Positions 1 to 32,916 of a stretch of 32,916 nt of DNA are shown here, in pieces; positions within the stretch are counted from its first letter, which is position 1; each line of letters opens with the position of its first letter. Below the pieces are notes generated by a model. That model was not told where the DNA came from. It ran no database searches and was given only the letters and a program-made list of their open reading frames with translations. A program made the translations under genes and the position numbers. Source of the DNA: Bacteroidota bacterium (GTDB lineage: Bacteria; Bacteroidota; Bacteroidia; Bacteroidales; VadinHA17); contig JAUZNW010000021.1 of NCBI GenBank assembly GCA_030706785.1, positions 1 to 32,916 on the forward strand, in the 5' to 3' direction.

Positions 1-474
1 AAGAGGTGAATTGAAATTAACCCACAACGGACCACGGGTATTGGGGTAAGGGAACAGGAAGAAGCCCAGCCAGATCCTTCCCATATGGATAGTTGGAAAA
101 AGCGCTGCGCAAAGTACCGCGAAGACTGTCATAATCTCCGCCGATCTGTTGATCGAGGTCCTCCAGCGCTGTCTCAGAACAAGAAGGAATATTGAAAATG
201 CTGTTCCTGCATGACCGATCCCTATCCACCATACGAAATTTATTATATCCCAGCCCCATGCTACAGTATTATGAGCCCCCCATTCCCCGATACCCTTCGC
301 AACAGTCATGTAAACAGCATAAGTCCCGAAGAGAAGGGCTGCCAGAGAGATCCCAAAGGCTATATTCCACCATATCCCCGGCTTTACTTCCACAGGATGA
401 AGGACCTCCTTTGTGATCTGTCCCAGAGTCTTGGTCCCTTCAATCAGCGGGCCTCTGACTTTCCTGTTGTACAT
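1..474 (-). CDS. actC: Alternative complex III subunit ActC / NrfD-like integral membrane quinol-interacting protein (N-terminal part, truncated by window edge)
   Basis: Manual reverse-strand translation from ATG at 474: MYNRKVRGPLIEGTKTLGQITKEVLHPVEVKPGIWWNIAFGISLAALLFGTYAVYMTVAKGIGEWGAHNTVAWGWDIINFVWWIGIGHAGTAFSIFLLVLRQRWRTSINRSAEIMTVFAVLCAALFPTIHMGRIWLGFFLFPYPNTRGPLWVNFNSPL, open to the window edge. Typical NrfD/ActC start; directly downstream of actB. Not in the ORF track because it is edge-truncated. Confidence 0.93.
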   Translation of the reverse strand, partial: MYNRKVRGPLIEGTKTLGQITKEVLHPVEVKPGIWWNIAFGISLAALLFGTYAVYMTVAKGIGEWGAHNTVAWGWDIINFVWWIGIGHAGTAFSIFLLVLRQRWRTSINRSAEIMTVFAVLCAALFPTIHMGRIWLGFFLFPYPNTRGPLWVNFNSPL

Positions 475-491
475 CGTCTTCCTTCTGAATT

Positions 492-3359
492 CTAAGTTTT
501 ATTTATCCCGTCATTCCAGACTTTGGTCAGGTAACCTGTTGCCGGAAGTGTGTGCAATGTCTCAAGAAGATGGTATGTCCTCGGGCTGTCAAGGAGCATA
601 GAAACCCTGCTTTCAGGATCCATCAGATTCCCAAAAACAATTGCACCTGCAGGACATGCCTGCATGCATGCAGGCTTGATCTCAAGATCGCGAAGGGTCC
701 TGTTTTCGAGCTTTGCCTGCAGCTTCTTCTCCTGTATCCTCTGGACACAGTAGGAACATTTCTCGACCACTCCTCTTTCCCTGACGACAACATCAGGATT
801 CAGTACCATCCTTCCAAGGTCTGATGCCGAATTGTAATCAAAAACCTTGTTATTTGTATAGCGGAACCAGTTGAACCTTCTTACCCTGTAGGGACAGTTA
901 TTGATGCAGTATTTGGTCCCGACACAACGGTTATATGCCATCTGGTTAAGTCCTTCGCTGCTGTGGTTAGTTGCAGAGACAGGACAGACATTCTCACACG
1001 GGGCATTATCACAGTGCTGACAGGGAAGAGGCTGAAAAAATACCCGGGGATTGTCCTGGTCATCAGAATAGTACCTGTCAATTTTAAGCCAGTGCATTAT
1101 CCTGTGACGCGTGACTTCAGATTTCCCGACTGTTGGAACATTGTTCTCTGCCTGGCATGCGATGACGCAGGCATTGCATCCCACACAGGCATTTAGGTCA
1201 ATTGCCATTCCCCAGTGAAAGCCCTTATGCACCGGTTCGGGATATAGTGTCCTGTGCTCTTCCTCGAATTTGCGGTGAGCTTCATTACCTGAGCCGGGGT
1301 CAGTTCTGAACCTGCTCAGGACTGTAGATCTGACAATGGGCCTGCCCTCCATTGAATAGTGTAACTGTGTCAGGGCTAGCTGGACCTGCCTCCCCGTTCT
1401 GACCGGTTCATCTGCATTAAACCAAAAGATCCTGTTACCTTCCTGAATATCAATGAAAGGATATGCATTAACGCCATTTTGATCGGCTACCGGACCTGAG
1501 TTGGTGTGCCCGTAACCGAGTGATATTGAGATTGTGCCTTCAGCCTGTCCGGGCTGTATAAATGCAGGCAGAACCAGGCCATCCTTTATTTTTATCTGAT
1601 CCCCGGTGGCTAATCCCATGCGTTTTGCATCAGCAGGAGATATGGCAGCTACATTTTCCCAGCAATGTTTGGAAACAGGATCGGGCAGCTCCATCAGCCA
1701 TGGATTGTTAGCATGCATTCCAGTTCCCAGTGGGATGCTTTCGGTGAGGATTATCTCAAATTTATTTTGTCCGGGAGCCTGTGGTTCCTGCTCCTGGAGG
1801 ATTATTGCTTCCTTGCTCAGTACAGGCGGAACAGGACTCTGCGATTTGGTAATAAATACTCCGGTTCCAAGCACCTTATCCCAGAATCCCGTGAATTCAG
1901 GCATACCCGATATAGGGAAATAATTTGCCTGCCAGTTTGCGGAAAGATAGTCGTGATATGAAATTGGATTGCCGGACCATTTCAAAAGTGAATCCTGGAA
2001 TGACCTTGTGTTGAAGATAGGGCTTATACATGGCTGTGCAAGGCTAAGCTGTCCGGGAATTATCTCAGCATCATCCCATGATTCAAGATAATGATTGACA
2101 GGACACTCATACTTTGCTTTCCCGGTTGTTTCATTGCGGCTTACCGACATGTTGACAGTTACTTCTGTGTTTTTCAGCCCTGCAAGGAAGTCCTGTGAAA
2201 CCGGATAGTCAAATACAGGATTCACATTATACATAATCAATGCTCCGATCGTCCCGTTTTTCATGTCACGGACAAGAGCCTGAAATTCACTGTCTGATCC
2301 GGATGCTATGTTGAGGTGATTATCCAGGTCGATACATTCCGGGTAGTTCCCGAGTAGGTAATTTATCCGGTTTACCAGTATTTGTATACCCGTATTGTTT
2401 GATCCCGAAATCACGATCGATTTACCTCGTGCAGCAAAAAGCCCGGCAGCAATATCCGACAGATCTTCCCTGTAGACTGTTCCGGGCAATTTATCATTGC
2501 CTGTTTTTTCAGCAATCCGGTTATAAAGATCGGTCAGCATACCTGCTTCCTCAGAAGGCTTCATTTTCATTCTTAAATCGGCATTTGAACCCGTTACAGT
2601 CACACCTGATTCAAATTGTATATGCCTGAGCATATCCTGCTGATCTTTATTGAGCTTCCTGCGTGAGACATAGCCTGGAATGAAATGGACAGGGCATATC
2701 CAGGTCCCGAGGAAATCGGCATTCACCGAAACCACAAGATCTGTATTTTGGAAGATATAGTCAGGAATGACCGGTTTACCGAAACATATCCTGTTTGCCT
2801 CAAGTATCGCTGAGTGCGATATCGCATCATATTGAACCCACCTGAATTTTTTGAATTTCCCGCCAAATTCATGTATAAGCTTCCGGGTTGCAGGCGAGAT
2901 GATGCTTGAGGTGACCAGGGCAATTTCACGACCCCGGCCATCAACAAGAGCCAGGTCTCCTGCAAGCTGCTCGTCAACTGAATCCCAAATGGCAGCTTTC
3001 CTGTCGATCTCGGGATTTTTAAGCCTGGCATCGTCATAAAGGCTCAGCACCGAGGCCTGAACCCTTGCCGTGGTCCCTTCCCCGTTAAAGGGTGAGAGCG
3101 GATTGCCCTCGATCTTGATCGGACGTCCGTCACGTGTTTTTACTATAATTGAAGCATACTCATGCCCGTCAAAAAATTCTGATGCATAGTAGAGCGCTTT
3201 CCCCGGCGTTATTTCCTCAGGCTGATTGATGTAAGGAAGTGCGTACTGAATGCTCCTTCTGCACGCGGCAAGTACAGCTGCAGAGGCAATTCCGTAGCCG
3301 AATACCTTCATAAAATCCCTCCTGGTGCAGTTGTTTCCTGGTTTCTTCATAATAAGCAT
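492..3359 (-). CDS. actB: Alternative complex III subunit ActB: molybdopterin-oxidoreductase-like domain fused to ferredoxin-like 4-cluster Fe-S domain; twin-arginine/lipoprotein-like N-terminus
   Basis: 955 aa; N-terminus CTRRDFMKVFGYGIASAAVLAAC (RR motif plus LAAC lipobox). Fe-S motifs CVGCNACVIACQ, CQHCDNAPCENVCP, CVGTKYCINNCPYRVRRFNW, CSYCVQRI...CMQACPAGAI. Between actA and actC. Confidence 0.95.
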   Translation of the reverse strand: MLIMKKPGNNCTRRDFMKVFGYGIASAAVLAACRRSIQYALPYINQPEEITPGKALYYASEFFDGHEYASIIVKTRDGRPIKIEGNPLSPFNGEGTTARVQASVLSLYDDARLKNPEIDRKAAIWDSVDEQLAGDLALVDGRGREIALVTSSIISPATRKLIHEFGGKFKKFRWVQYDAISHSAILEANRICFGKPVIPDYIFQNTDLVVSVNADFLGTWICPVHFIPGYVSRRKLNKDQQDMLRHIQFESGVTVTGSNADLRMKMKPSEEAGMLTDLYNRIAEKTGNDKLPGTVYREDLSDIAAGLFAARGKSIVISGSNNTGIQILVNRINYLLGNYPECIDLDNHLNIASGSDSEFQALVRDMKNGTIGALIMYNVNPVFDYPVSQDFLAGLKNTEVTVNMSVSRNETTGKAKYECPVNHYLESWDDAEIIPGQLSLAQPCISPIFNTRSFQDSLLKWSGNPISYHDYLSANWQANYFPISGMPEFTGFWDKVLGTGVFITKSQSPVPPVLSKEAIILQEQEPQAPGQNKFEIILTESIPLGTGMHANNPWLMELPDPVSKHCWENVAAISPADAKRMGLATGDQIKIKDGLVLPAFIQPGQAEGTISISLGYGHTNSGPVADQNGVNAYPFIDIQEGNRIFWFNADEPVRTGRQVQLALTQLHYSMEGRPIVRSTVLSRFRTDPGSGNEAHRKFEEEHRTLYPEPVHKGFHWGMAIDLNACVGCNACVIACQAENNVPTVGKSEVTRHRIMHWLKIDRYYSDDQDNPRVFFQPLPCQHCDNAPCENVCPVSATNHSSEGLNQMAYNRCVGTKYCINNCPYRVRRFNWFRYTNNKVFDYNSASDLGRMVLNPDVVVRERGVVEKCSYCVQRIQEKKLQAKLENRTLRDLEIKPACMQACPAGAIVFGNLMDPESRVSMLLDSPRTYHLLETLHTLPATGYLTKVWNDGINKT

Positions 3360-3373
3360 TTGAATTCAGCCTG

Positions 3374-4525
3374 TCAGTAGTGACATTTAGCGCATTCTGT
3401 TCCTCCAAGCATTTCAACAGTTACAGTATCTATCATCCCGGCTTTTATACTATCGTTTATTTCCCTGTATTCGGTGAAGAACCTGTTGGTCCTGAAAGAT
3501 GTCTTTTTTAAGCGGTGGCAATTTATGCACCATCCCATCGAAAGGTCAGAGATCTGAACAATAATGTTCATCTGCTCTGCCTTGCCGTGGCATTCGCTGC
3601 AGGCAATCCCTCCTGCTACAGTATGCTGGGCATGACTGAAAAAGACATGATCGGGAAGGTTATGGACCTTTATCCATCTGACAGGCAAATTATTATCATG
3701 AGATTTATATATTTTCGAAATCTCAGATGTCCCGGAACGGGTGCCTGACCGCACCAGCAAATGGCAGTTCATGCAGACGTTTACCGGGGGAATACCGGCA
3801 ACCTTGCTGGAATGTGCATAACTGTGGCAGTAGATGCAATCCGTTTTATTCTGACCTGCATGAACGGCATGAGAGAATTTTATAGGCTGGTCGGGAGCGT
3901 AGCTCCTTGTGCGTCCAAGCCTGATCGCATCAACTGCAAGAACAGCAACTATATAAACTGTTGTAATTGCTAGTATTGAGTAGTGAAGAGGTTTAACCTT
4001 AATCCTTTTTGTGATGATCAGATCTGTAACAGCAAGGAGGAAAAGAAATGAAGCAAGGATAAAGAAAAAAAGATTGGTTATTACAGGTTTATGCGGACTC
4101 AGACCTATATCTGAAAATTTATCCATGAAAGCCTTTATAAGGGTGATATCTTCCGGCGTGAGTTGAAATCCCTTATGCACTTCTACCATCTTTTTGCCTG
4201 TCGGTTTCAGCAGTACATTACTCAGGTCCAGGGCACTTTTACTTTTATATTGTATTGAGATAACCTGTGCGTCAGGATTCCAGTTCAATGTATCGGAAAC
4301 TATTGTATTATGGCATTTTGAGCAATTGACTGCTCTGTCGGCAGGATATGCAAGCCCATAAAACAACCTTTCCCCCCTAGTTATCTCCTCCCCTGTAAAG
4401 GTCTTCCTGTAATATACGGTATCGGCGCTTTGTGTAAATGCAGCAGGCATATTAAAAGCCAAAGCAGAAATAAGAAAGATGAAGTGAATTGATGAATTGT
4501 ATTTACGGTAAAACGATCTGGTCAT
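3374..4525 (-). CDS. actA: Alternative complex III subunit ActA-like multiheme cytochrome c with N-terminal monoheme domain
   Basis: 383 aa, signal peptide, six CxxCH motifs (CSKCH, CIYCH, CMNCH, CSECH, CINCH, CAKCH), two predicted central hydrophobic helices; upstream of actB. Confidence 0.9.
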   Translation of the reverse strand: MTRSFYRKYNSSIHFIFLISALAFNMPAAFTQSADTVYYRKTFTGEEITRGERLFYGLAYPADRAVNCSKCHNTIVSDTLNWNPDAQVISIQYKSKSALDLSNVLLKPTGKKMVEVHKGFQLTPEDITLIKAFMDKFSDIGLSPHKPVITNLFFFILASFLFLLAVTDLIITKRIKVKPLHYSILAITTVYIVAVLAVDAIRLGRTRSYAPDQPIKFSHAVHAGQNKTDCIYCHSYAHSSKVAGIPPVNVCMNCHLLVRSGTRSGTSEISKIYKSHDNNLPVRWIKVHNLPDHVFFSHAQHTVAGGIACSECHGKAEQMNIIVQISDLSMGWCINCHRLKKTSFRTNRFFTEYREINDSIKAGMIDTVTVEMLGGTECAKCHY

Positions 4526-5131
4526 AGGTTAATAAGAATATGCAGTTCCTTCGCTGACGGATTATTCTTCTGCTGATCGGTTCTGTTCAATAATCCCTTA
4601 ACCACAAATCAATGTAAATATAAGGAACATCTATTGTAATAGACGACCTTTCAGGGATTTTGTTTACGACTGTAAAAGAGTTTGACGCTTTTGAATGACA
4701 AAAGGGCGGATTTTGTTTAACTGCTTTTATTTCTCCAGGTATTCAATTCCATGTAAGCAATCGTCAGGTTCATCAGCTGTTCGATATCTTTCCGCTGGCT
4801 TTTCTCGAAACGGAGTATTTTTGGATACTGGTCTTTTCGCCTTTTCTTTCGTTGAACTGTACCAAATTAATGGCGATCTTTGCCAGACTGGATGATTTTG
4901 TCGAATCGTCGAAATCATCTTCTGAAGCAAGGCAAGCGATGACTTTTTAGAGGCCCTTAAAACTCCAAGTGTTCAATATTTTTTTGTGTTACGTAGAACA
5001 CGGGTTAAACAAAAATTGTTACTTACGACACTATTGGCTGAACAAAGGCCGAGTTCCGCAGCGGTAAAAGATGAACTTTCCATTGATCTCAATGGTTTTC
5101 GGTGGACCTCTGTGCAAGTTTTTAAAGATCC

Positions 5132-6292
5132 TTAATATTTTTTCAGGAGGTTGAGTAAACCGCTGTCGAGCTTATGACCGTGCCAGTCGGTGTATTTTAT
5201 GTCAGTTCTACCTGAATCCATTATTCCGAAATCGCCCCTGAAATTCCAGAGTGCATAACCTATCCCATTGGAAGTAAGTATATTAATGACGTCTTCAAAC
5301 CATGCAAGAAATACTTTATATGGAGTTTTGCTGTAGCAGCCGCATTCACCGCAATGAACACCTATACCCTTGTCCTTTAGTTCTATCCATGGCTTATAAA
5401 ACTCTTCAAGCTGTTCCCGTCCATAGTATTTGCCATCGATAATACCCGGCCAGACCGGAGTCGGTGCCTTTGACGGATCTTTCCAGACCCATGATGCCTG
5501 GTAATGAGAAACAAGTCCGGGGTAATAACCACGGCAGCTCTGTGCAATACCGAGATCGGCCAGTTCAGGTATAACACTGTTGCCTCCTCCGTTTCCATCA
5601 GCAATAATAAGACGGTCAGGATTTGCCGCCCGGATGACCTTTGATGCACCTTCAGCAACCTTCCTGTAGATATCTCCCGGAACCGGCCCTTTCTTCGCAT
5701 ACTGATCATTCATATCCTCTATGTATGCCGGCTCATTCAGTAGATCAAAGCTCAATTTGTCAGGTGAGATATTTTTATACCGTTCCGCCCACATTGCCCA
5801 GTGCGTATTGAATGCATCCTGAGCCTCTTTGTCCTTCCACAGGTTAAACGGTTCGTGGAATCCAGCATTGATACAGTAACCAGGTCCTCTGTGAAGGTTA
5901 AGGCTCACATGGATCTTATATTTATTTGCCAGTGAAATGAGCTGATCCACCTCTTCAAGGACTTTCGGATCAAAGCTGCAAACCTGGTCTTTTTTGATAT
6001 CCATAGTCCGGTCAAACGAGAGATATCTCGGATAAGCCATAGGGATCCTGACAAAATCGAATCCCCAGTCAGCCATCCATTTCAGATCATCCTCGGTGGT
6101 TCTGTATGAATTCTGATTCCTGGGAGGTACAGGTGAAAAGAGATCAAGAAGATTGAAGCCTTTCCACCGGGGCAGTTTGTTCTTTATAGGTGCTGGAGAA
6201 GAAATTGGTTTAGTCCCTGTTAATGCCATGCCTGCAGCGGCAATGGCTGAGTTCTTAAGGAAAATCCTGCGGTTGAATTTACTTTTGGTCAT
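5132..6292 (-). CDS. Glycoside hydrolase family 5-like (cellulase superfamily) secreted enzyme
   Basis: ORF 5132..6361; likely start MTKSKFNRRIFLKNSAIAAAGMALTG (RR signal) at 6292. GH5-like motifs: WGFDFVRIPMAYPRYL, VSLNLHRGPGY, LSFDLLNEPA, GIGYALWNFRGDFGIMDSGR. Confidence 0.85.
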   Translation of the reverse strand: MTKSKFNRRIFLKNSAIAAAGMALTGTKPISSPAPIKNKLPRWKGFNLLDLFSPVPPRNQNSYRTTEDDLKWMADWGFDFVRIPMAYPRYLSFDRTMDIKKDQVCSFDPKVLEEVDQLISLANKYKIHVSLNLHRGPGYCINAGFHEPFNLWKDKEAQDAFNTHWAMWAERYKNISPDKLSFDLLNEPAYIEDMNDQYAKKGPVPGDIYRKVAEGASKVIRAANPDRLIIADGNGGGNSVIPELADLGIAQSCRGYYPGLVSHYQASWVWKDPSKAPTPVWPGIIDGKYYGREQLEEFYKPWIELKDKGIGVHCGECGCYSKTPYKVFLAWFEDVINILTSNGIGYALWNFRGDFGIMDSGRTDIKYTDWHGHKLDSGLLNLLKKY

Positions 6293-6364
6293 CGGAGTCT
6301 TAATTTGAATTATAACTTTTTTGCCACGAGTGCACGGAGTTTTAAATGAGTTACACTGCATCAG

Positions 6365-9196
6365 TTATTTAGCAATTCTCATAGGAGTCATGCTTACTGG
6401 CCCCAGCAGACCTGATTCCCTTGGTTGCCATGATGAGGCATCAAACAACCCGTTTTTTGTATTCTGCTTCAGCTTTGCAGCAATGTTTATGTTATAAAAT
6501 TTCTTCCATGGAATATTGTTACGGTCCATGTATGCGATCCGGTTTGCCATCAGGTTCGAGACTTTTATTTCAACATTATTCACGGATTTTAAAAGCCTTT
6601 TATCTATAATGATCTTATACTCAGGGCCTATCAATATTCCCATTTCATTCCCGTTGAGTGTTACGTCAGCGCTTTCACAAACCTTTCCCAGATCCAGCAG
6701 CCATGCGTCAGCTTTTCCGGCAGGCCTTTTGAATGTTATTGAATACCTGGCTGTGCCGGAGAAATTCTTCACATCTTCACCTCCGAAATCCGTCCAGGAA
6801 ATCAGGCTGCTGATCTCTTTTTGAGCAGGAAGACCCGGCCCGCCTTCGACAAAATCAACTTTCCAGTTACCTGTTATTGTTTTTGAATCTGAAGCAGGAT
6901 CGAAAAACAGGTATGGTTTTCCGGAAGCCTGGCTCACTAAAGCTGAAACAATCAATGATTCGCCTGCAGCAAGCTTAACCTTTACCTCCAGTTTCCCGTC
7001 ACTTGTCGGTCGAAATTGTGCGATTCCGAATTCTTCAGTCATAGGATTGAAAATAGCTGCTGATGAGGCCTTCTCCTGAAGTTGCAGCCATCCGTCAAAC
7101 GAGGCAGTCCCCTGATTGCTGATAAAGTAATAATATCCTGTTTTGCCTGCCCGTCTGTTGAACTTTATATTATTGTCTGTCATGGTCTCGCGCCTGACAC
7201 CGGCGAATTTCAGAAGCTCATCAAGGTCGGTACCGATCAGGATCGAACCGTTGCCATATACAGCCTTTGAGACCTCAGGATTCCCTGTTCCTGAAAAGTT
7301 GATCCCGGATTTTAGAAGATCAAAAACACCCTGCTTCTCTTCCTTATCAGCGAATCCGGCAATGTTCTGCGGAAGATCACCATATATAATGATCCTGGCA
7401 CCATCATTTGCTAGCCGAAGTATCCGCGCAAAAGTTTCAAGCGGGATATATTTGCAGCCCGGTACTACAAGAGTTTTGTAGGTGCTTCCCTCTGTCTCCA
7501 GCAGATTATCATTACAATCAGTGTTAGTGATCTGGAGGTCAGAGATATAATCATAGGTATATCCCTTCTGGATCATAAGGTCAGATGCAGCTTTGAAGTT
7601 TGTCCCGTCAAATGCCGGACTGAGAGCATCGAAATGTTCAAGCATACCGCGACCGTATTCGGCGTACCTGTCGAATATTGGGAAATACAGCAATATATCG
7701 TTGTCAGATGCGCCTGCCTGAAGGAATGATTGAACCCTGGCAATATACTGATTAAGTTTCCTGAAATCATTCCAGAAACTGTTCGCCGGAGTGAACTCAA
7801 CCGATGCATAAAAAAGGAAACCGGGCCATGGTTCGTTTTCCGGTGAAAAGCATGTCCCGTGGTAGAAAAGATGATTGATCCCTGTCAGGAAGAAGAGGTC
7901 CGCGCACTTTTTGACATCTGACAGTGAAGAGGTAAAATGTTCACCAAGCCAGGTCGCTGCTTCGCATGATACAAGAGGCTTTCCGGTTACATTTGCAGCA
8001 GAGGAAGCAAATTTCATGCGTGTCAGTTCGCTCCCTTCAGTCTCAGGAATGTCCGAAGCTCCGTAAAGATCAAGTATATTCCCGGGAGATCCGTGAGCCT
8101 GGTCACGCACGAATTTTCCCTGTCTGTGAGCCCATTCTGCCCAGTGCATGGTGAATTTTTCGAGTATAAGATCAGATACTGTCTGTCTGTAATCAGACAG
8201 AACACGTGCATTTTTGTCAGGAGTATCTTTCTGGAAAAGAGCTGGAAGATTTGCGCTCAGATTATATCCTCTCCTGATATAAAATTCATAGAACAGGTCG
8301 TTGGTCCAGTCTGCCTGGCCTGAAGCATCATCAACCTCATACGAATCATTAAAATAACCGCGGAGTGTTCTGGTGTCAAAATCTTTGAATACATCATCAA
8401 AATGCTTCAGATAATTATTTACAGCTTTCCCGGAAAAGTGATCGATAACATCACCTTCCCCTCCGGGACCTGCCCTTTCAACCTGCTTACCATGCCAGCC
8501 CTGGAAAAGTCCGTAAAGGGTCCATTTCCCGGGAGGTGCTGTCCAGTTAAGGGCTCTGTCCGGAGTTACATTGCCTGTGAGAATAACTACCTTCCCTGAA
8601 TCTGAATATGCAGTAAGCGAATAGAAAGGAAGCGGTTTCTCAAACCTTATCTGATCAAGTGCGTAAAGCTGAAGATCTTTATTCTTACTCACCGGATCGA
8701 TAAGCTTTGTAATATCAGGCTTTTGTCCCACAGCTCTTATCAGTGGCTGTTGGATGAATTCGATCTTCTCATTAAGCTTCTGACCACCTGAAAGAAACCA
8801 TGTCTTATAATTGATATTCTTGCATGCATCTGCCGGATCGACCCATGGTCCGCCGAAAGGCCATCCTGATGCATTTGCCAGGTCAATCCCGAGATCAAGA
8901 CGATCAGCTTCCTTCAGGATCCATGTGAACATCTTCATCCAGTCGGGTGACAGGTAATTTATGAATCTGTCTTCCTCCCCTTTTACTCCATAAATGACCG
9001 TAACTTCCATTCCTCCAAGACCGGCCGCTTTGTACTTTTCCACGGCTGCTGTAAGGTCTTTCTGGGTTACAATGCTTCCCGGCCACCACCAGCGGGTCCA
9101 TGGTTTGTTTAAACGAGTTATCTCAGGCCACGAAATCTGCTGTGCCATAGCGATCTGAGGGAAGAATAAAGCGATAAACAGGACTTTCTTCAGCAT
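6365..9196 (-). CDS. Glycoside hydrolase, GH106-like (alpha-L-rhamnosidase family), secreted
   Basis: 943 aa; signal peptide; N-terminal KPWTRWWWPGSIVTQKDLTAAVEKYKAAGLGGMEVTVIYG and LGIDLANASGWPFGGPWV resemble the GH106/rhamnosidase-like family; C-terminal beta-sandwich-like region. Confidence 0.82.
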   Translation of the reverse strand: MLKKVLFIALFFPQIAMAQQISWPEITRLNKPWTRWWWPGSIVTQKDLTAAVEKYKAAGLGGMEVTVIYGVKGEEDRFINYLSPDWMKMFTWILKEADRLDLGIDLANASGWPFGGPWVDPADACKNINYKTWFLSGGQKLNEKIEFIQQPLIRAVGQKPDITKLIDPVSKNKDLQLYALDQIRFEKPLPFYSLTAYSDSGKVVILTGNVTPDRALNWTAPPGKWTLYGLFQGWHGKQVERAGPGGEGDVIDHFSGKAVNNYLKHFDDVFKDFDTRTLRGYFNDSYEVDDASGQADWTNDLFYEFYIRRGYNLSANLPALFQKDTPDKNARVLSDYRQTVSDLILEKFTMHWAEWAHRQGKFVRDQAHGSPGNILDLYGASDIPETEGSELTRMKFASSAANVTGKPLVSCEAATWLGEHFTSSLSDVKKCADLFFLTGINHLFYHGTCFSPENEPWPGFLFYASVEFTPANSFWNDFRKLNQYIARVQSFLQAGASDNDILLYFPIFDRYAEYGRGMLEHFDALSPAFDGTNFKAASDLMIQKGYTYDYISDLQITNTDCNDNLLETEGSTYKTLVVPGCKYIPLETFARILRLANDGARIIIYGDLPQNIAGFADKEEKQGVFDLLKSGINFSGTGNPEVSKAVYGNGSILIGTDLDELLKFAGVRRETMTDNNIKFNRRAGKTGYYYFISNQGTASFDGWLQLQEKASSAAIFNPMTEEFGIAQFRPTSDGKLEVKVKLAAGESLIVSALVSQASGKPYLFFDPASDSKTITGNWKVDFVEGGPGLPAQKEISSLISWTDFGGEDVKNFSGTARYSITFKRPAGKADAWLLDLGKVCESADVTLNGNEMGILIGPEYKIIIDKRLLKSVNNVEIKVSNLMANRIAYMDRNNIPWKKFYNINIAAKLKQNTKNGLFDASSWQPRESGLLGPVSMTPMRIAK

Positions 9197-9254
9197 ATAA
9201 TGAACCAGTTGATATTATATAGTGAGGTTAGCTTGAAAATTGAAATCCAATAAC

Positions 9255-9274
9255 CCTGCCTGACGATAGGCAGG
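9255..9274. repeat. Hairpin CCTGCCT-GACGAT-AGGCAGG in a degenerate intergenic repeat region
   Basis: 7-bp perfect stem; followed by cacagagcacgcaaagaatcttcacaaagatcgcaacgagtt. Confidence 0.6.
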
Positions 9275-9478
9275 CACAGAGCACGCAAAGAATCTTCACA
9301 AAGATCGCAACGAGTTAAACACTAAGATTAGAAAAGCGAACTTTGCGCAAAATTCGTGTCCGTTACGGTTAAAAGGAGTTTTGAAACTACCTCATTATTA
9401 TGTTAAAGATATAACAGATTTCCTTTTTATTTATAATTTAACTCTTCAGAAAACAAGCCTAAACCAGAATAATTCCGG

Positions 9479-9931
9479 ATGGACAAGATTAAAATCCATG
9501 AAGCCAGTGAAACCGAGCGTGACATGGCATCCAGGCTTCTGGCTTCATCAGAGCCATGGATCACCCTGAGAATAACCCGTGAACAATGCGACAGGAACTG
9601 TCACGATCCTGAGTACCTTTTATATATAGCTAATTTCGGAAAGAGTCCCGGAGGCATTATCCTTCTTGATCCCCGGGGAGTGGCCGGGTCACCGTACATA
9701 AAATCCATTGCGGTCTTTCCCGAATTCAGGGGCCTTGGAGTTGGCACTGAACTGCTTTCATATGCTGAGAAGCTTTTCCGCGAAAAGTCGCATCACCTTT
9801 TTATTTGCGTATCATCATTCAATCATAAGGCCAGGAAGCTCTACGAAAGATGCGGGTATGGAGCCCTGTGTGAATTTAAAGATTATATAATTGAAGGAGC
9901 CTCTGAAATCCTCATGTATAAGAGAATATGA
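9479..9931 (+). CDS. GNAT family N-acetyltransferase
   Basis: 150 aa; acetyl-CoA binding motif VFPEFRGLGVGTELLSYAEKLF, then NHKARKLYERCGY. Confidence 0.88.
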   Translation: MDKIKIHEASETERDMASRLLASSEPWITLRITREQCDRNCHDPEYLLYIANFGKSPGGIILLDPRGVAGSPYIKSIAVFPEFRGLGVGTELLSYAEKLFREKSHHLFICVSSFNHKARKLYERCGYGALCEFKDYIIEGASEILMYKRI

Positions 9932-11175
9932 AATCAACTGGAAGGATGTCGTGGCCGATAGTGATCATGCTGTCTGCAACTGCAACAGCCGGCTACATCT
10001 GCCGTGTAAATATTTCCACAGCTGCACCTCTTCTGATGAAGGAATTCGGGCTGACACAGATACAAATGGGGAGTATCTTCAGCTCGTTCCTCCTTGGTTA
10101 TGCTCTTTTCCAGGTACCTTCCGGCATTGTCTCTGACCGTTTTGGAGCCAGGAGAGTTCTGGCATTTGTGACATGGTTGTGGGCAATCGTATCCATTGTC
10201 CAGACAATAGTAGGGTGGGGGCCGTTTAATATGGGCCTGACGTTATCGATACCGTTATTTATGATCTTCAGGTTCCTGCTGGGAATAACTGCTTCTCCCA
10301 CATATCCTGCATCAGCACAGGGAGTTTCGAAATGGATATTGCCGCATTACCAGGGACGTGCTAATGGTATTGTGATAGCATCTATAGGGATCGGATCGGC
10401 GCTTGCTCCCCCGATGGTATCTAATATAATGATAAAGCTGGGCTGGAGAACAGCTTTGATTGCATCTGCTTTGCCGGCACTTATTATTGCTTTGATCTGG
10501 CTTAAAATAAAGGAACCGGTCCAAACAGATATTTATCAGACAGAAGATAGAACGATACCTGTCCCGGGCCCTGTCAATAAGAACGGCCTCAAATCATTGA
10601 GCTTTTCACTTTTAACCCTAAGCTATACACTTCAGGGATATGTCGGATACATATTTGTGACATGGTTTTACCTATATCTCGTTCAGGAGAGACATTTCGG
10701 GCTTCTGAGCGGAGCATGGATGAGCAGCCTGCCATGGATCCTCTCAATTATTTCAATTCCTGCAGGCGGCTGGATCTCCGACAAACTGGCTGCTGGCCGG
10801 TTCTTCGGTCCTGTATGGGGGAGGAGGATTGTACCTCTAGTCGGAATGGCTGCCGCAGGCATCCTGATATCGGTTGGAGCTCATACCGGAAGTGCATTTA
10901 TGGCAGCAATCAGCCTGGCTTTTGCTACTGCCTTCATCCTTTGTGTAGAGGGTCCATTCTGGGCCATGATGATGAGAATTGCAGTAGGTAAAAGCGGCAC
11001 TGCCGGAGGAATAATGAACATGGGCAGCAATGTCGGGGGATTGATTTCCCCGGCTCTTACGCCGGTTATTGCAAGCCTGATCGGCTGGGAAAATGCGCTT
11101 CATGTTGCTGCCGGACTGGCGATTTTCGGAGCATTGCTGTGGCTTGGGATTAAACCAATACCAACAACCCATTAG
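9928..11175 (+). CDS. MFS transporter (anion:cation symporter-like, hexuronate/glucarate type)
   Basis: 415 aa, about 12 hydrophobic segments, SGIVSDRFGARRVL motif; ATGA overlap with the upstream GNAT gene. Confidence 0.88.
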   Translation: MKSTGRMSWPIVIMLSATATAGYICRVNISTAAPLLMKEFGLTQIQMGSIFSSFLLGYALFQVPSGIVSDRFGARRVLAFVTWLWAIVSIVQTIVGWGPFNMGLTLSIPLFMIFRFLLGITASPTYPASAQGVSKWILPHYQGRANGIVIASIGIGSALAPPMVSNIMIKLGWRTALIASALPALIIALIWLKIKEPVQTDIYQTEDRTIPVPGPVNKNGLKSLSFSLLTLSYTLQGYVGYIFVTWFYLYLVQERHFGLLSGAWMSSLPWILSIISIPAGGWISDKLAAGRFFGPVWGRRIVPLVGMAAAGILISVGAHTGSAFMAAISLAFATAFILCVEGPFWAMMMRIAVGKSGTAGGIMNMGSNVGGLISPALTPVIASLIGWENALHVAAGLAIFGALLWLGIKPIPTTH

Positions 11176-11197
11176 GGGAACTTTGTGAACCTTTCTT

Positions 11198-12577
11198 TTA
11201 CCTGTTCTGATTCCAGTCGGTTCCTGTCTTGTAAAACATTACTGCTGAATCGTTTACAACGATCTGCCAGTTCTTCAACAGCTTCAGCATTTCAGCTCCT
11301 GCAAGTATAACTGTGCCATAACCGTGAGCGGCCGCAACGTTTACAGGCCGGTTATAATAAAATGCAGCATCGAACGCCATTCCTGTCCCGACGCATGTCC
11401 CTTCAACCTGTCCCTTTTCATTTACTTTGGTGCTGATTGCATTCCAGCCCAACACAGCTACGGGTCCGAACGCCTGAGCATCGATCCAGCCTTTATTTAT
11501 TCCATGAGCGATGCAGTATGTAAAAATTGCAGTTGCAGAGGTTTCAAGGTATGAATCATTCCTGTCCAGCAACTGATGCCATAATCCGGTTCCTGACTGA
11601 CACGAAGCTAATCCCGTTACATGCGACCTGAACTGGTCAAGGATATCCTTCCTGAGAGGAAAGCCTGACGGCAGAACATCAAGCAGCTCGGTCATTGCAA
11701 GAAGCGCCCATCCGTTACAGCGTGCCCAGTAAAATTCCGGGTGCGGATTCATTTCCTGGATCCAGCCGTGAAAATAAAGGCCTTTATTCCTGTTAAACAT
11801 CCGCTGGGAGAACAGCATGATCTGCCGTGATGCATCCTCGAAATATTTACGGTCCCCCGTGAGCTTTCCCATCTGGGCAAGAGCCGGAACACTCATGTAA
11901 AGATCGTCGAGCCAGAGAGCATTCGGCAGCGGACGGTTCCTTGCAAGTGTCCCGTCGGACAGCCGGAACTGCCTGCCGGATATATAGTTGATATAATTGT
12001 CAATATATGGACGGAGATGCTGATTTTTTCCTGAATCATAAGCCTTTATCATTGCAGCGCACATCGAACCAGCATCGTCGAGCGCACGTGGATCAAGAAC
12101 CGAACCTACCGGATTGCCTGATCCACCAACAGAGGTACCCGTTCCTTTGAAATAATCTGCAACATCAGCGATTAGGTCCAATCTCTTCAATGTATAATCA
12201 CTGAATTTATTATCACCGGTTGCATCAGCGGCCAGAAGCATGGCACCATAGGTTACTCCCCACTCGTAGCTTATCAGCCTGAAGACTCCCGGTTCAAACA
12301 CCGCATTTGCATTAAGTTTCGACATGTCCGTGATCTCGGCTTTTGTCCTGCTATCAATCACTTTAGCGGGTGTTGAAGTATCAAGGTATGAGTATACGCG
12401 ATTCAGAATCTCAATAACAGTTTCTGATTTCAGCGTGCCATACGGAACCGGATAATTGGGTTGAAGAGCATGAAGGGCTGTGTTGGAGTCGGTTACTTTT
12501 GAAATGGTCTGTTGAGAATGAACCTGAGATAGAAAAAAGGAAAGAAACATACATGATAAAATAATATACTCTTTCAT
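11198..12577 (-). CDS. Glycoside hydrolase family 88/105-like (unsaturated rhamnogalacturonyl hydrolase type), secreted
   Basis: 459 aa; signal peptide; (alpha/alpha)6-type motifs LWLDDLYMSVPALAQMGKLTGDRKYFEDA, WARCNGWALLAMTELLDVLP, LWHQLLDRNDSYLETSATAIFTYCIAHGINKGWID. Confidence 0.88.
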   Translation of the reverse strand: MKEYIILSCMFLSFFLSQVHSQQTISKVTDSNTALHALQPNYPVPYGTLKSETVIEILNRVYSYLDTSTPAKVIDSRTKAEITDMSKLNANAVFEPGVFRLISYEWGVTYGAMLLAADATGDNKFSDYTLKRLDLIADVADYFKGTGTSVGGSGNPVGSVLDPRALDDAGSMCAAMIKAYDSGKNQHLRPYIDNYINYISGRQFRLSDGTLARNRPLPNALWLDDLYMSVPALAQMGKLTGDRKYFEDASRQIMLFSQRMFNRNKGLYFHGWIQEMNPHPEFYWARCNGWALLAMTELLDVLPSGFPLRKDILDQFRSHVTGLASCQSGTGLWHQLLDRNDSYLETSATAIFTYCIAHGINKGWIDAQAFGPVAVLGWNAISTKVNEKGQVEGTCVGTGMAFDAAFYYNRPVNVAAAHGYGTVILAGAEMLKLLKNWQIVVNDSAVMFYKTGTDWNQNR

Positions 12578-12618
12578 ATCAAAATATTTTAAGCGTATTA
12601 AATCTGACTTCAGTTTGA

Positions 12619-12688
12619 TTTACCCCCAACCCCCCAAGGGGGGCTTAGAAATATCTAAAAAGTCCCCCTTGGGGGATTTAGGGGTAAA
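12619..12688. repeat. G/C-tract double-hairpin repeat, copy 1
   Basis: tttacccccaaccccccaaggggggcttagaaatatctaaaaagtcccccttgggggatttaggggtaaa; outer TTTACCCC/GGGGTAAA inverted repeat, and each half is itself self-complementary. Confidence 0.85.
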
Positions 12689-12724
12689 TCTCTGTATAAG
12701 TTTTCCTTTAACAACTAACAACTT

Positions 12725-13846
12725 TTATACTTTAAGGAATATTTTCTTCTTGTACAGAAAATACAGGAAAACCCATCCTATTGCAGTGATACCTATACCT
12801 TCAATAAGAGTACCCCAGGACTGAGGAAGAACTTCTGCAAATCCGCCGAAAACGAATTTGGCGGCGCTGTCGAAATTTATTATCCTGTTTGCAAGGTAAA
12901 TGGTTATCGGATTCATCCCGATCACCACAAAAAAGATGGCCCATTTTTTACAACCCCAGACATCGATGATCAGGTAAAAAATCGAAAACAAAAGCAGGCT
13001 CAGACCTCCGACCCAGCAAACAAAAGAACTGGTCCACAAGTTTTTGTTTATAGGAAATCCCAGGTTCCAGACTTTCCCTATTATCATCAGGACAACTGCT
13101 GCTCCTGCCATCAGCAGCACCCTTTTAATCTGTTTATCCCTGAGGTAATCTGATCTCAGGAATTCCCCCGTGAACATTCCGAGCAACGCGGTCGATATAG
13201 CCGGAATAGTGCTCATAATTCCTTCGGGATCGTGGTCACCCAGGTAAAGTCTCCCCGGCATTATCAGCCGGTCGATATAGCTTGCAAGGTTACCTGCCCT
13301 TGAAAATGGATCGGACGAACCAAGATGATGTACCGGTAAAAGAAGGAGAAGAAGCCAGTACCCGACCAAAAGTGACCAGAACCACACTATTCTCCAGGTC
13401 AGCCTGGTGTTCATGAAAATAATTGCTGCAAACATCCATGCCAGTCCGATACGACCCAGAACACTCCCGTAACGCAAATGACCCAGCTGGAATCTGACAC
13501 CATTATTATAGAGTATACCGAGCAGGACGAGTATTAATCCTCTGAAAATAACATGCTTATATATTGTCTGACGGCTTTCATTCGATGCTGTACGCTTGGC
13601 AAGTGAAAACGGGAATGATATACCCGCGATGAAAAGGAAAAGCGGGAAGATCATATCGTAAAAATGAAATCCGTTCCATGGCACATGCTCAAGTTGTCCG
13701 GCCCACCACTTCAGCACCGGCCATCCTGTAAGAGTTGCAAGTCCTGCAAATATGGCTTCCCCGCCCATGATCCAGAACATGTCAAAACCACGCAGGGCAT
13801 CAAGGGAGTATAATCTCTTTGTTACTGGTTTGTTCTCACTTTCCAT
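12725..13846 (-). CDS. DUF5009 / heparan-alpha-glucosaminide N-acetyltransferase-like membrane acyltransferase
   Basis: 373 aa, multiple TM segments, N-terminal RLYSLDALRGFDMFWIMGGE, WNGFHFYDMIFPLFLFIAGISFPFSL. Confidence 0.85.
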   Translation of the reverse strand: MESENKPVTKRLYSLDALRGFDMFWIMGGEAIFAGLATLTGWPVLKWWAGQLEHVPWNGFHFYDMIFPLFLFIAGISFPFSLAKRTASNESRQTIYKHVIFRGLILVLLGILYNNGVRFQLGHLRYGSVLGRIGLAWMFAAIIFMNTRLTWRIVWFWSLLVGYWLLLLLLPVHHLGSSDPFSRAGNLASYIDRLIMPGRLYLGDHDPEGIMSTIPAISTALLGMFTGEFLRSDYLRDKQIKRVLLMAGAAVVLMIIGKVWNLGFPINKNLWTSSFVCWVGGLSLLLFSIFYLIIDVWGCKKWAIFFVVIGMNPITIYLANRIINFDSAAKFVFGGFAEVLPQSWGTLIEGIGITAIGWVFLYFLYKKKIFLKV

Positions 13847-14018
13847 ATCAGATCAAGTTTAGGTATAAAAGTCTGAAATTAAATAACAAAAATCATATAT
13901 ATATAAATATCCCTCAAAAAGCTTCCTGTTATTTGCAAAAGTTAATAATTCACCAGCAACATTTTTTATAATTTAGCCTGAAAGGATATTTAATCTCATT
14001 TTTGAAATCCTGCAATTA

Positions 14019-15284
14019 TTGAAGCCTATGAAAAAAGCTGTATTTCAGTTGACTTTTACTGCTTTCCTGTTGTCCATAGTACTTCTCGTCTTACCTTTAG
14101 TATCATATGCCCAGCCTCAACAGATCCATCTTGGTCTTGGAATAAAAAAATCACCATCAAGGCCCTCTCCCGTTTTGGTCACATGGTTTTCAGCTGTTTC
14201 ACAGGGTGACGAATTTTTAAAATACGGCGTAAACGAAGGGAAAATGAAGTCTGTGAAAGCTTCCAGGACTGGATTTTCAGGAGGTTCGATCTTTAACGGG
14301 GTAATGGAAGATATGAAGTCCGGTACGAGGTATGTCTACAAATGCGGATCGGATAAGGACGGATGGAGTGGCCTATACAGTTTCAGATCGGAGCCGGATA
14401 CAGGCACATTCAGGGTGGCAATAATAGGGGATACACAAAACAGCGCAAACAATGAGGGTTTTATGATAACCAGCAGAATAGCAGGGCTTGTCAGGATATA
14501 CTCTCCTTCACTAACCCTGCATATGGGGGATCTTGTTGAAAACGGATCAGTCACAGCCAACTGGACAGGACTGCTTACTGCAACCCAGGATCTGAATGAA
14601 ATCTCACCCCTTATGCCGGTGCTGGGCAATCATGATGTTCAGAGCAATCCCGGTGGGAATTTTCAGGAGCCTCCTCAGGACTATCATTTATTGTTTAACC
14701 TTCCTGGTGATGAGGTGAACTATTCATTCACATACAGGAACGTACGTTTCATCGGAATTTATTCAGGAGCTGCCGATGCTGCTGCTAAGATCGACCAGGT
14801 GAAATTCAAGCCCGGTTCCCCTGAATCCATCTGGCTCGACTCTGAACTCACAAAGGCTGAAAATGACAGGACTATCAATTGGATCGTTGTCTACATGCAT
14901 TATCCTGTTCTGTCGGTCGGGTGGAGCAATGTAGATAAGTGGAGGGCTAACATTCAGCCCATCCTTGAAAGGCACAAAGTTGATCTTTGCCTGGCCGGAC
15001 ATCGTCATGTTTATGAGCGTTATTTCCAGATGAAAAGAGGAGTGATGTTCAAAAATGATCAGACCAACATTTTGAGTACCGGGTATGGCACCATATATAT
15101 AACTAATGGTACAGCCGGCGGGAATCCGACTGCCCTGGGAGGAACGGATTTGAGTTCAGTTGCATTCACTCCTGACCGGACAATGTACAGTTTTGGAATA
15201 ATGGATATAAGCGACAAATCAATTGCATATTCTGTCTACGATCAGGATAATACACTGATCGATAAATTTCTGATAGTTAAATAA
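14019..15284 (+). CDS. Secreted metallophosphoesterase (calcineurin-like / purple acid phosphatase-like)
   Basis: 421 aa; signal peptide; metal-binding motifs IIGDTQ, HMGDLVENG, LGNHDVQ, MHYPVLS, AGHRHVYERY. Confidence 0.9.
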   Translation: MKPMKKAVFQLTFTAFLLSIVLLVLPLVSYAQPQQIHLGLGIKKSPSRPSPVLVTWFSAVSQGDEFLKYGVNEGKMKSVKASRTGFSGGSIFNGVMEDMKSGTRYVYKCGSDKDGWSGLYSFRSEPDTGTFRVAIIGDTQNSANNEGFMITSRIAGLVRIYSPSLTLHMGDLVENGSVTANWTGLLTATQDLNEISPLMPVLGNHDVQSNPGGNFQEPPQDYHLLFNLPGDEVNYSFTYRNVRFIGIYSGAADAAAKIDQVKFKPGSPESIWLDSELTKAENDRTINWIVVYMHYPVLSVGWSNVDKWRANIQPILERHKVDLCLAGHRHVYERYFQMKRGVMFKNDQTNILSTGYGTIYITNGTAGGNPTALGGTDLSSVAFTPDRTMYSFGIMDISDKSIAYSVYDQDNTLIDKFLIVK

Positions 15285-15373
15285 GATCCGGTTAAGTAAG
15301 TTTGATTATTTGAAGCGAACCTGCCTTACAGCCATTTAACAGATAATAATTGATTTAGACCGGCAGTTAATTT

Positions 15374-15892
15374 TTATGGCAAAAGGATCTTTTCTATTTC
15401 TGCCCAGGAGTCAGCCCTGCGGTGCCTGCTGTTTGAAATATGGATATTGACAGGCTGCGTGAACATAATGGTCTCTCCCGGGAAGATATCAAGGTTCTTA
15501 GGGTGGTCATCGATCATTATATCTGCCTGTAAGATGTTCTTGTTTCCACAAAAAACAATCTGCTGCCATGTTATGAAAGGAAAATGTTCATGGATCCATA
15601 ACTGTTTATCTGTGAGACTATTGGGGAATTCAGTCGCAAGTGAGACCACAATGATATGAAATTTATCGTTGAGCTTTTTCAGCGCTTCATGGCTACCCTG
15701 CATTACGGGCAGATCACGGAAGAAGCCAGGCGCCGATACCCATTTTCTCTGGTTGGGGAAAGCATCAGCTTCCACCAATCCTTCAATATCCCTCATTTGA
15801 AGCCTTTGACCGGTTTCTTTCTCATGCAGTTCGAAGAACCTCGGAAAGATGTCCGCAAGAACTCCATCCATGTCTACAAGGATCCGTTTCAT
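15374..15892 (-). CDS. 5'(3')-deoxyribonucleotidase-like HAD phosphatase
   Basis: 172 aa; MKRILVDMDGVLADIFPRF and IMIDDHPKNLDIF motifs. Confidence 0.87.
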   Translation of the reverse strand: MKRILVDMDGVLADIFPRFFELHEKETGQRLQMRDIEGLVEADAFPNQRKWVSAPGFFRDLPVMQGSHEALKKLNDKFHIIVVSLATEFPNSLTDKQLWIHEHFPFITWQQIVFCGNKNILQADIMIDDHPKNLDIFPGETIMFTQPVNIHISNSRHRRADSWAEIEKILLP

Positions 15893-16023
15893 TGTCTGGT
15901 TTTTAAGAAATTTTATGGTATTAAAGTAAAAAAAAGCCTGATTTGTACTTCATGAAGAGGTTCAATTAAACTAATTTTATCTTTTTAACCTCTGATCAAG
16001 TTCACGAAAATTTCAGTAATACT

Positions 16024-17100
16024 ATGAAAAAACATCGCAGAATTTATAAATGGATATTATTTGCAGTTCCGGTCGTGGTAATGATCCTGGCCACAGGGAT
16101 AACCATAGATGCCCAATCCAACAGGAGTAAAGGTGTAAGGCTCGAAAATCTGGAAGATCAGCACAAGGTCAATGTGTATGTAAACGGTGCTCTTTTCACT
16201 ACTTACCGGTATCCTTCAAAGATGGAAAAACCTTTTCTGTACCCTGTTTATGCACCTAACGGTTCTGTGATCACAAGGGGATTTCCCATTGAACCAAGAA
16301 AAGGGGAGAGGATTGATCATCCTCACCAGGTCGGGCTTTGGTTTAACCACGGGAATATAAACGGAATTGATTTCTGGAACAACTCCTCAGCAATCCCGGC
16401 AGAGAAGAAAGATGGCTATGGTCATATCACAGTGCAGAAGATCGTGAAGGCTGAAAGCGGGAAGACGGGAATCCTTGAAGTTAAAGCCAGCTGGGACGAC
16501 AACAGGGGAAATACAATACTGGCTGAATCAGTAAAATATATTTTTTCAGGAGATAAGAACTCAAGGGTCATCGATCATATTACCACACTTACAGCTGTGA
16601 ACGGACCTGTCGTTATTGCCGACAATAAGGAGGGACTTTTTGCAATCAGGGTTGACAGGGCCTTTGAAATGCCTTCAAATGAACCATTGATTTTCACCGA
16701 CGATAAAGGCAATCCGACAACGGTAGCAGCTACAGACAACACTGGAGTAACCGGAATGTATACATCAAGCAAAAACCTGAAAGGTGATGCAGTATGGGGA
16801 ACCCGTAACGAGTGGGTCTATCTGTCAGGTACAAAGGATAATACAAAAATTGCATTTGCGATCTTTGATCATCCTGGAAATTTCGGATTCCCGGCATATG
16901 CACATGCACGTGGATATGGCCTTTTCTCAGTCAACAACCTCGGGCAGAATTCCTATGATCCAAAACAGGAGAAGATCAGCTGCAACCTGGCAAAGGGTGA
17001 ATCGATCATACTCCGCCACAGGTTTTATGTCCAGTCCGGCAGTGATCTGACACCTGATAAGGCTGATAAGATATTCAGGGAATTCTCTAAGGAATATTAA
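16024..17100 (+). CDS. DUF6807 (PmoA-like) family protein, secreted
   Basis: 358 aa; signal peptide; KPFLYPVYAPNGSVITRGFPIEPRKGERIDHPHQVGLWFNHGNINGIDFWNN. Confidence 0.85.
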   Translation: MKKHRRIYKWILFAVPVVVMILATGITIDAQSNRSKGVRLENLEDQHKVNVYVNGALFTTYRYPSKMEKPFLYPVYAPNGSVITRGFPIEPRKGERIDHPHQVGLWFNHGNINGIDFWNNSSAIPAEKKDGYGHITVQKIVKAESGKTGILEVKASWDDNRGNTILAESVKYIFSGDKNSRVIDHITTLTAVNGPVVIADNKEGLFAIRVDRAFEMPSNEPLIFTDDKGNPTTVAATDNTGVTGMYTSSKNLKGDAVWGTRNEWVYLSGTKDNTKIAFAIFDHPGNFGFPAYAHARGYGLFSVNNLGQNSYDPKQEKISCNLAKGESIILRHRFYVQSGSDLTPDKADKIFREFSKEY

Positions 17101-17169
17101 CCCCCCTACCTCCCTGAAGGGGGGCTATTATAAATTACTTAAAGCCCCTTTTAGGGGGTTGGGGTAAAA
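17097..17169. repeat. G/C-tract double-hairpin repeat, copy 2
   Basis: ttaacccccctacctccctgaaggggggctattataaattacttaaagccccttttagggggttggggtaaaa; starts at the stop codon of the DUF6807 gene. Confidence 0.8.
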
Positions 17170-17177
17170 CATAGACT

Positions 17178-17981
17178 ATGAAAAAATCAAACCTTGTTAA
17201 GATCGGAATAAGTGTAGCAGCGACACTTATCCTTTGTCTGGCTTTTACCCAGGCTTTGTCAGCCCAAAAAGTAAAGCAGATGTATTATGAGATCAGAATT
17301 TACCGGATTGCCGGGACCAATCAGGAAACAAAGATGGATGCTTACCTGAAGAATGCACTTCTTCCGGCTCTCCATCGTTCAGGCATCCCGAAGGTTGGCG
17401 TATTTAAACCGATAGAAAAGGATACTGCCTATGGAAGGCTGGTTTATGTATTCATTCCGTACAGGACTACGGATGATTATTTTAAGCTGGCAACTTTCCT
17501 TGAGACTGATAAAACATACCAGTCAGCCGGGAAAGATTTTATTGATGCCCCGGTAACTGATCCACCTTTCACCAGGTATGAAAGCGTTTTCTTGAAGGCC
17601 TTCTCTCATATGCCTGAGTTCAGGGTGCCATCATATACAACCCCGGTCACGGAACGGATCTATGAACTGAGAAGCTACGAAAGTGCCACTGAAGCTAAAG
17701 CTTTGAAAAAGATCCGGATGTTCAATGAAGGAGGCGAGATCGGGATATTTGAGAAGATTGGTGCAAATGCAGTTTTCTATGGGCAGGTACTGCTTGGAAG
17801 CCAGAAACCAAGGCTGATGTACATGACCACATATTCCGATATGAAATCTCATGATGATCACTGGCAGGCATTCAGGAATTCTCCGGAATGGAAGACCATT
17901 TCATCGATAGAGGAATACAAGAATACAACATCAAAGACCAATGCATTCCTTCTTCACCCCACTGATTACTCAGATTTTTAA
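17178..17981 (+). CDS. NIPSNAP family protein, secreted
   Basis: 267 aa; signal peptide; two ferredoxin-like repeats beginning YYEIRIYRIAG and ERIYELRSYES. Confidence 0.88.
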   Translation: MKKSNLVKIGISVAATLILCLAFTQALSAQKVKQMYYEIRIYRIAGTNQETKMDAYLKNALLPALHRSGIPKVGVFKPIEKDTAYGRLVYVFIPYRTTDDYFKLATFLETDKTYQSAGKDFIDAPVTDPPFTRYESVFLKAFSHMPEFRVPSYTTPVTERIYELRSYESATEAKALKKIRMFNEGGEIGIFEKIGANAVFYGQVLLGSQKPRLMYMTTYSDMKSHDDHWQAFRNSPEWKTISSIEEYKNTTSKTNAFLLHPTDYSDF

Positions 17982-18043
17982 TCCTTATTAACTCTGTGGC
18001 CCTTTCCCGCCATGGCAGGAGAGTTACACAGAGCAGTTGCCAC

Positions 18044-19399
18044 TCAGAATGTAATTTTCGATATTGCCTCTTCTACCTCGGTAACGGTCAGCTCATGATC
18101 TGGCAGGTTATTCTCGAAATACTTCTCATAGGCTGAGATATCAAGGTGTCCGTGGCCGCTAAGGTTAAACAGGATGGTCCTTGAAACACCTTCAAGATCA
18201 GCTTTTCTCGCCTCATCAAGAGCTCCGGCAATTGCGTAGGTCGATTCAGGGGCAGGGAGTATGCCCTCGGTCCTTGCAAAAAGAATTCCTCCTTCGAAAC
18301 ATTCCCTCTGCATCTTCGCCTTTGCCTCTATGAATCCGTCTTTAAGCAACTGGCTGACAAGAACACCGGCTCCATGATAACGCAGTCCCCCTGCATGTAT
18401 CTTTTCAGGTATAAAGTTATGCCCCAGGGTGTACATTGGAAGAAGCGGTGTCATACCTGCAGAATCACCGAAATCGTACATGAATTTCCCGCGGGTCAGT
18501 TTGGGGCATGATGATGGTTCAACTGTTAGTAACCTGATTTTCTTTCCATTCTGAAAAAACTCGCGAAGGAACGGGAAGGCAATCCCGGAAAAGTTGGATC
18601 CGCCGCCGAAGCAACCGATAACAACGTCAGGATAGTCACCTGCCTTTTCCATCTGTAACAGAGCCTCCTGCCCGATAATGGTCTGATGCAGAATTACATG
18701 GTTGAGAACGCTCCCGAGTGAATATTTTGTATAGGGATCCTCGACTGCTATTTCCATTGCTTCGGAGATTGCAATACCAAGGCTTCCCGGAGAGTCAGGA
18801 TCCTGCTCAAGGATTTTTCGGCCTGCAGCTGTCATTGTGGAAGGAGATGGAATTACTTTTGCATTGTAAACATTCATCATAAGCTTTCGTCCCGGTTTCT
18901 GATCATAGCTTACTTTCACCATAAAAACGAGAAGCTCAAGTCCGAAATGATTGCAAGCAAAGCTCATAGCACTTCCCCATTGTCCTGCACCTGTCTCCGT
19001 AGTGATCCTCCTGACACCCTCCTTTTTATTGTAATAGGCCTGGGCTATTGCAGTGTTTGCCTTATGGGAGCCTGAGTAATTACCGCCCTCATACTTGTAA
19101 TAGATCTTACTCTTTGTGCCAAGTGCTTTTTCGAGACTTACCGCTCTGTACAACGGAGAAGGACGATAGAGCCTATAGAGGTCAAGAACCTCATCGGGTA
19201 TGTCGATATACCTTTCGGCTGAGACTTCCTGTTTAATAAGTTCCATGGGAAATACTGCTGTAAGCGCTTCAGGCCCTATGGGCTGGCGGGTTGCAGGATT
19301 CAGAGGGGGCAAAGGTTTGTTTGGCATGTCGGCCACAATATTATACCATTGCCTGGGCATTTGTCTTTCGCTTAATAAGATCTTTCTGATTTTTTCCAT
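18044..19399 (-). CDS. trpB2: TrpB2-type tryptophan synthase beta-like PLP enzyme
   Basis: 451 aa; RQWYNIVADMPNKPLPPLNPATRQPIGPEAL, GRPSPLYRA-like RLYRPSPLYRAVSLEK, GSHKANTAIAQAYYNK (PLP Lys), GCFGGGSNFSGIAFPF. Extended N-terminus typical of TrpB2. Confidence 0.93.
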   Translation of the reverse strand: MEKIRKILLSERQMPRQWYNIVADMPNKPLPPLNPATRQPIGPEALTAVFPMELIKQEVSAERYIDIPDEVLDLYRLYRPSPLYRAVSLEKALGTKSKIYYKYEGGNYSGSHKANTAIAQAYYNKKEGVRRITTETGAGQWGSAMSFACNHFGLELLVFMVKVSYDQKPGRKLMMNVYNAKVIPSPSTMTAAGRKILEQDPDSPGSLGIAISEAMEIAVEDPYTKYSLGSVLNHVILHQTIIGQEALLQMEKAGDYPDVVIGCFGGGSNFSGIAFPFLREFFQNGKKIRLLTVEPSSCPKLTRGKFMYDFGDSAGMTPLLPMYTLGHNFIPEKIHAGGLRYHGAGVLVSQLLKDGFIEAKAKMQRECFEGGILFARTEGILPAPESTYAIAGALDEARKADLEGVSRTILFNLSGHGHLDISAYEKYFENNLPDHELTVTEVEEAISKITF

Positions 19400-19439
19400 T
19401 GTCTTAAAGTATTAGTGGTTAGTAAAAAATTTTAAAATA

Positions 19440-19468
19440 AAAAAGGCACGCTGTGAACAGCGTGCCTT
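19440..19468 (-). terminator. Intrinsic terminator/attenuator upstream of trpB2
   Basis: Minus strand AAGGCACGCTGT-TC-ACAGCGTGCCTT followed by TTTTATTTTAAAA: perfect self-complementary arms (19443-19454 / 19457-19468) and a T-rich tract. Confidence 0.92.
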
Positions 19469-19491
19469 AAATGATTAATATCCTTTAAAGA

Positions 19492-19566
19492 TTATATAAC
19501 GGCCTTATTCACAGCTTTGACTAGGTAGCTGCGCCAGGACCAGATATATAATTTCCCGTTTTTCAT
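19492..19566 (-). CDS. Trp leader peptide (MKNGKLYIWSWRSYLVKAVNKAVI)
   Basis: 24-codon ORF with TGG TCC TGG, immediately upstream of the attenuator hairpin and trpB2. Confidence 0.85.
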   Translation of the reverse strand: MKNGKLYIWSWRSYLVKAVNKAVI

Positions 19567-19571
19567 CGAGT

Positions 19572-19579
19572 CAAAAATA
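19572..19579 (-). promoter_or_regulatory. Bacteroidetes-type -7 box candidate (TATTTTTG = TAnnTTTG) for the trp leader
   Basis: Exact TAnnTTTG match 5 nt upstream of the leader ATG; no clear TTTG -33 box at ideal spacing. Confidence 0.5.
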
Positions 19580-19643
19580 GTAAATAAAATTAATCTGCAA
19601 TAAAAATAGTATTTTATTTTCAATTTAGCGCCTCCTTTATGAC

Positions 19644-19707
19644 CTTACCCCCAACGGGGTAAGAATTACTGTTGATTTCCCCCTGTGGGGGAAAAATAAA
19701 GGGGGAG
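19644..19707. repeat. G/C-tract double-hairpin repeat, copy 3 (divergent)
   Basis: CTTACCCC-CAAC-GGGGTAAG and TTCCCCC-TGT-GGGGGAA hairpins; located just 3' of aroA. Confidence 0.7.
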
Positions 19708-19737
19708 TCTTTAGATTTGCATCAGACAATCAATTGC

Positions 19738-20988
19738 TCATTCACTGATCTTTGCACCGATCTTTTTAAGATCATCAAAGAAGCCGGGATATGATTTTGC
19801 TACGCAATGAGAATCTTTAATAGCCACATCCCCCTTGCTGGCGAGTGCCGCAATTGCGGCAGCCATTGCTATCCGGTGATCATCATGTGAATTTACCCTC
19901 GCACCAGCAGCTGTACCTCCGGCGATATGGAGATAATCTTCATCGAGGACAATAGAGATATTCATCTTTCCAAACTCTTCGATAAGCGAGAGGGCCCTGT
20001 TGCTTTCCTTATGCATCAGCCTTGAAGCACCTTTGATCCTGCTTACTCCTTTACAGTATGATGCCAGAGCAACGAGGGGCGGAAACAGATCAGGCGATTC
20101 TGTAGCGTCAAAATTGAAAGCCTTCAGGTCTGACCTGAAGACTTCAATATAATTGTCATGTATGCTGAGCCTTGTACCCGCGTTATCGAGAGCCTGGAGA
20201 ATCCTTGCATCACTCTGAAAACTCCCAGGCTTGAGGCCGGTAACCCTTATATTTCCGTTAATCGCACCAGCGACTAGAAGAAAAGCCCCACCGCTCCAGT
20301 CTCCTTCAACCTCATACTTACGGGCAATATAATTCTGTTTTCCCTTTATTGTGAAAATCTCATAATTTTTATTTGATACAATGATTCCGAAATCCTTAAG
20401 AATACCCATCGTCATATCTATATATGGCTTGCTCTTAAGGTTGATGACCTTAATCTCGGAATCGTTTTCAGCTACCGGCAATGCCATCAGTAATCCGGTA
20501 AGTACCTGTGAACTGAGTGACCCGTCGATCTCACATTTACCGCCTTTCAAAGGGCCTGTTATTGTTATAGGCAGAAATCCGTCGGTGGTGATGCATTTCA
20601 CGTCAAGCTGATCAAGAGCATCAGCGATAATTGACATTGGCCTCTTTTTCAGGGATCCTGAACCCGTCATTATTATCTCTTCGGGGAAAAGGGCAGCAAT
20701 GGGCGAGAACATACGGATAGCTAGTCCTGACTCACCGCAGTTGAGTTTCTTTTCTTTCAGTTCCCTGCAGCCGGTTATCTTCATTTCATCGGTACCGGGC
20801 TCTACCTTTGCGCCCAGTCCGACCGCAATGCTCATGGCAGCGAGGGAATCGTCGCAATAAGATGGATTAAGGATCAAACTTTCTCCTTCTGCCAGCATAG
20901 CTGCAGCAATAGCTCTCTGCGTCATGCTTTTGGAAGGCGGAGCTTTTATCTGTCCGTTTAACCGTGAAGGCCAGACCGTTCTTTCCAT
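19738..20988 (-). CDS. aroA: 3-phosphoshikimate 1-carboxyvinyltransferase (EPSP synthase)
   Basis: 416 aa; LNGQIKAPPSKSMTQRAIAAAMLAEG, NCGESGLAIRMFSPIAALF, SSQVLTGLLMALP, HDDHRIAMAAAIAAL. Confidence 0.96.
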   Translation of the reverse strand: MERTVWPSRLNGQIKAPPSKSMTQRAIAAAMLAEGESLILNPSYCDDSLAAMSIAVGLGAKVEPGTDEMKITGCRELKEKKLNCGESGLAIRMFSPIAALFPEEIIMTGSGSLKKRPMSIIADALDQLDVKCITTDGFLPITITGPLKGGKCEIDGSLSSQVLTGLLMALPVAENDSEIKVINLKSKPYIDMTMGILKDFGIIVSNKNYEIFTIKGKQNYIARKYEVEGDWSGGAFLLVAGAINGNIRVTGLKPGSFQSDARILQALDNAGTRLSIHDNYIEVFRSDLKAFNFDATESPDLFPPLVALASYCKGVSRIKGASRLMHKESNRALSLIEEFGKMNISIVLDEDYLHIAGGTAAGARVNSHDDHRIAMAAAIAALASKGDVAIKDSHCVAKSYPGFFDDLKKIGAKISE

Positions 20989-21000
20989 ATCCTGGTGATA

Positions 21001-22116
21001 TTATTTGTCTTCAGACCGGCTCATCGTACCATTGTTCATGATCCTCATCTGATGATTGATCGACTCCTGGTGAATTGCCTTGAAAATGATATCGATAGTC
21101 TCCCTGCTGAGACCCTTCGCCTGTCCCTTCGCTATGACCTTCCTGATGATTTCGTCCCACCGTGTTGTCTGCAAGATAGTAATATTATTTTCCTTTTTAT
21201 ACTCGCCTATCGTCTCTGCCACCTTCATTCGTTTCTCAAGTATATCGAGAAGATGATCATCGAATACGTCTATCTGCTGTCTCAGTTCACCAAGGATGTC
21301 AAGAAGCTTTGGATCGGAGGGTACCGGGCTCCTGAGGATCAGCCGGCTCAAGAGCTCCCTGAGGTCATTCGGTGTAAGCTGCTGAGCTGCATCGCTCAGA
21401 GCTTTATCCGGATTTATATGAGATTCAATCATCAGACCATCAAAATTGAGGTCCATAGCTTTCTGAGAGATCTCATGCAGATATTCCCTTGAACCTGATA
21501 TATGGCTCGGATCGCATATTATCGGAAGATCGGGTATCCGCCGCCTGAGTTCAATCGGCAGTTGCCAGTTGGGCTGGTTCCTGTAAATAGTCTTCTCATA
21601 GGTTGAGAATCCTCTGTGTACAGCGCCAATCCTTCTGATACCTGCCCTGGCAATCCTTTCTAAGGCACCTATCCAGAGCTCAAGCTCGGGATTGATCGGA
21701 TTTTTTACAAGCACCATCACATCAACACCATTAAGTGCGTCTGATATTTCCTGCACTGTGAAAGGATTAACAGATGTCCTGGCACCGATCCAGAGCATAT
21801 CAATCCCGTATTTAAGGGCTTCGTATACATGCTTTTCATTTGCTACCTCGGTCCCTACCATGAGTCCGGTCTCCTGCTTGACGTTCCTCAGCCACCTGAG
21901 ACCTTCCGTTCCCACGCCTTCAAAGGTGTTAGGGCGCGTCCTTGGTTTCCATATACCTGCCCTGAAAACGCTGATCTCTTTCAGATCAGCCAGCTCTTTT
22001 GCAGTTTCCATCACCTGTTCCTCGGTTTCTGCACTGCATGGCCCTGCTATAAGGAAAGGGCGTCCTTTGAATCCCCGCCACTCATTAACAAGTGTTGTTT
22101 TCACTTCAAGTACCAT
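21001..22116 (-). CDS. Bifunctional 3-deoxy-7-phosphoheptulonate synthase / chorismate mutase type II
   Basis: 371 aa; RPFLIAGPCSAETEEQVMETAKEL, FRAGIWKPRTRPNTFEGVG, PIICDPSHISGSREYL; C-terminal AroQ domain LGELRQQIDVFDDHLLDILEKRMKVAETIGEYKKENN. Confidence 0.95.
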   Translation of the reverse strand: MVLEVKTTLVNEWRGFKGRPFLIAGPCSAETEEQVMETAKELADLKEISVFRAGIWKPRTRPNTFEGVGTEGLRWLRNVKQETGLMVGTEVANEKHVYEALKYGIDMLWIGARTSVNPFTVQEISDALNGVDVMVLVKNPINPELELWIGALERIARAGIRRIGAVHRGFSTYEKTIYRNQPNWQLPIELRRRIPDLPIICDPSHISGSREYLHEISQKAMDLNFDGLMIESHINPDKALSDAAQQLTPNDLRELLSRLILRSPVPSDPKLLDILGELRQQIDVFDDHLLDILEKRMKVAETIGEYKKENNITILQTTRWDEIIRKVIAKGQAKGLSRETIDIIFKAIHQESINHQMRIMNNGTMSRSEDK

Positions 22117-22128
22117 AACATGTCAGTT

Positions 22129-22974
22129 TTAATTCAGGATCTTTCTTATTTTATTTGCCTCTTCCATAAGGGCTTTAAGCCCTTCCTTGTCCCGTTCGGA
22201 AATCAGCTTTTTAAAAAGATTCATCTTTTCAATATAGGTGTCCATAACTTCCAGGATAAACTTTGAATTTTCAAGAAAAATAGGAGCCCATGTTTCTCCG
22301 CTACTTTTAGCAAGACGGACGGTGCTTTCAAAACCACCGCCCGCAAGCGCCAGAATATTAGCCTCTTCCCGCTCCTTGTCAAGGACGCTCAGTGCAAGAG
22401 AGAATGAAGTAATATGTGAGATATGTGAAACATAAGCCACATGGACGTCATGATCGCTCGAGTTCATGTAAACCTTTTTCATATTCAGGATTTCAAGCAT
22501 CCTTTCGACAAGACTGAGGGCATCAATATCGCTCAGTTCCGGATCGCAGATAATTGCAGTTTTATAATCAAAAAGTTTCCCGATTGCAGCAAGCGGGCCT
22601 GAAAATTCCGTTCCTGCCATAGGATGCAAAGCCACAAACCTCCCCCTCCCGCGATGGTTTTCAGAGGCCCTTGCAATGCTCCCTTTTGTCGATCCCATGT
22701 CCGTGATAACTTTTGAAGTGCCGGCTATCCGGTCAAGTATTCTTGGCAGCATGATGCAATTGGTGTCAACAGGAGTGCTCAGGATGATCAGGTCGCTTTT
22801 GTCAACGGCATTTTCAAGTTTATCCGTTTCATCAACAAGCCCGCAAAGCTTTGCTATATTCCTGTGCTGAAGGTTTGTATCAACTCCTATAATCCTGTCG
22901 GCAAATCCCCTCTTCCTGAGATCAATCATAAGCGAACCGCCGATTAGCCCGATTCCAACTACTGATACTGTCAT
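22129..22974 (-). CDS. tyrA: Prephenate dehydrogenase
   Basis: 281 aa; VVGIGLIGGSLMIDLRKRG, ILSTPVDTN, ITDMGSTKGSI, ALHPMAGTEFSGP. Confidence 0.94.
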   Translation of the reverse strand: MTVSVVGIGLIGGSLMIDLRKRGFADRIIGVDTNLQHRNIAKLCGLVDETDKLENAVDKSDLIILSTPVDTNCIMLPRILDRIAGTSKVITDMGSTKGSIARASENHRGRGRFVALHPMAGTEFSGPLAAIGKLFDYKTAIICDPELSDIDALSLVERMLEILNMKKVYMNSSDHDVHVAYVSHISHITSFSLALSVLDKEREEANILALAGGGFESTVRLAKSSGETWAPIFLENSKFILEVMDTYIEKMNLFKKLISERDKEGLKALMEEANKIRKILN

Positions 22975-22980
22975 GATTTA

Positions 22981-23076
22981 TTACTGTTAATTGATTTTAC
23001 AGTTGCTTGTTAACAGGTGCTTGTTGCTGTTGGTTTTGTTCTTAAAAAGCAACCAGTAACCAGCAACTAGTAACCG
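22981..23076. repeat. Imperfect inverted/low-complexity GTTGCT / AGCAAC repeat between the aminotransferase and tyrA genes
   Basis: cagttgcttgttaacaggtgcttgttgctgttggttttgttcttaaaaagcaaccagtaaccagcaactagtaacc; GCAACCAGTAACCAGCAAC repeats with a complementary GTTGCTG-rich arm. Confidence 0.6.
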
Positions 23077-24236
23077 ATTCCTAGCTTCTCGATTCTATTC
23101 CTGGCCTCCACCAGCCTTTCTTCATCAGCGCACAAAGATATCCGAATATATCTTTCCCCCTTGCTGCCGAAAATAAATCCAGGCGTCAGGAACACAAAAG
23201 ACCTTGTAAGGATGTCTTCAACAAATGCCGCGCAATCAGAGATTGTCTCCGGAATGCGTCCCCATAAAAAAAGCCCCGTCTGGCTCCTGTCAAATTTGCA
23301 TTTCAGCAGCTCCATTATTGATTCAGCTGCCTTTCTCCGTTTGGAGTAGGTTTCGTTGATTTCAGCATACCATGATGGTGGATTGCCGAGCGCCTCAGCA
23401 GCAGCCATCTGAAGAGGCTGAAACATTCCCGAATCCATATTGCTTTTTACCTTCAGTATATTTTTTATGTATTCTTCATTCCCGGCTGCCATTCCCACTC
23501 TCCATCCTGCCATGTTGTGCGACTTACTGAGGGAGTTAAGCTCAATAGCAATGTCAAATGCATCGTCAACCGAAAGCAGGCTGAGGTGATCCCGGTTAAG
23601 TATGAAACTGTAAGGATTATCGTTGCAAAGCAGAATACCGTGCCTCAGGACAAATTCCACAAGCATTGCAAAAATAGTTGAACTGGCCTTAGCACCGGTA
23701 GGCATATTAGGGTAATTGATCCACATCAGTTTAGTCCGTGAGAGATCCGTTTTTTCAAGTGCTTCGATATCAGGAAGCCAGCCGTTTCTTTCATCGAGTT
23801 CATAGTACCTGACCTTGCCTCCGATCAGGTGGGTAACGGATGAGTAGGTGGGATATCCTGGATTCGGTATCAGCACTTCGTCACCCGGGTTGACAAATGC
23901 CATGCTTATGTGCATGATACCCTCCTTGCTCCCCATAAGGGGAAGGATCTGTGATTCTGGGTCGAGTTTCACATTAAAGTATTTAAGATACCATTCAGAA
24001 AATGCCTTGCGAAGCAGGGGATGACCGTTGTAGCTCTGGTATCCATGGACGTCAGGTTTGGCAGCTTCTTCCGCTAACTTTCTGATTGTGTTCGATGAAG
24101 GAGGTCTATCCGGACTTCCTATCCCGAGGTTTATGACATCCGCACCTGCTTTGCGCATATTATCGATCTGGCGCAACTTCTGCGAGAAATAGTACTCCTG
24201 TACTATGGCAGTACGATCGGCTGGTTTAACTTTCAT
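23067..24236 (-). CDS. Class I/II PLP-dependent aminotransferase (aromatic/aspartate-type, within pheA-tyrA operon)
   Basis: ORF 23067..24302; preferred start MKVKPADRTAIVQEYYFSQ at 24236 preceded by AGGAGATAAGCTTT. Motifs INLGIGSPDRPP, INYPNMPTGA, SLSKSHNMAGWRVGMAAG. Confidence 0.9.
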   Translation of the reverse strand: MKVKPADRTAIVQEYYFSQKLRQIDNMRKAGADVINLGIGSPDRPPSSNTIRKLAEEAAKPDVHGYQSYNGHPLLRKAFSEWYLKYFNVKLDPESQILPLMGSKEGIMHISMAFVNPGDEVLIPNPGYPTYSSVTHLIGGKVRYYELDERNGWLPDIEALEKTDLSRTKLMWINYPNMPTGAKASSTIFAMLVEFVLRHGILLCNDNPYSFILNRDHLSLLSVDDAFDIAIELNSLSKSHNMAGWRVGMAAGNEEYIKNILKVKSNMDSGMFQPLQMAAAEALGNPPSWYAEINETYSKRRKAAESIMELLKCKFDRSQTGLFLWGRIPETISDCAAFVEDILTRSFVFLTPGFIFGSKGERYIRISLCADEERLVEARNRIEKLGIGY

Positions 24237-25056
24237 AAAGCTTATCTCCTTTATTATATATACCAAGGACTTCCATATTGCTGGTAATTTTCTCCAGAAC
24301 ATCTATAATATGCTCAATGTCCGCACCTTCCGGAGGCTCAAGGTCGAGGTAAAACATGTATTCCCAGTTTCCGTTCAGCCTGGGAACTGATTGTATTTTT
24401 GAAAGATTGATGTTCATTTCAGCAAGCCTCACAAGTACAGCTGCAAGTGATCCTGGTTTATGTCCGGTGGCGAAACAGACTGAAATCTTATTGCCATCCC
24501 TGTTCCCTTTTTCCGCACTTCCAATAACCAGAAACCTTGTATAGTTTTTCGGATAGGTCTCTATACCCGAAGCGAGTATTTCGAGTCCGTATAGCTCTGC
24601 TGCCACGGAAGAAGCAATGGTAGCGATTTTCTTAAGCTTATGTTCGGATATGAGCTTAGCACTTCCTGCGGTATCGTCCGCTTCTACAAGGGTAATATGC
24701 GGGTATTGGTTAAGGAAATTCATACACTGCGATAGTGCTATGGGATGCGACCTGATCTGTTTTATCTCATGGATCGTCTGTCCCGGAAGGGCCATAAGGT
24801 TCTGTCTTATCCTGAGGTTATGTTCCCCAAGTATTTTCAACCCTGATTCCCTGATAAGGCTGTAATTATAAAGGATACTTCCGGACCTCGCATTCTCTAT
24901 AGCCATCATTGCAAGGTCAGCTTTCCCGTCAGTGACAGCCTTTAAAGTCATGTCAAATGTAGAGCAGGGAAGAATATCAATTTCGTCGTAACAGAAAAAC
25001 TGTCTTACTGCCACTTCGTGGAAGCTACCTTGCTCACCCTGAATTGCTATTTTCAT
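24226..25056 (-). CDS. pheA: Prephenate dehydratase with C-terminal ACT domain
   Basis: 276 aa; MKIAIQGEQGSFHEVAVRQFF, ALSQCMNFLNQYP, TIASSVAAELYGLEILASGIETYPKNYTRFLVIG; ACT region HKPGSLAAVLVRLAEMNINLSKIQSVPRL. Confidence 0.95.
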   Translation of the reverse strand: MKIAIQGEQGSFHEVAVRQFFCYDEIDILPCSTFDMTLKAVTDGKADLAMMAIENARSGSILYNYSLIRESGLKILGEHNLRIRQNLMALPGQTIHEIKQIRSHPIALSQCMNFLNQYPHITLVEADDTAGSAKLISEHKLKKIATIASSVAAELYGLEILASGIETYPKNYTRFLVIGSAEKGNRDGNKISVCFATGHKPGSLAAVLVRLAEMNINLSKIQSVPRLNGNWEYMFYLDLEPPEGADIEHIIDVLEKITSNMEVLGIYNKGDKLYES

Positions 25057-25069
25057 TATTAAAACGTAT

Positions 25070-25104
25070 TAAAAAAAAGAAGGGTCCTGATTTGGGGACC
25101 CTTG
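25070..25104 (-). terminator. Intrinsic terminator/attenuator upstream of pheA
   Basis: Minus strand AAGGGTCC-CCAAATCA-GGACCCTT followed by CTTTTTTTTTAA; stem arms 25080-25087 and 25096-25103. Confidence 0.9.
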
Positions 25105-25143
25105 CTTTCATATGTGAAAATTCATCCGTATACAAAAATCCCC

Positions 25144-25206
25144 TCAGTTCTTCCTGCAATAAAAGAAGTAAAAGTAAAAAGAGGAGTATGTGTATACAAT
25201 ATTCAT
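25144..25206 (-). CDS. Phe/Tyr leader peptide (MNIVYTYSSFYFYFFYCRKN)
   Basis: 20-codon ORF with 5 Tyr and 4 Phe codons between residues 5 and 16, directly upstream of the terminator and pheA; promoter-like boxes just upstream. Confidence 0.9.
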   Translation of the reverse strand: MNIVYTYSSFYFYFFYCRKN

Positions 25207-25226
25207 TTATTCAGTTTAATGGCTTA

Positions 25227-25257
25227 CAAAAGTAATGCAATATTTATAAATCCCAAA
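25227..25257 (-). promoter_or_regulatory. Bacteroidetes-type promoter: TTTG (-33) - 19 nt - TACTTTTG (-7)
   Basis: Minus strand TTTG at 25257-25254, 19-nt spacer, TACTTTTG (TAnnTTTG) at 25234-25227, about 20 nt upstream of the Phe/Tyr leader ATG. Confidence 0.7.
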
Positions 25258-25332
25258 TAAAATTCAGAAATTGTTGCAAAACGCTGATTTTTTTTAACCT
25301 TCCTCTATGGACCTTTTTTCTTCTGAGGATGG

Positions 25333-25395
25333 ACTTACCCCTAAATCCCCCATGGGGGACTTTACTCCTTAATCCCCAAGGGGGACTACTCGGGA
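25333..25395. repeat. G/C-tract double-hairpin repeat, copy 4
   Basis: acttacccctaaatcccccatgggggactttactccttaatccccaagggggactactcgg, between the hisIE 3' end and the Phe/Tyr leader promoter. Confidence 0.7.
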
Positions 25396-25437
25396 TTTCC
25401 CATAAAATACTGGAAGTCAATCTTTCCGGGAAAGTTT

Positions 25438-26070
25438 TCAGGCCTCTCCCGGGGGGTTGGGAGCGGAAAGTTTATGCCTCGATTCAAGAACCTCCTCAAT
25501 TTCAGTAAGTGTTGTATTTTTTGCCTTCAGCAGGATAAGTAAGTGGTAAAGCAGGTCAGCAGCCTCATTCTTAAATAGTTCGGTATTATCGTCTTTTGAT
25601 TCGATGACCAGCTCCACTGCCTCTTCACCGATCTTCTGTGCGACCTTGTTTATTCCCTGCCTGAAAAGCTTGTTTGTGTAGGAGTTCTTCTCATTATCAT
25701 CGATCCTGTGCCTGATGATCTGTTCCAGCTCATAGATAAAACCCTTGGAGGTATCCTTTCCAAAACAGGATTTTGTTCCGATATGGCAGACAGGTCCAAC
25801 GGGACTGACCTTTACAAGCAGCGAATCATTGTCACAATCAGCTGTTATTTCCTTAACAATCAGAAAATTGCCAGACGTTTCCCCTTTTGTCCACAACCTG
25901 TTTCTGCTGCGGCTGTAGAATGTGACCTTGCCTTTGTTTTCTGTCATATCCAGAGCCTCCTGGTTCATGTATCCGAGCATTAGAACCTGGAGGGTATTAT
26001 TATCCTGAATTACAGCCGGAACCAGTCCGCCGCCTTTACTAAAATCAATATTTTCCATATATTCATACAC
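25438..26070 (-). CDS. hisIE: Bifunctional phosphoribosyl-AMP cyclohydrolase / phosphoribosyl-ATP diphosphatase
   Basis: 210 aa; GLVPAVIQDNNTLQVLMLGYMNQEAL, GKVTFYSRSRNRLWTKGETSGN, DCDNDSLLVKVSPVGPVCHIG, then HisE domain KVAQKIGEEAVELVIESKD...EAADLLYHLLILL. Confidence 0.96.
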   Translation of the reverse strand: MYEYMENIDFSKGGGLVPAVIQDNNTLQVLMLGYMNQEALDMTENKGKVTFYSRSRNRLWTKGETSGNFLIVKEITADCDNDSLLVKVSPVGPVCHIGTKSCFGKDTSKGFIYELEQIIRHRIDDNEKNSYTNKLFRQGINKVAQKIGEEAVELVIESKDDNTELFKNEAADLLYHLLILLKAKNTTLTEIEEVLESRHKLSAPNPPGEA

Positions 26071-26115
26071 CGCTAATTCCTAAAACTTCGGTCCACAGAG
26101 TTCACTGAGCTAAAA

Positions 26116-26871
26116 TTAAATCCTTACATTAATACCTCTTGCCAACAGATACGCTTTCAGTTCAGGTATGGCAATTTCCCCGTAGTGGAAGATACTTGCT
26201 GCCAGGGCTGCACTGCAGTTAGTCTTTGAAAAAACTTCCCTGAAGTGTTCCGGATTGCCGGCCCCGCCTGAAGCAATAACCGGAATGTTCAGGCTGCGTA
26301 CCACATCCCTGGTAATCTCAATTGAAAATCCCGATTTTGTCCCGTCGGTATTCATTGAAGTTAGCAGTATTTCTCCTGCCCCGAATGATTCAGCTTTCAG
26401 TGCCCAGTCCAGTGCCTTTGACTTGGTTGGAGTCCGGCCGCCTTCGATGAATACTGTCCATTCGTTACTCACAAAAGCAGTATCAATCGCCACAACAACA
26501 CACTGACGTCCGAATTGTTTTGCTATCCGGGTTATGAGGGCTGGATTTCTGAAAGCCGAGGTATTGACGGTAATTTTATCAGCTCCCGCCCTGATAAGGA
26601 CCTCGGCGTCTTCAATCGTTTCGATACCGCCGCCGACCGTGAACGGGATATATATTTCAGCAGCTATCCTGCTGACAAGTTCCGCCAGAGCCTTCCTTTT
26701 TTCTATGGTTGCTGTGATATCGAGAAACACAAGTTCGTCTGCCCGCTGTTCGACGTATCTTTTAGCGAGCTCAACGGGATCTCCGGCATCGCGGAGATCA
26801 AGGAAATTGACACCTTTGACGGTCCTGCCGTCCCTGATATCAAGGCATGGTATGATCCTTTTCTTTAACAT
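26116..26871 (-). CDS. hisF: Imidazole glycerol phosphate synthase subunit HisF
   Basis: 251 aa; MLKKRIIPCLDIRDGRTVKGVNF, PFTVGGGI, LLTSMNTDGTKSGF, VIASGGAGNPEHF. Confidence 0.97.
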   Translation of the reverse strand: MLKKRIIPCLDIRDGRTVKGVNFLDLRDAGDPVELAKRYVEQRADELVFLDITATIEKRKALAELVSRIAAEIYIPFTVGGGIETIEDAEVLIRAGADKITVNTSAFRNPALITRIAKQFGRQCVVVAIDTAFVSNEWTVFIEGGRTPTKSKALDWALKAESFGAGEILLTSMNTDGTKSGFSIEITRDVVRSLNIPVIASGGAGNPEHFREVFSKTNCSAALAASIFHYGEIAIPELKAYLLARGINVRI

Positions 26872-27578
26872 AACCGGCTAATATCCTTTAATTCAAGTTT
26901 CCCCTCATACAAGGCTTTTCCAATAATCGCTCCCTCACAGCCGATCTCAGCGAGCTTTTTTATCTGTCCGACAGTTGCTATACCGCCACTCGCGATTAAA
27001 TTTACATTATCGATTTCGAGAATATCCCTGTACAGTCCGATCGCCGGTCCATTCATTGTACCGTCCCTTTCAATGTCGGTGCATGCCACAAATCTGATCC
27101 CTTTTGACGAATAATCTCTGATGAATTCAAGAACATCGGAATCTGATCTTTTCAGCCATCCTTCGGTCACGATCTTTCTGTTTTTGCAGTCAGCCCCAAG
27201 TATGATTTTCTCAGGACCCCATTCAGACAGCCAGGAAAGAAACAGATCAGGATCCATAACCGCTATGCTTCCGACAGTTACGCTGGATGTTCCACTGTCA
27301 AATACTCCTTTTATATCATTCACTGTCCGAAGGCCTCCGCTGAAGTCAATTTGCAGTTTTGTACTTCCGGAAATAGCTTTTAGGATTTTATGATTTACGA
27401 TGTGTCCTGCCCGTGCGCCATCTAGATCTACCAGGTGCACATGCCTGATACCTGCATCCTCGATATTCCTTGCAAGCTCAAGGGGATCTTCGCTGTATAT
27501 CTTTTTTGTCGAAAAATCCCCACGGGTGAGGCGTACGCACTTACCATCCTGGACATCCATTGCAACTATAATTCTCAC
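26865..27578 (-). CDS. hisA: 1-(5-phosphoribosyl)-5-[(5-phosphoribosylamino)methylideneamino]imidazole-4-carboxamide isomerase
   Basis: 237 aa; MRIIVAMDVQDGKCVRLTRGDF, HLVDLDGA, FSGGLRT, CTDIERDGTMNGPA, IASGGI. Confidence 0.96.
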   Translation of the reverse strand: MRIIVAMDVQDGKCVRLTRGDFSTKKIYSEDPLELARNIEDAGIRHVHLVDLDGARAGHIVNHKILKAISGSTKLQIDFSGGLRTVNDIKGVFDSGTSSVTVGSIAVMDPDLFLSWLSEWGPEKIILGADCKNRKIVTEGWLKRSDSDVLEFIRDYSSKGIRFVACTDIERDGTMNGPAIGLYRDILEIDNVNLIASGGIATVGQIKKLAEIGCEGAIIGKALYEGKLELKDISRLC

Positions 27579-28153
27579 AGTTTGAGGAAGTTTTTAAGGA
27601 TTTTTACTCCGGTCTCAGCTGACTTCTCCGGATGAAACTGGACTGCATAATAGTTGTCCCTGTGCATAGCTGCGCTAAACGGCAGCACATAATCGCATAT
27701 AGCTGATGTATAGTCAGTTATTTCGGCATAAAAGCTGTGAATATAATAAACGTCCTCGTTAGCGCTTACTCCCTTGAAAAGGTCTCCTTTCAGGGCTGAA
27801 AAATTATTCCATCCCACGTGCGGGACCTTATCAAACGGCGGAAATTTCTTGACTGCAGCATCAAAAATTCCCAGGCATCTTGTATAGCCTTCATCCGACA
27901 TGCTGCACATAAGCTGTAATCCGAGACATATTCCCAGGACCGGCTGTTTCAGGGATATGAGAACTGTATCAAGCTTTTTTTCAGTAAGGTATTTCATGGC
28001 TGACCTGGCTTCACCAACTCCCGGAATTATTACCTTTTCAGCAGCCTGTATCTCCCCGGCATCATCCGTAACTGCACTTGAGATTCCAAGCCGGTCCAGG
28101 GCATTCCTTACCGATTGAATATTACCTGCATTATATTTCAGTATCGCGATCAT
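27575..28153 (-). CDS. hisH: Imidazole glycerol phosphate synthase subunit HisH (glutamine amidotransferase)
   Basis: 192 aa; MIAILKYNAGNIQSVRNALDRLG, VIIPGVGEARSAM, PVLGICLGLQLM, AVQFHPEKSAETG. Confidence 0.97.
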   Translation of the reverse strand: MIAILKYNAGNIQSVRNALDRLGISSAVTDDAGEIQAAEKVIIPGVGEARSAMKYLTEKKLDTVLISLKQPVLGICLGLQLMCSMSDEGYTRCLGIFDAAVKKFPPFDKVPHVGWNNFSALKGDLFKGVSANEDVYYIHSFYAEITDYTSAICDYVLPFSAAMHRDNYYAVQFHPEKSAETGVKILKNFLKL

Positions 28154-29238
28154 AGACTTCCCTTTGTTGAGGGAACAATGTAATTGCCTGTTTTCTTTAT
28201 TGCCATGCCAAACGCTCTGGCGAAAGCCTTAAATACAGCTTCTGCCTTATGGTGATCGTTCTCTCCTTCTGCTTTAACGTTAAGATTGCATTCCGCATTG
28301 TCACTGAACGATTTAAAAAAATGAAATATCATCTCTGAAGGCATGTCACCAATCATTTCACGCTTGAATTTCACGTTCCAGACAAGCCATGGGCGGCCGC
28401 TGAAATCAATGGCAACCTGTGCCAGCGAATCATCCATTGGGATCAGGAATCCATACCTGCTTATGCCTTTCTTGCTTCCCAGGGCTTTCCGGACTGCTTC
28501 CCCCAGAGTGATGGCAACATCCTCAATTAAATGATGGCTATCAACTCTCAGATCACCAGTTGCCGCAATATTGAGATCAATTTCTGCGTGTCTGGCTATC
28601 TGGTCCAGCATGTGATCAAAAAATCCGATCCCGGTGGTAATTGAACTTCTTCCCGGACCATCAAGGTTAAGATCAACATTTACAGAAGTTTCTTTTGTCT
28701 TCCGCTCAATGGAAGCAGTTCTTGGAAGTGAGACCAGGTATTTTACTATGTCGTCCCAGCAGGTTGTGTTGAATATTGCATCCGGATGTTTCTGATTGCT
28801 TATAAAGATTGCCCTGCAACCAAGATTTTTGGCCAGCCCAAGATCAGAAATCCTGTCACCTATTACAAATGAGGAGTCAAGGTCAATGCCCTGTGAAAGA
28901 TATTTCGTCAGCATCGCGATTCCCGGCTTTCTTGATGGGGCATTTTCTTCAGGAAATGTTCTGTCGATGAATATCTCTGCAAATTCAACACACTCACCTT
29001 TGAGTATCTGAAGCATTTTTTTGTGTGAAGGCCAGAAGGTTTCTTCAGGAAAGGATTTTGTCCCAAGACCATCCTGGTTTGTAACCATCACGAGCTCAAA
29101 ATCAGTCTCCCTGGCAATCCTGGAAAGAGCGGTAATTACTCCGGGTAGAAAACTGAAATTTTCAATTGTATCCACCTGTTCATTGGCAGGCTCAATGATA
29201 ATAGTGCCATCCCTGTCAATAAATAAAACCTTCTTCAT
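28150..29238 (-). CDS. hisB: Bifunctional histidinol-phosphatase / imidazoleglycerol-phosphate dehydratase
   Basis: 362 aa; HAD motif VLFIDRDGTIIIEP; IGPD motifs GIGFFDHMLDQIARHAEIDL, DSHHLIEDVAITLGEA. Confidence 0.97.
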   Translation of the reverse strand: MKKVLFIDRDGTIIIEPANEQVDTIENFSFLPGVITALSRIARETDFELVMVTNQDGLGTKSFPEETFWPSHKKMLQILKGECVEFAEIFIDRTFPEENAPSRKPGIAMLTKYLSQGIDLDSSFVIGDRISDLGLAKNLGCRAIFISNQKHPDAIFNTTCWDDIVKYLVSLPRTASIERKTKETSVNVDLNLDGPGRSSITTGIGFFDHMLDQIARHAEIDLNIAATGDLRVDSHHLIEDVAITLGEAVRKALGSKKGISRYGFLIPMDDSLAQVAIDFSGRPWLVWNVKFKREMIGDMPSEMIFHFFKSFSDNAECNLNVKAEGENDHHKAEAVFKAFARAFGMAIKKTGNYIVPSTKGSL

Positions 29239-30266
29239 AGATTTATTCTGCTTAAAGCCTTCAGCAATCTGTTATTTTCACTCTTTTTTCCTACTGTAAT
29301 CCGCAGGCAGCCAGGAACTATCCTGCTCCGGTTCCTGACAACTATCTTACTATTTATTAGCCTTGCATAGATCTCATCGGCATTCCTGGTCTTCACAAGG
29401 ATAAAATTCGCATCCGAAGGGAAGACTTTTTCAATAATATTCAATTTCTTAAGATCGATGATGAGCCTTTCCCTTTCAGTTTTGATCTTATGGATCCTTT
29501 TTTTGAACAGATTGATCCTGCCAAGGCTTTTCAGGACAGCCTTCTGGTTCAGTGAGCTTATGTTATACGGAGGCTTCATCTTATTCAGATAATTGATGAT
29601 TGCCCGGTCAGCGATGGCCATCCCGATCCTGGCCGCAGCCAGCCCAAAAGCCTTGCTGAATGTCTGCATGACTATAAGGTTATTGTATTTGGCGGTCAGT
29701 AACCTGAAGGATTCCTGTTCGGAGAAATCTATATAAGCTTCATCGACCAGGACAATACCGCTGAAATTTGAGATAATGTATTCAACATCTGATCTCTTCA
29801 TCGAGTTTCCCGTAGGATTATTAGGTGAGCAGATCAGGATCAGCCTAAGGTCCGGAGCCATCAGCAATTCTTTTATGCTGCCCGGGTCAATGGAGAAATC
29901 ATCAGTTAAGGGAACTTTGATCAGCCTTACAGTATTGATTGCAGCTGAAACTTCGAACATTCCGTAGCTGGGATAAAATGTCAGTGCACAATCTGATCCG
30001 GGATTGCAAAAGGTTCTGAAGCAAAGATCAATTATCTCATCGCTGCCATTGCCAAGGAAAATATTCTCTTCGCTGATTCCCTTAATTTTACTGACTGCAA
30101 TCTTGAGTTCCTTCTGGTACGGATCGGGGTATCTGTTGAGTTCACCATATGGATTTTCATTCGCATCAAGGAATATTCCTTTCCTGCCCTGGAATTCATC
30201 GCGTGCGCACGAATATGGGACGAGTTTCTTTACGCTTTCCCTTACAATTTTATCAATATCAGCCAT
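29235..30266 (-). CDS. hisC: Histidinol-phosphate aminotransferase
   Basis: 343 aa; DANENPYGELNRYPDPYQ, FLGNGSDEIIDL, CSPNNPTGN, VDEAYIDFSE, TFSKAFGLAAARIGM. Confidence 0.96.
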   Translation of the reverse strand: MADIDKIVRESVKKLVPYSCARDEFQGRKGIFLDANENPYGELNRYPDPYQKELKIAVSKIKGISEENIFLGNGSDEIIDLCFRTFCNPGSDCALTFYPSYGMFEVSAAINTVRLIKVPLTDDFSIDPGSIKELLMAPDLRLILICSPNNPTGNSMKRSDVEYIISNFSGIVLVDEAYIDFSEQESFRLLTAKYNNLIVMQTFSKAFGLAAARIGMAIADRAIINYLNKMKPPYNISSLNQKAVLKSLGRINLFKKRIHKIKTERERLIIDLKKLNIIEKVFPSDANFILVKTRNADEIYARLINSKIVVRNRSRIVPGCLRITVGKKSENNRLLKALSRINL

Positions 30267-31551
30267 TACCCAAAGATTTTAACCGGATTGAGACAGCATT
30301 TCTGTGACCTGATAAAGATTCGGCAGCAGCCATCTGTTCTATAACCGGACCGAGGTTCTTCAATCCTTCAGTCGATATCTCCTGAAATGTTATTTTCTTA
30401 ACAAAACTGTCAACCGATACCCCGCTATAGCTTCTGGCGAATCCATTTGTGGGCAGGGTATGGTTTGTTCCTGAGGCATAGTCACCGGCGCTTTCGCAGC
30501 TATAATTGCCGATAAATACGGATCCTGCATTTATAACCCTGTCAGCCAGCTGCTTCGGATCAGAGACGTTAATAATAAGGTGTTCCGGAGCATACCGGTT
30601 ACTGAAATCCATGCATTCATCAATTGAATTCATAAGGATCAGCAGGCTGTTTTCCAGTGAATTCGCAGCGATCTCCCTTCTGGGAAGGCTGTTCAGCTGA
30701 TTCTCGCATTCAAGCTGTACGTTTTTAATAACCTCAACGTCATCAGTAACCAGGATTACCTGGCTGTCAGGACCATGCTCAGCCTGCGCGAGAAGGTCAG
30801 AAGCTACATAGGATGCATTAGCTTTCCCGTCAGCCATTATCAGTACTTCACTCGGACCTGCAGGCATATCGATCGCTATCCCATCAGCCAGGACCATCTG
30901 CTTTGCAAGCGTAACATACTGATTGCCCGGGCCGAAGATCTTGTTCACTTTCGGTACTGTTTCAGTCCCGTAAGCCATTGCCGCGATTGCCTGGGCACCG
31001 CCGATCTTGAAAATATCCGTAACACCTGTCAGCCATGCCGTGTAGAGGATAGTCGGATCAATGTTTCCCTTGCTATTGGGGGGTGAGCAGAGGACAATCT
31101 CCCTGCAGTCCGCGATCTTTGCCGGTATAGCCAGCATCAGAACGGTAGAGAAGAGGGGAGAAGTGCCGCCAGGGATATAGAGTCCTACTTTTTCTATTGG
31201 AACATTCTTTCTCCAGCACATGACCCCCTTCATGGTTTCGACAGGCTTTTCATCGGCAAGCTGGGAACTATGGAATTTTTCGATGTTAGCTTTTGAAACG
31301 TTAATTGCATTTTTCAGATCTTCCGGAATATTTTTTACAGCACGAATAACCTCTGCCTGCGAGATCTTAAGGTTTTTAAGCACAGCGCCATCATATTTCT
31401 CTTCCAGGTCACGGACTGCAAAATCACCGTTATTCCTGACATTCTGCAGGATGGCGTTAACTGTGCCCGTGAGATCTGAACTGTCGGCCAGAGGCCGTTT
31501 ACAAAGCTGATCCCATTCCTCTCTCCGGGGATAAATAAATGTCTTCATCAC
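30259..31551 (-). CDS. hisD: Histidinol dehydrogenase
   Basis: 430 aa; GLYIPGGTSPLFSTVLMLAIPA, KIFGPGNQYVTLAKQ, DMPAGPSEVLIMAD, AEHGPDSQ, SAGDYASGTNHTLPTNGFAR. Confidence 0.97.
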   Translation of the reverse strand: MMKTFIYPRREEWDQLCKRPLADSSDLTGTVNAILQNVRNNGDFAVRDLEEKYDGAVLKNLKISQAEVIRAVKNIPEDLKNAINVSKANIEKFHSSQLADEKPVETMKGVMCWRKNVPIEKVGLYIPGGTSPLFSTVLMLAIPAKIADCREIVLCSPPNSKGNIDPTILYTAWLTGVTDIFKIGGAQAIAAMAYGTETVPKVNKIFGPGNQYVTLAKQMVLADGIAIDMPAGPSEVLIMADGKANASYVASDLLAQAEHGPDSQVILVTDDVEVIKNVQLECENQLNSLPRREIAANSLENSLLILMNSIDECMDFSNRYAPEHLIINVSDPKQLADRVINAGSVFIGNYSCESAGDYASGTNHTLPTNGFARSYSGVSVDSFVKKITFQEISTEGLKNLGPVIEQMAAAESLSGHRNAVSIRLKSLGNG

Positions 31552-32405
31552 AGGATCATTTTTTCGATAGGGATAACAAGTATGCCTTCAGCACCTGCAC
31601 TTTTGAGCTGATCGATCCGATCCCAGAATTCATCCTCCTTGACTACCGAGTGCAGGCTGCACCACCCTTTTTCGACAAGTGGAAGGAGGGTAGGGCTTTT
31701 CATCCCGGGCAAAATTTTACAGATCCGTGGAACAGCCTTTTCCGGAGCATTAAGCAATATGTATTTATTCTCCTTCGCGTTCTTAACTGCCTTAATCCGG
31801 AAGATAAGCTTGTCAAGCAGCTCCTGTTTCCCTGTTTCAAGGTTTTTGTTAACTATGATAACAGCCTGGCTTTTAAGAATAGTGACTACTTCGCGCAAAC
31901 CATTGGTCATAAGGGTACTTCCGGAGCTTACGATATCACATACTGCGTCTGCAAGACCTATTCCCGGTGCAATTTCAACGCTTCCGCTGATCTCCTCAAT
32001 TTCAGCGGTTATATTTTTCTGCGCGAGGTAGTCACCAAGAAGCCTGGGGTAGCTGGTGGCAATCCTCTTATTCATAAAGTGTTCAGGTCCCGTGAAGACC
32101 TCTTTCAGGGGAATGGCAAGGCTTAAGCGGCAATGTGCGAATCCGAGATGCTCAAGGATAACGACATCCTTATCTTTTTCATACACCATGTTCTCTCCGA
32201 GTATGCCTATATCGGCTACCTGCTGCTCGACATACTGGGGTATATCATCGTCACGGAGATAAAGAACCTCGATAGGAAAATTCTCAGCTCTGCTTTTGAG
32301 TGCATTTGATCCGTTAGGGATCTTTATATTGCACTCCTCCAGCAGCTTCCTGGAGTTATCACTTAGCCTGCCTGTTTTCTGAATTGCAATTTTCAGTTCG
32401 CTCAT
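31548..32405 (-). CDS. hisG: ATP phosphoribosyltransferase (long form with C-terminal regulatory domain)
   Basis: 285 aa; LKIAIQKTGRLSDNSRKLLEECNI, LRDDDIPQYVEQQVADIGILGENM, RIATSYPRLL, GLADAVCDIVSSGSTLMTNGLREV; C-terminal HisG_C-like region. Confidence 0.96.
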   Translation of the reverse strand: MSELKIAIQKTGRLSDNSRKLLEECNIKIPNGSNALKSRAENFPIEVLYLRDDDIPQYVEQQVADIGILGENMVYEKDKDVVILEHLGFAHCRLSLAIPLKEVFTGPEHFMNKRIATSYPRLLGDYLAQKNITAEIEEISGSVEIAPGIGLADAVCDIVSSGSTLMTNGLREVVTILKSQAVIIVNKNLETGKQELLDKLIFRIKAVKNAKENKYILLNAPEKAVPRICKILPGMKSPTLLPLVEKGWCSLHSVVKEDEFWDRIDQLKSAGAEGILVIPIEKMIL

Positions 32406-32436
32406 TCTGTTTCATTTTTTGCTGAGCAAACCTTCC

Positions 32437-32474
32437 GGAAACGAAAAACCCGTCAGATCTGCTCAGACGGGTTT
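32437..32474 (-). terminator. Intrinsic terminator/attenuator upstream of hisG
   Basis: Minus strand AAACCCGTC-TGAGCAGATCT-GACGGGTTT followed by TTCGTTT; arms 32446-32454 and 32466-32474. Confidence 0.88.
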
Positions 32475-32508
32475 ATGATATCTTTATTAATAAATGGTAA
32501 TATCACCT

Positions 32509-32562
32509 TCATCTCGCCTGAGTGCATAATAGATGATGATGATGTAAGTTAACTAAGGTCAT
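32509..32562 (-). CDS. His leader peptide (MTLVNLHHHHLLCTQAR)
   Basis: 17-codon ORF with four consecutive CAT His codons upstream of the attenuator and hisG. Confidence 0.9.
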   Translation of the reverse strand: MTLVNLHHHHLLCTQAR

Positions 32563-32580
32563 TTCCTGTTTTTGTAAAGA

Positions 32581-32588
32581 CAAAGATA
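32581..32588 (-). promoter_or_regulatory. Bacteroidetes-type -7 box candidate (TATCTTTG) for the his operon
   Basis: Exact TAnnTTTG match about 18 nt upstream of the His leader ATG; the -33 element is not clear. Confidence 0.55.
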
Positions 32589-32710
32589 GGAATAAATTGA
32601 TAAATGAAACAATTATTCTCTGAAATCGTAGAATAATTAATATTGCACTCATTTTTCATTCCACATTCGCATCCCTGAATACACTCATTGATCACATGTA
32701 CTCACCTCCC

Positions 32711-32728
32711 TCCCGATAGCTATTGGGA
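32711..32728. repeat. Near-palindrome TCCCGATAGCTATTGGGA between leuB/icd-like gene and his promoter
   Basis: 18-bp near-perfect palindrome (single mismatched pair). Confidence 0.6.
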
Positions 32729-32795
32729 CCTCTCTGCTGACGTAACGAAGGGGAATCCTGAGCGGAGCGAAGGAAGTGGGTAAGTACATGGATGT

Positions 32796-32916
32796 CTAAA
32801 CTCTTTCAGCCACGAGGTCACCGACCTCTGCCGTGCCATATCCCATTTTGCCGGCTGACAAATCCCTGATCTTGTTGGCGGTGGTATCCATAACAGCTTT
32901 TTCAATGGCTACGGCT
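32796..32916 (-). CDS. C-terminal fragment of isopropylmalate/isocitrate dehydrogenase family protein (truncated by window edge)
   Basis: Manual reverse translation: ...AVAIEKAVMDTTANKIRDLSAGKMGYGTAEVGDLVAERV*, matching the conserved C-terminus of the LeuB/Icd family. The listed ORF 32720..32905 is a different, spurious frame. Confidence 0.75.
   Translation of the reverse strand, partial: AVAIEKAVMDTTANKIRDLSAGKMGYGTAEVGDLVAERV

Follow-up and report, generated by a model that had tools for sequence, protein, structure and literature searches.

A Trp Leader Peptide and Predicted Attenuator Ahead of Stand-Alone trpB2 in Uncultured Bacteroidales

The leader between aroA and trpB2

The window, by which we mean the whole stretch of 32,916 nucleotides that was analyzed (contig JAUZNW010000021.1, positions 1-32,916, assembly GCA_030706785.1), belongs to a Bacteroidota bacterium (Bacteroidales; VadinHA17). 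On its minus strand lie pheA, an aminotransferase gene, tyrA, a gene for a DAHP synthase-chorismate mutase, and aroA, followed on the same strand by the leader described here and then by trpB2 (18044..19399, ATG at 19399), which encodes a TrpB-like PLP enzyme. The product scores above the cut-off for both TIGR01415 (622.7 bits) and NF009057 (703.9 bits) and aligns with the solved TrpB2 proteins 6hul, 4qys, and 6hte, and its SHKxN (PLP lysine) and ETGAGQ motifs are intact.

An earlier note on this DNA described a Trp leader peptide and an attenuator ahead of trpB2, and our re-reading of the sequence confirms the observation and its positions. The promoter (19572..19600, minus strand, as are all features of the leader) consists of a TTG at 19600-19598, an 18-nt spacer, and the box TATTTTTG at 19579-19572. 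Five nucleotides past this box, at 19566, is the ATG of a 24-codon leader peptide ORF, MKNGKLYIWSWRSYLVKAVNKAVI with its stop (19492..19566), which contains the regulatory codons TGG TCC TGG (Trp-Ser-Trp; 19534..19542), the two TGGs being 19542-19540 and 19536-19534. The note had given the downstream terminator 12-bp arms. The intrinsic terminator itself (3:4; 19443..19468) stands, as AAGGCACGCTG-TTCA-CAGCGTGCCTT, but its stem has 11 bp around the 4-nt loop TTCA; it is followed by a T tract (19442-19437, tail TTTTATTTTA). The antiterminator strand, strand 2, is GCTGTGAA (19508..19515), and it pairs with TTCACAGC (19450..19457), which spans the terminator loop and the top of the 3' arm.

We also found a conserved protector hairpin (1:2; 19491..19552) enclosing the Trp codons, which was absent from the earlier note, as was the upstream partner of strand 2, CGCAGC. 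Folding and pair changes both place its lower stem at 19552-19545 with 19498-19491, together with TGG paired to CCG, and its upper stem at CGCAGC (19533-19528) with GCTGTG (19515-19510). The locus has the attributes of the attenuator class: a leader ORF with regulatory Trp codons, an intrinsic terminator before the gene, and protector, antiterminator, and terminator pairings that are mutually exclusive.

In Flavobacterium johnsoniae the G of the promoter box is at -5 (PMC6847099). The same spacing here predicts a +1 at 19567, one base 5' of the leader ATG, and thus a leader peptide that would be leaderless. Leaderless mRNAs make up 5.5% in Flavobacterium psychrophilum, and 3.7% of 5' UTRs in Bacteroides thetaiotaomicron are under 10 nt, so this would be a leaderless attenuator in a phylum where such mRNAs are a small minority.

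The segment 19640-19707 (minus strand), which lies past the aroA stop but ahead of the leader promoter, forms two strong hairpins, CCCCC-ACA-GGGGG and TTACCCC-GTT-GGGGTAA (z = -2.8), with no T tail. They are followed by AAAGGAGG, 7 nt ahead of a TTG that is in frame with the leader ORF. These hairpins and AAAGGAGG are probably due to chance or an aroA end signal.

Conservation and covariation across trpB2 upstream regions

Conservation ahead of trpB2 orthologues had been set beforehand as the test of the attenuator reading, and the comparison of 80 plus 30 loci from relatives (overlapping sets) bears it out. The leader, with promoter, ORF, two Trp codons, strand 2, and terminator, is present in 55 distinct trpB2 upstream regions. 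In all of these except the divergent L070 (54/55), the start codon (ATG or GTG) is exactly 24 nt before the first Trp codon, and Trp occupies codons 9 and 11 in 54 of 54; both TGGs are invariant among the 52 aligned leaders. A promoter box TAnnTTTG lies 4 to 6 nt ahead of the start codon in 52 of 54 leaders and ends 5 nt from it in 47 of 54, and 45 of the 52 leaders with a box have TTG or TTTG 16 to 23 nt upstream of it. The peptide beyond the second Trp is weakly conserved, and the position of the stop codon wanders. The leader region folds at z = -4.4 relative to dinucleotide shuffles.

Pair changes were counted on the 52 aligned leaders, with covariation controls that do not remove relatedness. 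Changes on both sides occur in 22 of the 35 pairs of the protector hairpin and terminator, namely, in 10 of the 17 pairs of the protector lower helix, 4 of the 7 of the upper, and 8 of the 11 of the terminator. The competing structure that the earlier note proposed, strand 2 paired with the terminator (GCUGUGAA with UUCACAGC), holds as well: this 2:3 pairing is formed in 95.9% of cells, shows compensatory changes in 6 of its 8 pairs, has 14 double-change cells versus 2.4 in shuffles, and falls to about 16% when the partner is slid by one base. Covarying versions include GCTGTAAA with TTTACAGC (L053 and L055), CTGTGTA with TACACAG (L028 and L084), and GCCGCTA with TAGCGGC (L070). The strand-2/terminator duplexes average -13.0 kcal/mol with their own partners versus -11.65 kcal/mol when permuted (0/10000 permutations).

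These data bear on an alternative explanation, that the hairpin is a plain terminator of aroA-cluster transcription and the Trp-rich ORF is there by chance. The hairpin does lie downstream of aroA on the same strand, and intergenic terminators are common. However, the Trp codons, the start distance, the promoter box, and strand 2 are conserved along with the hairpin, the antiterminator pairing covaries, and the combination is rare elsewhere. An automatic rule (a Trp-rich short ORF, then a terminator) fires in at least 55 of 94 distinct trpB2 upstream regions, even though its strict terminator criterion misses the real leaders L004, L006, L009, L031, L033, L181, and L187, versus 8 of 3000 stretches drawn at random from these loci and none of 2000 shuffles. 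Conservation already refutes the plain terminator, which we regard as highly improbable.

It is likewise very improbable that the RNA structure is kept for some other reason and the TGG codons only as hairpin pairs. The first TGG does pair with CCG in the modeled lower stem, but G32 and G33 of the second TGG are invariant though unpaired in the model, and the Trp-rich ORFs of other families differ in sequence (WWLWR, WWW, WCWR, and WRWRW). Across six other families, trpB2 is preceded by such differently worded ORFs, with the motifs NWWLWR, YWRWR, NWWW, NWCWR, CWRWRWWH, and WRWRWQ. In four of the six, the complementarity of strand 2 to the terminator top beats most or all shuffles (1, 1, 27, and 0 of 500 as low); in L181 it is no better than shuffles (118 of 500 as low), and for L187 the script chose the wrong hairpin. 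Four other trpB2 carriers (G058, G046, G043, and G053) have no visible leader, and the distant trpB2 genes of Chitinophagaceae, Saprospiraceae, and others are mostly without one. An attenuator responding to Trp thus remains the best reading of the trpB2 upstream region, supported by both conservation and covariation.

The leader has been lost in at least three members of the genus, G017 and G020 (terminator traces only) and G030 (nothing left). All three genomes have a trp operon, but three cases are too few for a link. No leader was found upstream of trpB2 in L022, L040, or L047. In L019 and L020 (the same as L097 and L098), the interval from aroA to trpB2 retains the terminator alone and has lost the promoter, the leader ORF, and strand 2, so that trpB2 seems to have joined the aro transcript there.

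Folding switch and proposed mechanism

The switch was examined by folding the window transcript as it lengthens, with an assumed ribosome footprint of 11 nt beyond the A site. Without a ribosome, the protector hairpin has a probability of 1, and the terminator reaches 0.82 with 117 nt exposed and 0.97 with 118 nt. When a ribosome occupies either Trp codon, the probability of the antiterminator is 0.96 to 1.0 at 114 to 120 nt exposed. Once the terminator is fully exposed, it wins at equilibrium even with a stalled ribosome; thus, the switch must be kinetic, with read-through dependent on timing.

The earlier note had also proposed that a ribosome running to the stop codon covers strand 2. This fails in the window, where such a ribosome would cover only the end of the strand. 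As a general rule it was dropped, since the position of the stop relative to strand 2 varies: the ORF stop ends 18 to 54 nt past the first Trp codon, which is before, within, or beyond strand 2. It is the 1:2 hairpin, rather than ribosome masking, that holds strand 2 off the terminator in the window.

With high confidence, we therefore favor control of the stand-alone trpB2 by transcription attenuation of the classical, ribosome-dependent type, with charged tRNA-Trp as the sensed signal. The anatomy, the conservation, the covariation of both alternative pairings, the folding switch, and the gene content were established by computation; we infer the leaderless start, Trp-dependent read-through, and the use of indole in the cell. 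The first transcribed base would lie one position 5' of the leader AUG. With Trp in sufficient supply, the ribosome would clear both Trp codons, strand 2 would pair with strand 1 in the protector hairpin, and the terminator would form, halting transcription ahead of trpB2. Under Trp shortage, a ribosome would stall on one or the other Trp codon, covering strand 1 together with the protector stem's left arm. Strand 2, now free, would pair with the terminator's loop and top as these emerge, delaying terminator formation so that the polymerase could read into trpB2. TrpB2 would then convert indole and serine to Trp, the indole being supplied from outside in the window's genome, which is without TrpA, TrpB1, TrpC, and TrpD. 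The leader thus probably turns on Trp synthesis from indole when Trp is short. Its mechanism is standard; its target and setting are unusual.

Besides this role in cis, either the peptide or the leader RNA left by termination, about 130 nt long, could act in trans in the manner of rnTrpL/peTrpL. In Sinorhizobium meliloti, rnTrpL, whose start coincides with the trpL ATG, acts on trpDC mRNA in trans (PMC7298713), and the predicted leaderless start and strong terminator of the window leader resemble it. The cis mechanism, however, explains the conserved bases, and the peptide end is not conserved; we consider an additional trans role unlikely.

Genome context and relation to known Trp leaders

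The earlier note had found control of trpB2, rather than of a trp operon, less expected; it makes sense in a genome without other trpB, trpA, trpC, and trpD. The window's genome, a metagenome-assembled genome (MAG) that is 97% complete with 6.5% contamination, has a single TrpB-like match, the window's own trpB2. No TrpA, TrpC, or TrpD was found in it, and each of these families was detected in 14 of 14 control genomes; TrpE of one relative, used as a query in a search without a control, had no match in it either. Fourteen of the 35 other sampled members of the genus likewise lack TrpA, TrpC, and a second TrpB (TrpB1). MAG incompleteness could explain single operon-less cases but hardly this many. 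A TrpF-like (PRAI) orphan in the window's genome (G000:C17:893-1549; L201) lies beside glyoxalase-like and HtrA-like genes; it was rejected as a hidden operon, as it stands alone among unrelated genes.

The leader might instead be a relic, an attenuator copied from a trp operon and out of use since the operon has gone. Relatives do have operon leaders of the same kind, and leader remains (terminator only) persist in L019 and L020. However, the leader is intact, with compensatory changes, in 14 of 14 operon-less genomes of the genus that could be assessed, the window's included (in G035 the upstream region is cut by a contig end), and we consider a relic very unlikely.

The role of trpB2 outside trp operons is debated, and a second function such as serine deaminase has been proposed; Pyrococcus horikoshii kept trpB2 after loss of the other trp genes for a reason that was not identified (PMC1854888). 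A Trp-specific attenuator implies that in these bacteria trpB2 is called for under Trp shortage, in line with Trp synthesis from indole, and the leader makes this role directly testable. The TrpB2 of Thermococcus kodakarensis is described as making Trp from free indole and serine without TrpA (Hiyama 2014, as cited in PMC11085991), and the window's TrpB2 would likewise use free indole. Most genus mates have a tryptophanase-family protein (below the TIGR02617 cut-off), but no tryptophanase-like protein was found in the window's genome, so that its indole would come from neighbors. The leader points to uncultured Bacteroidales that probably depend on the indole or Trp of their neighbors. We think it somewhat probable that Trp-sensing control of stand-alone trpB2 is widespread in Bacteroidales and identifies the enzyme there as a dedicated, indole-fed source of Trp. 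If so, lineages can drop the de novo trp operon and keep one attenuated gene that depends on their neighbors' indole.

The earlier note had likened the leader to the Bacteroid-trp RNA (RF01692), listed by Weinberg et al. in 2010 (PMC2864571). The general kind is right, but the model does not detect the window leader, either at gathering (49 bits) or among matches up to E = 10. In relatives, RF01692 gives 43.6 bits for L044 and 35.7 bits for L070, below gathering, and its matches there are leaders of trpE or trpB1 operons. As in Bacteroid-trp (Bacteroidales), the window has a Trp-rich leader ORF, a strand 2 ending in GTGA(G), and a complementary terminator loop region, and its leader lies upstream of a trp biosynthesis gene (trpB2) in Bacteroidetes. 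Unlike Bacteroid-trp, it precedes trpB2 rather than trpE or trpB1, has W-x-W rather than WWW(H), and combines a predicted 1-nt 5' UTR with a long protector stem. We class the trpB2 leader as a Bacteroid-trp variant; the two are devices of one kind and probably share descent. No Rfam family matches the window at gathering, so the leader adds an RNA that Rfam does not detect; the weak listings (RmaA, tsr26, and others) were set aside as mostly terminator-hairpin matches.

The enterobacterial trp leader (RF00513) shares the 1:2, 2:3, and 3:4 logic and the Trp codons beside strand 1, but it controls trpEDCBA rather than a single trpB2, and the window's strand 2 differs in pairing with the terminator loop and stem top. 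The window scores 16.4 bits with this model, below the gathering cut-off of 41, as do L044 (36.2 bits) and L053 (35.3 bits). S. meliloti trpL/rnTrpL is, like the window leader as predicted, a leaderless Trp peptide attenuator on a split trp gene, but it controls trpE(G), belongs to another phylum, and has known trans-acting products (PMC7298713). The nearest precedent is the candidate Trp attenuator of trpB2A in Corynebacterium diphtheriae (PMC1262725), also predicted upstream of a second trpB; there, however, trpB2 shares an operon with trpA, and the case comes from one genome of the Actinobacteria. Leader-peptide attenuation upstream of amino acid operons has been noted in F. psychrophilum (PMC9723704). 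A literature search that covered a minority of subscription papers turned up no description of stand-alone trpB2 under Trp attenuation in Bacteroidota, which is weak evidence that none exists.

We built a model, R1, from trpB2 leaders alone. It recovers the trpB2 leader in nearly every member of the genus (70 to 146 bits), and in most members with a canonical trp operon it gives a second, weaker match at the operon head. Elsewhere in the class it finds trpE leaders and one trpB1 leader. R1 and RF01692 partly find each other's trpE or trpB1 leaders; class-scan matches near 30 to 40 bits are a mixture and were left out. A plus-strand R1 match at 19377-19481 of the window was taken as the near-palindromic terminator read backwards. 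The canonical operon heads of the genus (L191 to L195) carry Trp leaders of the same kind, mostly below the RF01692 cut-off, with a promoter-to-ATG distance of about 20 nt or more, and hence are not leaderless. One further R1 match (L173; G136:C3:53487-53599), directly upstream of a HisG-like gene, may represent a His leader whose terminator is similar.

Follow-up and report, generated by a model that had tools for sequence, protein, structure and literature searches.

A bacterial DNA stretch of 32,916 nucleotides (hereafter the window) from a member of the Bacteroidota carries, directly upstream of a his operon, an element that we read, with a probability of roughly 0.9, as a ribosome-mediated transcription attenuator of that operon; this figure excludes the role of strand 5, a further strand located 3' of the terminator. 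Leader, antiterminator and terminator are conserved among relatives, with compensatory changes in the last two. The element belongs to an RNA family that has no Rfam entry and occurs in both Flavobacteriales and Bacteroidales MAGs. Most of what is known of his-operon attenuation comes from Proteobacteria.

Locus and operon

The element occupies positions 32612-32405 of the minus strand, in the order promoter, leader ORF, CTCAGGCG, stop codon, terminator, strand 5 and hisG start. The features are listed below, with the basis of the assignment in brackets where one applies.

32581..32612 (-): sigma-A type promoter of Bacteroidota, with TTG at 32612-32610, a 21-nt spacer and TATCTTTG at 32588-32581 (sequence)
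32509..32562 (-): leader peptide ORF MTLVNLHHHHLLCTQAR, 17 aa, containing HHHH (sequence, and homologous leaders in about 100 loci)
32511-32509 (-): leader stop codon (sequence)
32533..32544 (-): strand 1, four CAT codons, the regulatory His codons, with an alternative pairing to the post-stop segment (sequence, folding)
32515..32522 (-): strand 2, CTCAGGCG, 5' strand of the antiterminator, inside the last leader codons (covariation, geometry)
32499..32506 (-): 5' strand of the inner antiterminator helix, GTGATATT, within the segment that pairs alternatively with the His codons
32475..32482 (-): 3' strand of the inner antiterminator helix, GATATCAT (81% of cells paired in relatives)
32460..32469 (-): strand 3, CGTCTGAGCA, common to the antiterminator, the terminator and the post-terminator pairing
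32444..32474 (-): intrinsic terminator (strands 3:4), AAACCCGTC...GACGGGTTT with a T5 U-tract (pairing 97.5%, fold)
32422..32430 (-): strand 5, TTTGCTCAG, 3' of the terminator, 16 nt ahead of the hisG start codon
31548..32405 (-): hisG, first structural gene, ATG at 32405
25438..31551 (-): hisD, hisC, hisNB, hisH, hisA, hisF and hisIE

Transcription is expected to start near 32576. For comparison, the sigma-A box of Flavobacterium psychrophilum is given in passages of its 2021 transcriptome study as TAnnTTTG at -12 to -5 (PMC9723704). The his operon is complete, with eight genes in the order G D C NB H A F IE. The tetra-CAT string CATCATCATCAT occurs only twice in the whole 3.65-Mb genome, and the leader region folds 3.6 standard deviations better than its shuffles (z = -3.6).

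A sequence-only reading of the locus had proposed a His leader peptide and attenuator upstream of a complete his operon, and its positions and pair counts, read on the minus strand, proved correct to the base. The box TATCTTTG, the HHHH ORF with its four CAT codons, and the terminator with T-tract ahead of hisG are all found at the locus, and the eight his genes were identified downstream. The proposed antiterminator, CTCAGGCG (32522-32515) with CGTCTGAG (32469-32462), does form eight pairs, one of them G-U; CGTCTGAG lies, as had been claimed, in the 5' arm and loop of the terminator, and CTCAGGCG begins 10 nt past the last His codon. The post-terminator strand, the pairing of the His codons with the post-stop segment and the inner antiterminator helix go beyond that reading.

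A second candidate leader-peptide attenuator was observed in the same window, at 25205-25041 on the minus strand, before a prephenate dehydratase gene (24226-25056). It comprises an ORF, MNIVYTYSSFYFYFFYCRKN, rich in Phe and Tyr, followed by GGGTCC...GGACCC and a T-tract; a repeat resembling strand 5 was not seen there by eye.

Distribution of the RNA family

GTDB representative genomes with HisG were scanned, which yielded 67 loci. Fifty-one leaders were aligned (alignment A1), and a covariance model (R1) was built from 37 of them. Strand 2 and the terminator are common to all 51 leaders and strand 5 is present in most. We also examined 393 independently drawn genomes of the phylum, of which 326 carry hisG; related Bacteroidota loci of both sets show the same anatomy (about 50 in the first and about 55 in the independent one). 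Almost all near loci have a leader of the form M...LHHHHFHTCSQAR, in most cases 130-200 nt ahead of hisG, and the run of His codons and the terminator, whose conservation the sequence-only reading had made the touchstone of its proposal, are kept in almost all hisG upstream regions of near relatives.

In the window's genome R1 matched this locus alone, at 101 bits against 20 for the next match, and the search revealed no second copy of the element. With a single exception, which scored 43 bits, all matches of at least 42 bits lay upstream of hisG. The weaker matches inspected (below 42 bits), together with that one, were considered as possible relatives at other operons and rejected, being ordinary intrinsic terminators away from hisG. 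A search of hisG upstream regions across the phylum had been suggested beforehand; in the independent draw the element was present in all 51 hisG-bearing genomes of two code families (f6 and f7).

Twenty hisG upstream regions (L148-L167) were inspected from genomes without an R1 match, and many of these contain His-rich leader ORFs of unrelated sequence. Some are followed by a terminator, e.g. L148 (MIYTTTHHHHSPDE), L149, L152 and L162; L153 and L159 have no obvious T-tract terminator and may be subject to translational control or to another mechanism. Two Marivirga loci (L059 and L060) possess long leaders with dispersed His codons (...HAAHPFHHSSF and ...HAFHAVHVFHHSSL) and no matching terminator motif. 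Given this variety of His-rich leaders before hisG, control by His leaders seems to be widespread in the phylum and to use several RNA designs.

Conservation and covariation of the alternative helices

The pairings 2:3, 3:4 and 3:5 are conserved and co-vary. In A1 the antiterminator (2:3) has 95.8% of cells paired. In the independent loci the value is 94.3%, and the key pair appears as A-U, G-C or G-U, with 10 double-change cells (G-C versus A-U) and a covariation score reached in 0 of 500 shuffles. The antiterminator pairing proposed from the sequence alone is kept at 94-96% in relatives, with A-U/G-C exchanges. The terminator has 97.5% of cells paired and double changes at four pairs (0 of 500 shuffles), and its G+C-rich stem and U-tract are kept in all rows of the first alignment. 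The inner helix (32506-32499 with 32482-32475) shows double changes in four of its seven pairs at the 81% pairing given above, and is weak as a whole. For the hairpin between the His codons and the post-stop segment (1:2), 89.5% of cells are paired and covariation does not exceed that of shuffles, a comparison confounded by codon constraint.

Leader peptide and switch geometry

All analysed loci except one have two to six His codons in the leader ORF. These codons are CAT rather than CAC at a ratio of 390:27, compared with 16:17 in the window's his operon, a preference consistent with the pairing of the His codons to the post-stop segment or with other constraints. Within strand 2, Ala is encoded by GCG in 71 of 72 cases, whereas the window's his operon uses GCG for 23 of its 181 Ala codons; this bias points to selection at the RNA level. 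Strand 2, or a close version of it, is also kept in L067, L137 and L056, where the frame stops inside the strand. The RNA strand accounts for the conserved QAR at the end of the leader better than the peptide itself does.

In 80 of 84 loci the distance between the leader stop and the start of strand 2 is 11, 14 or 17 nt, and strand 2 is in the same reading frame in 83 of the 84; at this spacing a ribosome finishing the peptide would sit on strand 2. We assumed that the ribosome covers 15 nt on the upstream side of the P site and 13 nt on the downstream side; together with the spacing, this footprint leaves strand 2 covered at termination of the peptide and free when the ribosome is stalled on His codons. 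Transcripts of 82 loci, ended just after strand 3, were then folded with the footprint masked. The mean probability of the 2:3 pairing, P(2:3), was 0.83-0.87 with the ribosome stalled on His, 0.40 without a ribosome and 0.00 at the stop, where zero follows from the mask, so that the informative results are the reach of the mask to strand 2 and the rise on stalling. With the ribosome stalled, P(2:3) exceeded one half in 91-94% of the loci. For the window the values were 0.96-0.99 stalled on His, 0.00 at the stop and 0.95 without a ribosome. As the antiterminator is predicted here even without a ribosome, super-attenuation in the absence of translation is doubtful for the window. Equilibrium folding through the terminator was also tried for the window and discarded; it returned the terminator in every ribosome state and is uninformative about the switch.

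The strand beyond the terminator

A strand complementary to GTCTGAGNNN is conserved 3' of the terminator, 12-34 nt before hisG and within 12-19 nt in 50 of 68 loci. In the window it is complementary to 32466-32458 over nine contiguous pairs, one of them G-U. In A1 90.2% of cells are paired, with 28 double-change cells (0 of 500 shuffles), whereas slides of the strand gave 20-41%; the independent loci, several rows of which are out of alignment or no longer carry the strand, gave 80.6% with 22 double-change cells (0 of 500 shuffles). In 69 of 103 loci strand 5 gives a run of at least nine pairs; among shuffles the share is 2.7%.

The loop pair is either C-G or U-A, with zero exceptions in 74 rows; these rows were chosen to have at least seven of the nine pairs formed, which leans slightly to pairing and forces no single pair. 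On the HisG tree this pair changes six times between U-A and C-G, and each change involves both sides. Supported independent pairs of loci agree in five cases and disagree in none (sign-test p = 0.06, limited by the n = 5 contrasts). A pseudoknot confined to the loop was considered for strand 5 and rejected, as the covariation reaches terminator-stem position 112, where C faces G wherever the strand is kept; the pairing probably extends into the terminator stem.

Strand 5 is absent in about one quarter of the loci, and its presence changes 14 times on the HisG tree (an upper estimate, some rows being misaligned), and it therefore appears to be readily gained or lost. The terminator hairpin is retained in loci that lack it. 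Among the Bacteroidales MAG loci, L012-L015, L019, L021, L022, L026 and L051 are without strand 5, and in these the terminator ends only 16-21 nt before hisG.

Strand 5 is transcribed only once the polymerase has passed the terminator; it therefore cannot determine the termination of its own transcript and would act on read-through RNA only; its likeliest roles would be control of hisG initiation or of stability. In nested folding of the full-length RNA the accessibility of the hisG start site barely differed between states (0.55-0.58), in a model that cannot represent pseudoknots, and an effect of strand 5 on translation is thus unsupported by the nested model. We know of no textbook attenuator with a co-varying post-terminator strand.

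Proposed mechanism and alternative explanations

We infer ribosome stalling, a response of read-through to it, and a role for strand 5. When charged tRNA-His is scarce, the ribosome would stall on the CAT run and leave strand 2 (CTCAGGCG) free to pair with strand 3 (CGTCTGAG), aided by the inner TGATAT:ATATCA helix; this pairing would block the terminator and allow RNA polymerase to read into hisG. When histidine is plentiful, the ribosome would reach the leader stop with its footprint over strand 2, strands 3 and 4 would pair, and transcription would end. If the leader were not translated, the His codons could pair with the post-stop segment, compete with the inner helix and weaken the antiterminator. 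Strand 5 would offer strand 3 a conserved alternative pairing in read-through RNA only and may tune hisG translation or mRNA fate, which would extend control beyond the terminator.

A two-stage attenuator, in which strand 3 has a co-evolving third partner present only in read-through RNA beside the hisG start, so that leader ribosomes keep controlling hisG translation or mRNA stability past the terminator, is a tentative proposal that we hold to be somewhat less probable than its negation. If true, it would provide a fast post-transcriptional shut-off on the return of histidine.

The leader might instead be mainly translational, with ribosome-driven refolding that exposes or hides the hisG start through strand 5 and a hairpin that is a weak terminator. 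The closeness of strand 5 to hisG, which starts 12-19 nt beyond the end of the strand in 50 of 68 loci, and its covariation with strand 3 speak for this, as do L153 and L159, where a His-rich ORF is kept but no T-tract terminator is obvious, and there is precedent in the translational attenuators and the LEU element of Actinobacteria (PMC1262725). We consider it unlikely, however, given the canonical G+C-rich stem and U-tract of all rows of the first alignment, also where strand 5 is missing, and the nearly constant modelled accessibility of the hisG start site. That the hairpin is simply the terminator of the upstream gene, accompanied by an incidental His-rich ORF, with hisG regulated by neither, would fit the finding that terminator-like R1 matches elsewhere reach about 43 bits, a hairpin with U-tract alone not being diagnostic. 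A promoter box nevertheless separates the leader from the upstream gene; the leader and strands 2 and 3 are conserved as a set, strong matches lie upstream of hisG, and the element occurs in 51 of 51 hisG genomes of two families, which makes this explanation highly improbable.

A further alternative concerns ancestry rather than mechanism, namely that the element shares its ancestry with the enterobacterial His_leader (RF00514), as a true but divergent homologue, and did not arise independently. At gathering thresholds Rfam gave no match for the window or for 14 relatives. His_leader nevertheless matched the window better than any other Rfam family did (27.6 bits, E 0.0069, gathering 49) and was found below threshold in L039 (37.4 bits), L003 (33.0 bits), L008 (28.4 bits) and L041 (26.6 bits). 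Both RNAs have CAUCAU runs with a UCAGGCGA-like string close behind. All 15 loci tested nonetheless fall below the gathering score of 49, the alignment of the window to RF00514 has many broken pairs in both upstream stems (NC line), i.e. in the first two hairpins, and the His leaders of neighbouring Bacteroidota families have unrelated RNA, which suggests repeated origin. Homology is accordingly quite improbable in our estimation, and the earlier description of the element as the same in principle as the enterobacterial leader and unrelated in sequence is a fair one, the similarity being sub-threshold. Transcription attenuation by a translating ribosome is the interpretation that our analysis supports, in agreement with the sequence-only reading.

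Classical attenuation requires close timing between ribosome and RNA polymerase, and the family makes this timing testable in Bacteroidota. In a phylum that mostly dispenses with initiation led by Shine-Dalgarno sequences, histidine synthesis looks to be widely under the control of leader peptides, and strand 5 provides a specific test case for control after termination. Shine-Dalgarno sequences are described as absent in F. psychrophilum in the transcriptome study of that species (PMC9723704).

Comparison with known systems

The attenuator is not wholly new, since the 2021 Flavobacterium study flagged structured 5' elements of hisG. Its main-text passages report elements 5' of hisG and pheA that are conserved in Flavobacteriaceae and have no Rfam hit, and suggest leader-peptide attenuation for amino-acid operons (PMC9723704). 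The hisG element described there is, like ours, directly upstream of hisG, found in Flavobacteriaceae and without an Rfam hit, and it probably belongs to the same RNA family. Those passages give no strand-level mechanism, whereas the 2:3 and 3:5 pairings were tested here by covariation; the family as delimited here also reaches beyond Flavobacteriaceae to Bacteroidales and other groups. Bacteroidetes his attenuators may have been predicted earlier still, in a 2010 survey by Lopatovskaya and colleagues (cited in PMC4833913). In the portions consulted, a 2021 study of Bacteroidota his genes mentions attenuation for enterobacteria only (PMC8305728), and the main text of a B. thetaiotaomicron transcriptome covers leader-like ORFs in general, without hisG (PMC7366714).

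The relevant sections of a 2022 study of histidine regulation in Gram-positive bacteria place his attenuators in Proteobacteria and some Firmicutes, with Bacteroidetes unmentioned (PMC9413887). The Firmicutes candidates share with the present family three to five His codons in the leader peptide, a terminator and antiterminator, and the lack of an RF00514 hit; they belong to another phylum, and those sections describe no post-terminator strand for them. Translational attenuators and a pseudoknot leader, the LEU element, are known in Actinobacteria (PMC1262725). The LEU element likewise combines regulatory codons in a leader peptide with a conserved pairing, alternative or pseudoknot, near the first structural gene, but it responds to leucine and involves the Shine-Dalgarno box of leuA, whereas a terminator is present here.

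The enterobacterial his leader folds as a multi-hairpin series, A-F. That attenuator (hisL, RF00514) and the element described here have in common a leader with His codons upstream of hisG, mutually exclusive antiterminator and terminator, and His codons that pair with the following segment. In the Bacteroidota element, in contrast, the end of the leader ORF pairs directly with the 5' arm of the terminator, a switch of the trp type, and strand 5 after the terminator is an addition that the enterobacterial switch is not known to have. Judged by its sequence, the element of the window is not a member of RF00514 and represents a distinct RNA family that resembles the enterobacterial one in principle.
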